Shown piece after piece: positions 1 to 64,000 of a DNA stretch of 64,000 nt. Source of the DNA: a bacterium (GTDB lineage Bacteria > Campylobacterota > Campylobacteria > Campylobacterales > Sulfurovaceae); NCBI GenBank assembly GCA_018822805.1, contig JAHJJU010000015.1, positions 1 through 64,000 of the forward strand, written 5' to 3'. The number at the start of each line of letters is the position of its first letter. The stretch's first letter is position 1. The notes beneath the pieces are model-generated. The model did no database searches and was not told the DNA's origin. It saw only the letters and a list, made by a program, of their open reading frames with translations. The position numbers and the translations under genes are program-made.

Positions 1-24
1 GGTAAGATTTTCAAAATTAAATTC

Positions 25-190
25 GTAGGACTAGCCGTAGCTAATTCAAGAATTTTATTTAGGAAAGATTGCCTATTTTTAGGCTTCCCTTTGGGTTTTA
101 CGAGGTTTCCCATAGGCTTAGACACATTTTTTTGAATTAACTGGTTAGTCCTGCAAAAATGTGCCGTTGCCTATAAAAAACCTCGTAAAA
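25..190 (+). ncRNA. Candidate structured RNA or gltX leader, family unknown
   Basis: Perfect 13-bp stem 96-108/178-190 (TTTTACGAGGTTT/AAACCTCGTAAAA), then 112-117/169-174 (ATAGGC/GCCTAT), then 123-131/155-163 (CACATTTTT/AAAAATGTG). Loop 132-154 is complementary to 25-49 (22 of 23 positions pair counting G-U, with a 2-nt bulge). Confidence 0.5.
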
Positions 191-242
191 TTGTGGCTAT
201 GGTATTCCGTCGAACTCAGGTTACTAGATTTTAGGAGAAAAA

Positions 243-1517
243 ATGCTTCGATTTGCTCCATCGCCTACTGGTGATATGCACATAGGTAACCTGCGGGTTG
301 CCATTTTAAATTATATTGTTGCACAACAGAGAAACGATCGATTTCAAATTCGTATGAATGATACCGACAGCCAACGAAATATAGAAGGGAAAGATACAGA
401 GATTATGATGGTATTAGAGAAATTTGCTCTCAAACATGACTCTGTATTTCATCAAAGCGAACACCTTAATATTCATCAAACTTTAGCAATTCGTCTTTTA
501 GATGAAGACAAAGCCTTTGTCTGTAGCTGTAGCGATGCACAGCTTGAAGCTGATCGTGACTCTGCAAAAGCCAATGACGTAGCCTACCGTTACGCTGAAC
601 GTTGTCAAGAGTTAAGCAAAGAAGCGTATACGGAACTCAAAGAGAGTGGACGCCCCTTTGTTATTCGTATTAAGAAACCTGATGAAGTGATTATTGGTCA
701 TGATATCGATTCATTTGTTATTTTAAGAAGCGATAGCACACCAACACACAATTTTGCTGCTGCTTGCGATGATATGTTGAGTGATATTGATTACATTATT
801 TGTGGAGAAGACCACATCAGTGATACACCAAAACAGATACACATTAAAAATCTTTTAGGCTATGAGAACGATACACAGTATGCACACCTACCTGTTATTC
901 TCAATGAAGAGGGTAAAAAAATGTCTAAAGAAGATGAAGCTTCTTCGGTGAAATGGTTGTTTGAACAAGGTTTTGTACCCGATGCCATTTTAAACTACCT
1001 CGTACTTTTGGGAAATTCAAAAGCACCTAAAGAGATTTTTACTTTACCTGAAGCGATTGAGTGGTTTGATATAACCCATATCTCTAAATCGGCTACTAAA
1101 TTTGACATGAGAAAACTACGGTTTATTAACCGTGAACACCTTAAGCTGATGGACGATAAACAGCTTTCGACACTTTTTGGTTTTGCAGATACCGACATAG
1201 GTAAACTGGCAAAAGTTTATTTAGAAGAGTGCAGTACCATTAATGAATTAAAAGAAAAAATAGGTTCAATTTTTACCCCTAAAGATTTTACAGGTGAATG
1301 GGGTGAGCAGATGAGCATTATGGCTAAAATTATTTTTAATGCTCCTGCATTTGAAACCTTTGATGCGTTAACAAAACACATTACGGATGAGAGTGGATTA
1401 AAAGGAGAAAACCTCTTTAAACCACTACGGTACCTCTTAACCGGAGCAGGAAATGGGCCTGAGTTAAGTGAAGTTTACCCATATATTAAATCTTATATTT
1501 TGGAGGTCGCGTCATGA
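243..1517 (+). CDS. gltX: Glutamyl-tRNA synthetase
   Basis: RFAPSPTGDMHIGNLR class I HIGH motif and KKMSKE (KMSKS-like) motif; SD aggag upstream. Confidence 0.93.
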   Translation: MLRFAPSPTGDMHIGNLRVAILNYIVAQQRNDRFQIRMNDTDSQRNIEGKDTEIMMVLEKFALKHDSVFHQSEHLNIHQTLAIRLLDEDKAFVCSCSDAQLEADRDSAKANDVAYRYAERCQELSKEAYTELKESGRPFVIRIKKPDEVIIGHDIDSFVILRSDSTPTHNFAAACDDMLSDIDYIICGEDHISDTPKQIHIKNLLGYENDTQYAHLPVILNEEGKKMSKEDEASSVKWLFEQGFVPDAILNYLVLLGNSKAPKEIFTLPEAIEWFDITHISKSATKFDMRKLRFINREHLKLMDDKQLSTLFGFADTDIGKLAKVYLEECSTINELKEKIGSIFTPKDFTGEWGEQMSIMAKIIFNAPAFETFDALTKHITDESGLKGENLFKPLRYLLTGAGNGPELSEVYPYIKSYILEVAS

Positions 1518-1792
1518 GCGCATTAATTTTTGCTATTGTTCAACTTTTACACTCGGTTATTAACCTATATATTTGGGTGGTTATTATTGCTGCTGTACTC
1601 TCTTTTGTACAGCTGGATCCTCGTAATCCTATTGTTGAAATACTCAACCGTCTAACACAACCGGCATTTAACTTTGTACGTCAAAAAATACCATTTGTGG
1701 TTGTTTCCGGAATTGACTTATCTCCGATTGTTATTATTTTTGGATTACAATTTCTTGATACTTTAATGATGCATGCTGTAATGGGAATGTAA
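1514..1792 (+). CDS. YggT family membrane protein
   Basis: Small hydrophobic protein with YggT-like LDPRNPIVEILNRLTQP motif; overlaps gltX stop. Confidence 0.85.
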   Translation: MSALIFAIVQLLHSVINLYIWVVIIAAVLSFVQLDPRNPIVEILNRLTQPAFNFVRQKIPFVVVSGIDLSPIVIIFGLQFLDTLMMHAVMGM

Positions 1793-3396
1793 TGAAAAAT
1801 AGCAAGAAGATTGTTTTTTTAACCCTCTTCTGCTGTTTTATACCCTATCTTTATGGACAAAACCTCTCTTTCCAAGAGATAGAGGCAATGCCCAACTCCT
1901 ATGCTAAAGATTACTACACTTGGCGTTTTTTACAAGAAGAAAGTACCTCTAAAGAAGAAGCGCTCACTGCCTATGAATGGACAAAACGTAAAAGTTATAA
2001 ACTGCGTAAAGCCATTCAAACTAAAATAGGATACACACCTCAAGAAAACACGGCTGAGACTAAAAAAGATCCAAATAATTATATTATTTACCCTTCAGTT
2101 GCAGCAAATAAGCGTAAAAAAGAATTAAAAAAGCTCTATGAAAAAATTCAAGCTCAAGGAAAATACTCAGATGTTTTAAAAGTTATGAGCAGTAACAAAC
2201 CTTTTAAAATGCTCGCTACCATGACCCCAAAAACCCAATGTTACATTTTTAATGGTGTGGGTTCAAAATATAGAAAAGCCTACTTTAATAAACCCTTTTC
2301 AAAAGAGCAACTGCAAAAGCTCATTCAAGAGGAGCAGTTTAACAGCTCTGTCCATAAAATAGTCACCACACATGCCCTACAACAAAGTAAAAAATCTTTG
2401 CTTTTAATCGAGGAAAACAACTTAAGTTTTGAATCAAACTTTTTACTTGCCATGAATGCTGTAGAGTACAATGAAAACACGATTGCCATTAACTTTTTAA
2501 ATTATGCAAAAAGTAAAACAAACTCTCAAGGTCACTATGACCAAATAGATTTTTGGTTCTATATGCTTACTAAAGATGAAAGCTATCTTCAAAACCTCAT
2601 AAAAAGTCATCAAGTAAATCTCTATACCTTACGGGCTAGAGATATTTTGAAAGAGCCCTACCCTAAAGTAGAAACTCCTGATTTAGGTTTTAATACAGTA
2701 AATAATTTTGATATTAATAACCCAATAGATTGGGAACATATAAAAATTAAAATGCTAGAGAATCCTGAACAACTTGATGCATTGGCTGAAAAATATAACG
2801 CTTATGAAACCGTAGGTATTTATGCCTACATCAAGGAAAAAGCATCAAAATATACCATTGCTTATTACCCTATGCCTTATCGTGAAGCAATGTGGGGCTA
2901 CAGTAGAGAACGTATGGCCATTCTTTATGCCATAGGTCGACAAGAGAGCCGTTTTATTCCTGCTTCGGTTTCGCCCTCTTATGCATTGGGAATGATGCAA
3001 ATCATGCCTTTTCTTATTAAACATTTGGCAAAAGAGCGAAAAGAAAAACTGGATTTAAATGAGATGTTTAACCCCTATGTTGCTGTATCTTATGCCAATC
3101 AACACATGAATTATTTGAACAAATGGCTCTACCATCCACTCTTTGTTGCCTATGCTTATAATGGAGGTATTGGATTTACAAAACGTACCATTCAAAGTGA
3201 GCACATGTTTAAAGAGGGGCAGTATGAACCCTACCTCAGCATGGAGCTTGTAGATTATTTAGAGTCCAGAGAGTATGCTAAAAAAGTCCTAACAAACTAC
3301 GTTATCTACCTAAATCTCTTAGGGTCTCAAACAAAGGTTTCTGACCTTTTGAATACTCTAAAATATCCTTCCCAAACCGATCGTTTTCGAAAATAA
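1792..3396 (+). CDS. Lytic transglycosylase, SLT domain
   Basis: C-terminal GRQESRFIPASVSPSYALGMMQIMP SLT catalytic motif; N-terminal signal peptide. Confidence 0.88.
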   Translation: MKNSKKIVFLTLFCCFIPYLYGQNLSFQEIEAMPNSYAKDYYTWRFLQEESTSKEEALTAYEWTKRKSYKLRKAIQTKIGYTPQENTAETKKDPNNYIIYPSVAANKRKKELKKLYEKIQAQGKYSDVLKVMSSNKPFKMLATMTPKTQCYIFNGVGSKYRKAYFNKPFSKEQLQKLIQEEQFNSSVHKIVTTHALQQSKKSLLLIEENNLSFESNFLLAMNAVEYNENTIAINFLNYAKSKTNSQGHYDQIDFWFYMLTKDESYLQNLIKSHQVNLYTLRARDILKEPYPKVETPDLGFNTVNNFDINNPIDWEHIKIKMLENPEQLDALAEKYNAYETVGIYAYIKEKASKYTIAYYPMPYREAMWGYSRERMAILYAIGRQESRFIPASVSPSYALGMMQIMPFLIKHLAKERKEKLDLNEMFNPYVAVSYANQHMNYLNKWLYHPLFVAYAYNGGIGFTKRTIQSEHMFKEGQYEPYLSMELVDYLESREYAKKVLTNYVIYLNLLGSQTKVSDLLNTLKYPSQTDRFRK

Positions 3397-3862
3397 GTTG
3401 CATATCATTTCCCTTTACGATGGGAAACTTTACTTTATAATAGGTACTCCAGTTGTTCATCATCGGCATCTGATACCGTAGAGGGTCATCTTTTTCCAAC
3501 TTCTTAATCTCTATAGGTTCGGCACCGTTGAGGGTTAAGAGATATCCTTTATTATTAAACTCACTTTTTTCACTGTCGGTAATGTATACTCCCACAAAAA
3601 AATACTCTGCATCGCTAACCGACATACATAAATTTTTACAATTATCATGGGTATAAACCGGGTTCAAATAGGTTGCTGTTAGCAATGCTTTTGTCTCCAA
3701 TGAAGCAATGAGTTGTGCTTTTTTTGTGTTTTGTAACGAGATGTGATAAATATCATCTTTTTTAAAAAGCTGCGAGATGTTTGAATTCTCTTTAAGTGTA
3801 CATCCACCTAAAATAAATGCTGTGCTAAGTGCTGATGAAAGTAGTAATATTTTTTTATACAT
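3302..3862 (-). CDS. Putative lipoprotein
   Basis: Start reassigned to MYKKILLLSSALSTAFILGGC (lipobox) at 3862. The supplied ORF start at 3961 would overlap mobB. Confidence 0.7.
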   Translation of the reverse strand: MYKKILLLSSALSTAFILGGCTLKENSNISQLFKKDDIYHISLQNTKKAQLIASLETKALLTATYLNPVYTHDNCKNLCMSVSDAEYFFVGVYITDSEKSEFNNKGYLLTLNGAEPIEIKKLEKDDPLRYQMPMMNNWSTYYKVKFPIVKGNDMQLIFENDRFGKDILEYSKGQKPLFETLRDLGR

Positions 3863-3939
3863 TAAGAACCTTTTAATTTGATCCATTTTAACACATTTCC
3901 TATAAAATTTTCTGTATAATTTGCACTTAAAGGAGAGAT

Positions 3940-4434
3940 ATGAAACGCATTGCTGTTGCATTTACCGGTCCATCAGGGAGTGGAAAGACCACACTTGTTG
4001 AAAAAATTTCAAAAATTTTGATTAAAGAGAGAGAAGTCGCGATTATCAAACATGACCCCAAAGATAAAGCTGTGTTTGACAAAGAGGGGAAAGACAGTCA
4101 CAAGTTCTCACAAACAGGTGCAGAAGTTGTGGTTGCTTCACCTACTCGTACCACATACTTCTCTAAACGTAACAAAACATTAGATGAAATCATTAAAATG
4201 TTTGATAATTTTGATATATTATTGGTTGAAGGTTTAAAGACTTTGGATCTTCCACGAATTGCAATTTTTAGAAACTCCATTGAAGAGAGTTATTTAACTT
4301 GCAGTGAAGCCATTGCCATTGATGAGACCATCAATGTAAGTGATTACAATATTCCTAATAATATTGATATTTTAAATTTAAACCATCCCCATGAGATTAT
4401 TGAGTGGATAGACAAAAATGCTAAACGCGTATAA
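3940..4434 (+). CDS. mobB: Molybdopterin-guanine dinucleotide biosynthesis protein B
   Basis: TGPSGSGKTTLVEKI P-loop, VVVASPTRTTY, LLVEGLK motifs. Confidence 0.9.
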   Translation: MKRIAVAFTGPSGSGKTTLVEKISKILIKEREVAIIKHDPKDKAVFDKEGKDSHKFSQTGAEVVVASPTRTTYFSKRNKTLDEIIKMFDNFDILLVEGLKTLDLPRIAIFRNSIEESYLTCSEAIAIDETINVSDYNIPNNIDILNLNHPHEIIEWIDKNAKRV

Positions 4435-4443
4435 AGGATAACA

Positions 4444-5295
4444 ATGAACGATATATTTGAGACCATTAAAACAATTGCTTTTGAGATTGACCATGTCATT
4501 AAAGCTGAAGACGTGGGTTACAGTGATTCAGAAAACTCTTCAGGTGAAGATCAACTAAAACTTGATGTTCAATCAGACCTTATTATAGAAAAAGCATTTG
4601 CCGATGTGGCTTCGGTTAAAGCACTCGTTAGTGAAGAGAAAGAAGGTGTTTTAGAATTGAGTCCTACAGGAAAATATACCGTATGTTATGACCCTCTCGA
4701 TGGTTCAAGTCTCGTCGATGTTAATCTCTCTGTAGGTTCAATTTTTGGAATTTATGAAGGCGAATTAGAAGGTAAAAATCTTGTTGCCTCTGCTTATACG
4801 GTTTATGGTCCAAGGGTTGAGCTGATTATTGCTACCCGAAAGGGTAAACCGAAGGTTTCTCGTGTTATTGATGGTAAATTTCAAGAGGTTTTTGAGCTAA
4901 CTATGAATGAAAAAGGAATATTTAACGCCAGTGGAGGAACCCAACAAAACTGGTGTGATTACCATAAAACGTTTATTGATGATCTCTTTGAAGAGGGTTA
5001 TCATTTACGTTATTCCGGTGGAATGGTACCGGACCTTCATCAGATTATGGTCAAAGGTGGGGGAATTTTCTCTTACCCGGGCACCTCGGATAAACCAAAT
5101 GGAAAACTACGACAACTTTTTGAAGTCATTCCTTTTGCACTGATGTATGAACAAGCAGGTGGACAAGCCATCAATAATAAAGGGATGAGACTGCTTGAAC
5201 TTGTTCCTTCACACCCACACGATACCAGTCCGTGTTTCTTTGGTTCAAACTATGAAATAACTGCTCTACGTGAAGCTTATGGGATCAAAGTGTAA
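4444..5295 (+). CDS. fbp: Class I fructose-1,6-bisphosphatase
   Basis: [12 protein letters not shown] and [25 protein letters not shown] motifs. Confidence 0.95.
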
Positions 5296-5298
5296 TAG

Positions 5299-5496
5299 AT
5301 GAGTGAAATTTCACTTGACGAATGGGAACTGACACTTCAAGTTAAAAAAAAAGAGCTTGAAGCGTGTCAAGTAACTCAAGGAGTAAAATCCTGTCTCTCC
5401 TGTCCTAAATTAAACCATTGTGAAATTCGTGATGCCTATGTTCATGCTGTGTACAATAGCATGAGTAAAGGTGCCGGAGGGGGATTTGAATTTTGA
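5299..5496 (+). CDS. Small cysteine-containing protein of unknown function
   Basis: 65 aa, CLSCPKLNHC cluster; tightly packed between fbp and the heme-binding ORF. Confidence 0.7.
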   Translation: MSEISLDEWELTLQVKKKELEACQVTQGVKSCLSCPKLNHCEIRDAYVHAVYNSMSKGAGGGFEF

Positions 5497-5933
5497 TATT
5501 TAAAAGTTTTTGGTTCTGGACACTCATTACTCTTGTCGCCATACAATTTATTCCAATGGATGTTCCTGAACAATTAGAAGGTAAAGCAGAAAATGAGATT
5601 AAAGCTCCTGAAGAGATAATGAACATTCTCAAACGTTCTTGTTATGTCTGCCACTCTAACAGTCTGGTTTATCCTTGGTATGATAAAATCGCTCCTGCTT
5701 CATGGTATGCCAAGAATCATGTTAAAAATGGTCGTAAAACACTCAATTTCTCACTATGGAGCGAATACACTAAAGAGGAACAACTCAAGTTGCTTGATAA
5801 CATTCCTAAATCAATAGCTATTCGTATGCCTCTTCCTTCTTATTTATGGCTTCATGAAGAAGCTACATTAACCAAAGAAGAGAAACAAAAATTCTCAAAA
5901 TGGGTAAAAAAATTAAAAGAAGAAGTTAAATAG
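5493..5933 (+). CDS. Membrane-anchored heme-binding domain protein
   Basis: N-terminal TM, CYVCHSN heme site, YPWYDKIAPASWYAKNHV as in the Haem_bd family. Confidence 0.8.
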   Translation: MIFKSFWFWTLITLVAIQFIPMDVPEQLEGKAENEIKAPEEIMNILKRSCYVCHSNSLVYPWYDKIAPASWYAKNHVKNGRKTLNFSLWSEYTKEEQLKLLDNIPKSIAIRMPLPSYLWLHEEATLTKEEKQKFSKWVKKLKEEVK

Positions 5934-6004
5934 GATAAATATTGTCCTATTTAAAAAAAGTTTTGCTATAATACAAAATATAAAATTAATTACAAGGAAA
6001 CAAA

Positions 6005-6388
6005 ATGCCAAAAATCAACAAATACCAAGACATCTCTGAAATCGATAGAGAAGCAAAAAAAGACCTTATTGACAGACATTCACCATTCATTCACTGTGCT
6101 GATACAGCAACAGCCGGAGAGCCGTTTGAAGTAACTGTAAAAATGGGTAACGAGTACACTCATCCGGATGATTTTGATCACTTTATTGAGTCTGTAACAC
6201 TTTTCAATGGTGACACACAATTGGCAAAAGCTTCATATGTTCCGGGAACTCTTGGTAATACAAAAGCACATAACACAACTACCTTTACAATTATTCCAAC
6301 AGGAAAAAAACTTAAATTGGTAGCACATGGTTACTGTACTAAACACGGTATCTGGGAAGGTACTGAAGTAGAAGTTCCTGTTAACTAA
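6005..6388 (+). CDS. Superoxide reductase (neelaredoxin/desulfoferrodoxin family)
   Basis: RHSPFIHC, EYTHPDDFDHFI and HGYCTKHGIWEG iron-ligand motifs. Confidence 0.9.
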   Translation: MPKINKYQDISEIDREAKKDLIDRHSPFIHCADTATAGEPFEVTVKMGNEYTHPDDFDHFIESVTLFNGDTQLAKASYVPGTLGNTKAHNTTTFTIIPTGKKLKLVAHGYCTKHGIWEGTEVEVPVN

Positions 6389-6412
6389 GCTTAATTTTCA
6401 ATTTTTAAAAGT

Positions 6413-6432
6413 CCCATCATCTTTGATGGGAA
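6413..6432 (+). terminator. Hairpin downstream of superoxide reductase
   Basis: TCCCATCA-TCTT-TGATGGGA perfect 8-bp stem; no strong U-tract. Confidence 0.5.
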
Positions 6433-6521
6433 CAGTTACTGTATATATTTTTACTGCAACTTGATACAAAAATAATCTCTTTAAGCTATAATACTTTTTT
6501 GAATTTAAGAACCTGAGTTCT

Positions 6522-8405
6522 ATGGAGAAAGCAATGAACAAAAGCTATGGTATTAATATTTGGGGAGACAACAATTTTGTCATAAAAAACAGTACAGTAA
6601 ACATCAATTACAAAAGTCAACCCTCCTTACTTGAAATAACCAATCAAATACGTAACAAAGGCTATAAAGGCCCCCTACTTTTACGTTTTCCACATCTTAT
6701 AAAAAAACAGATTTCTACCTTATATAATGAATTTAATCGAGCAAGAGAAGAGTTCAATTATCAAGGAAAATTTCAAGCTGTTTTTCCTTTAAAAGTAAAC
6801 CAATTTCCTAATTTTATAAACACACTTATAGATGTTTCTAAAGCGTACAATTATGGATTAGAAGCAGGAAGTAAAGCTGAATTGGTCATTGCTATTACCC
6901 ATACGCCTATGGGTGCTCCTATAACCGTTAACGGCTTTAAAGACAAAGAGATGATCTCTTTATGTTTTATTGCAGCCAATATGGGACACAACATTACCAT
7001 TACTATCGAAGGTCTTGGTGAACTTGAAACCATTATTGAAGTAAACCAAGAGTTTAATAAAAAAAGAAAAACACCTGTTATACCTAAAATTGGTGTGCGT
7101 ATACGACTTCATAGTTCAGGCATTGGTATCTGGGCAAAAAGTGGTGGATACAGTTCTAAGTTTGGGCTCACCTCTACCGAACTCTTAGAAGCCTATGAGC
7201 TTATAAAAAAACATGCTCTATTAGAACAACTTTGGATGGTTCACTTTCATATTGGTTCACAAATGAGCGATATTGCACCCCTAAAAAAAGCACTAAGAGA
7301 AGCCGGAAACATCTATGCCGATTTAAAAAATCGAGGAGCTACAGCACTTAATGCCATTAACATTGGAGGGGGATTGGCTGTAGAGTACAGTCAACATGCC
7401 CATTCTAAAGAGATTAACTATGCTCTATCTGAATTTGCTAATGATGTGGTTTACTTAATTAAAGAGATTGCCAAAAATAAAGGCATAGATGAGCCTGATA
7501 TTTTTACGGAATCAGGAAGATACATTGCTGCAAGTCACTCAGTGCTTATTGCTCCTGTATTAGAGCTTTTTTCTCAAGATTACCATGAAAAATCTTTACG
7601 ATTAAAAGAGACCAATCCACCTCTTATTTCTGAACTTTATGATTTATGGACATCCCTGAACCGTTCTAATGCGAGAGAGTATCTGCATGATGGACTAGAC
7701 CATATGGAGAGTTTGTTAACCCTCTTTGATTTAGGATACATTGATTTAGAAGATCGCTCTAATGCTGAACTTTTGGTCAATATGATTATTAAAAAATCGA
7801 TACTTTTACTCAACAATGATGATACTGAAGAGCTTAAAAAGCTACAGAATAAGATTCAAGAACGCTATTTGGTTAACTTTTCAGCATTCCAATCACTACC
7901 GGACTTTTGGGGTTTACAGCAACATTTCCCAATGATGCCTATTGATAAACTGGATATAAAACCATCCAATCCGGCTACCATTTGGGATATTACCTGTGAC
8001 AGTGACGGTGAAATCGCATTTAATGGAAATGCCCCTTTATATCTTCATGATGTTGATGTTGATACCGATGAATATTTTCTTGCCTTCTTTCTAACAGGAG
8101 CCTATCAAGAAGTTTTAGGAATGAATCATAATCTCTTTACGCATCCAACTGAAGTGGTTGTAGATTTTGATAAAGAAGGGAATTATCTGCTTAACAAGCT
8201 TATTGAATCCCAAAATATCATGGATGTTTTAGAAGACATGGATTATGATAAAAATCACTTAGATAAAAAGTTAAAGTACCAAATTGAGGAATCTACCTTG
8301 ATTAATAAAACTCAAAAACGAGAATTGTTGGGCAAACTCTATCTCTATTTAAGCGAAAATAGTTATCTTAAAACCATACAAGCCAATAATGAGGATCCAT
8401 CTTGA
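6522..8405 (+). CDS. speA: Biosynthetic arginine decarboxylase
   Basis: Long PLP ODC/ADC-type protein: [40 protein letters not shown]. Confidence 0.94.
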
Positions 8406-9100
8406 ATATTTTTAGTACCATCAAAGAAGATTTTTTAAATGTCAAACGTAATGACCCTGCTCTACACTCTACCTTTGAACTTTTTTTTAACTACCCAGGT
8501 CTCTGGGCTCTTTTTTTTTACCGTATTGCCAATGCATTGTATAAAAAAGGCTTACGCTTTATTCCACGATTTATCTCTGCTATTGGTCAATTTTTAACAA
8601 CGGTTGACATTCACCCTGCTGCCACCATTGGTTGCCGTGTCTTTATTGACCATGCAGTCGGTGTGGTTATCGGTGAGACTGCCATCATTGGTGATGATGT
8701 GGTTATCTATCAACAGGTTACTTTAGGAGGGGTAAGTACTTCTCATGGAAAAAGACATCCAACCGTGGAAAATAATGTGGTCATAGGTGCCGGTGCTAAG
8801 GTCTTAGGAAATATTTCTATTGGTCAAGGAGCAAAAATTGGTGCCAACTCGGTTGTGGTTAAAGATGTACCTGCCTATGCAACAGCTGTCGGTATTCCTG
8901 CACGAATCATTAATTGTGATACAAAAAGCACAGACCTTCGACATGACATGTTACCCGATGTCAACAAAGAAATTTTTCACTATCTTATTAAAAGAATTGC
9001 TGTTCTTGAAGAAACCTTAAAAACAGGAAATGTAGAGCTTATGGAAAAAGAAGATCATGAGTTGACCGAAATTTACTCAACCTTTATTAAATCAATGTAG
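8402..9100 (+). CDS. cysE: Serine O-acetyltransferase
   Basis: Hexapeptide repeats [39 protein letters not shown]. Confidence 0.94.
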
Positions 9101-9184
9101 CAATAAAAAATCTACCATCTTCTTAATTTATTTTTTAGTATAATTTCAAAATTTCGATTATAATCAAAAATTAAAGGTGCTTTC

Positions 9185-10354
9185 ATGCTTTCCAAACGTA
9201 TTCAAACACTCTCTTCTTCTTTAACCATTGCCATTACAACTTTGGCTCAAGAGCTTAAAGCAGAAGGTAAAGACATTCTTTCGTTCTCAGCCGGAGAACC
9301 GGATTTTGACACGCCTGAGGTCATTAAAAATGCTGCAAAAGATGCGTTAGATGCCGGTAAAACCAAATATACTGCTGTACCTGGAGTGCCTGAACTCCTT
9401 TCTGCTGTTGCAGGAAAACTAAAAAGAGACAACAACCTTGATTATGAACCAAAAATGATTCAAACCAACAACGGTGCAAAACACTCTCTTTTTAACCTTA
9501 TTCAAGCACTTGTTGATGAGGGTGATGAAGTAATTATTCCTGCTCCATACTGGGTAACTTACCCTGAGCAAGTTGAATATTCCGGTGGAGTTTCTGTTAT
9601 TATTGAAACGGATGATAAAGCTGGGTTTAAAATTACTCCTGAACAACTTAAAGCTGCCATTACGCCTAAAACAAAAATCTTGATGCTTAACACGCCATCT
9701 AATCCAACCGGTGCTATCTACTCAAGAAAAGAGTTAGAAGAACTGGCAGAAGTTCTTAAAGGAACAAATATCATTGTTATTTCAGACGAGATGTATGAGA
9801 AGTTGGTTTATGGTGGTGAAGAATTTACGGCAACAGCTTCTATTTCTGAAGACATGTTCCAAAGAACCATTACTGTAAATGGTTTAAGTAAAGCTGCTGC
9901 CATGACGGGTTGGAGATTTGGTTACTTAGCAACACCAAATATGGAGCTTATCTCTGTACTCAACAAACTTCAGTCACAAAGTACTTCCAACATCAACTCT
10001 ATTACTCAAGCAGCTGCCATTCCCGGTCTTGATGGGACAATCGATACCGTTGTAGAAGAGATGAGAGAGGCTTTTGAAGCTCGATGTAATGAAGCAACTG
10101 AACTCTTTAACAAAATTGATGGACTAAGCGTTGTCAAACCAAACGGTGCATTCTATCTTTTCGTGAACATCAAAGAGATTAGCACTGACTCTATGCAGTT
10201 CTGTAAAGATTTACTTTCAGAGCAAGGTGTGGCTGTTGTTCCGGGTATTGGTTTTGGAGCAGAAGGTTACTTTAGATTCTCATTTGCCACTGACATCGAA
10301 ACCATCCGTGAGGGTATTCGACGTATTGAAGCTTTTGTTAAGAGACAAAAGTAA
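9185..10354 (+). CDS. aspC: Class I aspartate aminotransferase
   Basis: SAGEPDFDTPE, APYWVTYPEQV, NGLSKAAAMTGWRFGY PLP lysine region. Confidence 0.92.
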   Translation: MLSKRIQTLSSSLTIAITTLAQELKAEGKDILSFSAGEPDFDTPEVIKNAAKDALDAGKTKYTAVPGVPELLSAVAGKLKRDNNLDYEPKMIQTNNGAKHSLFNLIQALVDEGDEVIIPAPYWVTYPEQVEYSGGVSVIIETDDKAGFKITPEQLKAAITPKTKILMLNTPSNPTGAIYSRKELEELAEVLKGTNIIVISDEMYEKLVYGGEEFTATASISEDMFQRTITVNGLSKAAAMTGWRFGYLATPNMELISVLNKLQSQSTSNINSITQAAAIPGLDGTIDTVVEEMREAFEARCNEATELFNKIDGLSVVKPNGAFYLFVNIKEISTDSMQFCKDLLSEQGVAVVPGIGFGAEGYFRFSFATDIETIREGIRRIEAFVKRQK

Positions 10355-10361
10355 AAAATAA

Positions 10362-10382
10362 GGTGTTGTCTTTGACAACACC
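10362..10382. terminator. Bidirectional hairpin between convergent aspC and queC
   Basis: GGTGTTGTC-TTT-GACAACACC perfect 9-bp stem in the convergent gap. Confidence 0.75.
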
Positions 10383-11045
10383 CTACACATACTCTATAGG
10401 ATCAACCATTCCTGCTTTTTCAAATCCATTCAACCGTAACCTGCAACTGTCACATACTCCACAAGCTTTATCTTCATTTTTATAACATGACCATGTATCT
10501 TCTAAGGGTACGCCCAACTCTATAGATTTTTGAACAATTTCTGATTTTTTCATATGTACCAATGGCATTTTAATGCTTAATTGTGTTTCATCTTTGGTTC
10601 CCAAATTAATAGACTTTTCCATCGACCTGATATACGTATCACGACAATCAGGATAACCTGAACTGTCCTCTTCCACTACACCTATAAAAAGAGCCTCTGC
10701 AGCATGCTTTTCAGCAAGAGCTGTAGCAATAGAGATAAATATACCATTCCGAAAAGGTACATAAGTAATAGGTACACCAGATTCGATTCCTCCAATTGGA
10801 ACGTCTAAAGTTTTATCAGTTAAAGCCGAAGCTCCTATCTGTTTAAAAAAATCTAAATCGATCTCATAATGCTCAATGGCTTCTAGTTTTTTAGCTATTT
10901 TTCGAAAAGATTCCAACTCTTTTTTTTCAGTTCTTTGTCCATAATTAAAATGTAATGCTATAAGTTCATAACCCTTATTTTTAGCTATTTTAGCACTCAA
11001 TGCACTGTCCATTCCACCCGATATTACACATACTGCTTTCTTCAT
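10383..11045 (-). CDS. queC: 7-cyano-7-deazaguanine synthase
   Basis: VISGGMDSALSAKIA PP-loop; CGVCDSCRLR zinc motif. Confidence 0.94.
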   Translation of the reverse strand: MKKAVCVISGGMDSALSAKIAKNKGYELIALHFNYGQRTEKKELESFRKIAKKLEAIEHYEIDLDFFKQIGASALTDKTLDVPIGGIESGVPITYVPFRNGIFISIATALAEKHAAEALFIGVVEEDSSGYPDCRDTYIRSMEKSINLGTKDETQLSIKMPLVHMKKSEIVQKSIELGVPLEDTWSCYKNEDKACGVCDSCRLRLNGFEKAGMVDPIEYV

Positions 11046-11123
11046 AGAATATAACCCTTTTTAAATAAAATTATTCGCTTTACTTCCTTGTTATTTTACC
11101 TCTTTTTGGGTAAACTTTGCCCT

Positions 11124-11549
11124 ATGTTAAACATTGAAAATCTCACCAACCTAACTGTCAATGCAGTACCATTAGAAGATATTGCCAAAGAACTCACATC
11201 AAGAGAGATCGACTTAACCATATGCAACAATGAGACCATTCAAGAATACAATAAGGAGTATCGAGGGAAAGATACACCTACAGATGTATTGAGTTTTCCA
11301 ATTGAGAGTGATATGGAAATAATGCCTTTAGGTTCTATTGTCATCTCTGCTGATTATGTTCTTCAAAAAGCCACTGAGCTTGGTCATAGGCAAGAGGATG
11401 AACTGATGCTTCTTTTTATACATGGATTACTGCACCTTTTGGGGTACGATCATGAAGTAGATAATGGAGAAATGAGAAAAAAAGAAGAGTCAATAATTCA
11501 TACATTGAATCTTCCAAAAAGTTTAATTGTAAGAACTGAGGAGTCTTAA
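11124..11549 (+). CDS. ybeY: rRNA maturation RNase YbeY
   Basis: DTPTDVLSFP and FIHGLLHLLGYDHE metal site. Start MLNIENL at 11124 preferred over 11088. Confidence 0.92.
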   Translation: MLNIENLTNLTVNAVPLEDIAKELTSREIDLTICNNETIQEYNKEYRGKDTPTDVLSFPIESDMEIMPLGSIVISADYVLQKATELGHRQEDELMLLFIHGLLHLLGYDHEVDNGEMRKKEESIIHTLNLPKSLIVRTEES

Positions 11550-12493
11550 TGGATTTTGTTATATTTATTTTAGCCATGGGTGGATTAATTTTTGGAGCCG
11601 ACTTTATTGTCAATCAAAGTGAACGTATCGCCCTACGTTTTAATATTTCTGAATTTGTAATTGGTTCAACCCTTATTGCATTTGGAACAAGTTTACCTGA
11701 AATGGCTGCAAGTGTAGCTGCAAGTTTCAATGGTAAATCAGAAATTGCTATTGCCAATGCTGTGGGAAGTAACATTATAAATATAACCCTTGTTTTAGCA
11801 CTTATTTTCATTATTGCTAAATCTTTTCGCTCAGATAGAGACTTTTTTGCAAAAGACAGTATTTGGGCACTAATGCCAATTTTGGTCTTTTTATTAATGA
11901 GCATAGATGGGAAAATAGGAACCTTTGATGCTGTGTTACTTTTAGTACTCATGCTGGCTTACTTAATGTTTTTACTTGAAGATTCTAAAGGTTTAGCACT
12001 TGAAGAGATTGATGATAAACTCAAAGAGAACTTTTCATGGATTAGTAGTATTGGGTTCCTTATATTGGGGTTCCTCATGGTTGTTGTTGGAGCACATTTT
12101 GCTGTGGACAGTGCTTCAAGTATTGCAAAAGATTTTGGTGTCAGTGAATGGGTTATAGGTGTTATTTTGATCAGTTTTGGTACCTCTTTACCTGAACTTG
12201 TTATCTCTGTTTCTGCTGCGTTAAAAGGTAAGGTTGAAATGGCCATCGGTAACATTATTGGTTCAAACTTAGCCAATACTACCATGGTTATTGGAACTGC
12301 TGCCTTAGTCAAAAATTTAGATATCTCTTTGGGAACCTATTACTTCGATTTATCATTAATGACAGCTGCAACAATTATGCTTATTTACATTACAGCAAAC
12401 AAACTCTACAGTAGACCGGCCGGAATTAGTTTGTTAATTCTATTGGCACTCTTTTTACAAAACACGCTATCTACTATGCAAACTTCTGCATAG
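11549..12493 (+). CDS. CaCA family Na+/Ca2+ antiporter
   Basis: Two inverted alpha repeats: GSTLIAFGTSLPEMAASV and GVILISFGTSLPELVISV. Confidence 0.93.
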   Translation: MDFVIFILAMGGLIFGADFIVNQSERIALRFNISEFVIGSTLIAFGTSLPEMAASVAASFNGKSEIAIANAVGSNIINITLVLALIFIIAKSFRSDRDFFAKDSIWALMPILVFLLMSIDGKIGTFDAVLLLVLMLAYLMFLLEDSKGLALEEIDDKLKENFSWISSIGFLILGFLMVVVGAHFAVDSASSIAKDFGVSEWVIGVILISFGTSLPELVISVSAALKGKVEMAIGNIIGSNLANTTMVIGTAALVKNLDISLGTYYFDLSLMTAATIMLIYITANKLYSRPAGISLLILLALFLQNTLSTMQTSA

Positions 12494-12525
12494 TAGAACC
12501 CTTCTAAAAGAGTAAAGGTTTAAGA

Positions 12526-14118
12526 TTAAAGCTGTGGTCCGGCTTTAGAATAATCGAACTCTGAACCGTTATCGTTATAACGATTAAAGTTTGCTATAAA
12601 CATACCAGCAAGTTTTGCCAATGATCGGTCATACTCTTCTCTATTCTTCCAAGTATTTCTAGGATTCAATACAGCATTGTCCTTTACACCTTCAAGTGTT
12701 TTAGGAATTTGAAGATCAAACATTGGTAGTACTTCAAACTCTGCATTATTAATAGAACCATTTAGAATACCATTAATACATGCTCTTGTATCTTTAATGC
12801 TCATACGTGTACCAACACCATAAGCACCACCACTCCAACCGGTGTTCACTAAATAAACATTTACACCATGCTCATCAATCTTGTCTCCAAGAAGTTTTGC
12901 ATACTCTGTTGGATGTAGTGGTAAAAATGCTTCACCAAAACACGCTGAGAATGTTGCAACCGGTTCAGTAATACCACGCTCCGTACCGGCCACTTTTGCC
13001 GTATAACCACTTAAGAAGTAGTACATCGCTTGTTCTTTTGTTAACTTAGATACCGGAGGCAAAACACCAAATGCATCTGCTGTCAAGAAAATAATATTAC
13101 TTGGATGTCCAGCTTGCATATCTTCTTTATGATTTTCTATATGCTCTATTGGATAAGAGACCCTAGTATTCTCTGTTTTTGATTTATCATCATAATCTAC
13201 ATTACCGACTTCATCACTAACAACATTTTCTAAAAGAGCACCTTTTCTAATTGCTGCAAAAATTTCAGGCTCTGATTTTTCATCAAGATTAATTACTTTT
13301 GCATAACATCCCCCCTCAAAGTTAAAGACACCGTTATCATCCCAACCATGTTCATCATCACCAATTAATGCTCTATCCGGATCAGTTGAGAGTGTTGTTT
13401 TTCCTGTTCCTGAAAGACCAAAGAAAAGACAGACATCATCATCTTTACCAACATTCGCTGAACAGTGCATTGCAAGTTTACCTTCCAATGGTAACCAGTA
13501 GTTCATCATAGAGAAGATACCTTTTTTCATCTCTCCACCATACCATGTACCACCAATAATAGAGACATTATCTTCTATATTAAAACAAACATAAACATCA
13601 GAATTTAGCCCTTGCTCTTTGTAATCTTGGTTTGATATTTTACAAGCATTGTAAACCACAAAGTCCGGTTCGAACGTCTCTAACTCTTCTTCAGTTGGAC
13701 GAATAAACATATTTTTTACAAAGTGAGCTTGCCATGCTACTTCTGAAATAAAACGAATCGATCTTCTACTTGCAGCACTGGCTCCTGCGTAAACATCCAT
13801 AATATAAATACTCTTACCGGAAAGTTGTTCTTTGGTTAAATCAAAAAGTTTATCAAACGTCTCTTTATCAATTTTTTTATTAATGTCACCCCATGAAATA
13901 TGTTCATTTGACGGTGCTTGATCTACAAAATATTTATCTTTTGGACTTCGTCCCGTAAAGATACCTGTATCACACATTGCTGTACCTGTTGATGAAATTT
14001 TACATTCATTCCTATTGACTTCGTGTGCTTGAAGTTCATCGTAACTTAAATTGTAGTAAACATTAGCAATGTTTTCAAGTCCTAATTTATCAAGACCGTT
14101 TGGTGTACGGGTGCTCAT
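12526..14118 (-). CDS. pckA: ATP-dependent phosphoenolpyruvate carboxykinase
   Basis: [14 protein letters not shown] kinase 1a motif; [24 protein letters not shown]. Confidence 0.96.
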
Positions 14119-14324
14119 TTTATGTACCTTTAGTTTTTATAATGTAATATTTTGCTAATTTTAAGAGATTAAAACAACATAACCAATATAGCAAATAAAA
14201 AGAGAAGACCTTCGTCTCATTTAATTTACCATATGTAGTAATAATCTATTTTACTATCCAATAAGTATAATTTATTAAAATTATACTATTGAATAGATAT
14301 TAAGAAACTTACTTAATAATACAC

Positions 14325-15659
14325 TTATTTAAATATTGAGAGTAAGACACCTGCTGCAACAGCTGAACCTATAACACCTGCCACATTTGGGCCCATGGCA
14401 TGCATCAGTAAAACGTTACCCGGTTTCTCTTCTGAACCAACTTTAGAGACAACCCTTGCTGACATTGGTACGGCAGAAACTCCTGCTGCACCAATCAATG
14501 GATTAATCGGTTCTTTTGAAAACCTATTCATAATTTTAGCCATAATAACACCGGCTGCTGTACCAGCAGAGAATGCAATAAGACCAATAATCATAATTCC
14601 CATGGTTTCAAGAACCAAGAACTTATCAGCTGCCAGTTTAGAACCGACACCAAGTCCTAAGAAAATGGTTACAATATTAATCAATGCATTCTGCATGGTA
14701 TCGCTTAATCTGTCAACCACACCTGACTCTTTTGCAAAGTTACCAAATGCAAAGGCACCAATTAACGGTGTAGATTCTGGTAAAACTAAAATAGAAAGTA
14801 CCAAAACAACAATAGGGAAAATCAGCTTCTCTAATCGGTGTACTTGACGTGTTGTTTTCATTACAATTACACGTTCAGCTTTACTTGTTAACGCTCTCAT
14901 TATCGGAGGTTGAATAACAGGTACCAACGCCATATATGAGTAAGCAGCAACAGCAATGGCACCCAACATATCGGGAGCCAATCTATTCGCAATAAAAATT
15001 GATGTTGGACCATCGGCACCACCAATAATAGAAATTGCAGAAGCAGACTGAAGATCAAATCCGATCATTACAGCCCCAACCAATGAACCAAAGATACCAA
15101 ACTGAGCAGCTCCACCAAGCAATGCTGTTTTAGGGTTAGCCAAAAGTGGACCAAAGTCCGTCATGGCACCAACACCCATAAAGATGAGTAGTGGGAAGAA
15201 CTCATTGGCAATACCCATGTTATAGATAATACCCAACATTCCATGTTCTCCACCCATACCTGCAAGAGGAATATTGGCAAGAAGACCACCAAAAGCAATC
15301 GGAATCAAAAGTAATGGTTCAAAGTTCTTAGCAATCGCTAAATAAAAAAGCAAAAAGACAATCAAAATCATCATAATACGACCTAAAGATGACTCAAACC
15401 ACGTCATCTCTCTCTCATATGCATGACCTTTTGGTTCAGACGTGGTTTCACCGTCATTTACATCAAAAATGGCATTAATACCTGTCGTTTGCCAAAAACT
15501 TGTTGCCAATTCGGCAATTGTTTTAGGCTCATATGCTTTTTTTTCTGTACTCACTTCTGCCACAACAGGTGCTGTAGCATCTTGTCCCGTTGCTTGTGAC
15601 ATTGAAGTCAAAGCAATCATGGCAAAGAGCAATGAAATAAAAATCTGTTTTAATTTCAT
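14325..15659 (-). CDS. oadB: Na+-translocating decarboxylase beta subunit
   Basis: [58 protein letters not shown]. Confidence 0.94.
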
Positions 15660-15662
15660 GGA

Positions 15663-17465
15663 TTACTCCATTGTAGCAAGAAGCTGACCATCAATAACAG
15701 CATCATTGACTTTAACATCAATGGATTTAATCACACCTGTTTTATCGGCTACAATATCGATTTCCATTTTCATTGCTTCAAGAATCATAATTTGCTCACC
15801 TTCATTGACACTGTCACCCGGAGCTTTTAAAATTTTCCACACGTTACCCGGTGTTTGAGAGTGAATCTCAACAGAACCTTTTCCTCCTGCTGTTACCGGT
15901 GCTGCTGCAGGCGTTGCTGCAGGCGTTGCAGCAGGTGCTGCTGTAGGTGTTACTTGAATCTCGGCATCACCTTCTGCTACTTGTACACTGTATTGTTTAC
16001 CGTCTACTACTACTGTATAATTTCCACTCATTTCTTCTCCTCCACTTTGTTGATTGTTTTTACCTTTTCTGATCATTAAAGGACCTTCACCCTTTAAGAA
16101 CGCAATACCTTTTTGATCACATGATGCTGCAATAAAGATATTCTCTTCTGTTGTTGGCAACTTTTCATCTTCTAGTACTTTTTTCCAATACGCCATTGAT
16201 TTAGTTACTTCTCTGTCTGCATAATCTAAAGGATTTTCAGTTGTTGGTTCTAAATTTAACTTTTCTGCTGCCAATTTAATGATTTCAGGATCAGCTTCAA
16301 CCGGTGTTTTACCGAAATAACCCAATACCATACGTCCATAACCGGGAGCAATCTGCTTCCATGGACCAAACATCACGTTTGCATACGCTTGTTGCCAGTA
16401 GAATTGACTCACTGGTGTTACAGATGTTCCGTAACCACCACGTTCAACCACCTCTTTCATCGCTGCAATAACTTCATCAAACTTATCTAAGTTTCCTGAA
16501 TCTCTCATCATCTGTGTGTTTGCTGTTAACGCACCACCAGGCATTGGTGAAAATGGAATCAAAGGTGATACTTGAGTTGCTTCTGGTGGAATCATATACT
16601 CAGTCAAACACTCATGTAAACGCTCTTCATATTTAAGTACTTTATTTAACTGTAAATCACCAAGATTATAGTCCATACCTTTTGTAGCATGTAACATGGT
16701 TAAAATATCCGGCTGTGATGTACCACCACTTACCGGAGATGCTGCCATGTCAATACCATTGGCACCGGCTTCAAGTGCTGCTAAATATGAAGCAACCGAA
16801 ACACCTGCTGTCTCATGAGTATGTAACCTTAAGTGAACCTCTTCACCAAGCAATTTTCTAGCCATTGCAATGGTCTCATAAACTTTACGTGGGTTCGCTG
16901 TACCTGATGCATCTTTAAAACATACACTGTCAAAAGTGATTCCGGAATCAAGAATATTTCTTAATGTTTTCTCATAAAAAGGTACATCATGTGCCCCTTT
17001 ACATCCCGGTGGTAAATCCATCATGGTGACAACCACTTCATGGTTCAATCCATGACGCTTAATACACTCGGCAGAGTATGCCAAGTTGTTAACATCATTC
17101 AGTGCATCAAAGTTTCTAATGGTTGTTGTACCATGCTTTTTGAATAATTTAGCATGTAAATCAATCAATTCTCTACTACCTGTGTCAAGCATTACCGTGT
17201 TAATACCACGAGAAAGCGTTTGTAAATTTGCCTCTGGTCCAACAATCTCTCTAAATTTATCCATCATATCAAATGCATTTTCCTGCAGGTAGAAAAACAG
17301 ACTTTGAAATCTAGCCCCTCCACCAAATTCAAAGTGATTAATACCTGCTTGTTTGGCAGCTTCCACTGCCGGGAAAAAGTCATCCATGAGAACACGACCA
17401 CCAAAGACAGATTGGAATCCATCTCTAAAGGTCGTGTCCATCACATCAATATATTTTTTTGCCAT
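15663..17465 (-). CDS. oadA: Oxaloacetate decarboxylase alpha subunit with C-terminal biotinyl domain
   Basis: DTTFRDGFQSVFGGR, LHTHETAGVSVASYLAALEAG; Ala/Pro-rich linker; ILEAMKMEI biotinylation site. Confidence 0.93.
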   Translation of the reverse strand: MAKKYIDVMDTTFRDGFQSVFGGRVLMDDFFPAVEAAKQAGINHFEFGGGARFQSLFFYLQENAFDMMDKFREIVGPEANLQTLSRGINTVMLDTGSRELIDLHAKLFKKHGTTTIRNFDALNDVNNLAYSAECIKRHGLNHEVVVTMMDLPPGCKGAHDVPFYEKTLRNILDSGITFDSVCFKDASGTANPRKVYETIAMARKLLGEEVHLRLHTHETAGVSVASYLAALEAGANGIDMAASPVSGGTSQPDILTMLHATKGMDYNLGDLQLNKVLKYEERLHECLTEYMIPPEATQVSPLIPFSPMPGGALTANTQMMRDSGNLDKFDEVIAAMKEVVERGGYGTSVTPVSQFYWQQAYANVMFGPWKQIAPGYGRMVLGYFGKTPVEADPEIIKLAAEKLNLEPTTENPLDYADREVTKSMAYWKKVLEDEKLPTTEENIFIAASCDQKGIAFLKGEGPLMIRKGKNNQQSGGEEMSGNYTVVVDGKQYSVQVAEGDAEIQVTPTAAPAATPAATPAAAPVTAGGKGSVEIHSQTPGNVWKILKAPGDSVNEGEQIMILEAMKMEIDIVADKTGVIKSIDVKVNDAVIDGQLLATME

Positions 17466-17480
17466 TTTATACCTTCATTG

Positions 17481-17726
17481 TTATGATTTGTTTTTACGAA
17501 ATTCTGATACGGCAGCGATAATCGCAGCCACTCTACGATTTTCATCTTCTACTGTATTACCTACCGGAGTAGTAGGTATTTTTGGAGTATTTTCTGGAAA
17601 ATATTTTGCAATTAGAGCAGCTTGAACTTTAACCAATACCACCAAGATATAGAGAAAAAGAAAAACAACTCCCATTCCAAGTGCCATAAATTTCAATGCT
17701 TCGACTACATTATTCACTTCAGCCAT
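17481..17726 (-). CDS. oadG: Oxaloacetate decarboxylase gamma subunit
   Basis: Single TM, position upstream of oadA/oadB, terminal AAIIAAVSEFRKNK. Confidence 0.85.
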   Translation of the reverse strand: MAEVNNVVEALKFMALGMGVVFLFLYILVVLVKVQAALIAKYFPENTPKIPTTPVGNTVEDENRRVAAIIAAVSEFRKNKS

Positions 17727-17794
17727 AAAAAAACCTTCTGTACATAAATTTTGATAGCAATATTCTAAGCTATTTTTACTTGAAAATGCATAAT

Positions 17795-19186
17795 TTATCT
17801 TCTCTTTCGTTTACGATTATTTTGCCGTGCTACTTTTTGTTCACCTTCAAACTCATCTAGCATACCAATAACCGTATTTTCGTCAAATCCGATCTGCCCG
17901 GAAGCTGATGTTTTTTGTTGTAAGAGGATCGAAACAACCCGTTCTACAAACTCATGATAATCCATATCTTCCATACTGTCAATAAAATCAATTGCTTTAT
18001 CATTTACCTCAACTTCTCGAACCATTGTCTCTAAAGAATCAAAATTCATTACTTCTTCCAGATCCATCTCATCTTCAATGTGAATCGTTGCCAATTTCAT
18101 CTCGGCACCCACTTCTTTTTGAATACGTTGAAGTTCTCTAAACTCTTCAGTGGAAACTAAAGTAATTGCTTTACCACTTTTTCCTGCACGCCCTGTTCGT
18201 CCTATTCTGTGTACATACGATTGAGGATCAAAAGGGATATGATAATTAAATACATGGGATACATCTTTAACATCTAAGCCTCTTGCAGCCACATCTGTAG
18301 CAACCATAATCTGAGTCTCACCACGGCGATACGCTTTAACAATGGTCTCTCTTTCTAGTTGTTCTAAGTCACCATGCAAACCTGATGCATTAAATCCCAT
18401 GGCTTGTAGATGCTCTGTTAATCGATCGACTTCACGTTTCATTCGACAAAAGACAATACATTTTTTGATCTTTTCAGTCTCCAATAACGTTACTATGGCT
18501 TTATCACGTTGTGCTTCATTAATCACATAATAGTATTGTTCTATCACATTATTCGTTGTACTCTCATCTTGACCTACAACCGAGATAAATTGAGGCTGAG
18601 TCAAAATGTTGTTTGCCAACTCTTTAATAGGATCAGGCATGGTTGCTGAAAAAAGCAACGTTTGTCTATTTTGAGGAATGTACTCAAATATCTCTTTTAT
18701 CTCTTCTAAAAATCCCATATCAAGCATCTCATCTGCTTCATCAAGAACCACGATTTCAGGATTAAAAGCGTCTATTTTCCCTTTTTTATAAAGGTCTTTC
18801 AGTCGTCCGGGCGTTGCAACCACGACCTGTACGCCTTTATTAATTAATGCAATTTGTCGTCCATAACCCACACCACCATAAACGGTAATGGTTCGTATGC
18901 CACAAAAACGTCCCAAGTGATAAAGCTCATCACTTACTTGCGTTGCCAACTCTCGTGTTGGTGTAATTACTAATGCACGTTCAATCTCTTTATTAGCAAT
19001 TTTATTTATCAAAGGCAAACCAAACGCTGCTGTTTTACCTGTTCCTGTATGGGCTTGCCCCACCAAATCTTCACCCTTTGCTATAATAGGGATTGCCATC
19101 TCTTGAATGGGACTGGCTTCTCTAAAACCGGCTATTTTAATACCCTTCAAAAGCTCCTTATGAAAACTAAATTCATTAAATGTCAA
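17795..19186 (-). CDS. DEAD-box ATP-dependent RNA helicase
   Basis: AHTGTGKTAAFGLP, PTRELATQV, VLDEADEMLDMGF, SATMP, HRIGRTGRAG. Confidence 0.95.
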   Translation of the reverse strand: MTFNEFSFHKELLKGIKIAGFREASPIQEMAIPIIAKGEDLVGQAHTGTGKTAAFGLPLINKIANKEIERALVITPTRELATQVSDELYHLGRFCGIRTITVYGGVGYGRQIALINKGVQVVVATPGRLKDLYKKGKIDAFNPEIVVLDEADEMLDMGFLEEIKEIFEYIPQNRQTLLFSATMPDPIKELANNILTQPQFISVVGQDESTTNNVIEQYYYVINEAQRDKAIVTLLETEKIKKCIVFCRMKREVDRLTEHLQAMGFNASGLHGDLEQLERETIVKAYRRGETQIMVATDVAARGLDVKDVSHVFNYHIPFDPQSYVHRIGRTGRAGKSGKAITLVSTEEFRELQRIQKEVGAEMKLATIHIEDEMDLEEVMNFDSLETMVREVEVNDKAIDFIDSMEDMDYHEFVERVVSILLQQKTSASGQIGFDENTVIGMLDEFEGEQKVARQNNRKRKRR

Positions 19187-19322
19187 ATCATTACCTTATC
19201 TCTCAGTAAAATGCTCTTTGAATCAAATTCAAAAAACTACGCCAACGATAAGTTTTACTTCAAAAATTGCTTTTTTGTCGACTCACACAAGCAATTGTTT
19301 GTTACATAAATCTTAGCGTCTA

Positions 19323-20087
19323 CTACATAATCATCAACAGAAGAACACCAAATGCTATTCTGTAAATACCAAATGCAACAAAAGTAAATCGTTGCAAAAA
19401 AACAATAAAAAGTTTTATGGTTAAATATGCTACCACAAAAGCCACCACAAAACCGACCACAAATGCAGTCAAATTAGCACCATCAAACTCATGGTAGTGC
19501 TTTAACAAATCATATCCACTTACAGCCATCATTACAGGAATTGCCAATAAAAATGAAAACTCTGTTGAAGCTTTACGGTTCACACCGGAAAGCATCCCTG
19601 CGATAATGGTAGAACCTGCTCTACTCGTTCCGGGTACCAACGAAAAAACTTGTCCAAAACCTATTGCTATGGCTTGAGTCCAAGTAACCTCTTCTATATC
19701 TTTTGATGCAGAGGCTTCATCTTTATGAAAATACTCAACAATAATAAAAATAATTCCACCAACGATAAACATCCATGCAACAGTTGAGGTTACAAAATGC
19801 TCTTTTACCCAATCTTTTAATAAAAAACCTATAACAGCCAACGGTAAAAATGCCACCATGATTTTCTGCCAAAGCACAATCTCTTTAAGATTGATTTTCT
19901 CTCGATAAAGCAACATTACAGCCAGTATCGCTGCAAACTGTATAATCACCATGTATGCTTTACTGACTGCATTCTCTTCAATGCCTAAAAACTCTCCTGC
20001 AACAATCATATGACCTGTTGAAGAGATAGGTAAAAACTCGGTAAACCCTTCTATAATTCCTATTATAATGGCTTGTAAAATGTCCAT
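19323..20087 (-). CDS. uppP: Undecaprenyl-diphosphate phosphatase
   Basis: IEGFTEFLPISSTGHMI and LVPGTSRAGSTI motifs. Confidence 0.95.
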   Translation of the reverse strand: MDILQAIIIGIIEGFTEFLPISSTGHMIVAGEFLGIEENAVSKAYMVIIQFAAILAVMLLYREKINLKEIVLWQKIMVAFLPLAVIGFLLKDWVKEHFVTSTVAWMFIVGGIIFIIVEYFHKDEASASKDIEEVTWTQAIAIGFGQVFSLVPGTSRAGSTIIAGMLSGVNRKASTEFSFLLAIPVMMAVSGYDLLKHYHEFDGANLTAFVVGFVVAFVVAYLTIKLFIVFLQRFTFVAFGIYRIAFGVLLLMIM

Positions 20088-20203
20088 GTATCTATAATCC
20101 TATATTAATATATTTAAAACCAGTTGTTATTTTTCAAAATTTTATTCAAATATTTGAAGTTTTCACAATTAAGTGTCATATCTTTACGACTTCAGTTCAT
20201 CTT

Positions 20204-20827
20204 CTAATCAATTATTTTTAAAATCTCTTGTAAATCTTTGGTATCAACACAATGTGTTGCTGCTTCACGTAAAATAGGCTTCGCACAAAATGCTACTTTT
20301 GTTTTAGCATGTGCAAACATACTCAAATCATTTGCTCCATCACCTACAACCAAGGTCTCTTCTTCCGTAATGCCCAATAGATTTTGTAATCGAACAATCA
20401 TGTCGCCTTTTGAAGAAGAGAACATCATATCACCCCCCACTCTACCGGTTAAAATACCATTTTCATCATGTAAAATATTTGAAAAATCAGCATCAATTCC
20501 TAGTGCTTTACAAACAGGAGTTGTGGCAGATCTAAATCCTCCGGAGAAACAAACAACCGTATAACCACGCTCTTTTAATCCATGAACTACCTCTTTGGCT
20601 CCAGGCATCATCGGTAATGTCTGACAAATTTCATCTACTTTGGATTTTTCTAATCCTTTTAATAAGGCAACACGGGTAGTTAATGATTCAAAAAAATCCA
20701 ATTCTCCTGCCATGGCTCTTTCTGTAATGGCAGCAACCTTTTCTTCTAATCCCAAAGGAGCTGCAAAAAAATCGATGGTCTCCCCATCCATCAATGTTGA
20801 ATCAAAATCAAATACGGCCAATTTCAT
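20204..20827 (-). CDS. serB: Phosphoserine phosphatase
   Basis: FDFDSTLMDGETID, CFSGGF, VGDGANDLSM HAD motifs. Confidence 0.92.
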   Translation of the reverse strand: MKLAVFDFDSTLMDGETIDFFAAPLGLEEKVAAITERAMAGELDFFESLTTRVALLKGLEKSKVDEICQTLPMMPGAKEVVHGLKERGYTVVCFSGGFRSATTPVCKALGIDADFSNILHDENGILTGRVGGDMMFSSSKGDMIVRLQNLLGITEEETLVVGDGANDLSMFAHAKTKVAFCAKPILREAATHCVDTKDLQEILKIID

Positions 20828-20899
20828 TACTATCCTTATATTTTGTAAATTTTTGATAGAATTATAACCAATTAAGATAATTAGGACTTAAATTAAAAT

Positions 20900-21853
20900 A
20901 TGTTTGATAAATTTTGCAAAAAACTTCATAGCAACGAGCCATTTATTACGGTTGAAATAACTCCTCCTCATGGTGCCTCTATAGAACCTATCTTAGAAAG
21001 AATAGAAGCACTAAAACTACATGAGCAAGTGGCAGGTTTTTCAGTGACGGACAATCCCTTAGCTAAACTCAAAATGTCTGCCGTACTCTCTGCCATTAAA
21101 ACGCAACAACGTTTTGGAAAACCGGTTATTGCTACCATGAGCATGAGGGATAAAAATAAACTTTCACTGCAATCAACCCTTTTAGGTGCCAACGATTTTG
21201 ACTTAAGATGTATTTTGGCACTTACCGGTGACCCTGCAAAATTTTCTGATCAACCGGAAGTTAAAGGTGTTCTAGAGCGTGACTCTACCCTTCTTTTAAG
21301 TATTATTTATCGTTTAAACAATGGCATAGACTACTCAAATAAAGAGTTAAATCCTAAGCCAAAACCCATCTATCCTTTTGCTGTCACCAATGCCTATGCA
21401 AAAGATATAAGACACATACAAAAAAAGATGATTAAAAAATTGAATTATGGTGCACGAGCCATTATTACCCAACCTGTTTATGATGTTGATAATGCTAAAG
21501 AACTTATAGAGATGTTTGAAGAAGCAAAATCGATAAGTGTACGCGACACAGCCAAAGAAGCAGAATTGATACTGGGTCAATTCCCTGTGGTACGTGCAAG
21601 AACAGCCAATTTTATATCTGACAAAGTTCCAGGTATTACCGTTCCTAAACAGATTATAGATGAAATGAATTTAGCAGCAATGGACAGTGAAGAAAAAGAA
21701 CAAGAAGTTGGATTCAATATCTCAAAAAAACTCTTTGATGATATTTTAAAAATTCACCCTAAAATGCACCTAATGACACACAATCGTTTTGACTTATGTT
21801 CTGAGCTAATTGGAAACAATAAGTCAACAAAATTAAATTATAATACAGACTAA
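20900..21853 (+). CDS. Methylenetetrahydrofolate reductase family protein
   Basis: VEITPPHG, TMSMRDKN, ILALTGDPAKF, ARAIITQPVYD. Confidence 0.85.
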   Translation: MFDKFCKKLHSNEPFITVEITPPHGASIEPILERIEALKLHEQVAGFSVTDNPLAKLKMSAVLSAIKTQQRFGKPVIATMSMRDKNKLSLQSTLLGANDFDLRCILALTGDPAKFSDQPEVKGVLERDSTLLLSIIYRLNNGIDYSNKELNPKPKPIYPFAVTNAYAKDIRHIQKKMIKKLNYGARAIITQPVYDVDNAKELIEMFEEAKSISVRDTAKEAELILGQFPVVRARTANFISDKVPGITVPKQIIDEMNLAAMDSEEKEQEVGFNISKKLFDDILKIHPKMHLMTHNRFDLCSELIGNNKSTKLNYNTD

Positions 21854-21876
21854 AATTAAAAAAAAGGTTTACTAAA

Positions 21877-22272
21877 ATGAATGAAAATCAACCTTATGGC
21901 AACCCTTATGGGCAAGAACAATTTGGACGAGAGATCTACAGTCCGGACACTACAGTAGATCCATCTGGTTCCGGATTCCCTTTTTTAGAGATGGGAACCA
22001 GTTTTATTATCGGTTTGGCTATAGGCTATTTTTTAAAGAAAAGTTTTAAAATTCTTCTTTTACTTTTAGGTGTTGGACTGGTTGTCCTTTTTGTGATGGA
22101 ATCAAAAGGTATGTATACGGTAGATGATGCAGCCATTCAAAACGGTGTCTCTTCCGGCGTAAACTCTTTTCAATCACTCGTAGAGATGTTAAAAACCAGA
22201 CTCAGTAATATGGAAGTCACAACAGGAGCCGGTGCGATTGCCGGTTTTTTTGCCGGTTTAAAATTCGGTTAA
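21877..22272 (+). CDS. FUN14-like small membrane protein
   Basis: Gly-rich TM segments FIIGLAIGYFLKKSFK and GAGAIAGFFAGLKFG. Confidence 0.6.
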   Translation: MNENQPYGNPYGQEQFGREIYSPDTTVDPSGSGFPFLEMGTSFIIGLAIGYFLKKSFKILLLLLGVGLVVLFVMESKGMYTVDDAAIQNGVSSGVNSFQSLVEMLKTRLSNMEVTTGAGAIAGFFAGLKFG

Positions 22273-22275
22273 CAC

Positions 22276-23322
22276 ATGAAACTTCTTGTCTCTGCTCTTG
22301 AACCCTCTTCCAATCTTCATTTGAAAGAGGTTCTTAAACACAGTAATAATATAGAACTTTTAGGTATTTTTGACAAATCTCTAGGTGACCCTCTCTATGA
22401 CATCAGTGACATGGCGATCATGGGTGTGGTTGATGCCATTAAAAAATTACGATGGTTTTTTAAAGTTGCTGACGAGATGGTGACACTGGCAAAAAATGCC
22501 GATAAAATTTTACTTATGGATTCATCAGGATTTAACCTTCCTCTTGCAAAAAAGCTAAAAACCACTTACCCAAAAAAAGAGATCATCTACTATATTCTTC
22601 CACAAATTTGGGCAAGCCGTCCCAAAAGAGCTAAAAAGTTGGAACGCTACTGTGATAAACTTTTAGGCATTTTACCGTTTGAAGTCAACTATTATCAGAG
22701 TAAAGCTCAATATGTCGGTCACCCTTTACTTGATGAAATAAAGGTTAACGGAAGTGGCGACTTCAGTCCCACAAAAAACCAAAATACCATCGCTTTTATG
22801 CCGGGAAGTAGAAAAAGTGAAATATCTAAACTGCTCCCCATTTTTAAAGAAGTACGTCAAAAACTCTCTGACAAACGGGCTATTTTAATCATTCCTAAAA
22901 CCTTTTCTGATGAAAAAATCAAAATACTTTACGGCGATGTATCCGAATTTGAAATAGAAAAAGAGACCCATACAGCTTTAGCTAAGTCCGAGTTTGCTTT
23001 TATCTGTTCAGGTACGGCCACTTTAGAAGCAGCCCTTATCGGAACTCCGTTTACGTTAAGTTATATTGCTAAAAAAATAGACTTTTTCATTGGTACCAAG
23101 ATTTTAGGCATTACTCAAGTAGGACTTGCCAACATCATTCTAACCCACCACAACCATACAACTTTACATAACGAACTGTTGCAAAAAGCAGTAAATGTTG
23201 AAAACTTGTTAAAAGAATATTATGAAACAGACCGAACCATTTTTTCTCAGAAAGCTCAAGAATTAAGAGCGTATCTTGGTCATGGCAGTTCTGAGAATGT
23301 TGCACGGATTATTCAATCTTAA
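22276..23322 (+). CDS. lpxB: Lipid-A-disaccharide synthase
   Basis: YYILPQIWASRPKRAKKLERYCDKLLGILPFE, YVGHPLLDE, FMPGSRKSEI. Confidence 0.94.
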   Translation: MKLLVSALEPSSNLHLKEVLKHSNNIELLGIFDKSLGDPLYDISDMAIMGVVDAIKKLRWFFKVADEMVTLAKNADKILLMDSSGFNLPLAKKLKTTYPKKEIIYYILPQIWASRPKRAKKLERYCDKLLGILPFEVNYYQSKAQYVGHPLLDEIKVNGSGDFSPTKNQNTIAFMPGSRKSEISKLLPIFKEVRQKLSDKRAILIIPKTFSDEKIKILYGDVSEFEIEKETHTALAKSEFAFICSGTATLEAALIGTPFTLSYIAKKIDFFIGTKILGITQVGLANIILTHHNHTTLHNELLQKAVNVENLLKEYYETDRTIFSQKAQELRAYLGHGSSENVARIIQS

Positions 23323-23337
23323 ATTAAAGGAAGCACC

Positions 23338-24420
23338 ATTTTAGTTCATATCTGCTGTGCTGTAGACAGCCACTATTTTTTACAAAAGCTTCAAAATGAG
23401 TATCCAAATGAAAAACTTATAGGGTTTTTTTATGATCCGAATATTCATCCTTATAGTGAATATAAACTACGTCTACTTGATGTTCAACGCTCCTGCAAAA
23501 TGCTTGGAATCGAACTTATCGAAGGTGAATACGATACTCATAATTGGTTAGAGGCTGTACGTGGTTTTGAAAGAGAACCTGAAAAAGGTGCCAGATGTGC
23601 CATCTGTTTTGACAGACGTTTTGAAATCACAGCCCAAAAAGCAGATGAGTTGGGCGAAAAGATCTTTACCTCTACACTCTTAACCAGTCCTAAAAAATCT
23701 TTAAGACAGCTCAAACATGCCGGTGAGGCACTGGGTGAAAAATTTGGAATTAGCTTTGTTGCTCCAGATTATCGAAAAGCTTCGGGAACACAAGAACAAA
23801 ATATCTTAGCGAAACAAGATGCCCTCTATCGTCAAGACTATTGTGGTTGTCTTTTTGGACTCACCATGCAACGTGAACAGCAACAAAAGCTGGCTGATGA
23901 ACTTTTTTCACCTCTCTCCAAACAGATACAACCTGAGTCCATTGAAGCACGCATTGAGCTCTATGAACAACGATGGAGTTATGAAGAGAATAACATGGCG
24001 TACAAAATAGTCAAAGAGCGTTTTTTAAATTGGCGTCAACTGCATGGTCTATTAAAAGTGAAAAAAGAAACCGTTCCGGCTCATTTTCTACCCTACTCTA
24101 CGCTAAAAAGTCACTATACACGAGGAAAGATAGATGTTCAAATTGGCAACTTACACTACATGAACCGAGATGAAGTCAAGTTTATAACATTAAGCTGCTA
24201 TAATGAACTAGGAGAAACAAATTTTGCAACGGTAAATGAATTAATCTTCAATACTCCATCATTTGAAAAAGAGCTTAAAATTAGAAATCAGTTAATTAAT
24301 AATGCTTATGATTTATCCTCAATATTGGTCGTTGACTCAATTCCAACACAAAAAGTTGAAATTGGTTATAAAAGCCACATTTATGAAGATGTAAAAGAGG
24401 TTCTTATAAAGATTTCATAA
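23338..24420 (+). CDS. queH: Epoxyqueuosine reductase QueH, probable AUU start
   Basis: Frame is open from 23323. ILVHICCAVDSHYFLQKL precedes the track's Met at 23500; CxxC and RCAICFDRRF motifs. SD AAGGA at 23327-23331 is 6 nt from ATT at 23338. Confidence 0.85.
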   Translation: MLVHICCAVDSHYFLQKLQNEYPNEKLIGFFYDPNIHPYSEYKLRLLDVQRSCKMLGIELIEGEYDTHNWLEAVRGFEREPEKGARCAICFDRRFEITAQKADELGEKIFTSTLLTSPKKSLRQLKHAGEALGEKFGISFVAPDYRKASGTQEQNILAKQDALYRQDYCGCLFGLTMQREQQQKLADELFSPLSKQIQPESIEARIELYEQRWSYEENNMAYKIVKERFLNWRQLHGLLKVKKETVPAHFLPYSTLKSHYTRGKIDVQIGNLHYMNRDEVKFITLSCYNELGETNFATVNELIFNTPSFEKELKIRNQLINNAYDLSSILVVDSIPTQKVEIGYKSHIYEDVKEVLIKIS

Positions 24421-24475
24421 TATTTTAGTTATTTTTAGATAAAATTATTAAAATTTTTCTCTAAAGGCTTAATGT

Positions 24476-24925
24476 ATGCTATTTGATGTAGTTCAAATTC
24501 AAAAAATCTTACCTCATAGATACCCTTTTTTATTACTTGACCGTGTTAGTAAACTTGAAAAAGGTGTTAGTATTGAAGGGTATAAAAATGTCTCTATCTC
24601 TGAACCTATTTTTCAAGGTCATTTCCCTGATCATCCTATTTACCCCGGTGTAATGATTATAGAAGGTATGGCTCAAGCAGGTGGCGTACTTGCATTTAAA
24701 AGCTCTAGTGAAGCTGATCAAGAAGCAGCAGCCAATAAAGTTGTTTATTTTATGAGTATTGATAAAGCAAAATTTCGTTCACCTGTTACACCGGGAGATC
24801 AATTGGTTTATAAATTAACGGTTCTAAAACAAAGAGGAACTATTTGGCAACTCGATGCAAAAGCATACGTGGATGATAAACTGGTTGCTGAAGCTGAATT
24901 AAAAGCCATGATTGTAGATAAATAA
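24476..24925 (+). CDS. fabZ: 3-hydroxyacyl-ACP dehydratase
   Basis: [13 protein letters not shown] and [23 protein letters not shown]. Confidence 0.96.
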
Positions 24926-24935
24926 AAGGAGCACT

Positions 24936-25727
24936 GTGTCAAATATACATTCAACAGCTGTTATTGAAGATGGAGCCATCATTGGAGACAATGTTACCAT
25001 TGGACCATTTGTAACCATTTCTTCAACAACAACCATAGGCGATGACACGATTATTGATGCTCATGCCATCATTGCAGGTCGTACGACTATAGGAAAAGGT
25101 AACCATATCTTTTCTCATGCTGTTGTAGGTTCTATTCCTCAAGATTTAAAATTTTCCGGTGAAGATGTTGAACTCATTATTGGTGACAACAATAAAATTC
25201 GAGAATTTACGCTCTTAAATCCAGGTACCCAAGGTGGTGGAAGCATCACTAAAATTGGAAATAACAATTTACTTATGGGTTATGTTCACTTGGGACATGA
25301 TGTCATCATGGGAGACAACTGTATTTTAGCCAATGGAGCAACGTTGGCCGGTCATGTTGTATTGGGGAACCATGTGGTCATTGGAGGATTAACTCCAGTC
25401 CACCAGTTTGTTCATATCGGTGACTATGCTATGATTGCAGGAGCTTCTGCTTTAAGCCAAGATGTTCCTCCATTCTGTATGGCTGAAGGAAACAGAGCAA
25501 CCTTAAGAGGTCTCAACTTAACCGGTCTAAGACGTCATTTAGAAAGAGATGAAGTGAATGCTTTAAAAACAGCCTATAGAGAACTTTTTGAAAGTGGAAA
25601 AGCACTTCAAGAGACAGCAGAAGCACTACTTAAGAACAGTGAATCTGAAAATGTAAAAAAATTAGTAACGTTTATCACAGAATCAAAGCGTGGTATTCCG
25701 TTTGTAAGGAAAAATAATAATGGCTAA
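24936..25727 (+). CDS. lpxA: UDP-N-acetylglucosamine acyltransferase
   Basis: Left-handed beta-helix hexapeptides; [15 protein letters not shown] start. Confidence 0.95.
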
Positions 25728-26937
25728 AAAAGTATGTAGTTTTTGTAGTACTACGGAGAAAGAAGATAACCCATTTATAGCTGGTAATAATGTATATATC
25801 TGTTCAAACTGTGTTACTTCTGCTTATAAAATCCTTTTTGGTGAAGAAGAAGATATAAGACATGTACATCATGAACCTCAAACCCTTCTTATTCCAAAAG
25901 AGATTCATAAAATATTAAATGACTATGTTATTGGTCAAGATCAAGCAAAAAAAACCCTTTCGGTTGCTGTCTACAATCATTATAAAAGAATTTTTAAACA
26001 TCTTCACGACAACGATACCAGCATTGATAAATCAAATATTTTACTTATTGGTCCAACAGGATCAGGTAAAACCCTGTTGGCACAAACCATTGCACGATTT
26101 TTAGATGTACCAATTGCCATCTCAGATGCAACCAACCTCACAGAAGCCGGTTACGTTGGGGAAGATGTAGAAAATATTTTAACAAAACTCCTTCAAGCTG
26201 CCGATGGTGACATTGAAAAAGCAGAACGAGGCATTATTTTTATTGATGAGATGGACAAAATTGCACGTATGGGTGAGAATCGCTCTATTACCAGAGATGT
26301 ATCAGGAGAAGGGGTACAACAAGCCCTTCTTAAAATCATTGAAGGTTCGGTTGTAAACATTCCACCAAAAGGTGGAAGAAAGCATCCAAATCAAGATTTT
26401 CTTCAAATTGACACCTCCAACATACTCTTTATTTGTGGTGGTGCTTTTGATGGTGTTGAGGAGATTATACGAAGACGACTGGGTGCCAATCAGTTAGGAT
26501 TTGGTCAGAATAAACGTAGTAATAAAGAGAATGATAATGTCATGCATCTGATTGAGTCTGATGATCTTGTTCACTTTGGAATTATTCCGGAACTCATAGG
26601 ACGTTTGCATGTTACGGCAACTTTAGAACAGATCACACTAGAAGATATGGTACGTATTTTAATTGAACCCAAAAATTCAATCATTAAACAGTATCAGAAA
26701 CTCTTTGAAATTGATAATGCTCTTTTAACATTTGAAGATAATGCTTTAAAAGCCATCGCTAAAAAAGCAATTAATAGAAAAACCGGAGCAAGAGGATTAC
26801 GTTCAATTATGGAAGAAGGTTTATTAGAAGTGATGTATGAGCTTCCTGAACTTGATGGTTATGAGGTGATTATTACAGAAGATGTAATCAACAATGGTAT
26901 CAAACCAATTTATATAAAAAATTCAAAAACAGCATAG
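25720..26937 (+). CDS. clpX: ATP-dependent Clp protease ATP-binding subunit
   Basis: Zn-finger [40 protein letters not shown]. Confidence 0.97.
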
Positions 26938-26945
26938 GAAAAAAA

Positions 26946-27980
26946 ATGTTTAAAAAACTTTTAGGAATGTTTTCAAACGATTTAGCAATAGATTTAGGAA
27001 CTGCTAATACATTGGTATTGGTTAAAGGAAAAGGAATCAGTATTAATGAACCTTCGGTTGTTGCGATTCAATATGATAAGCATGGTAGAGAACACATTCT
27101 AGCTGTAGGACAAGAAGCCAAAGATATGGTTGGAAAGACACCGGGGAATATTAAAGCCATTCGTCCAATGAGAGATGGAGTTATTGCAGACTTTAACATT
27201 ACAGAGATGATGATTCGATACTTTATTGAAAAAGTTCATAACCGTAAAGGTCTCTTCTCTCCACGAATTATTATTTGTGTTCCATTCGGATTAACTCAGG
27301 TTGAACGTAAGGCTGTTAAAGAGTCTGCAATGTCTGCCGGAGCTAGAGAAGTTTACCTTATTGAAGAGCCTATGGCAGCTGCAATTGGTGCAGGTATTCC
27401 GGTAAAAGAGCCTAATGGAAACTTGGTGGTAGACATTGGTGGTGGAACCACCGAGATCGGTGTTATCTCACTAGGTGGATTGGTACTTTCAAAATCAATT
27501 AGAACAGCCGGTGACAAACTTGACAAATCCATTATTGACTACATGAGAAAAAACTTTAACCTTCTTATTGGAGATAGAGTTGCAGAAGAGATGAAAATCA
27601 ATATTGGTACAGCTATTCAACTTGATGAAGAGTTAACCATGCAAGTTAAAGGTCGTGATCAAGTTGCCGGTCTTTTAAGTTCGATTGAAATTACATCAGA
27701 GCACATGAGAGAAGCAATGAAAGAACCAATCAAAGAGATTGGTGAAGCACTTAAATTGGTACTTGAGCAAACACCTCCTGATTTGGCCGGTGATATTGTA
27801 GAAAACGGTGTTGTTTTAACCGGTGGTGGTGCGTTAATTCGAGGACTCGATAAATACCTATCTAACATTATTAAACTACCTGTATATGTTGCTGAAGATC
27901 CACTACTTGCTGTTGCAAAAGGGACAGGAAAAGCTCTTGAAGAGATAGATTTATTACAACAAACTGTTTATGAAGAATAG
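26946..27980 (+). CDS. mreB: Rod shape-determining protein MreB
   Basis: DLAIDLGTANTLV, VVDIGGGTTEIGV actin-fold motifs. Confidence 0.97.
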   Translation: MFKKLLGMFSNDLAIDLGTANTLVLVKGKGISINEPSVVAIQYDKHGREHILAVGQEAKDMVGKTPGNIKAIRPMRDGVIADFNITEMMIRYFIEKVHNRKGLFSPRIIICVPFGLTQVERKAVKESAMSAGAREVYLIEEPMAAAIGAGIPVKEPNGNLVVDIGGGTTEIGVISLGGLVLSKSIRTAGDKLDKSIIDYMRKNFNLLIGDRVAEEMKINIGTAIQLDEELTMQVKGRDQVAGLLSSIEITSEHMREAMKEPIKEIGEALKLVLEQTPPDLAGDIVENGVVLTGGGALIRGLDKYLSNIIKLPVYVAEDPLLAVAKGTGKALEEIDLLQQTVYEE

Positions 27981-28791
27981 TAAGTTTATTTTTTTTTCCA
28001 TTCTTATTTTAGCTACGCTACTCCTCTTAAAACAAGAGGAATCCTTTCAAAATAAGTTTGCCCAACTTACCTTACCCATCAAAGAGAGTTATTTAAATAT
28101 GAGTAACTCTATTCAAGGGTCTATTGATAAATATCTCTACCAAGCTGACTCAATAGAGCAATTACAAAAAGAAAATATTGTTCTACGTAAGTACCTCTAT
28201 CAACAAAAAATCAATATTAATCGACTCGAACAACTGAGTCTCTATAGTGAACAAAAATTTGATTTACATAAAAGTATATTGCGTGTTCAAACCATCTCAT
28301 ATAAAAAACTTAATGATTTCTCTCAAATTTATCTTACTCAAAATGAAGAACTAGAACAAGATAAAATTTATGGACTTATTCAAAAAAATGTTGCAGCAGG
28401 TATTGCCATAAAGGAAGATGGACCTCTAAAAGGTATTTTAATTTCAAATCCGGAATGCCAATTCTCAACCTTTATAGGAGATAAAAAAACACCTGGAATT
28501 GCTAAAGGAATTGATGCCCAAAGCATGGAAGTCAATTTCATACCAAAATGGTCTAAAGTCAATATAGGTGATAAAGTCATAACTTCAGGTTTGGACAATA
28601 TCTTTTTACCCGATATTCCTGTAGGCGTTGTCACAAAAATTATTACTAAAAGTACCTACAAAACAGCCATTATCAAAACTTATGCTGATGTACTGCACCC
28701 TAACTTTTTTTACTTGGTTAAAGAAGTTTTACATAAAGCAGAAGATATTAATATATCAAAAATAAAACTCGAAAATAATGCCACACATTAA
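27970..28791 (+). CDS. mreC: Rod shape-determining protein MreC
   Basis: N-terminal TM plus coiled coil, GDKVITSGLDNIFLPDIPVGVV; follows mreB. Confidence 0.92.
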   Translation: MKNSKFIFFSILILATLLLLKQEESFQNKFAQLTLPIKESYLNMSNSIQGSIDKYLYQADSIEQLQKENIVLRKYLYQQKININRLEQLSLYSEQKFDLHKSILRVQTISYKKLNDFSQIYLTQNEELEQDKIYGLIQKNVAAGIAIKEDGPLKGILISNPECQFSTFIGDKKTPGIAKGIDAQSMEVNFIPKWSKVNIGDKVITSGLDNIFLPDIPVGVVTKIITKSTYKTAIIKTYADVLHPNFFYLVKEVLHKAEDINISKIKLENNATH

Positions 28792-28846
28792 TGGTGTATT
28801 AATGAAGTTGTGATATTGTTTTATAAATTGAAATAGAGGAATCTAC

Positions 28847-29980
28847 ATGTCAAATACCAACAGTTCGAATGCACCTTGTTTTATAAATTATCTTGTTCTT
28901 GCCTTACTTCCAACACTGTTTTTCGTGGGTATTCTTTTAGGCTATTTAGGAATTATTCCATTAAAAGTTAATCTACACTCTTTGGCTATTATTGGTATAA
29001 TCTACTTTATTTATCTACTTTTTATCCAACATAATGCCAACTACGTTGTTTGTAAAATGCGTAAAGAGTACATTAACTTACAAAAAGATTTACAAAAAGA
29101 TATTAAAAACAATTCATTGACCATTTTTAATGAAACAAAATCAACCATCAACATTAATGATTTTATCTCTGAGTACTATAAAACATTTCGAAATGACAAC
29201 TTTGCATCGGTTGCTCCTTCTTTTTTTCCTATGTTGGGTATTTTAGGAACTTTTACGGCCATTGCTATCTCCATGCCTAATTTTTCTATTAGTGATACAG
29301 CAGCACTTGATCATGAAATTTCATTACTTTTAAGTGGTATCGGTACAGCATTTTATGCCTCTATTTATGGTATTTTTCTCTCCATTATATGGAACTTTTT
29401 TGAAAAAAGAGGACTCTCAAAAGTTGACAAAGACAGTCATCAACTTCATGAGGTTTATCATGACTATATTTGGAATGACAGTGAACTCAAACGTCATGAG
29501 CACATGCAACATGAGATGCGTGATCAAAAGATGATTCAAGCACTTAAAGAGACTTTTAACTTAGAATTTATACAAACGCTCAATGAAAAACATTTAGAGA
29601 ACTTTCAAACCATTATTGCTGAGACCAATAAAAATTTTACAACCATTACCAATCATATGCAGATGGTATCTACCGATTTAAAAGAAACCATAGCAAAAAT
29701 TCACCACTCACAAACAGCACTGACGGCTAGTGACAGAATTGAGCAAAATATCAGAGAGTTTAATAAAACAACTCAAGAACTTAACAACAGCATTACAAAG
29801 TTTGATGCATCATTAGAAAATGCACTGACACTAACTTTCCATAAAATTGATGATGAGTTAAGCGATATTATTGTTAAACTTGCGAACTTTGCCAATAGCA
29901 CCAGTCAACAAAACTCTATACTTCAAGAGACCATTACTAAGTATCATAATCAGATATCAAGTCAGATAGTGAACCGATAA
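28847..29980 (+). CDS. MotA/TolQ/ExbB-type proton channel protein with long cytoplasmic tail (ZorA-like)
   Basis: FFPMLGILGTFTAIAISMP and LLLSGIGTAFYASIYGIFLSI MotA signatures; ~180-aa helical tail. Confidence 0.8.
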   Translation: MSNTNSSNAPCFINYLVLALLPTLFFVGILLGYLGIIPLKVNLHSLAIIGIIYFIYLLFIQHNANYVVCKMRKEYINLQKDLQKDIKNNSLTIFNETKSTININDFISEYYKTFRNDNFASVAPSFFPMLGILGTFTAIAISMPNFSISDTAALDHEISLLLSGIGTAFYASIYGIFLSIIWNFFEKRGLSKVDKDSHQLHEVYHDYIWNDSELKRHEHMQHEMRDQKMIQALKETFNLEFIQTLNEKHLENFQTIIAETNKNFTTITNHMQMVSTDLKETIAKIHHSQTALTASDRIEQNIREFNKTTQELNNSITKFDASLENALTLTFHKIDDELSDIIVKLANFANSTSQQNSILQETITKYHNQISSQIVNR

Positions 29981-29981
29981 A

Positions 29982-31139
29982 ATGTTTAAAAAAAATTCTA
30001 ACAACAACGAAGCCACCAATTTCTGGATCTCTTATGCCGATTTGATGGCCGGTTTACTGTTTGTTTTTATCCTATTAATTGGTGCGATTATTGTTAAATC
30101 TACCATTCTAAAAAGTGCTTTAGATGAAAAAGAGTCTACACTCAATGAACAAAGCGAGACATTAGTGGAGCAATCAGACCACTTAATTACCATGTCCCAA
30201 ACGCTACTTATGAAAGATGATGAGATTACAAAACTACAAAATCTATTGGCAAAACGTGAAGTTGATTTAAATGAACGTCATAAGGAGTTAATCATCTCTA
30301 ATAATGCATTAAAATTAAAAAGTGATGAGCTAGAGAAACTGAACCAACTTCTTTTAGCACAAAACTCTAAAATAGATGATTACTCTGAGCATATTGTTCT
30401 TCTTCAGAACCTTAGCGATGAACAAAATAGAACCATTAGTGAACATAAAATGGATTTAGAAGAACATAAAAATCGTGTTATACTGCTCTCCAATAATCTA
30501 ACTAAAAAAGATGAAAATCTAAAATTAAACGAGCAAAAACTGCTTGAACTGCTTAAAGCACTCGATAACAAACAGACCAAGTATGACGAACTTTTAACCA
30601 AACTTCAAGCTCAAAAAGCAAAAATAAAATCGCTTACCGGTATTAAACTTAAAGTCATTACAGAGCTAAAATCATCCTTAGGAAATAAAATCAATATTGA
30701 TAAAGAGAACGGTTCCTTACGTTTGGCATCGAACATTCTTTTTGACAAAGGCTCATCAAACTTAAAAGAGAGTGCAAAAAGTGAACTAAAAGCCAATTTT
30801 ATAGAATATGTAAACACGCTTATTACCAATAAAAACATTGCAGAACATTTAGATAAAATTATCATTGAAGGACATACAGACAGTGATGGTTCATACCTTT
30901 ACAACCTCAATCTTTCGCAACAACGAGCCTTTGCCGTAATGAACTATCTGCTTACCTTAGACTATATTAGAGAGCATAATATTAAAGACAAATTGGTTGC
31001 TAGTGGACGATCTTATCAAGATACTATAAAAATAGATGGTATAGAAGACAAAGATGCATCAAGAAGAATAGAAGTTAAATTTAGACTCAAAAATGAAGAT
31101 GCCATGTATGAAATAGAGAGAATTTTAGATGCAAATTAA
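29982..31139 (+). CDS. MotB/OmpA-family protein with long coiled-coil stalk (ZorB-like)
   Basis: N-terminal TM with YADLMAGLLFVFILL; coiled coil; IIIEGHTDSDGSYLYNLNLSQQRA OmpA domain. Confidence 0.85.
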   Translation: MFKKNSNNNEATNFWISYADLMAGLLFVFILLIGAIIVKSTILKSALDEKESTLNEQSETLVEQSDHLITMSQTLLMKDDEITKLQNLLAKREVDLNERHKELIISNNALKLKSDELEKLNQLLLAQNSKIDDYSEHIVLLQNLSDEQNRTISEHKMDLEEHKNRVILLSNNLTKKDENLKLNEQKLLELLKALDNKQTKYDELLTKLQAQKAKIKSLTGIKLKVITELKSSLGNKINIDKENGSLRLASNILFDKGSSNLKESAKSELKANFIEYVNTLITNKNIAEHLDKIIIEGHTDSDGSYLYNLNLSQQRAFAVMNYLLTLDYIREHNIKDKLVASGRSYQDTIKIDGIEDKDASRRIEVKFRLKNEDAMYEIERILDAN

Positions 31140-31279
31140 TTTTACACCGAAAAAAATAAAAGCTGCAAAAGCCTATGTCGATAGATTAACACCTGTTGAT
31201 GTAGTAAAAATAGAAAAAAAAACAAAAGAGCCTAAAGGCTCTTTTCTCAAAAGTATTCTAAAGTTTCTGTTTAAGTAAG
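31130..31279 (+). CDS. Possible 49-aa basic peptide
   Basis: ATG overlaps the previous stop; MQINFTPKKIKAAKAYVDRLTPVDVVKIEKKTKEPKGSFLKSILKFLFK; below the ORF-track cutoff. Confidence 0.4.
31224..31245. terminator. Bidirectional intrinsic terminator
   Basis: AAAAGAGCC-TAAA-GGCTCTTTT perfect 9-bp stem with A/T flanks near convergent gene ends. Confidence 0.75.
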
Positions 31280-31647
31280 TCTAAAAATAATTCAAAGTTT
31301 TCAAGCTTATAGCTACCCTCTCGCTGTTTTGACCCCCACATTGGTTCAGGAAAAAAGCTGTCCTCCTCAAAACGTGCCATAATATGCCAATGCACATGAG
31401 GCATATAGTTCCCAAAACTGGCAATGTTTATTTTACAAGGTTTAAAAAAATTCAACATCTCTTTTTCTATACTATCCAAAAGCCTAAATATCTCTAACTT
31501 CTCTTTGGCACTGCACTCTGAGAACTCTTTATGTGCCTTTTGTGAAAATATCTTCAACCATGGTATTTCACTCTCTTCAACCTCTACTTTTACCAATTCA
31601 TTTTCATAAACCAACAAAAAAGACTCCTTTATATGACAATTTGACAT
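31258..31647 (-). CDS. HIT family protein
   Basis: ASFGNYMPHVHWHIMARF HIT-like motif. Confidence 0.8.
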   Translation of the reverse strand: MSNCHIKESFLLVYENELVKVEVEESEIPWLKIFSQKAHKEFSECSAKEKLEIFRLLDSIEKEMLNFFKPCKINIASFGNYMPHVHWHIMARFEEDSFFPEPMWGSKQREGSYKLENFELFLDLLKQKL

Positions 31648-31712
31648 TTTTTTAGCTCTTATTTTACTTCTATGTTATAATCAAACAACTTAAACTCAAA
31701 GGTGAATCCAAA

Positions 31713-32039
31713 ATGCAAGGAAAAATAAAAGTGACCTACCATCTTATTTGCGATAATGATACATATGAAGAGATATCTCTACAACAAATTTTAGAGAATG
31801 AAAAAATTGTTAAATTACTTAAAAGTGAATTTGCAAAAGGAGTTCGAAACCTAGCACTCTCAACCAATGCAAGTGATGCACAAGTTATATTAAGTACCCA
31901 AAAAGAGCTTTATACCTTTGAAGCACAAAAGAAAGACTTTGCCGATCTAATCGAACTCGCCGAAGAAGATGCCAAAGCACGTAAACTCTTTAAAAAAGGG
32001 TGTGAAGCTGTGGCTATTGTTGATTTTATCACCTTATGA
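31713..32039 (+). CDS. Conserved hypothetical protein
   Basis: 108-aa ORF with RBS-like aaaggtgaatcc; no recognised domain. Confidence 0.6.
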   Translation: MQGKIKVTYHLICDNDTYEEISLQQILENEKIVKLLKSEFAKGVRNLALSTNASDAQVILSTQKELYTFEAQKKDFADLIELAEEDAKARKLFKKGCEAVAIVDFITL

Positions 32040-33044
32040 TAAGGTACTTAAGGCTACGTTATCTTCCCATGCTTGAAACTCGGGAGTAAAATATCGGATA
32101 CGAACTTTTTTAAACTCACGTGTAGAGTAAAGAGGTCGTCGTGCAAAATGTTCTATCTCATTTGCCATCTCTTTAATGATGCCATTGGTCTCTTCTGTTG
32201 TTTTTCCATGTACCATGGTAAAAAGATTATAAGGCCAATTATCGTATTTTGGACGTAGATAACAGTGACTAACGGCTGAAAACTGTGCTGCAATCTCTCC
32301 CATTGCTTCACCTTTGCTCTCATCTATATCCCACACTACCATGGCATTGGCATTAAAACCTGCTTTTCTATGGTTCAGTATGGCTGCAAAACGACGCATC
32401 ACTCCTGCTTCTTTTAACTCATTTAAAATAGCAAAAAATTCCTCATAACTCAACCCCAACTGATCTACAACCTCTTTAAAGGGTTCAGCCACAAGAGGAA
32501 TATCATTTTGTACCAAAGCAATAACTCTATAATATAAAGGTGTTAATACTATCAATTTTCGATTGGGTTTTATTACCACTTCTTTTTTAGCATCTTCTCC
32601 TGTCGTATTGAGTTTAACGGCAATTTTAAAAAGTTTTAATGTAGGCAACATAATATAATCAATCGCCTGTGCTTCATTTGCCAATATTTCCACTGTTTGT
32701 CTTAAGCCCAGTTTTGAGTCCGGTGCCACAGCCAATGTGAACCAAATATTAAAGGGATGCTCTCGTTCATAGTTATGCGACACCCCCGGATGTGCATTAA
32801 TCACTTCTACAGCTCGATCAATATTTTCACGCCTTACTTTAAATGAAATCAATGAAGAGCTATACCCTAAACGTTTGGTATCAAAAATTGGAGAGATTTG
32901 TCTAATAATTTTATTGGATTTCTCTTCAGATAACAGTTTAATAATTGTCTCTTCATCACTGCCTAACTCTTGAGCAATGACAGCAAAAGGTCTGGGAGTT
33001 AAAGGGAATCGTTTTTGGATGATGGATAATAGTTCAGATTTCAT
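32034..33044 (-). CDS. Siroheme decarboxylase, fused AhbA/AhbB (NirDL-NirGH) type
   Basis: Two tandem Lrp/AsnC-like halves; EREHPFNIWFTL and LRPKYDNWPYNLFTMVHG motifs; 336 aa. Confidence 0.85.
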   Translation of the reverse strand: MKSELLSIIQKRFPLTPRPFAVIAQELGSDEETIIKLLSEEKSNKIIRQISPIFDTKRLGYSSSLISFKVRRENIDRAVEVINAHPGVSHNYEREHPFNIWFTLAVAPDSKLGLRQTVEILANEAQAIDYIMLPTLKLFKIAVKLNTTGEDAKKEVVIKPNRKLIVLTPLYYRVIALVQNDIPLVAEPFKEVVDQLGLSYEEFFAILNELKEAGVMRRFAAILNHRKAGFNANAMVVWDIDESKGEAMGEIAAQFSAVSHCYLRPKYDNWPYNLFTMVHGKTTEETNGIIKEMANEIEHFARRPLYSTREFKKVRIRYFTPEFQAWEDNVALSTLS

Positions 33045-33112
33045 AAATACACCCCTGAATATAATATTTTAATGTATAAATATTATTATAGTTATTTTAA
33101 ATGCAGATATGT

Positions 33113-33126
33113 TTGATATGTATCAA
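33113..33126. promoter_or_regulatory. FNR/Crp-type box upstream of siroheme decarboxylase
   Basis: TTGATATGTATCAA, perfect inverted TTGATA arms, centre ~75 bp upstream of the start codon. Confidence 0.7.
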
Positions 33127-33135
33127 CGTTCTTTT

Positions 33136-33702
33136 TTATTTAAACTCTTTCTCCATGAATTTATCGGTTTTTTCTTCAAAAAATCGCATTCGCTCTTTAC
33201 CTTTTGGCATTGTTACACGTAAAACTCTCATCTCTTGCAAAAAAGTCTCTATTCTCTGAGGAATAAGTTTTTCAATATAGGTACGAAGTCGTTTTGCCAA
33301 AGCAGGTGAAGCCCCACTTGTAGAGATAGCGATGGTTAAATCTCCTCGTTTAATATAAGAAGGAAAGATAAAATCACAATAAGCCGTGTCATCGACAGAG
33401 TTCACTAAAATTCTAGAACTTCTACTCTCTTCATAAATCTCTTTATGCAGTGTTACGGTATCCGTCGCTACAATGACAATGTCAAATCCATTAATATCTC
33501 CTATTTCATAAGCTCGTTGCTCTATAATGATGTTATGCTCTGTCGCAAAAGCTAAAAACTCATCAGAGACCTCTTTGCTAATCACTGTAATCTCTTTCGT
33601 AAAGTTAACCAGCTTTTCCAGTTTTTCTAAAGCAATGTACCCTCCACCGACAAGCAGTATTTTTCGATTATCAAGACTAAAATATGCAGGAAAAAATGAC
33701 AC
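33136..33702 (-). CDS. Precorrin-2 dehydrogenase/sirohydrochlorin ferrochelatase (CysG N-domain)
   Basis: FPAYFSLDNRKILLVGGGYIALEKL; ISTSGASPALAKRLR. Confidence 0.9.
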   Translation of the reverse strand: MSFFPAYFSLDNRKILLVGGGYIALEKLEKLVNFTKEITVISKEVSDEFLAFATEHNIIIEQRAYEIGDINGFDIVIVATDTVTLHKEIYEESRSSRILVNSVDDTAYCDFIFPSYIKRGDLTIAISTSGASPALAKRLRTYIEKLIPQRIETFLQEMRVLRVTMPKGKERMRFFEEKTDKFMEKEFK

Positions 33703-34412
33703 TATTTTTTCCCTTCTAAAAGTGCTAGTTTTGCTTTAAATGTACTAATACAATCCGTACACTCTTTAACAGTATTGGTCTCAATAATCATATGTAGAGC
33801 TTCAATATTTAGTATTTTAAACTTAGAATTCTCTATTGTAATAATGCTCTCTTTTTTAAATTTTGTAAGAATACGGGAAAAAGTCTCAGGCGTTAAATTT
33901 AAAATCGCTGCAATTTCATTGTTTTTTAAACGGTTAAAAATCGACAGTTTTTCAAGCATTAAATCAGCAACTTTTGCTTCAGAAGATAAAATTGTCTCTT
34001 TATGTACCAATGCAGAGAGCAACATGACTTTACCTGTAAGTGAACGAATCAATCCTAATGCAAACTCTTTATTTTCAAGATACTGGTAGACCTTATCAAA
34101 ATGCAACAGTCCCATCACCCCATCGCTAATAAACTCACACGTTGCAGGAAACGGCTCTTTTTCAAAACAAGCATACTCCCCAATGGTATCAGGAGCATTC
34201 ATTCGTTTTATCTGAACTTGTGTTCCTTTAGGTGAGGTCTTAAAAAGTCTCACACTCCCCTCAAGTAAAATATAGAGATAGTCACTTTCATCACCCTCAT
34301 AAAAGACAATACTATTTTTAGTAAATTTCTTTATATGAATACTGCTTTGAAGCTCTTTGTGAAACTTTGTATCTAAATCAGCAAACATGGAAATTTTTTC
34401 TAAATCAATCAT
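33702..34412 (-). CDS. Crp/Fnr family transcriptional regulator
   Basis: cNMP-like beta barrel; HTH LNLTPETFSRILTKF with ExxSR recognition helix; C-terminal ECTDC. Confidence 0.88.
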   Translation of the reverse strand: MIDLEKISMFADLDTKFHKELQSSIHIKKFTKNSIVFYEGDESDYLYILLEGSVRLFKTSPKGTQVQIKRMNAPDTIGEYACFEKEPFPATCEFISDGVMGLLHFDKVYQYLENKEFALGLIRSLTGKVMLLSALVHKETILSSEAKVADLMLEKLSIFNRLKNNEIAAILNLTPETFSRILTKFKKESIITIENSKFKILNIEALHMIIETNTVKECTDCISTFKAKLALLEGKK

Positions 34413-34486
34413 TAACTTACCTCACTATTTAATATTCATTCTTATTATACAATATATTCATCAAAATAATCTATAAGCTAATCTTT

Positions 34487-35230
34487 TTATTCATTACTAC
34501 TCTCAAACCAATTTAACTGCTCTCGTAATTTCACCACTTCCCCCACCACAATTAATGCCGGTGTCGGTAAATCTTTTGCCAATGTCCAAATGCTTTCTAG
34601 TGTTCCGACCACTGTTTTTTCATATTTTGTGGTTCCACGACTAATGACTGCTACGGGATAATCCTTAGGTTTTCCAATTTCAATGAGCTTTTTACTAATG
34701 GTCTTAAGACGATGTAAGCCCATTAAAAAAACGATGGTATCATCACTTTTGTAGTTTTCCCAAGGAATTTGTGAATGATCTTTATTCTTGCTCTCATGCC
34801 CTGTTACTACCCTAAAAGAGACAGTTACACCCCGATGCGTTACGGGAATTCCGGCATATTCGGGCACAGCAATCGCCGAGGTAATACCCGGAATAAACTC
34901 AAACTTAATGTTTCGTTCACGTAGATAAATCCCCTCTTCTCCTCCTCGTCCAAAAACCAAAGGGTCTCCCCCTTTTAAACGAACCACTGTCTTATGTTTC
35001 AAAGCACTCCGGTAAATTACTTCATTGATCTCTTCTTGTGGAAGACTGTGGTGTTTGTCCTCTTTGCCTACATAGATAAATTCACACCCATCTTTTGCCT
35101 CTTTAAGTATGTCTGGATTTGCCAAACGATCATAGATAATCACATCAGCCTCTTTGACCACACGTAATGCTTTAATCGTCAAGAGCTCAATATCTCCTGG
35201 ACCTGCACCTGTTAAATATACCTTTCCCAT
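34487..35230 (-). CDS. cobA: Uroporphyrinogen-III C-methyltransferase
   Basis: VYLTGAGPGDIELLTIKA, RLKGGDPLVFGRGGEE, PGITSAIAVPEYAGIPVTHR. Confidence 0.95.
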   Translation of the reverse strand: MGKVYLTGAGPGDIELLTIKALRVVKEADVIIYDRLANPDILKEAKDGCEFIYVGKEDKHHSLPQEEINEVIYRSALKHKTVVRLKGGDPLVFGRGGEEGIYLRERNIKFEFIPGITSAIAVPEYAGIPVTHRGVTVSFRVVTGHESKNKDHSQIPWENYKSDDTIVFLMGLHRLKTISKKLIEIGKPKDYPVAVISRGTTKYEKTVVGTLESIWTLAKDLPTPALIVVGEVVKLREQLNWFESSNE

Positions 35231-35329
35231 TACCTTATCTCCCTTATTTATATTTTAGAAGTGGACACTTTAGTTCCACCAATACTCACTTTATGCCAAT
35301 TTTTTGTGCAACTAGTACCACTCAAAACT

Positions 35330-36442
35330 TTACACATCTTCTAAATAACATGAGGGATCTTCAGCCCACATATCCCCATAAATCGCATAAGCTCTACTTC
35401 GTGACCCTCCATTACAAATTTCCAAGTATTGACACTTTTCACATTTACCGAATAACTCTCTAGGATGAACCCTTAATTGCTCTAGTAAAGCTGTAGGTTC
35501 CTTTGTCCAAATATCTGAAAAATCTTGCATAAAAATGTTACCAATGATACTCGGAAAAAATGGATCAGGTTTAACATTACCCTCACTGTCAATATTGAGC
35601 AGTTTTCGTCCTGCAGCGTTACCACCCCAAGCAATCAATCGCTCTTTCATTTCATCGGCATGTTCAGGATATTTTTTTATAAACTTATCATAAAAGAGAA
35701 TAGAATCCATCTCCATATTTCCTGTCACTATCTCAATGTCACGCTTTGTTTCATGATACTCAAACGCTTTATCTAAAATGTAATTCACGGCTCTAACACG
35801 TTGCTTTTTACTTAAATCCATGGTTAAATTATCAAGCCCTCTACCACTATAAACGAGATGAGAGATATAAACTTTAGGAATGTTATGTTTCTCTGCCAAC
35901 TCAAAGATAAATGCCAAATCATCATAGGTATCTTTGGTTAATGTAAAGCGAATACCTACTTTTGTTTGATTATAACTGTTCAGTAAATCAACGGCTTTCA
36001 TAGAAGCTATAAATGAACCTTCTAATCCTCGAAATGTATCATGTACTTTTTGGCTACCGTCTATACTGATGCCGATATAATTAAAAGTATCTAAAATTTT
36101 TCCGGCATTACTCTTTTTAACATAAAGTCCATTGGTCGAAAGATACGTCACAATCCCCAGTTCTTTACACCTATGGGCAATCTCAAAAATATCTTTTCGC
36201 GTCAAAGGTTCACCTCCGGAAAAAATAAGAAATTTCACTCCATTTTCTTTGAGTTTGGGTAGTGTTTCAAGTATTTTCTCGGTAGTTAACGTATCCACAG
36301 CATCCAAATCAGCCTTGGAATAGCAGTGTAGACAAGAGAGATTACAACGATTGGTAAAGTTCCAAATGGCAATGCTACCATTAAGAGAACGTGTCGGTTT
36401 TCCTTCGACCACAGAGTTTAGAAGATTAGAAAGTCTAAACAT
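35330..36442 (-). CDS. nirJ: Heme d1 biosynthesis radical SAM protein NirJ
   Basis: NFTNRCNLSCLHCYS radical SAM motif; C-terminal CEKCQYLEICNGGSRSRAY. Confidence 0.88.
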   Translation of the reverse strand: MFRLSNLLNSVVEGKPTRSLNGSIAIWNFTNRCNLSCLHCYSKADLDAVDTLTTEKILETLPKLKENGVKFLIFSGGEPLTRKDIFEIAHRCKELGIVTYLSTNGLYVKKSNAGKILDTFNYIGISIDGSQKVHDTFRGLEGSFIASMKAVDLLNSYNQTKVGIRFTLTKDTYDDLAFIFELAEKHNIPKVYISHLVYSGRGLDNLTMDLSKKQRVRAVNYILDKAFEYHETKRDIEIVTGNMEMDSILFYDKFIKKYPEHADEMKERLIAWGGNAAGRKLLNIDSEGNVKPDPFFPSIIGNIFMQDFSDIWTKEPTALLEQLRVHPRELFGKCEKCQYLEICNGGSRSRAYAIYGDMWAEDPSCYLEDV

Positions 36443-36816
36443 TATTTTTTCTCCTCTATCTTAGCGATATTGGGATAAGGATTTTGAATAATCGTCTTAT
36501 TCTCTTCTACTTTAACAGGTTTATATGAGGTAATGTACGTTGTTATTGCTGTTAAATTCTCATCTGAAAGCTGAAATGCCGGCATGGCATTACGTGCATA
36601 CCCTAAAATTTTAGAGACCTCTTGGGGACTTGTAATCATGGCTCGTATCTCTTCTACATTACGTTTAGCAGCTATCTCTTCAAAAGGAGGACCAAAAGCC
36701 ACAGCCGTTTGATGATGACAGCCCCAACAGTAGGTCTCAAACACTTTTTTACCATCTTCTGCCATCAAAGAACTATTAATAAGTATAAAGAGTAGTAAAT
36801 AGATAATTTTATTCAT
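36442..36816 (-). CDS. Monoheme c-type cytochrome
   Basis: Signal peptide; CWGCHHQ; distal Met in NAMPAFQLSDE. Confidence 0.85.
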   Translation of the reverse strand: MNKIIYLLLFILINSSLMAEDGKKVFETYCWGCHHQTAVAFGPPFEEIAAKRNVEEIRAMITSPQEVSKILGYARNAMPAFQLSDENLTAITTYITSYKPVKVEENKTIIQNPYPNIAKIEEKK

Positions 36817-36982
36817 AGTCAGCCTCCTAAACTATTTTTATAAAACAATCATAACACTCTTTATTTCTTTAATTCTTGATGTAAAACAAGTGATCAAAGC
36901 TAAAACCTGAGTTTTTCTTAATCCACATCAAAACCCATCATACCATCATTGGTTACAATACATCAAAAAAAGAGAAATTTTA

Positions 36983-37423
36983 ATGAAAACACTACTCTTA
37001 ACCTTTATTCTCACCCTACTGTTTCAAACAGGCTGTCAAGAACGTTCTACAACTGAAGTTGCCGAAGTTCACTGGGACAGAGACATGTGTGCTAGATGTG
37101 TCATGGTGGTCAGCGATCGAAAAAACACCGTACAGGTCAGAGAACCCAAAAGTGGCAAAAAATATATGTTTGATGATATAGGCTGTATGGTCTTATGGTT
37201 TCAAGAGAACAACATCACATGGAAAAACCAAGCCACCATCTGGATAACCAATGTCACTACAGAAGAGTGGATAGATGCACGAACAGCCTTTTATGATACC
37301 GAAAACATCACTCCTATGGCGTATGGTTTCTCAGCTCACAAAACCAAAGATACCATCAAAGAGGGTCAAGAGATTATCAACTTTACAGAAGTAACGCGTA
37401 GAGTTTTAAAGATAGGAAAATAG
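36983..37423 (+). CDS. NosL-family copper lipoprotein
   Basis: Lipobox FQTGCQE; MCARCVMVVSD; FDDIGCMVLWF; TPMAYGFSAH. Confidence 0.85.
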   Translation: MKTLLLTFILTLLFQTGCQERSTTEVAEVHWDRDMCARCVMVVSDRKNTVQVREPKSGKKYMFDDIGCMVLWFQENNITWKNQATIWITNVTTEEWIDARTAFYDTENITPMAYGFSAHKTKDTIKEGQEIINFTEVTRRVLKIGK

Positions 37424-37534
37424 ATTTTTAGTAATTAGGAGTAAAATTATCCGATTTATATTTTAATTAAGAGTAATTTTATCTTATTTAGACTATTATG
37501 CTTTAACTTATAAAAATTATAATGGAGCATTATT

Positions 37535-37915
37535 ATGAAAAGATTGATGATTTTACTCACCCTTTTAGCTGGAACCCCATTACTAGCTGATGTGGTAGCT
37601 GGAGAGAAAGTATATAAAGCAAACTGTGCCATTTGCCATACTATTAATGGTGGGTCATCTTTAGGACCCGACTTTAATATGGTCTCTTATAAAAGGTATA
37701 AAGAAGAGATAGAGTATTATGCCAAAGATCCTTATGCTCTTGCAGAAGCATTTGGATACAGTGCCAATGCCATGCCCACTCTACCATTAGAAGATCAAGA
37801 GTTTAAAGATGTTGCTGAATACATCTCTTCTTTGCAACCTTTTAAAGAATGGATGAAAAAAGAGACCGTAGTGGTTAAAAGTAAAGAGAACAATCAGATA
37901 AAAAAAGAGGAGTAA
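37535..37915 (+). CDS. Monoheme c-type cytochrome
   Basis: Signal peptide; CAICHTINGG; NAMPTLPLEDQEF. Confidence 0.85.
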   Translation: MKRLMILLTLLAGTPLLADVVAGEKVYKANCAICHTINGGSSLGPDFNMVSYKRYKEEIEYYAKDPYALAEAFGYSANAMPTLPLEDQEFKDVAEYISSLQPFKEWMKKETVVVKSKENNQIKKEE

Positions 37916-37930
37916 GCTCTACTCCCAATC

Positions 37931-38452
37931 CTATATCTGACCATTCAACAGCCGAATCAACGAATCAGATACCTCATCAAATTTAAATATACGTTTACCA
38001 CCATATTTTTTTGAAAATGCTTCTGCTCTCTCTTTGGTCTCGATAGCCACCAAATCATCACCAGCAGGAGAGATAGCCCTACTACCATAAATATAAAAAG
38101 CACGCTCTGCGTTTATGGGTTCAAGTGTCTCATAGTCTGTCACCACTATTTTAGAAAAGTCTCGTTCACTTTTCACGCCTACATCAAACCATTTTCCCGG
38201 CTGATGGTAGAACTCAAAGAGTGATTTTGGACTAGAAAAATAGACGGTTTTCCCATTTCGTATCTCTATTTTTGCCACCCATTTTGGCTCTTTATAGAGG
38301 GCTATCTTTCGTACCAGACAGGTGCTGTTTTTGTCGTAGTTTATGGTGTACTCTTTTTCAAGAGGGTTGGTAGTCCAAGTGCTAGAGTTTGTTTCATTGA
38401 CATCAGCAACAATAAATGATGAGAACAACAAAAGCATCATAACTGTTTTTTT
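37931..38452 (-). CDS. NosL-like protein (divergent)
   Basis: Signal peptide MKKTVMMLLLFSSFIVA; VYFSSPKSLFEFYHQPGKW; AFYIYGSRAISPAGDDLVAI. Start reassigned to 38452. Confidence 0.7.
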   Translation of the reverse strand, partial: KKTVMMLLLFSSFIVADVNETNSSTWTTNPLEKEYTINYDKNSTCLVRKIALYKEPKWVAKIEIRNGKTVYFSSPKSLFEFYHQPGKWFDVGVKSERDFSKIVVTDYETLEPINAERAFYIYGSRAISPAGDDLVAIETKERAEAFSKKYGGKRIFKFDEVSDSLIRLLNGQI

Positions 38453-38469
38453 CATAATAATCCTTTCAC

Positions 38470-38501
38470 GTGTAGGGTGCGATTGCCATCGCACCCTACA
38501 C
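38470..38501. repeat. REP-like palindrome at nosY 3' end
   Basis: GTGTAGGGTGCGAT-TGCC-ATCGCACCCTACAC, perfect 14-bp stem. Confidence 0.85.
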
Positions 38502-39323
38502 CAAATCTTTTTTAGTAAATATTCTAAACCCTAAAAAGGCAAACAGCAACCCCACCAAAATAGGATAAACTATAGATAAAAGCACAAAGAGTATCTGCGA
38601 AATCGTGTCTAAAATATAAAATGCCACAGGTCCCATCACCGTTAACTCCGGATCAAAGAGTGAAATGGCAGCCACCCTAAATATCTCCATAGGATTCATC
38701 AGTGCAATCCCTATAATTAGCTCTTCGTTAAATCGCTGCTGCATCATCAACGCTATCAGAGCAATGTCTATAAATGCCAAGAGAAATATCCAAACAAAAA
38801 AGGCAATCCCCAACGCCACCTCGGAGGATTTTACAAATGAAGAGATAAAAAAAGCAATACCCAAAAAGGCAGAACTCAATGCAAAGAGTAGCCCCGTATA
38901 AAGAAAAAAGATAGCCCAAGGTATCTCAGCCCCCTTAATCGCCCCATAGATTATCGCTATGACCATCGCAAAAAGCACAGGCAGGTAAACCGTAATAAAG
39001 CGTCCTATCACCTTACCCCAATAGTACTGCTTTAATGAAATAGGGAACGAAAGCATGTACTCTAAAATATGATTATCTCTATCCCCTGAAATCGACCGTA
39101 CCGTGGTAATCAAAATAAAAATCGGCAAAATAATAATGGTAATCTGAATATACATCAACAGCAACCTACTAAGCCCTGAAAACCCCATCACCTGTGACTC
39201 GGTCACCCCTGCAATAAAAAAAAGAGCAATTAATCCACCAAAAACTAAGGAATAAACTAAAAACCACTTTGCCCGAATCGACTCTCTTAAATCCAAATAG
39301 GCAATCAACCATAAATTTTTCAT
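38496..39323 (-). CDS. nosY: Nos ABC transporter permease
   Basis: Multi-TM permease; TTVRSISGDRDNHILEYMLSFPISLKQYYWGK; follows nosF/nosL. Confidence 0.88.
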   Translation of the reverse strand: MKNLWLIAYLDLRESIRAKWFLVYSLVFGGLIALFFIAGVTESQVMGFSGLSRLLLMYIQITIIILPIFILITTVRSISGDRDNHILEYMLSFPISLKQYYWGKVIGRFITVYLPVLFAMVIAIIYGAIKGAEIPWAIFFLYTGLLFALSSAFLGIAFFISSFVKSSEVALGIAFFVWIFLLAFIDIALIALMMQQRFNEELIIGIALMNPMEIFRVAAISLFDPELTVMGPVAFYILDTISQILFVLLSIVYPILVGLLFAFLGFRIFTKKDLV

Positions 39324-39758
39324 CTACTCTCCCAATATCTGTTTTCTTATTTTTGGATTTGCCATATGTTCACCCCTTAACATTCTAAGTTGCATCTCAT
39401 CAAACCTTATGCTGTTTGGTGGAGGCTTCTTATAAGCACTAAAACCATAATTCATGGGTGTTTGCTCATTGATCGTATAGTGGGCATCATCTGCTTTAAT
39501 ATACTCTTTGGTATCTTTGGTAAATACCTTTGCATCTCTTGACTCTCTGCCCTCTTTTTTTGTCCATAGGATGAGACACCCTACATCATCAAAATAGATC
39601 TGTTTATCTAGGTGAGAACTGTACTCTTTTGACTCGGGTATGGGCATATTACATTGTGGACAGATGGGTTTATGGGTTGAAGTTGAGGAGTCACAACCAA
39701 GAAAGAAAATAAATAGTGAATAGTGAATCATGAATAGTGGAAATCTAAATTTTTTCAT
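39324..39758 (-). CDS. nosL: NosL copper chaperone lipoprotein
   Basis: CPQCNMPI; FDDVGCLILW; TPMNYGFSAYKK. Start reassigned to MKKFRFPLF at 39758. Confidence 0.85.
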   Translation of the reverse strand: MKKFRFPLFMIHYSLFIFFLGCDSSTSTHKPICPQCNMPIPESKEYSSHLDKQIYFDDVGCLILWTKKEGRESRDAKVFTKDTKEYIKADDAHYTINEQTPMNYGFSAYKKPPPNSIRFDEMQLRMLRGEHMANPKIRKQILGE

Positions 39759-40383
39759 CTGAAACCACCTTGCCCAAATCCATGTAGACCTCACGGTTCA
39801 CCAACGCTTCTACCTCTTCGAGCCTATGGGTCACAAAAAGTAAAACTTTATCTTTCTGTTTCCCCTCCAAAAGCCGATAAAAATCATCTCTCGCCTTGGG
39901 GTCAAGGTTGGCTGTTGGCTCATCAAAGATAATAATATTGCTCTCTTGTGCCAAAGCAATAGCAATCAAAAGTTTTTGCTTCATTCCACCGGAGAGTTTA
40001 AAAAACGACTTATGCATATTGAATTGAATATCCAGTTTCATCTCATTGGCATGGTGTAAAATCTGCTCTCGTTTGACATTGGCACTCACCTCAATATACC
40101 CAATCAGTTCATCAATACTAAGCTTAATAGGTGGAGGAAGTTGAGGAACAAAACTTATGTTTTTTAAAACCTCTTGACGCTCTTTAACGGGGTCAAGACC
40201 ATTCACCAACACCGAACCACTGTTGGGATGATAATAACCTAAAATCGACCGAATAAGCGTCGTCTTCCCTGCCCCATTGGCTCCCATAAGGGCTACAGAG
40301 TCATTTTGATTAAACGCGATGGATACATCATCCAGTGAAAGAGTCGAGCCAAATTTTTTGGTAAGGTTTTTTATCTCTATCAC
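39745..40383 (-). CDS. nosF: Nos ABC transporter ATP-binding protein
   Basis: GANGAGKTTLIRSILG Walker A; FKLSGGMKQKLLIAIAL; IIFDEPTANLDP. Confidence 0.93.
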   Translation of the reverse strand: MIEIKNLTKKFGSTLSLDDVSIAFNQNDSVALMGANGAGKTTLIRSILGYYHPNSGSVLVNGLDPVKERQEVLKNISFVPQLPPPIKLSIDELIGYIEVSANVKREQILHHANEMKLDIQFNMHKSFFKLSGGMKQKLLIAIALAQESNIIIFDEPTANLDPKARDDFYRLLEGKQKDKVLLFVTHRLEEVEALVNREVYMDLGKVVSDEKI

Positions 40384-41285
40384 ACCAACCCCTTCAACCG
40401 AAAATCAAATTTCAACGCATCAGCATGACAGACATCCACACAACGCCCACAAAGTGTACAGTCAGCTCCTGTGATGTACTCTTGGGTTATCCCTTTCTCT
40501 TCTCGCTGTTTGTCATATTTGGCTTTGGTAATCTCCAGTACTTGGTTCTCAAAGCAGACATCGTGGCAGACCATGCAGTGGTCGCAGTTGTCGTTCCATT
40601 CAATTCTCAGGGCAGAGACTTTTCCTATCATTCCATAAGTCGTACCAATAGGACAGATGTAGCTGCACCATGCTCTTCTTGAAAAAAACACCTCTATCGC
40701 AAAGACCACAGCGACCCAGATAAGGGCTACCGACCAACCATACGCAATCGCTCGGCTAAGTATACCTACCACTGAAAAGGTCTCAAAAACGATATAGCCA
40801 CTAAAAAATGCCATAACCAAAAATGCCACCCAAAAGATGTATTTTACCCTATGGTCAAACTTTCGCTCTTTAATAATCTTTTTACTCAGCAGTGTGTTGT
40901 GCAACTTCTCACCATATTCGCTCAAAATTCCATAAGGGCAGACCCACGCACAGTAGCTTCGACCACCCACCAGCAGATAGACAATCACTATCGTTGCTGT
41001 ACCGATAACAATATTGATAGGAATATGATAGGTCGCCAACCACACCTCTAGCGTGGAAAAAGGGTCAATCAGGTGAAAGCCTAAAAATCGTGAACCATTC
41101 AGCGTTCCTTCTAACACTTGCAGATCGATAAAAAACGACAAGAAAAAGAGCAGATGAATCGCAATCACCAAAATCCATCGTTTCATTCGGTAGCTAAACT
41201 TTTTTTTACCCTCTTTGGTCACATCCCAAAAGGTTGACCAAAAGGTACTGTTTTTGATGGTCTCACGGTTATTAAACTTGTCCAT
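40380..41285 (-). CDS. nosH: NapH/NosH-type 4Fe-4S membrane quinol dehydrogenase
   Basis: GGRSYCAWVCPYGIL; RRAWCSYICPIGTTYG; CDHCMVCHDVC; CTLCGRCVDVCH. Confidence 0.88.
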   Translation of the reverse strand: MDKFNNRETIKNSTFWSTFWDVTKEGKKKFSYRMKRWILVIAIHLLFFLSFFIDLQVLEGTLNGSRFLGFHLIDPFSTLEVWLATYHIPINIVIGTATIVIVYLLVGGRSYCAWVCPYGILSEYGEKLHNTLLSKKIIKERKFDHRVKYIFWVAFLVMAFFSGYIVFETFSVVGILSRAIAYGWSVALIWVAVVFAIEVFFSRRAWCSYICPIGTTYGMIGKVSALRIEWNDNCDHCMVCHDVCFENQVLEITKAKYDKQREEKGITQEYITGADCTLCGRCVDVCHADALKFDFRLKGLV

Positions 41286-41307
41286 TTTTTATGCTCCTCT
41301 TAACAGA

Positions 41308-41329
41308 GGGTAGAGACAGGGCTCTACCC
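41308..41329. repeat. REP-like palindrome between nosC2 and nosH
   Basis: GGGTAGAG-ACAGGG-CTCTACCC perfect 8-bp stem in the intergenic gap. Confidence 0.7.
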
Positions 41330-41336
41330 CTACGGT

Positions 41337-41837
41337 TTATCTATTATTTGCCTCTTTGGAACGAATAGGAAACTCCCCAATCTCATCAGCAAAGACACGT
41401 AACTCCTCTTCACTTAGCTTAATCAGAAGCCCTTTCATAATCATGTTCTCTTTGCGTCCGGCTTTGAAGTCGACCAAATCTTGATAAATTTTTTCACTAC
41501 TCTGACCAAAGAGTTTTGGTCCCATCAGCTTTTTACCATTCTGTTCTCCTGAACCATTCACCCCATGACAAGAAGCACACTTACTTTTGTAGGCTTGACT
41601 CACCTCAAATGCTCCTGCATTTCCTGCTTTGTCTCGTAGGGCATTGAGTTTGTCCATCTCTTTGGCTCGGTCATCTTTCTCTTCTATTTTGGTGGCTGAA
41701 GCATTGTTCATCTTGTCACCAAAATCCTCAATCACCTTGGCGTGTTCACCTCCATGATATGCCCCACCAGCCATAAAGGTCATCACCATCAGAGCGATGA
41801 TTCCCAGCGTTAGAACCCCTACAATTATATTTTTCAT
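41337..41837 (-). CDS. nosC2: Nos-cluster monoheme cytochrome c
   Basis: N-terminal TM; CASCHGVNGSGEQNGKKLMGPKLFGQ; position as in Wolinella nos. Confidence 0.82.
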   Translation of the reverse strand: MKNIIVGVLTLGIIALMVMTFMAGGAYHGGEHAKVIEDFGDKMNNASATKIEEKDDRAKEMDKLNALRDKAGNAGAFEVSQAYKSKCASCHGVNGSGEQNGKKLMGPKLFGQSSEKIYQDLVDFKAGRKENMIMKGLLIKLSEEELRVFADEIGEFPIRSKEANNR

Positions 41838-41840
41838 CTC

Positions 41841-42440
41841 TTACTTCCTCATCTCTTTAATCTTCTTGTTAAACGCGTAAATCTCATCAGCCAGTTCACG
41901 AATCTGAGCATCTTCCATCTGATTAATCAGTCCATCCATCAGTACATTACTCTTTTCCCCACTCTTAAACGCCTGAATGTTGTTAAAAATCTCATCCGAA
42001 CTCTTACCCAACAGCGAAGGACCAATCACCCCATTGGCATAGTCGCTATGACAGGCTGAACACTTGACGATAAAGGTTTTACTTAACTTACTTATCAGAA
42101 GTGAAAGCTCAACCTTCTCATAGGGGCTTCGCACATTCATATTGGCTTCAATTTGGGTTCGTGGCTTGACCCGTACCGAGGCATCGGCATTGGCTGGTCG
42201 GCTGTTTTGGTCATACTCACTCTTGACATTGTAGTCATAGTAATAGGTATCTTCACTGCCTGAACTGTTTCGGTCTCGTTGCTCTTTTTGGGCAACCTTT
42301 ATGGCTTTGGCGTGCTCATTGGCGACTATCTCAATCTGTGGTGCTTCTGCTATTTTAAGAGCTGTTTGCTCTGTTTTTGTCTCTTCACCACAACCGACCA
42401 ATAGAATAAACATTGAACCCAACACTATTTTTTTTATCAT
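41841..42440 (-). CDS. nosC1: Nos-cluster monoheme cytochrome c lipoprotein
   Basis: Lipobox LVGCGEE; CSACHSDYANGVIGPSLLGKS. Confidence 0.82.
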   Translation of the reverse strand: MIKKIVLGSMFILLVGCGEETKTEQTALKIAEAPQIEIVANEHAKAIKVAQKEQRDRNSSGSEDTYYYDYNVKSEYDQNSRPANADASVRVKPRTQIEANMNVRSPYEKVELSLLISKLSKTFIVKCSACHSDYANGVIGPSLLGKSSDEIFNNIQAFKSGEKSNVLMDGLINQMEDAQIRELADEIYAFNKKIKEMRK

Positions 42441-43177
42441 AATTTTCCTCCATACTGCTCTTCGTAAGTAACGCGTGGTTTAATCACAATCGACGGCACA
42501 GAAGTTGGACAAACCTCTTCACACACCCCACACCCTATACACCCATCATAAATCACAGGTCGTGTAATGCCACTCGGTTTTCTTACCATCTCAATAGCCG
42601 AGAGTGGATTGGGTATCGGACACATATCAGCACACAAAGTACAAGGGTCACCCTCTCGGTTGTCAAACTTCTCTAACACCTCTCGTTCATACTCGGTGAC
42701 ATTGTTGACATCTTTGACAAACTGAAGCATCTTGTCGTTATACCCGGCAGGAATCGGTGTTTGTGTCACAGCCAAACAGGTTCGAGGAAACTCCAAAACA
42801 GCAATCCCCATCTGAATATCTTCTGCTTTCTCACAACTGTGATCTAACGCTCCCGTAGGACAAGCCAAGACACAAGGCACAGCCTCACACGCCCAACATC
42901 CACGAACCGAGGCATCGATATAAGGCGTTCCCACCCCATGACCTTTCCCCCAATCGGCCAACTCTATGGCATGATAGGGACAGACCTGAAGACACTGCCC
43001 ACACTTGATGCAAAGCCCCAAAAACTCATGCTCGTCCACAGCCCCGGGTGGTCGAAGTCGCCTCTCATCAGCCAACAGATAGGGACTCAACCCCACACCA
43101 CCAGCGAGTGCAAGACCCAAAACACCCAGTGTCGAGTACTTGATAAACTCTCTTCTCTCTGTTTGTACTTTTGCCAT
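42437..43177 (-). CDS. nosG: NapG/NosG-type ferredoxin
   Basis: Tat-like ERREFIKYSTLGVLGLALAGG; four 4Fe-4S clusters (CIKCGQCLQVCP, CWACEAVPCVLACP, CTLCADMCP, CIGCGVCEEVCP). Confidence 0.9.
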   Translation of the reverse strand: MAKVQTERREFIKYSTLGVLGLALAGGVGLSPYLLADERRLRPPGAVDEHEFLGLCIKCGQCLQVCPYHAIELADWGKGHGVGTPYIDASVRGCWACEAVPCVLACPTGALDHSCEKAEDIQMGIAVLEFPRTCLAVTQTPIPAGYNDKMLQFVKDVNNVTEYEREVLEKFDNREGDPCTLCADMCPIPNPLSAIEMVRKPSGITRPVIYDGCIGCGVCEEVCPTSVPSIVIKPRVTYEEQYGGKL

Positions 43178-43255
43178 TAACTATCCCTCAACTTATGATT
43201 TGTATAGTTTTATCTTAATTTGTAACGATTATAGTGTAAAGGGGAGCGTGGAGGG

Positions 43256-43269
43256 ATGATTTGTATCAA
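43256..43269. promoter_or_regulatory. FNR/Crp-type box upstream of nosG
   Basis: ATGATTTGTATCAA (reverse TTGATACAAATCAT), centre ~85 bp upstream of nosG. Confidence 0.6.
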
Positions 43270-43288
43270 GAGTAGGTTAAGTTCCTAA

Positions 43289-44500
43289 TCACCCCTCCAA
43301 CTTCACCATAGGCTCCTCATCCTCCAACAAAAAGATAGGTTCTGAAAAAGGAGCCAACTTTGCCAAAAAATTCAACAACGAAATCACAGGTGAGCCATAA
43401 AAGAACTTCACATCAGGATTATAAACCCACAGTTGGTCAGCGTACTGGTAGACCTTGTGAGGGGTGTCACCTATGTTGTTGGCATCTCTATCAAATCCTG
43501 CGTAGTTGTCCCAGTAGTTTCCTACTATCTCATTTTCATTGGTTTTACTGCCTCGGCTATCGTTGACGATATCTTCAATATTGCCCATAATCGTATTGTT
43601 TTTGATGATATTGTTTTCACTCAATGAATGAAAGTGCAATGCTTCGGCATTATAGAGTACACGATTTCCCTCTATCCAGTTGTTGGTATCGGGTTCAAAA
43701 GGTGACCTATCGATGTAGACTCCTTGAGCACAATAGATAACGGTGTTGTCCTTAATCGTAAAATTAGAGACATCCTTTAACCCTATCCCCATACCTGTCG
43801 CCCCCAGTGAACTCTGCACCACATTCCCCGTTGCAATGGTATCTTTGGAGTACATAAAAAATATCCCTACCGAGTTGTATCTGTAGGTGTTGTTGCGTAC
43901 CAAGTTTTTACCTGCGTACATAAAGTGCAACGAGTAGCGACAATGCTCTCCATAGTTTTCAACAATATCGTTTCCATGTGAATACCACACCACCATATCG
44001 CGTGATTTGATGAGCCTATTTTTTTTAATAATGTTATCGTTGCTGTACCAAAGACGCAATCCATCACCACGAAGTCCCAAATCGAAATCTTTGGAGGTGA
44101 TGCTGTTGTTCTGTACCAATGAATTGGAGACCATCTGCATATCAATCCCAAAGAGACAATCATCTATCACGCAATCACTAATCTCACACTGCTTGGCATC
44201 TTTGATTAAAATACCTGCATCGAGCGTATGGGTCATCGCTCCACTGTTTACAATTTTTAGATTTTTGAGTGTCACAAAAGAACTCTCTACGGTAATGACG
44301 GTTCCTTTTCCCTCTCCATCGATAATCACCCCATCCTCTTTGCCTATAATGGTAAGGGGCTTGTTAATGACCACTGAACCCTTATAAAGACCTGCTGGAA
44401 GCTTCAAGATGGAACCCTCGGGGGCTTTGTCTATTGCGTCTTGCAACGCACTTCCGTTTGCAAGAGTCAACAGTAGTAAAAAAATAAAAAATAGTCTCAA
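43289..44500 (-). CDS. nosD: Nitrous oxide reductase maturation protein NosD
   Basis: Signal peptide; parallel beta-helix repeats; nos context. Confidence 0.9.
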   Translation of the reverse strand: MRLFFIFLLLLTLANGSALQDAIDKAPEGSILKLPAGLYKGSVVINKPLTIIGKEDGVIIDGEGKGTVITVESSFVTLKNLKIVNSGAMTHTLDAGILIKDAKQCEISDCVIDDCLFGIDMQMVSNSLVQNNSITSKDFDLGLRGDGLRLWYSNDNIIKKNRLIKSRDMVVWYSHGNDIVENYGEHCRYSLHFMYAGKNLVRNNTYRYNSVGIFFMYSKDTIATGNVVQSSLGATGMGIGLKDVSNFTIKDNTVIYCAQGVYIDRSPFEPDTNNWIEGNRVLYNAEALHFHSLSENNIIKNNTIMGNIEDIVNDSRGSKTNENEIVGNYWDNYAGFDRDANNIGDTPHKVYQYADQLWVYNPDVKFFYGSPVISLLNFLAKLAPFSEPIFLLEDEEPMVKLEG

Positions 44501-44512
44501 ATTTTAACCCTT

Positions 44513-44605
44513 GTAGGGTGCGTTTCCCAACGCACCACCCATTTCATTTTCAAAACAGATATTTAATTTATGCCGATTTTTGGTGCGTTGGGAAACGCAC
44601 CCTAC
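44513..44605. repeat. REPIN-like inverted pair of REP hairpins between nosB and nosD
   Basis: GTAGGGTGCGTTTCCCAACGCACCA (44513-44537) and exact reverse complement (44581-44605); each arm folds as GGTGCGTT-N4-AACGCACC. Confidence 0.9.
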
Positions 44606-45381
44606 GCTGTCTCACGCATCGCTTTTTGTTTAGCAAAAAATGCCAACAAACTAAGCAACGAAATCGCCACCAACAGATAGAATCCAATCGTAGGGTAAGA
44701 GTGCGTCACAAACTGTGCAATCTTTCCATCTCCAAATACCGTTGGCATAAAGGGTTTGATTTTAAACGCTCCCCAGTCGTGCAGATTATGCCCAAACCAG
44801 TACAACCAATAGGAGTAGTCAGCAATAAAGAGTATCGGTAACGAGACAGGAATCAACATTACATAGGTGAAGATTTTTTTATTATAAGCAATAAAATAAA
44901 TCATAAAAAGCGTTAACAGTAACAGAGCATAAATCCCAATCTCTCGCTCTATCGTACCCCCAACCCACATCGGGTCCATCCCCACATAGTGGTTAATGGT
45001 GTTCATCTCATGAATCTCTCCACTAAATCCATCAAAATGAAAAAAGACAGGAATCCCCTCTGGAAATGCCTCTTTTGGGTAGTTGGGTGCTTCAAGTGAA
45101 ACAGCCCAAATAGGTAAGGAAGCGACCCCTATCTCTGAAGCACTTTTTACCATCTCCTCCAGATTGTTATGAGCCTCTTTAGGGGTTGCAATACTCTTAT
45201 ATCTTCCCTGATTGTAGAAGTTCCAAACCGACTGACTAAACGCTGAAATTTCTTCACTCTTACCCTCATCTACTTTGTTGAGCGTACCATGAAACGCTAT
45301 CATAGGAAAAGTAAAAGAGAGCGTCAAAACAATCAACGCCAAAGAGGCAAAAATCTTTGCCTTTGTAAAACTTGGATGCAT
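44602..45381 (-). CDS. nosB: NosB-like membrane protein
   Basis: Multi-TM; position between nosZ and nosD as in Wolinella nosZBDG; start MHPSFTKAK at 45381. Confidence 0.75.
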   Translation of the reverse strand: MHPSFTKAKIFASLALIVLTLSFTFPMIAFHGTLNKVDEGKSEEISAFSQSVWNFYNQGRYKSIATPKEAHNNLEEMVKSASEIGVASLPIWAVSLEAPNYPKEAFPEGIPVFFHFDGFSGEIHEMNTINHYVGMDPMWVGGTIEREIGIYALLLLTLFMIYFIAYNKKIFTYVMLIPVSLPILFIADYSYWLYWFGHNLHDWGAFKIKPFMPTVFGDGKIAQFVTHSYPTIGFYLLVAISLLSLLAFFAKQKAMRETA

Positions 45382-45460
45382 ATTTTCTCCTCGAAGTTTA
45401 TGATTTGTTATCATAATTATAACTTTGGGTTTAGTATAGGGTAAAAAGGAAAGAAGAAGT

Positions 45461-45474
45461 ATGATTTATATCAA
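45461..45474. promoter_or_regulatory. FNR/Crp-type box upstream of nosB
   Basis: ATGATTTATATCAA (reverse TTGATATAAATCAT). Confidence 0.6.
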
Positions 45475-45595
45475 GGGTTGGAGGGTTTAGTTATTTTTCA
45501 AAGGTGACTACTGAATCTGTTCTCACTTATCATAAATATATAAGCCCTCAAACAGCTCTTTTTTTCTCTCTAATTACTTTAGAATATACTCTAAC

Positions 45596-45997
45596 CTAAA
45601 CCCAATTATCCAATTCCAACCCCTCAACTCTCTCAAACTCCCTAATATTATTAGTAACCAGCACCAAATCTAAAGCACGAGCGTGACCTGCTATCTGCAT
45701 ATCCATATTGCCTATCACTTGACCTTTTTTCTCTAAATTGGCTCTAATCTTTCCATACTCTATCGAAGCCGTAAAATCATAATCAACTATCTCAAAAGGC
45801 ATTAAAAAACTTTCTATTGCCTTTAAATTTTTTTCTCTATGTTCACTCTTAAAAGCTCCATACATTAACTCTGAAACGGTAATGGTTGAGATAGATAATT
45901 CACCAATCTCAAACTCTCTAAATCGCTCTTTGACACTTTTTGGCTTATTTTTAATTATATAGATACAGATATTGGTATCAAGCATCATTTTTTTCAA
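45596..45997 (-). CDS. vapC: VapC-type PIN-domain toxin
   Basis: MLDTNICIYIIKNKP; STITVSELMYG; IGNMDMQIAGHARALDLVLVTNNIREFERV. Confidence 0.92.
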   Translation of the reverse strand: MKKMMLDTNICIYIIKNKPKSVKERFREFEIGELSISTITVSELMYGAFKSEHREKNLKAIESFLMPFEIVDYDFTASIEYGKIRANLEKKGQVIGNMDMQIAGHARALDLVLVTNNIREFERVEGLELDNWV

Positions 45998-46230
45998 AAC
46001 AGATTCTCTCTCTCTTGTTTAGGCTCTGTTCTAATCTGCATAAAGTCATCAGAAAAATCATCAAGATTATCAAACATGGTATCCCATACTGTTTTATCTG
46101 ATTTTGGAATAAGTACAACCATCCCATTTATTTTTTTTATGAAGACCTCTTTTAGGTTCTCAAATCGAAACTCTTTAGGTAATCGAACAGCTTGACTTTG
46201 ACCATTTTGAAACAGTTTTGCAGTTGCCAT
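45994..46230 (-). CDS. vapB: VapB-type antitoxin (AbrB-like)
   Basis: ATAKLFQNGQSQAVRLPKEFRF; overlaps vapC start. Confidence 0.92.
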   Translation of the reverse strand: MATAKLFQNGQSQAVRLPKEFRFENLKEVFIKKINGMVVLIPKSDKTVWDTMFDNLDDFSDDFMQIRTEPKQERENLF

Positions 46231-46358
46231 CATAGTAGGCTCCTTGAGTTAGTATATATTTTTTAGTATATATGATTTTTGAGTTTATGTCAAGGGTTGA
46301 AGGGTTATAATGCAAGACAGACCCAAAAGCCCATCTCGCAAAAGATTAAAAAAAATCA

Positions 46359-48959
46359 CTAAAACAAATTAGCATTCTCATCAATCCATTTGAAGTATTC
46401 AATCATATCTTTAACTTCTTCATCACTCATATGCTGGTTAGGCATTTTAAGGTTGAAGTAATCAATCATCCCTTTTACATAAGGGTCATCGTACATCTTT
46501 TCCGGCTCTTTAATGAAATTGGCAACCCATTTTTCACCATCGGCACCGTGTCGTTCAAGTACACCTGTTAGGTCTGGACCAGAGCTTACTTTACCAACCA
46601 CGTGACAACCTGAACATCCACCCTCATCAAAGACTCTGGCTCCTCTTTCTGCTGCAGGAGATTGCTTGGTTGCGATAAGCCTTACCAATACATCTTTGGC
46701 TCTGATTCCAACATCGGCTGTTTTTACCATGAGCTGCCAAATCATGTTCTCGAAAAGAATGGCTTTCTCCATGTCACCGGCTTTAACAGCCTCATCAGAG
46801 AGTTTTTTCTGTGCAGGAATTTGACCATACTGTGCAAAGGCATCATCCACAAGGTCAGCGACTACTTTGTGGTCTTGGAACTTGTTCTCTTTTAGGAACT
46901 TCACCACCGACTGAATAACAGCGTCTGTTGCAGCGTTGACGGCAACCGTTTTGTCATACTCAGCTTTAAGCTCTTCTGCTGTCATGGTTTTCATCTTAAG
47001 CTTTTGAGCCGATTCATACTTTTTGTCCGGGTCTTTAACCATGAGGTAACCCATCATTTCTAAGTGCAGTGCTGAACAGAACTCGGTACAGTAGTACGGG
47101 AATACACCTTCAATATCTGCTGTAAATTTAATGGTCGAAGTCTCACCTGGCTCCAATGACGCATGAACATCATAGTGGTCAACGGTAAATCCATGGGTCT
47201 CATCTTGAGCTCTCTCTAGGTTTGTGAGGTGCATGGTAACCACATCACCTTTGTTCACCGTAATTCGCTCTGGGTTAATATGTGAACGAACCATGGTTGC
47301 ATAGACCGTTACATTTTTACCATCTCTTACGATTTTCTCTTGACCGGCCAGTGTTTTACCTTCGTGGATTTTACCTGTTTTGGTATTGGTTCCCATTGGA
47401 TAGCGTACATGTGGGTGCAGTTTCTCTGCTCTGATCGCTACAGCTTGGTGAGGTTCACCTAAAGGTAGAGGCATGTCCACCAACAAATCCATCGTCTTAC
47501 CACTCACATCAATCAGCTGGTGATTTTGTGGATGCAGAGGACCAACATTTTGGAATCTATCAATTGCCAATTTATTCAAAGAGATAATATACTTCCCTTG
47601 TGGGTCAGCCGATTTCCCTTCCATTCCACAAAGATGTCCTACATTGTAATGTACATTCTCTTTATCAAGCACTTTGAGGTCTTTGTAGTTCCATTTTACA
47701 ATCTGACTGTCCACATAGAGTGACGTATAAATCTCCCCATCTACATTGGAGTACTGATTGTGCAATGGTCCAAGACCCAATTCAACTTGACCATGAAGTG
47801 ACGCTTTCATATCTAAAATAGGAATACCATAAGGGTCTTTTCCTACATACTTTTTGTCTGCAATCAGTTTTTTGATTTTACTCCATTTATAGACAGAAGC
47901 ATGGGTATCTAGTTTACCACAAACCGTAATGTACTCACCATCTGGACTCACATCGACACCATGTGGAGATTTTGGTTCAGGAATCAAGAAAAGAGCATCA
48001 TTTTTAATCGCCACATCCATAGGTACAATGGTGTGACCATTAACCGTTTGAATGTTTTTCTTATCTTTTGCCAGTTCTGCTAACTTTTTCCAGTTATAAA
48101 CATGTAAAAAGTCCGTGTCATTTCTACTCATACCAGCCTCATTTGGTGGCATACCCACTTCAATTCCCCCTGTATACATCTCAGAGTTAAATGAGTTGGT
48201 AAACGCCCAACCGTCACTCACTCCTTTACCTGAATCGGACAAATCTTGCATGTACGGAGGCATCTCAATAGTAAAGGAGTTCTCCTCTTTGATTCGCCCC
48301 TCTTTGTTGTCAAACTTCCACATGGTTACCCCACCACGATAAGTCTCTTTGTACTCTTCAATTGAGTGATAGTTGTTATCAAACGGTGCAGCATACTGTG
48401 CAGCTTCAATAATATAGTCAGAGTTTTGAGTAAAAAATGCACCACCGTGAGCCGATTTGAACACAGGGTTCACCACAATCTGCTTGGTCTCAAAATCCTC
48501 TAGGTCAATAATTGCAATTCTAGGGTTCGCTTTATCGTTAATCGCCAACCATCGACCATCATACTTACCATCTTTTTCAGAAATCGCCGGGTGGTGTGTA
48601 TCACCCCAATTAATCTCTCTACCTCGTACATTACCCTGTCTAAGAACTTTGAGAGAATCCTCATCAAACCCATACCCTTGCCAAGGCTCCGGCGTAAATA
48701 CAGCAATGTATTTCAAAATTCTCATCGATGGAACCCCATAAACAATCACTTGTCCACTCTGTCCACCTGAACTAAAAACCACAAACTCATCTCTACCACC
48801 TGTAGGATTGTAGGTTTTGGCTGCACGAATTACATCATTCTCTGTTAACCCTCTCTTCTTCATTACCTTTTCAAGTTCACCACTATCTGCCTGTGCTACC
48901 GAAACAGCCAGTGTTGTTCCCAAAATAAGTGAAGAGAGTCTACTAAACATACCAGTCAT
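46359..48959 (-). CDS. nosZ: Clade II nitrous oxide reductase with C-terminal cytochrome c domain (cNosZ)
   Basis: Sec-type signal; CuA motif YYCTEFCSALHLEMMGY; C-terminal CSGCHVVG heme site; GDTHHPAIS. Confidence 0.97.
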   Translation of the reverse strand: MTGMFSRLSSLILGTTLAVSVAQADSGELEKVMKKRGLTENDVIRAAKTYNPTGGRDEFVVFSSGGQSGQVIVYGVPSMRILKYIAVFTPEPWQGYGFDEDSLKVLRQGNVRGREINWGDTHHPAISEKDGKYDGRWLAINDKANPRIAIIDLEDFETKQIVVNPVFKSAHGGAFFTQNSDYIIEAAQYAAPFDNNYHSIEEYKETYRGGVTMWKFDNKEGRIKEENSFTIEMPPYMQDLSDSGKGVSDGWAFTNSFNSEMYTGGIEVGMPPNEAGMSRNDTDFLHVYNWKKLAELAKDKKNIQTVNGHTIVPMDVAIKNDALFLIPEPKSPHGVDVSPDGEYITVCGKLDTHASVYKWSKIKKLIADKKYVGKDPYGIPILDMKASLHGQVELGLGPLHNQYSNVDGEIYTSLYVDSQIVKWNYKDLKVLDKENVHYNVGHLCGMEGKSADPQGKYIISLNKLAIDRFQNVGPLHPQNHQLIDVSGKTMDLLVDMPLPLGEPHQAVAIRAEKLHPHVRYPMGTNTKTGKIHEGKTLAGQEKIVRDGKNVTVYATMVRSHINPERITVNKGDVVTMHLTNLERAQDETHGFTVDHYDVHASLEPGETSTIKFTADIEGVFPYYCTEFCSALHLEMMGYLMVKDPDKKYESAQKLKMKTMTAEELKAEYDKTVAVNAATDAVIQSVVKFLKENKFQDHKVVADLVDDAFAQYGQIPAQKKLSDEAVKAGDMEKAILFENMIWQLMVKTADVGIRAKDVLVRLIATKQSPAAERGARVFDEGGCSGCHVVGKVSSGPDLTGVLERHGADGEKWVANFIKEPEKMYDDPYVKGMIDYFNLKMPNQHMSDEEVKDMIEYFKWIDENANLF

Positions 48960-49089
48960 CTCATTCTCCTTTTAAGTTTTGAGATTGTCAAAAAACAATA
49001 CTCAATAGTGATATGATAATGAATTTGTTTAGGTTATAATTTGACTAAGGGCAAATTATAATACCATTCATAAAAAAGGTGATTTGGGC

Positions 49090-49103
49090 TTGATTTGGGT
49101 CAA
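49090..49103. promoter_or_regulatory. FNR/Crp-type box upstream of nosZ
   Basis: TTGATTTGGGTCAA in the nosZ/nrdD divergent region. Confidence 0.6.
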
Positions 49104-49147
49104 TAAAATGAAAAAATAAACTACAAAAAAATAACTAAAAAACTTCT

Positions 49148-49161
49148 TTGACACAAATCAA
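49148..49161. promoter_or_regulatory. FNR/Crp-type box upstream of nrdD
   Basis: TTGACACAAATCAA, centre ~66 bp upstream of nrdD ATG. Confidence 0.65.
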
Positions 49162-49220
49162 ACACTAAAAAAATAACTTATATTATAATGCAGAAAAAAA
49201 ATTAAAGAGAGATACACATA

Positions 49221-51314
49221 ATGATAAAAACCATTATAAAAAGAGATGGAAGCTCTCAAAAATTTATCCCTTTTAAAATTGAAGATGTCATTAAAAAAGC
49301 TTTTAGTAGTGAGGCTAAGCCTTATGATAAACAGGTATTTTTAGTAGTTATAAAAGCCATTGGTGCCAAAGAGGAGATAAGTGTTGAAGAGGTTCAGGAC
49401 ATTATCGAGAAAGTATTTTATCAAGAGGGGCATTTTGAAGTGATGAAATCGTTTATGCTCTATCGACATATTCATAAACTTCAAAGAGAGCAGATTTTAG
49501 AACTTAATAAAGATACCACCTACATTAACTCCTCTCAAACCATTAAAGAGTATATTGATAAAGCTGATTGGAGGATTAGTGCCAACTCCAACACAGGCTA
49601 CTCTCATGCCGGGCTTATTAACAACACAGCAGGGAAAGTTATTGCCAACTTTTGGCTCGATACCATCTACTCCAAAGAGGAGGGGTATGCTCATCGTGAT
49701 GGTGATTACCATATTCATGATTTGGATTGTTTAAGTGGCTACTGTGCTGGCTGGAGTTTAAGGGTACTGCTCGATGAAGGGTTTAATGGCGTACGAGGAA
49801 GAGTCGATAGCAAAGCCCCCAACCATTTTAGAGAAGCCTTGGGACAGATGGCAAACTTTTTGGGAATTTTACAAAGTGAGTGGGCTGGAGCTCAAGCATT
49901 TTCGTCATTTGATACCTATTTGGCCCCCTATGTTTTTAAAGACAACCTTCCCTATGATGAGATAAAAAAAGCCATTAGAAGCTTTGTCTATAATCTTAAT
50001 GTTCCTGCACGCTGGGGGCAATCTCCTTTTACCAACATCACCATTGATTGGACGGTACCTGATGATTTAAAAGAGCAGATACCCACTAGAAATCAATGGC
50101 ATCTCTTTAAAGATTTAGAAGATGACACACTTTTAAAAGAGGCAGAACAAAGAGGTATTTATACATTAGAAAGTATGACTTTTAAGCATTTTCAAAAAGA
50201 GATGAACCTTATTAACAAAGCCTACTACGAAGTGATGACCGAGGGGGATAGCAGTGGACAACCCTTTACTTTTCCTATTCCTACGGTAAATATTACCGAA
50301 GCGTTTGATTGGTATGGAGAGAACACCGATATACTGTTTGAAAATACAGCCAAAATTGGCTCATCCTATTTTCAAAACTTTATAGGAAGTCAATATATCA
50401 GAGATGAAAATGGTCAACTCATTGCCAATGAAGAGGCGTATAAACCTGGGCATGTACGCAGTATGTGTTGTCGTTTACAATTGGATTTACGAGAACTTCT
50501 AAAAAGAGGTGGGGGATTATTTGGCAGTGCTGAAATGACAGGCTCTATCGGGGTGGTAACCATCAATATGGCACGACTCGGTTACCTCTATGCAGGAGAG
50601 GAAGAACAACTATTTGAAAAACTTACCAAACTGATGGAGTATGCCTACTCGACACTGGAAAAGAAGAGAATATTTATCCAAGAGATGTATGATAGAGGAT
50701 TATTCCCTTACACCTCTCGATATCTTGTTGGCTTTAATAACCACTTCTCGACCATCGGGGTCAACGGAATGAATGAGATGATACGTAACTTCACCAATGA
50801 TAGATACAATATTACCGATAAGTCTGGTGAAGAGATGGCTCTAAAAATTTTAGACTTTATGAGAGAACAGCTCAAAGATTTTCAAAATAGGTCAGGCAAT
50901 CTCTATAATTTAGAGGCGACACCGGCAGAGGGAACCACCTACCGATTTGCCAAAGAGGACATCAAACGCTATCCTGATATACTTCAAGCAGGAACAAAGG
51001 AGAACAACTACTACACCAACTCCTCTCAAATCCCTGTGTTTCATACCGATGACCCCTTTGAAGCACTCTTTTTACAAGATGAGTTACAGTGTAAATATAC
51101 CGGTGGAACCGTTCTACATCTCTATATGAGAGAGAAGCTAAGCTCAACAGAGGCGACAAGAAAACTGGTAAAAAAGGTGATTAGCAACTTTAAATTGCCC
51201 TATATTACGGTCACCCCTACCTTTTCAATTTGTGAAAAACATGGGTATTTATCAGGTGAGTATGAGTACTGCCCCAAGTGTGATGAGGAGCTATTGGAAC
51301 GGAGGCAAACATGA
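49221..51314 (+). CDS. nrdD: Anaerobic (class III) ribonucleoside-triphosphate reductase, body lacking the C-terminal glycyl-radical segment
   Basis: N-terminal ATP cone; HRDGDYHIHDLD; SMCCRLQLDLRELLKRGGGLFGSAEMTGSIGVVTINMARLGYL; ends at zinc motif CEKHGYLSGEYEYCPKCDEELLERRQT*. Confidence 0.93.
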   Translation: MIKTIIKRDGSSQKFIPFKIEDVIKKAFSSEAKPYDKQVFLVVIKAIGAKEEISVEEVQDIIEKVFYQEGHFEVMKSFMLYRHIHKLQREQILELNKDTTYINSSQTIKEYIDKADWRISANSNTGYSHAGLINNTAGKVIANFWLDTIYSKEEGYAHRDGDYHIHDLDCLSGYCAGWSLRVLLDEGFNGVRGRVDSKAPNHFREALGQMANFLGILQSEWAGAQAFSSFDTYLAPYVFKDNLPYDEIKKAIRSFVYNLNVPARWGQSPFTNITIDWTVPDDLKEQIPTRNQWHLFKDLEDDTLLKEAEQRGIYTLESMTFKHFQKEMNLINKAYYEVMTEGDSSGQPFTFPIPTVNITEAFDWYGENTDILFENTAKIGSSYFQNFIGSQYIRDENGQLIANEEAYKPGHVRSMCCRLQLDLRELLKRGGGLFGSAEMTGSIGVVTINMARLGYLYAGEEEQLFEKLTKLMEYAYSTLEKKRIFIQEMYDRGLFPYTSRYLVGFNNHFSTIGVNGMNEMIRNFTNDRYNITDKSGEEMALKILDFMREQLKDFQNRSGNLYNLEATPAEGTTYRFAKEDIKRYPDILQAGTKENNYYTNSSQIPVFHTDDPFEALFLQDELQCKYTGGTVLHLYMREKLSSTEATRKLVKKVISNFKLPYITVTPTFSICEKHGYLSGEYEYCPKCDEELLERRQT

Positions 51315-51640
51315 TATCTGCTGGTAGAGATAAATACAGGGTCAACTTACAACATCTAGCAATAGGTCAAGATATCTTGGTCATTATTACAGGAGGTAAA
51401 GAGCATATCGGGGGTCTGAGTCTAGCAGAAAATGACTCCTGCTCAACACTAAGTAAAAAAGGTCATAAAGAGAGTCTGATTACGAAGAGCGTAGCTCCAA
51501 TGATACAGAGTACTTTAAATAGGGATGTTTTGGTAGTTTGTGGTATCCATATCGATAATGCAACAGCCAATGAAATTAAGATACTCGTAACAAATACCCA
51601 AACCTGTGTCAATATTTTTTTAAAGGAGATTGATGATTGA
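51311..51640 (+). CDS. LpdD-like (prenylated-flavin chaperone-like) domain protein
   Basis: QDILVIITGGKEHIGGLSLAE and VVCGIHIDNATANEI; ATGA overlap with nrdD; family call from recall. Confidence 0.5.
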   Translation: MISAGRDKYRVNLQHLAIGQDILVIITGGKEHIGGLSLAENDSCSTLSKKGHKESLITKSVAPMIQSTLNRDVLVVCGIHIDNATANEIKILVTNTQTCVNIFLKEIDD

Positions 51641-52115
51641 TAATGAAACATTAAAAGCTCATGGTTACAACCTAACAACCGAGCAGAAAGATAGATTAAA
51701 TGAACACTACCATAACCCAAAAAATCGTTGGGCATTGAAAGAGTATAATGCAAGAGGAATAGGCAGAAACCCAAACAACTATGGGCAAGTCGATATGTAC
51801 CTGCTGATTGATGATAAAATGACCATAGAGAATATAGGGTATGAGTTTAAAGGGTGTCCAACCATCGGTTTTGCTGCCTCGATATTTACAGAGGATGTGA
51901 AAGGTATCTCATTAGAAGAGGGACAGAAAACAACACAGTCATCATTGGATGAGATGCTCAAGCAGGACAACTGTGAAGAGTGTACCACCATGATTTTGGT
52001 AGCATTTTTGGCATCTTATGAGAATTATCAAAAGAGACAAAATGGTAGTGATGAAGAGTATACCGTCAAGATGATAGAGACCAACTTAGAGTTTACACAA
52101 ACCACATGTGGATAA
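51630..52115 (+). CDS. NifU N-domain-like iron-sulfur scaffold protein
   Basis: HYHNPKNRW, FKGCPTIGFAASIFTEDVKG, CEECTTMILVAF NifU/IscU-like cysteines. Confidence 0.75.
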   Translation: MMIDNETLKAHGYNLTTEQKDRLNEHYHNPKNRWALKEYNARGIGRNPNNYGQVDMYLLIDDKMTIENIGYEFKGCPTIGFAASIFTEDVKGISLEEGQKTTQSSLDEMLKQDNCEECTTMILVAFLASYENYQKRQNGSDEEYTVKMIETNLEFTQTTCG

Positions 52116-52137
52116 CAAACAGAATTAGGAGAGAGAT

Positions 52138-52293
52138 ATGAAAAGTAAAATTTTAAAAGAGAATGAAAAGCAACGAACCAAGTGTGTCGTCTACACCAGA
52201 GTTATGGGATACCATAGACCTGTAGAGAGTTTTAATATAGGTAAAAAAGGTGAACATAAAGAGCGAAAATTTTTTATAGAGAAGGCTTCGTAA
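52138..52293 (+). CDS. 51-aa detached glycyl-radical domain of class III RNR
   Basis: ATG at 52138 after RBS aggagaga; translation MKSKILKENEKQRTKCVVYTRVMGYHRPVESFNIGKKGEHKERKFFIEKAS; RVMGYHRP matches the NrdD glycyl-radical motif; below the ORF-track cutoff. Confidence 0.85.
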   Translation: MKSKILKENEKQRTKCVVYTRVMGYHRPVESFNIGKKGEHKERKFFIEKAS

Positions 52294-52297
52294 CCTG

Positions 52298-52972
52298 ATG
52301 CTTGAACGACCTCTCTATGATATTACACCCTTTACAGCCTTGGACTACCCCGACCATTTGGCAACTATCTTTTGGTTTGCCAAGTGCAATATGCGATGTC
52401 TCTACTGCTACAACAGAGATATTGTGTTGGGTGAGGGAAAAATAAGCCAAGCAGAAGCCCTAAGCTTTTTAAAAAGTCGAAAAGGTCTGCTCGATGGGGT
52501 GGTTTTATCAGGAGGAGAGGCAACCAACTATACGGGGTTGATACCCTTATGCCAAGCGATTAAAGCGTTGGGTTTTAAAATAAAACTCGATACCAATGGA
52601 CTTAACCCCAATATGGTAGAACGGCTCATTGCAGAAGAGTTAATTGACTATTTAGCACTGGACTACAAAGCTCCTAAAGAGAAGTTTTTAGCCATTACCA
52701 AAAACAGACACTTTGACGATTTTTCCAAAACACTCAATTTTTTAATTAAACAAGCCTTCCCCTTTGAAGTACGAACCACGGTTCACGGTGATTTAATTCG
52801 GGTCGAAGAGGTCAATAGAATTATTAAAGATTTACTCAAAAGAGGTTATAGAGGAACCTATTACCTCCAACCCTTTCTTTTTACCGATACCCTCATGAGC
52901 AGAGTGAAAAAAGAGAAAAATTCATTTGAGCGTTCTAAACTCTGTTCAGGCTTAAAAGTGGTTTGGCGATAG
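52298..52972 (+). CDS. nrdG: Anaerobic RNR activating radical SAM protein
   Basis: FWFAKCNMRCLYCYN radical SAM cysteines; VVLSGGEATNY; TNGLNP. Confidence 0.9.
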   Translation: MLERPLYDITPFTALDYPDHLATIFWFAKCNMRCLYCYNRDIVLGEGKISQAEALSFLKSRKGLLDGVVLSGGEATNYTGLIPLCQAIKALGFKIKLDTNGLNPNMVERLIAEELIDYLALDYKAPKEKFLAITKNRHFDDFSKTLNFLIKQAFPFEVRTTVHGDLIRVEEVNRIIKDLLKRGYRGTYYLQPFLFTDTLMSRVKKEKNSFERSKLCSGLKVVWR

Positions 52973-53998
52973 ATGAGAGTACTACTCAACGGTGTAGGAA
53001 GAATTGGCAAAGCGATTTTACGCATAACACTAGCAAACAAAGTATTTGACATTGTAGCCATTAATGAACTCAACCCCAATATTGAGAGTATTGCCTACTC
53101 TATTAATTATGACTCTACTTATGGAGCAATGAATGATAAATTTGTAGCCTCAGGGGATTGTATAGAAAACAGTACAAGTAAAATAGCCATATTCAACCAT
53201 GGCTCACTACAAGAGATTAACTTGCAAAATATTGATATCATTATAGATGCCAGTGGGAGCAAAGTTGATATAAAAGCATTAAAACAACTTCCTGTTAAAG
53301 CCATTTTTTTAACACACCCCAATAAAGATGCTGATATCAATGTTATTTTAGGAGTTAATGAAAAGAGCCTAAATCTAAATGTTCACAAAGTTATCTCGAC
53401 CAGCTCTTGTAATGCCACAGCTCTTCTGCCTGTTCTAAAACTGATAGATGACCACAAAACCATAGCGTGTGGCGATATTGTCACCATTCACCCTCTGCTC
53501 AACCACCAAAGGGTACTCGACAGTGGCTGTATCGGTAGCCAAAACCGAGGTGTAGCGTGTAATTTAGAGTTTGGTCGCTCAGCCACACAAAACATCATTC
53601 CCAGTCAAACCACCACCATAGAAGCATGTTCTTATGTTATGAAAAGTATTCATTCAAAATTTATCTCTTCAAGCTCTTTACGCGTACCCACCAACACTGT
53701 TGGAGCCATAAGCGTAACACTTTTTTTAAAAAATCCCTGCACGAAAGAAGAGATTATAAACTTATGCCAAGCGTATGAAAAAGACCAAAAGTTTGATATT
53801 CTACTCAACAACCATGAACCTTTGGTATCCAGTGATTTTCAAGCACAACGTTATACCACAATTGTTGACCATCGTTTTACCGATGTCAAGGCAGAAAAGA
53901 TGTTAAAGCTTCTCATCTGGTATGATAATGAGTGGGGTTATGCTTCTAAGGTTGCGGATATCGTTCAAAAAATTTTTAACATTAGGAGGGAATCATGA
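52973..53998 (+). CDS. Divergent glyceraldehyde-3-phosphate dehydrogenase-like protein
   Basis: NGVGRIGKAIL; STSSCNATALLPV (in place of SNASCTTNCLAP); IHPLLNHQRVLD; WYDNEWGYASKVADI. Confidence 0.85.
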   Translation: MRVLLNGVGRIGKAILRITLANKVFDIVAINELNPNIESIAYSINYDSTYGAMNDKFVASGDCIENSTSKIAIFNHGSLQEINLQNIDIIIDASGSKVDIKALKQLPVKAIFLTHPNKDADINVILGVNEKSLNLNVHKVISTSSCNATALLPVLKLIDDHKTIACGDIVTIHPLLNHQRVLDSGCIGSQNRGVACNLEFGRSATQNIIPSQTTTIEACSYVMKSIHSKFISSSSLRVPTNTVGAISVTLFLKNPCTKEEIINLCQAYEKDQKFDILLNNHEPLVSSDFQAQRYTTIVDHRFTDVKAEKMLKLLIWYDNEWGYASKVADIVQKIFNIRRES

Positions 53999-55095
53999 AT
54001 ATAGCGATAGTAGGAGCAGGATTGGTAGGCAGGGTCGTCGCACTGAATCTGTTGAGAGAGGAAGGTCATACCATCACATTTTTTGAACAAGGCAACCAAG
54101 ATGGAACGGCTTCAGCAGGATTTACAGCAGCAGGGATGTTGGCAACGTTTGCCGAATTAGAGACAGCTGAGTCGGTTATTTTTGAGTATGGCAAACGCTC
54201 TGTCAAACTTTGGCCCAAACTGCTACAAGAAACAGGGGTCTATGATGGTTACCAACAAGAGGGGAGCATTATTACGGCTCACTCTCAGGATATGTCGGAG
54301 CTTGAACATTTTATCACTTCCCTGCGTAGTAAAGTAGAGGAGGCAAAAGAGATAAAATGGCTTGGTCAAAAAGAGATTAGCACGCTAGAACCTGAACTTA
54401 ACAACCATCATCAAGCATTTTACCTCAAAGGTGAGGGACAAGTTGATTCACAACGATTTATAGCTTTTTCTACAACCTACTTTAACTCTTTAGCCAATGT
54501 TTTTTGGAGAGAGCATACCAAGGTTGATAAAATTGAAGCAGGTAAAATCCATATCGGTAAGAACATTGAATGTTTCGATTGGGTCTTCGATGCCCGTGGT
54601 TTAGGAGCTAAGGAGTACTTTACCGATCTTAGAGGGGTTAGAGGAGAGCTTATTTGGATAGAATCAAATGATATAACCATTACACGACCGACCAGGCTAT
54701 TGCACCCAAGATACAAACTCTATATTGTTCCTCGAAAAAATGGTTGCGAGGGGATAGAGTTAGAGCATTGCAAAGAGTGTAAAATCGCTCAAACAGCGAA
54801 CTCCAAACGGTATATTGTCGGAGCAAGTGAAATTGAGAGTGAAGACAACTCCCCTATCTCGGTACGTTCAAGCTTAGAACTTCTCTCAGCTCTGTTTACG
54901 ATTCATCCTAGTTTTGGCGAAGCAAGGGTTGTCAATATAGAAACCAACTGTCGACCAGCATTTAAAGACAATCTGCCAAGGATTGAGAATCAAAAAGGAC
55001 TCACCCGTATCAATGGACTCTATCGACATGGATACCTTTTGGCTCCTGCTATTGTCGAAGAGGCGTTGAATAGAGGGATTAGAGAATTTAATTAA
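53995..55095 (+). CDS. FAD-dependent oxidoreductase (DAO/ThiO-like)
   Basis: IAIVGAGLVGRVVALNLLREEGH Rossmann motif; C-terminal GLYRHGYLLAPAIVEEAL. Confidence 0.85.
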   Translation: MNIAIVGAGLVGRVVALNLLREEGHTITFFEQGNQDGTASAGFTAAGMLATFAELETAESVIFEYGKRSVKLWPKLLQETGVYDGYQQEGSIITAHSQDMSELEHFITSLRSKVEEAKEIKWLGQKEISTLEPELNNHHQAFYLKGEGQVDSQRFIAFSTTYFNSLANVFWREHTKVDKIEAGKIHIGKNIECFDWVFDARGLGAKEYFTDLRGVRGELIWIESNDITITRPTRLLHPRYKLYIVPRKNGCEGIELEHCKECKIAQTANSKRYIVGASEIESEDNSPISVRSSLELLSALFTIHPSFGEARVVNIETNCRPAFKDNLPRIENQKGLTRINGLYRHGYLLAPAIVEEALNRGIREFN

Positions 55096-55099
55096 GCTT

Positions 55100-56032
55100 C
55101 TAAGGTTGTGGATATTGTTCAACAAGCTTATCCAAATCCCCCTTCAAATCCACAAGCCTATCTTTTAACTGCATAAGCGTCTCCAATGAATCTATCACAG
55201 CATCCTCTTTCTTAAACAGCTCATTACTCTGATGCTCTTGCATGGTTGATAGTAGCTCTATAAAGTCTTCGATATTCTGATCTACCCCTTCTAATGCTTT
55301 GGTGGTTTGTTCTATAGATTGGCTTGAATGGTGAATAGATGCGTTGATTTTTTCGACCAGATGGTTATAGTTTGCTGTTGCCTCTTTTAACTCCCTCTGC
55401 TCTATTTCCTTCAGAGGTTTCAACCCTCGAATGGTAGCATTTTCAATAATACTTTTGGAAGTTTTAGAAAACTTTTGAATAAACTCAATCACCACTCGAA
55501 CCTGCATAAAGAGGTAGATTAACAGTCCTATTAAAGTAAAAAAGAGCATGTATTGTACACGTCTATATCCCTCTATATCTTGATGGTACAAGGCTTGTTT
55601 CACCTCTATAAGTCTGTCAAACTCCTTCACCAACAAGACATTGTTGTGGTAGATTCGATTCACAAGCTTTGCTGTAATCACCGAATTGTATCCTGTGCTT
55701 ATTTTCTGCTGATTTCTAAACTTCTGAACATCGGCATAAAAGATGTTCCACAAAGTTGCAATTTGACGATTTTGAGTCAATGCATCTTCATTGACTTTGG
55801 TAGTGTTGAGATACTCTTTAATATTTTTATCTAAAAGTTCAGAGGAGTTTTCACCATTTCGATACGTATAAAATATCGATTTTGAAATCTCTTGGGTAAA
55901 GGCTTTCTGCTCATTAATAAAACTCAGAGCCTCACTGTTTATTCTGTTTTGACTGCTTATAAAACTCGATAAAAGAGCCAACAGAATCGACACAAGAAAA
56001 ATCAGACCACCCACTATTTTGATTCTATTCAT
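55100..56032 (-). CDS. Membrane sensor-like protein, PilJ/NarX-type N-terminal domain
   Basis: Two TMs flanking a helical periplasmic domain, cytoplasmic coiled coil, no kinase or MCP signalling domain. Confidence 0.6.
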   Translation of the reverse strand: MNRIKIVGGLIFLVSILLALLSSFISSQNRINSEALSFINEQKAFTQEISKSIFYTYRNGENSSELLDKNIKEYLNTTKVNEDALTQNRQIATLWNIFYADVQKFRNQQKISTGYNSVITAKLVNRIYHNNVLLVKEFDRLIEVKQALYHQDIEGYRRVQYMLFFTLIGLLIYLFMQVRVVIEFIQKFSKTSKSIIENATIRGLKPLKEIEQRELKEATANYNHLVEKINASIHHSSQSIEQTTKALEGVDQNIEDFIELLSTMQEHQSNELFKKEDAVIDSLETLMQLKDRLVDLKGDLDKLVEQYPQP

Positions 56033-56699
56033 CCTCTAACCCCTCATACAGTTGCTTTAGCTCTTTTGCATGGACTATTATAACCTTTCCACGGACAATA
56101 TCAATAATACCGTTATTTTTCAGACGATTTAGAACGCGTGAGAGGGTTGAGGGTTGGATATGAAGCATGAGTGAAACATCAGAGCGTTTGAGCTGATTGA
56201 ACATTACAACATCTGAATGGAGCATCATGGCTACTTTGGCAACGGAGTTGAAAACAAACTCTCGACGAACCAAATCTTGCAACAGTTTAGACTGCCGTAT
56301 CACCTCGTTGGCAAGTTCCAAACAAAGCAGACCCCTGTCCAAAAAATGCTTTTTAAACGCTTTATACTCCATGCTCAAAACTTGTGAATCTTCAACAAAG
56401 GTAATGTTAGAATAGGAGGTTAAATGGTCGTCTTTCAGTGAAGAGATTTCAGAAATCATATGATTTTTGTAGATATAGTATAAAAAAATTTCATTTTCAT
56501 GTTTGTCTATCTTATAAGCTTTTGCCAATCCTTTGACCAAAAAAAGCAGTTTGTCACTTTGGCTCTTTTCATAATAAAGTAGAGACGAATTATTATAGTT
56601 TTTAAGTGATGAGATAGCTACCAACTGCTCTAACTCATCTTCACTTAAATTGGTAAAAAACTCTAATGAGTGAATAATACTTTTGATAGCCAACTTCAT
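56025..56699 (-). CDS. Crp/Fnr family transcriptional regulator
   Basis: cNMP-like domain; HTH SDVSLMLHIQPSTLSRVLNRLKNNGIID. Confidence 0.88.
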   Translation of the reverse strand: MKLAIKSIIHSLEFFTNLSEDELEQLVAISSLKNYNNSSLLYYEKSQSDKLLFLVKGLAKAYKIDKHENEIFLYYIYKNHMISEISSLKDDHLTSYSNITFVEDSQVLSMEYKAFKKHFLDRGLLCLELANEVIRQSKLLQDLVRREFVFNSVAKVAMMLHSDVVMFNQLKRSDVSLMLHIQPSTLSRVLNRLKNNGIIDIVRGKVIIVHAKELKQLYEGLEDE

Positions 56700-56746
56700 G
56701 ACTCATGGTACTATTTTCATAAATCATCAAGGTTGATATGAATCAA
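56695..56746. repeat. Direct repeat copy 1: crp 5' end plus promoter with FNR-type box
   Basis: TTCATGACTCATGGTACTATTTTCATAAATCATCAAGGTTGATATGAATCAA; matches 58125-58176 with few mismatches. Confidence 0.9.
56733..56746. promoter_or_regulatory. FNR/Crp-type box upstream of crp/fnr gene
   Basis: TTGATATGAATCAA, centre ~40 bp upstream of the start codon, overlapping the stop codon of the upstream peroxidase. Confidence 0.7.
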
Positions 56747-57828
56747 TCCTCAATTGTATACCCCACCAACTCCCCATCAAGCGTCTCTAAAAAAGCGACC
56801 ACCTCTTCTATCTGCTTAGGAGTAAACTCATTACCTATCTGATATTTACTCATAATACGAACGGCTTCACCCAACTCTTTGACAGCACCATTATGAAAAT
56901 AGGGAGCTGTTTTTGAGACATTACGCAAAATGGGAACTCGAAAATAGTGTCTATCCTCACGACCTTTAAACCCACCAATGTTTTCAAAAGGGAAACCATC
57001 CCTACGTATTTGTAAATCCGGTGAGAACATTAAGCCCACATATTCAGAAAAATAACTTCGTAGAGGAAAGCGTTGAACACTTTGTCCACCCACACTCATA
57101 CCTGTATGACACCCTTTGCAACCTTTGGAAATAAACAGAGCCATACCTCTTTTGGCTTTGGCACTGATGGCATTGTTATCCCCCTCTAAAAATCGGTCAT
57201 AATCACCACGTGTTAAAAGGGTTCGCTCATACGCTCCTATCGCTTTTCGCACATTTTCAAAGCTTATTGCTTCACCAAAAACCTCTTGGAACTTGTCGAC
57301 ATAAAGAGGGAGAGTTTTTAATCGCTCTTCAACCTCTTTAGGTGTCATGTTCATCTCAAAGGAAGCTTGAATAGGACCTCCTGCTTGTTCCTCTACATCT
57401 TTGGCTCGTCCATCCCAAAACTGTGACTTTGCCAATGCAGCATTGAGTACCGTTGGTGAGTTTAAGTGAAAAGGATTAGCCAACCCATGATACCCAATGG
57501 CTGTCGGTAGATTATCATCCCCACCCTCTTCTAGTTTATGACATGAAGCACAATTTTGCGTTTTGTCACGCGAAAGGACTCGGTCAAAAAAGAGCTGTTT
57601 ACCCAAGGCTATTTTAGCTTGACTCATGGGATTTTCAGGGTTATCCATAATCCTTAGAAGCGTATTGTAATCTTGAGGTATAGGTAGCATATTGGTTGAT
57701 AGAGCCTGTTGCCGAAGCACATTATTACTATAGATTTTATCCTCTTTTTTAGGAAGTAGTATCGGTAACGAGAGTATCAATGTGACGACAACCATCATAA
57801 TGGTTATGGGGTGAATCAGTTTTTTCAT
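56743..57828 (-). CDS. Di-heme cytochrome c peroxidase
   Basis: CASCHKLEEGG and CKGCHTGMSVGG; GRAKDVEEQAGGPI. Confidence 0.92.
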   Translation of the reverse strand: MKKLIHPITIMMVVVTLILSLPILLPKKEDKIYSNNVLRQQALSTNMLPIPQDYNTLLRIMDNPENPMSQAKIALGKQLFFDRVLSRDKTQNCASCHKLEEGGDDNLPTAIGYHGLANPFHLNSPTVLNAALAKSQFWDGRAKDVEEQAGGPIQASFEMNMTPKEVEERLKTLPLYVDKFQEVFGEAISFENVRKAIGAYERTLLTRGDYDRFLEGDNNAISAKAKRGMALFISKGCKGCHTGMSVGGQSVQRFPLRSYFSEYVGLMFSPDLQIRRDGFPFENIGGFKGREDRHYFRVPILRNVSKTAPYFHNGAVKELGEAVRIMSKYQIGNEFTPKQIEEVVAFLETLDGELVGYTIED

Positions 57829-57845
57829 GAGACAACTTCTCCTTT

Positions 57846-58129
57846 GGTGTGTTATATTCTAAAAATCTCTTTAATTTTTTGTTCAAAATCCTTATCACTC
57901 ATACTTTTGATGTGGTAACCATATTTCATACAACTTTTTGTTGATTCATTGTAAATTCTCTAAAATACTTTTTATATGCTTCTCATCAATCTCATCACCG
58001 AACAAATACTAATGCTTTATCATAGTCCCCTAACCAATGTATATGATTTGCATTTAAGCTGAAAACTAAAAGAAACGGCATCAACAACATCTTTATCATA
58101 ACTATCCTAACGCAAATCAAAAATTTCAT
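57846..58129 (-). pseudogene. Degenerate secreted thioredoxin-like gene remnant
   Basis: Signal-peptide-like MIKMLLMPFLLVFSLNANHIHWLGDYDKALVFVR* then stops; FGDEIDEKHIKSILENLQ* and MKYGYHIKSMSDKDFEQKIKEIFRI* continue in other frames. Confidence 0.55.
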
Positions 58130-58176
58130 GACTCATGGTACTATTTTCATAAATCATCTATGTTGATATGGGTCAA
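58125..58176. repeat. Direct repeat copy 2: promoter with FNR-type box
   Basis: TTCATGACTCATGGTACTATTTTCATAAATCATCTATGTTGATATGGGTCAA; includes TTGATATGGGTCAA at 58163-58176. Confidence 0.9.
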
Positions 58177-58187
58177 CTCTTGGGGTT

Positions 58188-59372
58188 CTAGTACATCAAT
58201 CCAAACATCCAAAGAGGGATTTTAGCTCCAAAACCAATCTCTATATCATCAGCAACAACAAAAGAGTCTGGAATATCTTTTATCTGTTTAAAACCTTTAT
58301 TTTTACCACCCACTTCAAAAACATATCTATCATCTACTTTAAAATCACCTATATTACTGTACTTTATATCATGTAGCTCTTTGAGTTGTGAAACAAAAAA
58401 GCTCTCTCGAGCGGTGCCACTATTTTTGTCACTGCATAAAATGTTATAGAGATTAATATTGTCCAGATATATCTTATCAGGCTTATTGAGCAGTTTTTTA
58501 TTTTTAAAATTTCCACCAATTATCTCTATAAGGTTTGCTTTTTTTAGATAGTATAGGTAAGAGTAGAGTGTATTTCTACTTATCTCTGAACTTTGAGCCA
58601 GTTTTTGAATGTTTAACTCCAGTGGAACCGATGAACAGAGCAGATGAAGCAGTTTTCTAATGGTATTTATTTTATCACTGTCTACATTATAGATTGTTGC
58701 AACTTCACTATCTAAAATGATGTTCATAATCTCATTGAGACGCAAGTTATACCCCAACTCACCCTCTGTAAAAAATGGATAAGAGCCATACGCTCTATAG
58801 TGGTTAAAATACTCCAATGGCTTAAACTTCTGTTTAACCGATTGTGCTATCTCTTGGTGATTTTCTAAAATATCTTCTAACAACAGAGGTACTAAATCTA
58901 TCTCATATTTTATAGCAAGAAACTCCCGAAAAGAGAGAGAACCCAACTCATAAAAGAGTGAACGCCTGCTAAGGTCAACCTTTGAGTTTTCCAACTCCAA
59001 AGCAGAAGAGCCTGAGAAGATAACCTTGATATCTACAAAATCATACATGGTCTTTAACTCTAAAGCAAAATCATTCGCCTTATGTACCTCATCTATAATT
59101 AACAGCTCTCCACCCAAAGCTGAAAACTCTATGGCAATATCACTCAATTTTTTTCTAACATTATCGGCTGAAATATAGAGCATTTTAGAACTTTTCAGTC
59201 CATAATGTTGTGCTATCTGTCGTATCAAGGTGGTCTTTCCCACACCCCGTTGCCCCAGTATGCCTATAAGTTTTGATTTAAAATCTATTTGAGCAAAAAG
59301 ATAGCGTTTAAATTTTGGTGTAGGAAGGGAAAAATATAAATTAGAGAGTTGTATTAAGCGTTGCATTTTCAA
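58188..59372 (-). CDS. AAA+ ATPase, DUF4143-type
   Basis: GILGQRGVGKTTLIRQIA Walker A; LLIIDEVHKAND Walker B; C-terminal DUF4143-like region. Confidence 0.88.
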   Translation of the reverse strand: MKMQRLIQLSNLYFSLPTPKFKRYLFAQIDFKSKLIGILGQRGVGKTTLIRQIAQHYGLKSSKMLYISADNVRKKLSDIAIEFSALGGELLIIDEVHKANDFALELKTMYDFVDIKVIFSGSSALELENSKVDLSRRSLFYELGSLSFREFLAIKYEIDLVPLLLEDILENHQEIAQSVKQKFKPLEYFNHYRAYGSYPFFTEGELGYNLRLNEIMNIILDSEVATIYNVDSDKINTIRKLLHLLCSSVPLELNIQKLAQSSEISRNTLYSYLYYLKKANLIEIIGGNFKNKKLLNKPDKIYLDNINLYNILCSDKNSGTARESFFVSQLKELHDIKYSNIGDFKVDDRYVFEVGGKNKGFKQIKDIPDSFVVADDIEIGFGAKIPLWMFGLMY

Positions 59373-59503
59373 TCCTTTTCAATTGATTGAAAATATTATA
59401 ACATATTTTTTATAATGAATTTAAAATTCTTGCATTAATCTCTCTCCATTTTAATTAAAAATTATAATTATAGTTTATAATAATAATTTGTTTTAATTAT
59501 AAA

Positions 59504-59517
59504 TTGACTCAAATCAA
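59504..59517. promoter_or_regulatory. FNR/Crp-type box upstream of multiheme cytochrome
   Basis: TTGACTCAAATCAA, centre ~63 bp upstream of ATG. Confidence 0.65.
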
Positions 59518-59573
59518 TCTTTGTATATTTCAAATAAGATAATATCACTCTTATTTAACCAAGGAGATTTACA

Positions 59574-60662
59574 ATGCGTCTACTATTTACCTTACTACTA
59601 CTCATGAGCCATCTATTGGCAACCGATGTCAATACCTGCCAAAGTTGTCACCCCACCATCTACCATGAGTTTGAGCAATCCTTTCATAAAAAGTCATCGA
59701 TAAAAGAAGACAAGGTTCATAAAGCTGTTTGGGACAAGCATCCTGCAAAAGCTAAAGGGGATTACAACTGTGCCAAGTGTCATACGCCAAACAATACAGT
59801 CCATGAAGGAATGACCTGTGTCACTTGCCATACCATTACCGACATAGAGAGCCATCCAACAGCCAACAAAAACATCTATGAGACCAAAGCAAAAACACTC
59901 TACTCTGCTCAAAAAGGGATGGAAGATAAAAAAGTGGTCTACCAAGAGAAAAGTTCATGGATGGGGCTGGTGAAAGAGACCACAGGTTCACCCTATCATG
60001 ACATTGACTATAGAAACGAGAACTACTACACGGGAAAAATGTGTATGGGTTGTCACTCTCATAAACAGAATGCTCATGAGTTCGATGTTTGCCGAACAGA
60101 GATGCATGGAGCCCAAAGTAAAGAGAACAACTGCATCAGCTGTCATATGCCAAAGGTTCAAGGAAGTGCGACAACCATTCGACAGAGTAAAACACACGCT
60201 TTTCATGGTTTTTCCGGGGTGCGAAATGCTCCTGAGATGTTGGCTGACCACATTAATATCGTGTATAAAAAATCTACCAATGGTTTTGAAATCATCGTAC
60301 ACAATAAAGCCCCACACAACCTTTTGACCCATCCTCTACGCGTGGTGCAACTTAAAACCACACTAAAAAGAGAAGGAAAATCAGAGATATTAAAAACAGA
60401 AACCTTTGTTAAAGTTATCGGAACCGACAACAAGCCCTCTATGCCTTGGTTGGCTACACAGGTCGTTAAAGATACGATGATAAAAGGTGATGAAAAACGC
60501 GTGGTTACTTTTGATAAAGAACTACAAAAAGGTGATGAGATTGAGACGGTATTGGGGTACTATATTGTTAACCCTAAGGCTCTTGAGCAATTGGGGCTAA
60601 AAGATGAAAAGGAGCTTGGTAGTTTTAGAGTATTGAAACAAAGATACTTTAAAGTTCCATAA
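59574..60662 (+). CDS. Multiheme (5 CxxCH) periplasmic cytochrome c, c554-like
   Basis: Signal peptide; CQSCH, CAKCH, CVTCH, CMGCH, CISCH. Confidence 0.88.
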   Translation: MRLLFTLLLLMSHLLATDVNTCQSCHPTIYHEFEQSFHKKSSIKEDKVHKAVWDKHPAKAKGDYNCAKCHTPNNTVHEGMTCVTCHTITDIESHPTANKNIYETKAKTLYSAQKGMEDKKVVYQEKSSWMGLVKETTGSPYHDIDYRNENYYTGKMCMGCHSHKQNAHEFDVCRTEMHGAQSKENNCISCHMPKVQGSATTIRQSKTHAFHGFSGVRNAPEMLADHINIVYKKSTNGFEIIVHNKAPHNLLTHPLRVVQLKTTLKREGKSEILKTETFVKVIGTDNKPSMPWLATQVVKDTMIKGDEKRVVTFDKELQKGDEIETVLGYYIVNPKALEQLGLKDEKELGSFRVLKQRYFKVP

Positions 60663-60723
60663 AATATTTTATCAATTCCTTATAGCTATGATATAATAAT
60701 TTATTATATCAAAAGGATGTGAC

Positions 60724-61512
60724 ATGAAAAAGATTTTAGTGTTGGTAGGAATACTCTTTTTACTGCCAACCATGAGTATGGCAGAACATATATGGGTGGG
60801 ACTGTTTTCTAAAGAGACACCCTACAGCAGTCAAACGTTTATTTCGAATAAAAAGTTAAAAAACTTAAACCGACTCATTGAAAAAGAATGGGAAAATGGA
60901 TTCTTGATTACCGATATTCAATATGGTGACAATATATGGACAGCAACCCTCTCAAAAGGTACAACCTATACCCATCAAGTTTATATTAAAAAAAGAGTTT
61001 GGAAAGAGTTTGAAACTGCCATTGCACACCATACTAAAGAAGGATTCTCACTTGTTGATGTCGAGTACGGCGATGGAACATGGGTAGCCATACTCGTTAA
61101 AGGTGTACCATATAAGGAAGTAACCTACGATGCCATACGCTATTGGGATGATTTTCAAGTAACTGTAGACAAACGCTGGAAAGAGGGTTATAAACTTATT
61201 GATGTAGAACCGGCCGATGGATTATGGGTGGGTATTTTTGCAAAAAATACAGGTTATAAAGAACAAGCCTACGACCGTTTAGACGATTGGAAGGGCGTTG
61301 ATGAGATTATTAAAAAACGTTGGAAAGATGGATTCAGGCTCTCTAGAATTGAGTATGGAGATGGTCAATGGTTTTGTCTTTTCGTCCAAGATGACAAGAA
61401 AAAAGGGGAATCGTACAGCCAAAATGAAGAGATTGAAACATTCTCACAAACCATCTCAAAGCATTGGAAAAAGGGTTTTCATATGATTGATATGGCAGAG
61501 GGTAGAAGATAA
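60724..61512 (+). CDS. Secreted protein of five ~48-aa tandem repeats (DUF7477-like)
   Basis: Repeat consensus roughly W-x5-K-x3-Y ... W(K)-E/D-G-F-x-L-x-D/R-I/V-E-Y-G-D-G, five copies after a signal peptide. Confidence 0.75.
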   Translation: MKKILVLVGILFLLPTMSMAEHIWVGLFSKETPYSSQTFISNKKLKNLNRLIEKEWENGFLITDIQYGDNIWTATLSKGTTYTHQVYIKKRVWKEFETAIAHHTKEGFSLVDVEYGDGTWVAILVKGVPYKEVTYDAIRYWDDFQVTVDKRWKEGYKLIDVEPADGLWVGIFAKNTGYKEQAYDRLDDWKGVDEIIKKRWKDGFRLSRIEYGDGQWFCLFVQDDKKKGESYSQNEEIETFSQTISKHWKKGFHMIDMAEGRR

Positions 61513-61520
61513 ATAAATAG

Positions 61521-61541
61521 AGGTTCGATTGTCTCGAACCT
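61521..61541. terminator. Hairpin downstream of repeat protein
   Basis: AGGTTCGA-TTGTC-TCGAACCT perfect 8-bp stem. Confidence 0.6.
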
Positions 61542-61588
61542 TGATACACATCATCTTTAAAACGTCAACTTTTCTCTATAATCTGAGC

Positions 61589-62461
61589 ATGAACTTTTTA
61601 CCCTACATAAAAGCCGTCGGTACAGGCAAAAAACGAAACCGTGACCTAAATAAAGATGAGATGAAAATAGCCATGAGAGCCATATTAAATAGTGAGGTTG
61701 CTCCTGAACAGGTGAGTGCTTTTCTTTTGGGTTGGCGTGTTAAAGGAGAAAGCATTGATGAATTTAAAGGAGCTATAGAAGCTTTTGATGAGTTCATAAA
61801 ACCTCATCCTATTGCCAACTCTATTGAATTTGGTTATCCTTATGATGGTAAAGTAAAGAACCCTTATCTTTTTCCACTTATGGCTAAATATCTGAAACCT
61901 TACGGTATTCAACTCTCTTTTCACGGTGATGTACTACAACCTGCTAAAGGAGGCGTTACCCTTAAAGAGATATGTACCCATACCTCACTAGAAGAGAATA
62001 TTCACTTTTTTGACAGAGCGACCTATTTTAAAGAGCTGCATCAACTCAGCCAGATCCGAAATACTTTAGGGATACGAAGCTCATTTAACACCCTTGAAAA
62101 ACTGCTGGGCATTTCACAGAGTGATACAGCAATTATTGGGGCTTTTCATAAACCTTTTATTGACAAGTATATTGAGCTCTTTAAAGACAGATATAAAAAG
62201 CTCATTATTGTTAAAGGCAATGAGGGAACTCCTGAAATCTTCTCTAAGTGTTCGATTTTTATGGTAGAAAATGCTAAAGTAGAGGAGATAAAAGTTGACC
62301 CTAAAGCATTGGGGATTGATTATGAAAAATCATGGAAACCTATTACGTTAGAGGAGTCTTTAACAATGATCAAAAATCCGAGTAATGAACTGGAAAAATT
62401 AGCTGAGTTTAATGCTAAGGTTATTCTTTTTTTAATGAATAAAACCAAAACTTTAATCTGA
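61589..62461 (+). CDS. TrpD2/YbiB-like glycosyltransferase-family protein
   Basis: MNFLPYIKAVGTGKKRNRDLNKDEMKIAMRAILNSEVAPEQVSAFLLGWRVKGES. ATG at 61589 preferred over the TTG at 61529 inside the hairpin. Confidence 0.75.
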   Translation: MNFLPYIKAVGTGKKRNRDLNKDEMKIAMRAILNSEVAPEQVSAFLLGWRVKGESIDEFKGAIEAFDEFIKPHPIANSIEFGYPYDGKVKNPYLFPLMAKYLKPYGIQLSFHGDVLQPAKGGVTLKEICTHTSLEENIHFFDRATYFKELHQLSQIRNTLGIRSSFNTLEKLLGISQSDTAIIGAFHKPFIDKYIELFKDRYKKLIIVKGNEGTPEIFSKCSIFMVENAKVEEIKVDPKALGIDYEKSWKPITLEESLTMIKNPSNELEKLAEFNAKVILFLMNKTKTLI

Positions 62462-63643
62462 CTTTTTATCTAACTTTTTCCCAAAAATCAAAACAGGGAA
62501 AAAACGTCTTGCCCAGAATCCAAACAGAACAAACCAAACCGTAATTGACAAATCAAAAAAGACAAAGAACTTCCAACCATTAGCAACAGCTATAGAGGTT
62601 AAAATACGCATGACTACAACCACTTGTGTCCAATAAAAAAGGATGGTTGTCAATCTATCTGCTAGCATCATATTACCCGAGTGACCAAGGGTAACACGTG
62701 TTCCAAAACCAATTAATATGGTTAAAAGGAATCCTAAAAGTAAGGTATGAATATCTAAATATAAAAAGTTCATACCATAAGAAAGTGTTAAAATATTGGT
62801 CACGGCAGATAAAAAGAAGGTAATCGGTATCCAAAAAAGTGCAATATGTAAAACCCATACCAAAGGATTTGAATTGGGAAATGGTAATTTCCAACGATAA
62901 AGCTCTTTACCTATCAAATAAGCCAACAACAAATCCACTAAAAAAGAAGAGTGTGTTTCAAACACTTCTAACAAAATACGTAAAGCCAGTAATCCTACAA
63001 TAACTTTAAATCTCTCTACATGTTTTTCGATAGGCGAATGAGAGAAAAAAGGCACCATTCTTTGAGCAATGGTAAACGTCAATAAAAAAAGATAAAGGTA
63101 TATGGCTATTTGAACCGATAGTGTATGTAAAACCGGGAACAACATGCTAACAACAAACAAAACATGGGCAACAAGCCCAAATGCCATGGCTATTAAAATC
63201 CACTGTTGATCTTCTTTATCCGTCACATTTGAAGCCTTATAAATACCTAGTAAAATATGACCTGCACCAAGATGACCTAAGAGGGTAAGTAACATTCCCA
63301 CACTTGCCAAAGAAATAGAGACAAATGTTCCAATTTGAAAAAGAATAAAACCGGCAAGAAACAACCCTAAAACTTGTAAGTAGTGCTCTTGAGGAATAGG
63401 ATCCGTTGCTGAAAACCTTGGAAAAGTAGTAAACAAAAATGCTAAAAATGCAGGGGTAAACATTAAAAAAATCAATGAATAAGCATGATAGTTAATTCCT
63501 GTTATTTCAGTAGCCACAATTCCTTTAAACATTAACATAAAAAGAAACATGGATACAAAAGCATTAATAAATGCCAAAACAAAAAAGGGCTGATGGGGTT
63601 GGGATAAGAAAAAGTGATTTTTCACTCTATTAAAGTCTACCAT
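62453..63643 (-). CDS. NnrS family membrane protein
   Basis: ~12 TM; FFLSQPHQPFFVLAF; RMVPFFSH; VTLGHSGNMM; start MVDFNRVK at 63643. Confidence 0.85.
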   Translation of the reverse strand: MVDFNRVKNHFFLSQPHQPFFVLAFINAFVSMFLFMLMFKGIVATEITGINYHAYSLIFLMFTPAFLAFLFTTFPRFSATDPIPQEHYLQVLGLFLAGFILFQIGTFVSISLASVGMLLTLLGHLGAGHILLGIYKASNVTDKEDQQWILIAMAFGLVAHVLFVVSMLFPVLHTLSVQIAIYLYLFLLTFTIAQRMVPFFSHSPIEKHVERFKVIVGLLALRILLEVFETHSSFLVDLLLAYLIGKELYRWKLPFPNSNPLVWVLHIALFWIPITFFLSAVTNILTLSYGMNFLYLDIHTLLLGFLLTILIGFGTRVTLGHSGNMMLADRLTTILFYWTQVVVVMRILTSIAVANGWKFFVFFDLSITVWFVLFGFWARRFFPVLIFGKKLDKKSD

Positions 63644-64000
63644 TCTATTCTCTCGCAATATTTTTGAGTATAACGATATTTTCCTCCGGCATCAAGTAAA
63701 TGGTAAAGCAACCAAGCAAATGATATCAACAAAAGTAAAGACGCTACAACTTTGATGATAAGTATATCTAAAAATGCTACCGGTAGCCAAGATAACAACA
63801 TACCAATATGCATTACAAAGTGAATTTTTGCTTTTTTAGGGTGAATCACATCATGCATCATGGGTGCTTCCATGTATCCTTGATTAGAAAGATGAAACCA
63901 AACCAAAAATGGAACTATTTTATAGACCATTGCAAAAACAATACTCAATGCAAAACCAATAAAAGTAATGTAACTTAAAAGTTGTAACTTATGAGAGAAA
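63637..64000 (-). CDS. Membrane protein, partial at window edge
   Basis: Frame stays open to 64000 (FSHKLQLLSYITFIGFALSIVFAMVYKIVPFLVWFHL...), so the listed start at 63948 is probably internal. Confidence 0.75.
   Translation of the reverse strand, partial: FSHKLQLLSYITFIGFALSIVFAMVYKIVPFLVWFHLSNQGYMEAPMMHDVIHPKKAKIHFVMHIGMLLSWLPVAFLDILIIKVVASLLLLISFAWLLYHLLDAGGKYRYTQKYCERIEW

Follow-up and report, generated by a model that had tools for sequence, protein, structure and literature searches.

A vapBC Module Between nosZ and nosB

The window, the whole stretch of 64,000 nucleotides of DNA from a Sulfurovum-like bacterium that was analysed, carries a nos gene cluster for nitrous oxide respiration; a toxin-antitoxin (TA) pair, vapBC (minus strand, 46233-45596), separates nosZ from nosB there, on the same strand as the nos genes. 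The genes at and around the gap are as follows.

46359..48959, minus strand: nosZ, clade II Sec-dependent nitrous oxide reductase (TIGR04246, 881.7 bits, above cutoff)
45994..46233, minus strand: vapB, antitoxin of 79 aa, AbrB/MazE type (PF04014, NF040493, NF047862; VapB chains 6nkl, 3zvk, 3tnd)
45596..45997, minus strand: vapC, PIN-domain toxin of 133 aa, tRNA(fMet)-endonuclease family (PF01850, NF047863)
44602..45414, minus strand: nosB, with orthologues in Campylobacterota, heading a nosBD... unit
43289..44500, minus strand: nosD (TIGR04247, 432 bits)

VapC scores above cutoff against PF01850 (67.8 bits) and NF047863 (184.8 bits), aligns with 3tnd_A at E=4e-40, and retains the acidic residues D7, E43, and D99 that are conserved in PIN-domain toxins of VapBC pairs; VapB is above cutoff for NF040493 and just below it for NF047862. 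As in type II operons, the antitoxin gene comes first, and the two genes overlap by 4 nt. Gene order, the 4-nt overlap, an AbrB-type VapB, a PIN-domain VapC with its acidic residues, and a sigma70-type promoter with a repeat over the -10 are all shared with the tRNA(fMet)-specific VapBC subfamily (PDB 3tnd, 6nkl, 3zvk; NF047863), from which the window pair differs in sitting in a nos cluster and otherwise shows nothing unusual. Judged by these features, vapBC looks intact, with its own promoter. Plasmid-borne relatives of VapC are abundant, all less than 60% identical, and no recent plasmid donor was found among them.

The Closest Relative Carries an Empty Site

In a preliminary description of this DNA, vapBC was taken to be an insertion flanked by a direct repeat. 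Two 26-mers (45465-45490 and 46284-46309) do lie exactly where they had been placed, with 21 of 26 positions identical, and both are preceded by ATGATTT on the plus strand, the vapB-side copy with 8 extra bases. No other pair of 26-mers from the two gaps (nosZ-vapB and vapC-nosB) matches better; 21/26 is reached by 1 of 1,000 dinucleotide-shuffle pairs, and no further 26-mer in the window matches at 19 positions or more. A repeat search delimits the repeat proper to 23 bp (21/23, 91% identical), with the copies 819 bp apart. At up to three mismatches, the 23-bp motif has only these two sites in the 2.79-Mb genome; with just two genome copies, an att-like or dispersed sequence was dropped as its identity.

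46284..46306, minus strand: vapB-side 23-bp repeat copy, AACCCTTCAACCCTTGACATAAA (blastn to the empty site, alignment)
45488..46283, minus strand: inserted segment between the repeat copies, 796 bp, absent in the closest relative (blastn breaks at 46284 and 45487)
45465..45487, minus strand: nosB-side 23-bp repeat copy, AACCCTCCAACCCTTGATATAAA (repeat search, blastn)

Comparison of the nosZ-nosB junction among relatives bears out the insertion: vapBC is not present throughout the clade, and the closest relative, Sulfurovum sp. SulCav_FS06-10 (G008; locus L005 = L078; NosB 97% identical to that of the window), has an empty site with a single repeat copy. There, nosZ lies directly before nosB at a distance of 126 bp, as against 948 bp in the window, with vapBC absent from the gap; no vapC relative was found in this genome, which is 86% complete. 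Alignment of L078 with the window by blastn yields two colinear blocks (2-4950 to 51226-46284 and 4928-5806 to 45487-44609) that overlap by exactly 23 bp, namely the repeat, single in L078 and double in the window. Flanks that overlap in this manner against an empty site indicate that the insertion is young and duplicated a short piece of its target. Three bases common to both window copies differ from the relative (AACCCTYCAACCC vs. AACCTTCCAATTC), which fits a duplication in the lineage of the window; a change in the relative itself would give the same difference. The clean empty site comes from one close relative, and the source genome, in 121 contigs, was read from the assembly alone; an assembly or strain-mix artefact could conceivably have produced the junction.

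The vapB-side copy AACCCTTCAACCCTTGACATAAA consists of 12 bp of nos-derived sequence and 11 bp in common with the vapBC promoter. Within the repeat, the 12 bp AACCCTYCAACC appear, from the alignments, to be the part necessarily nos-derived on both sides and hence an unambiguous duplication of about 12 bp; they match at 11/12 between the copies. The duplicated target thus comprises 12 bp that are unambiguous and 11 bp common to insert and target. With the clearly nos-derived part this short (just 12 bp, 11/12 identical), the donor may instead have already carried a similar stretch beside vapBC.

One Half of the Repeat Belongs to the vapBC Promoter

The preliminary description held the vapB-proximal repeat copy to be a broken FNR box. 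The region reads otherwise when aligned with vapBC copies from elsewhere.

46265..46293, minus strand: predicted vapBC promoter, -35 TTGACA (46293-46288), 17-bp spacer, -10 TATACT (46270-46265), matching consensus at 11/12
46251..46273, minus strand: candidate operator for VapB/VapBC; its two ATATATACT motifs overlie the -10 and hardly vary among six vapBC copies

Relatives of vapBC with ~78-92% DNA identity occur in five genomes (G031, G025, G021, G023, and G019) at unrelated loci with unrelated flanks, and their homology to the window copy begins at or just past CTTGACAT and stops within ~30 bp after vapC. All six copies (the window and five relatives) share the order TTGACAT, 17 bp, a -10 within TATATACT, a second ATATATACT-like motif, and then AAGGAG, with TTGACAT and TATATACT invariant. 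Because the TTGACA in this half of the repeat is kept in five relatives at unrelated loci, what had been read as a broken FNR box is the vapBC -35 region. The vapB-adjacent half of the vapB-side copy, CTTGACATAAA, contains this -35; as the end of the insert, it is identical at 10/11 positions to CTTGATATAAA, the FNR-type box of nosB in the target, a microhomology. The seeming link of the repeat to nos control would be a look-alike, the stretch concerned being, on the evidence of its conservation, the promoter of vapBC itself. The ATATATACT repeat over the -10 is likely the VapB site and falls outside the direct repeat.

The same resemblance might be thought to account for the whole repeat, with a -35 box and an FNR box that look alike and no duplication. 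The CTTGAYATAAA half is indeed such a -35/FNR resemblance; the other 12 bp, however, are neither -35 nor FNR sequence, match at 11/12, and, from either side, run colinear with the empty site. Together with the rarity of 21/26 matches among the shuffles, this makes chance or operator similarity a very improbable account.

Beyond vapBC, the insert contains one gene relic and nothing else.

45521..45574, minus strand: AAA-ATPase-like gene relic, ERKKELFEGLYIYDK and then a stop (DNA identity to coding DNA)

Coding DNA of the same genome (G000:C14 and C32) matches these 54 bp at 87% and 84% identity, and the stretch also matches many loci in the genus, spread over as many as 20 of the 34 genus genomes and sometimes in several copies each. 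We take the matching genes to be AAA-ATPase-like; no NCBIfam family matched them. The relic presumably came along with vapBC from an earlier location. For the stretch between the relic and the nosB-side repeat, no match or donor was found.

A clean 23-bp duplication is a usual mark of transposition, and a transposase acting in trans could have moved a non-autonomous element and left a 23-bp target-site duplication. No terminal inverted repeats are seen at the ends of the insert, though, and there is no transposase within it; the 3' flanks differ in each vapBC copy; and the vapB half of the repeat is sequence of the module. We regard classical transposition as unlikely.

Empty sites for other vapBC copies (whole loci L024, L026, and L028) were not found, as their flanks matched on different contigs or on one side only. 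A candidate for L028, G019:C183, is best explained by a deletion that begins at the -35 and stops near the end of vapC, with a few-bp microhomology: this locus (L213; reverse strand, near 457) is a near-copy of L028 in the same assembly that has lost vapBC and kept a vapC tail. Another vapC tail relic lies at G020:C52 737-779.

nosB Has an FNR-type Box of Its Own in Most Campylobacterota

The nosB-proximal repeat copy had been described as an intact FNR-type box, and such a box is present (45474-45461, minus strand); a hairpin follows nosZ.

45461..45474, minus strand: FNR/Crp-type box of nosB, TTGATATAAATCAT, intact, conserved in G008 and at three further loci (L006, L008, L013)
46312..46339, minus strand: hairpin just past nosZ, GCGAGATGGGCTTTTGGGTCTGTCTTGC, without a T-tract (RNA fold; also in G008)

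The predicted box is palindromic and TTGA-N6-TCAA-like, as is typical of the FNR/Crp family, and is conserved upstream of nosB. Counting the pattern TTGA[TC]N4[AG]TCA or its mirror form in 88 distinct Campylobacterota nosZ-nosB gaps gave a box in 59, against 0.4 expected (shuffles, maximum 3). Further boxes in the window lie upstream of nosZ (49103 and 49161) and of the NapG-like gene nosG (43269). In 87/87 gaps tested, the 80 nt that follow nosZ have a folding energy below -10 kcal/mol (raw values). For Nitrosophilus labii, a separate nosB start has been predicted, and 48 bases upstream there is an exact TTGA-N6-TCAA box (PMC11539149); nosB forms a separate unit there, with a box of the same type as here, and the window differs in having a TA module between the nosZ and nosB units. 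Boxes before nosB, hairpins after nosZ, and the N. labii start together indicate that nosZ and nosB were most likely under separate promoters before vapBC arrived, so vapBC did not newly split an operon as previously proposed.

The earlier interpretation went further: the insertion was to have duplicated the nosB promoter or operator and divided the nos operon, with nos expression or inheritance brought under TA control. A nos-derived direct repeat does flank vapBC, and a short stretch upstream of nosB was indeed duplicated; that duplication amounts to 12-23 bp, though, not to a promoter, and its vapB-side half is the -35 region of vapBC. The promoter region on the nosB side is colinear with the closest relative from the box onwards (blastn), and nosB has its own box across Campylobacterota in any case (PMC11539149). 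As to TA control of the nos genes, no terminator-like site was found between vapC and nosB, so read-through into nosB is possible; nothing points to control by VapB. Duplication of a promoter with TA control is, on this balance, very unlikely.

A Mobile Module Probably Joined at a Microhomology

The reading we favor, with a probability of roughly 0.75 for the explanation as a whole, is that a mobile, self-contained vapBC module equipped with its own promoter entered the nosZ-nosB gap, by copying or by insertion, fairly recently, after the split from SulCav_FS06-10, leaving a short target duplication. The join would have been made at the resemblance between the -35 region of the module, CTTGACATAAA, and the FNR-type box of nosB, CTTGATATAAA; a template switch or another microhomology-guided join that resumed copying ~12-23 bp upstream in the target would duplicate those 12-23 bp on the far side in one step. 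We infer this joining mechanism from a single event. About 90 bp of donor flank, including the AAA-ATPase-like relic, would have been carried in with the module. In the resulting arrangement, transcription of vapBC would start at its own promoter, with autoregulation at the -10, and the FNR-type promoter would still serve nosB and the later genes, to which read-through from vapBC may perhaps contribute. The module could settle here because insertions are tolerated in a spacer with a hairpin on one side and an independent promoter on the other. TA modules are able to stabilise parts of a genome (PMC2654758); stabilisation of nos is possible in principle and would be secondary, if any. Overall, this is an ordinary mobile TA module with a well-resolved junction.

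A precedent comes from Helicobacter pylori, also in Campylobacterota, where the insertion of restriction-modification genes duplicated a long stretch of the target (Nobusato et al. 2000, as described in PMC1643837 and cited in PMC2654758). According to that description (PMC1643837), an addiction-type gene pair lies between direct repeats of the target that are single in the empty strain, and no transposase is involved. The same holds in the window, with one repeat copy at the empty site (G008/L078) and a flanking 23-bp repeat without a transposase. The two cases differ in that the genes here are a type II TA pair, and the duplication is just 12-23 bp, with a 10/11 microhomology between insert end and target (PMC1643837). 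A literature search on nosZ, toxin-antitoxin pairs, and Sulfurovum, judged by title and abstract, turned up nothing on point. The locus offers a clean before/after pair for a TA module entering a respiratory gene cluster, with the edge resolved to the module's own -35 box, and a caution that what looks like a duplicated, decayed operator may be a -35 box next to an FNR box.

Other Occupants of the nosZ-nosB Gap

The 88 distinct Campylobacterota gaps have a median length of 170 bp, and only three contain genes, two of these being TA modules: vapBC in the window, YefM-YoeB in the Sulfurovum-like genome G018 (L013/L134), and an antisense cytochrome c gene in G001 (L009/L107). Gene-bearing gaps make up 3 of the 7 resolved gaps in the genus of the window and 0 of 81 others (Fisher p = 3e-4, post hoc and with few genomes), and the FNR-type box stays on the nosB side in all three. 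YefM-YoeB (L013 857-1365; G018:C167) is above cutoff for TIGR02116 and, for the antitoxin, TIGR01552; it is an insertion independent of vapBC, and no convincing direct repeat was found between its two gaps. The antisense cytochrome c gene in G001 encodes 140 aa; G028 has a gene like it, placed divergent to nosB (L022 2538-2873). One relative (L112) has nosZ inverted relative to nosB, the two pointing away from each other.

The gap is possibly a recurrent landing site. A stronger version, unlikely in our estimation, is that it serves as a recurrent TA docking site in Sulfurovum-like bacteria, where the nosB FNR box would land TA modules through its resemblance to their -35, and docked modules would help to retain a patchy nos cluster. 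Should landing prove recurrent (two TA families so far), Sulfurovum nos clusters would offer a natural setting in which to ask whether dispensable respiratory clusters gain protection from TA modules. Among the 34 genus genomes searched, several of them incomplete, nosB was found in 10.

A second element sits farther along the cluster: a 93-bp palindromic MITE/REP-like element (window 44513-44605), which is lacking in SulCav_FS06-10, lies between nosB and nosD and supplies the stop codon of nosB. Its arm, GTAGGGTGCGTTTCCCAACGCACC, has 29 matches in the genome at up to three mismatches, several of them paired ~69 bp apart.
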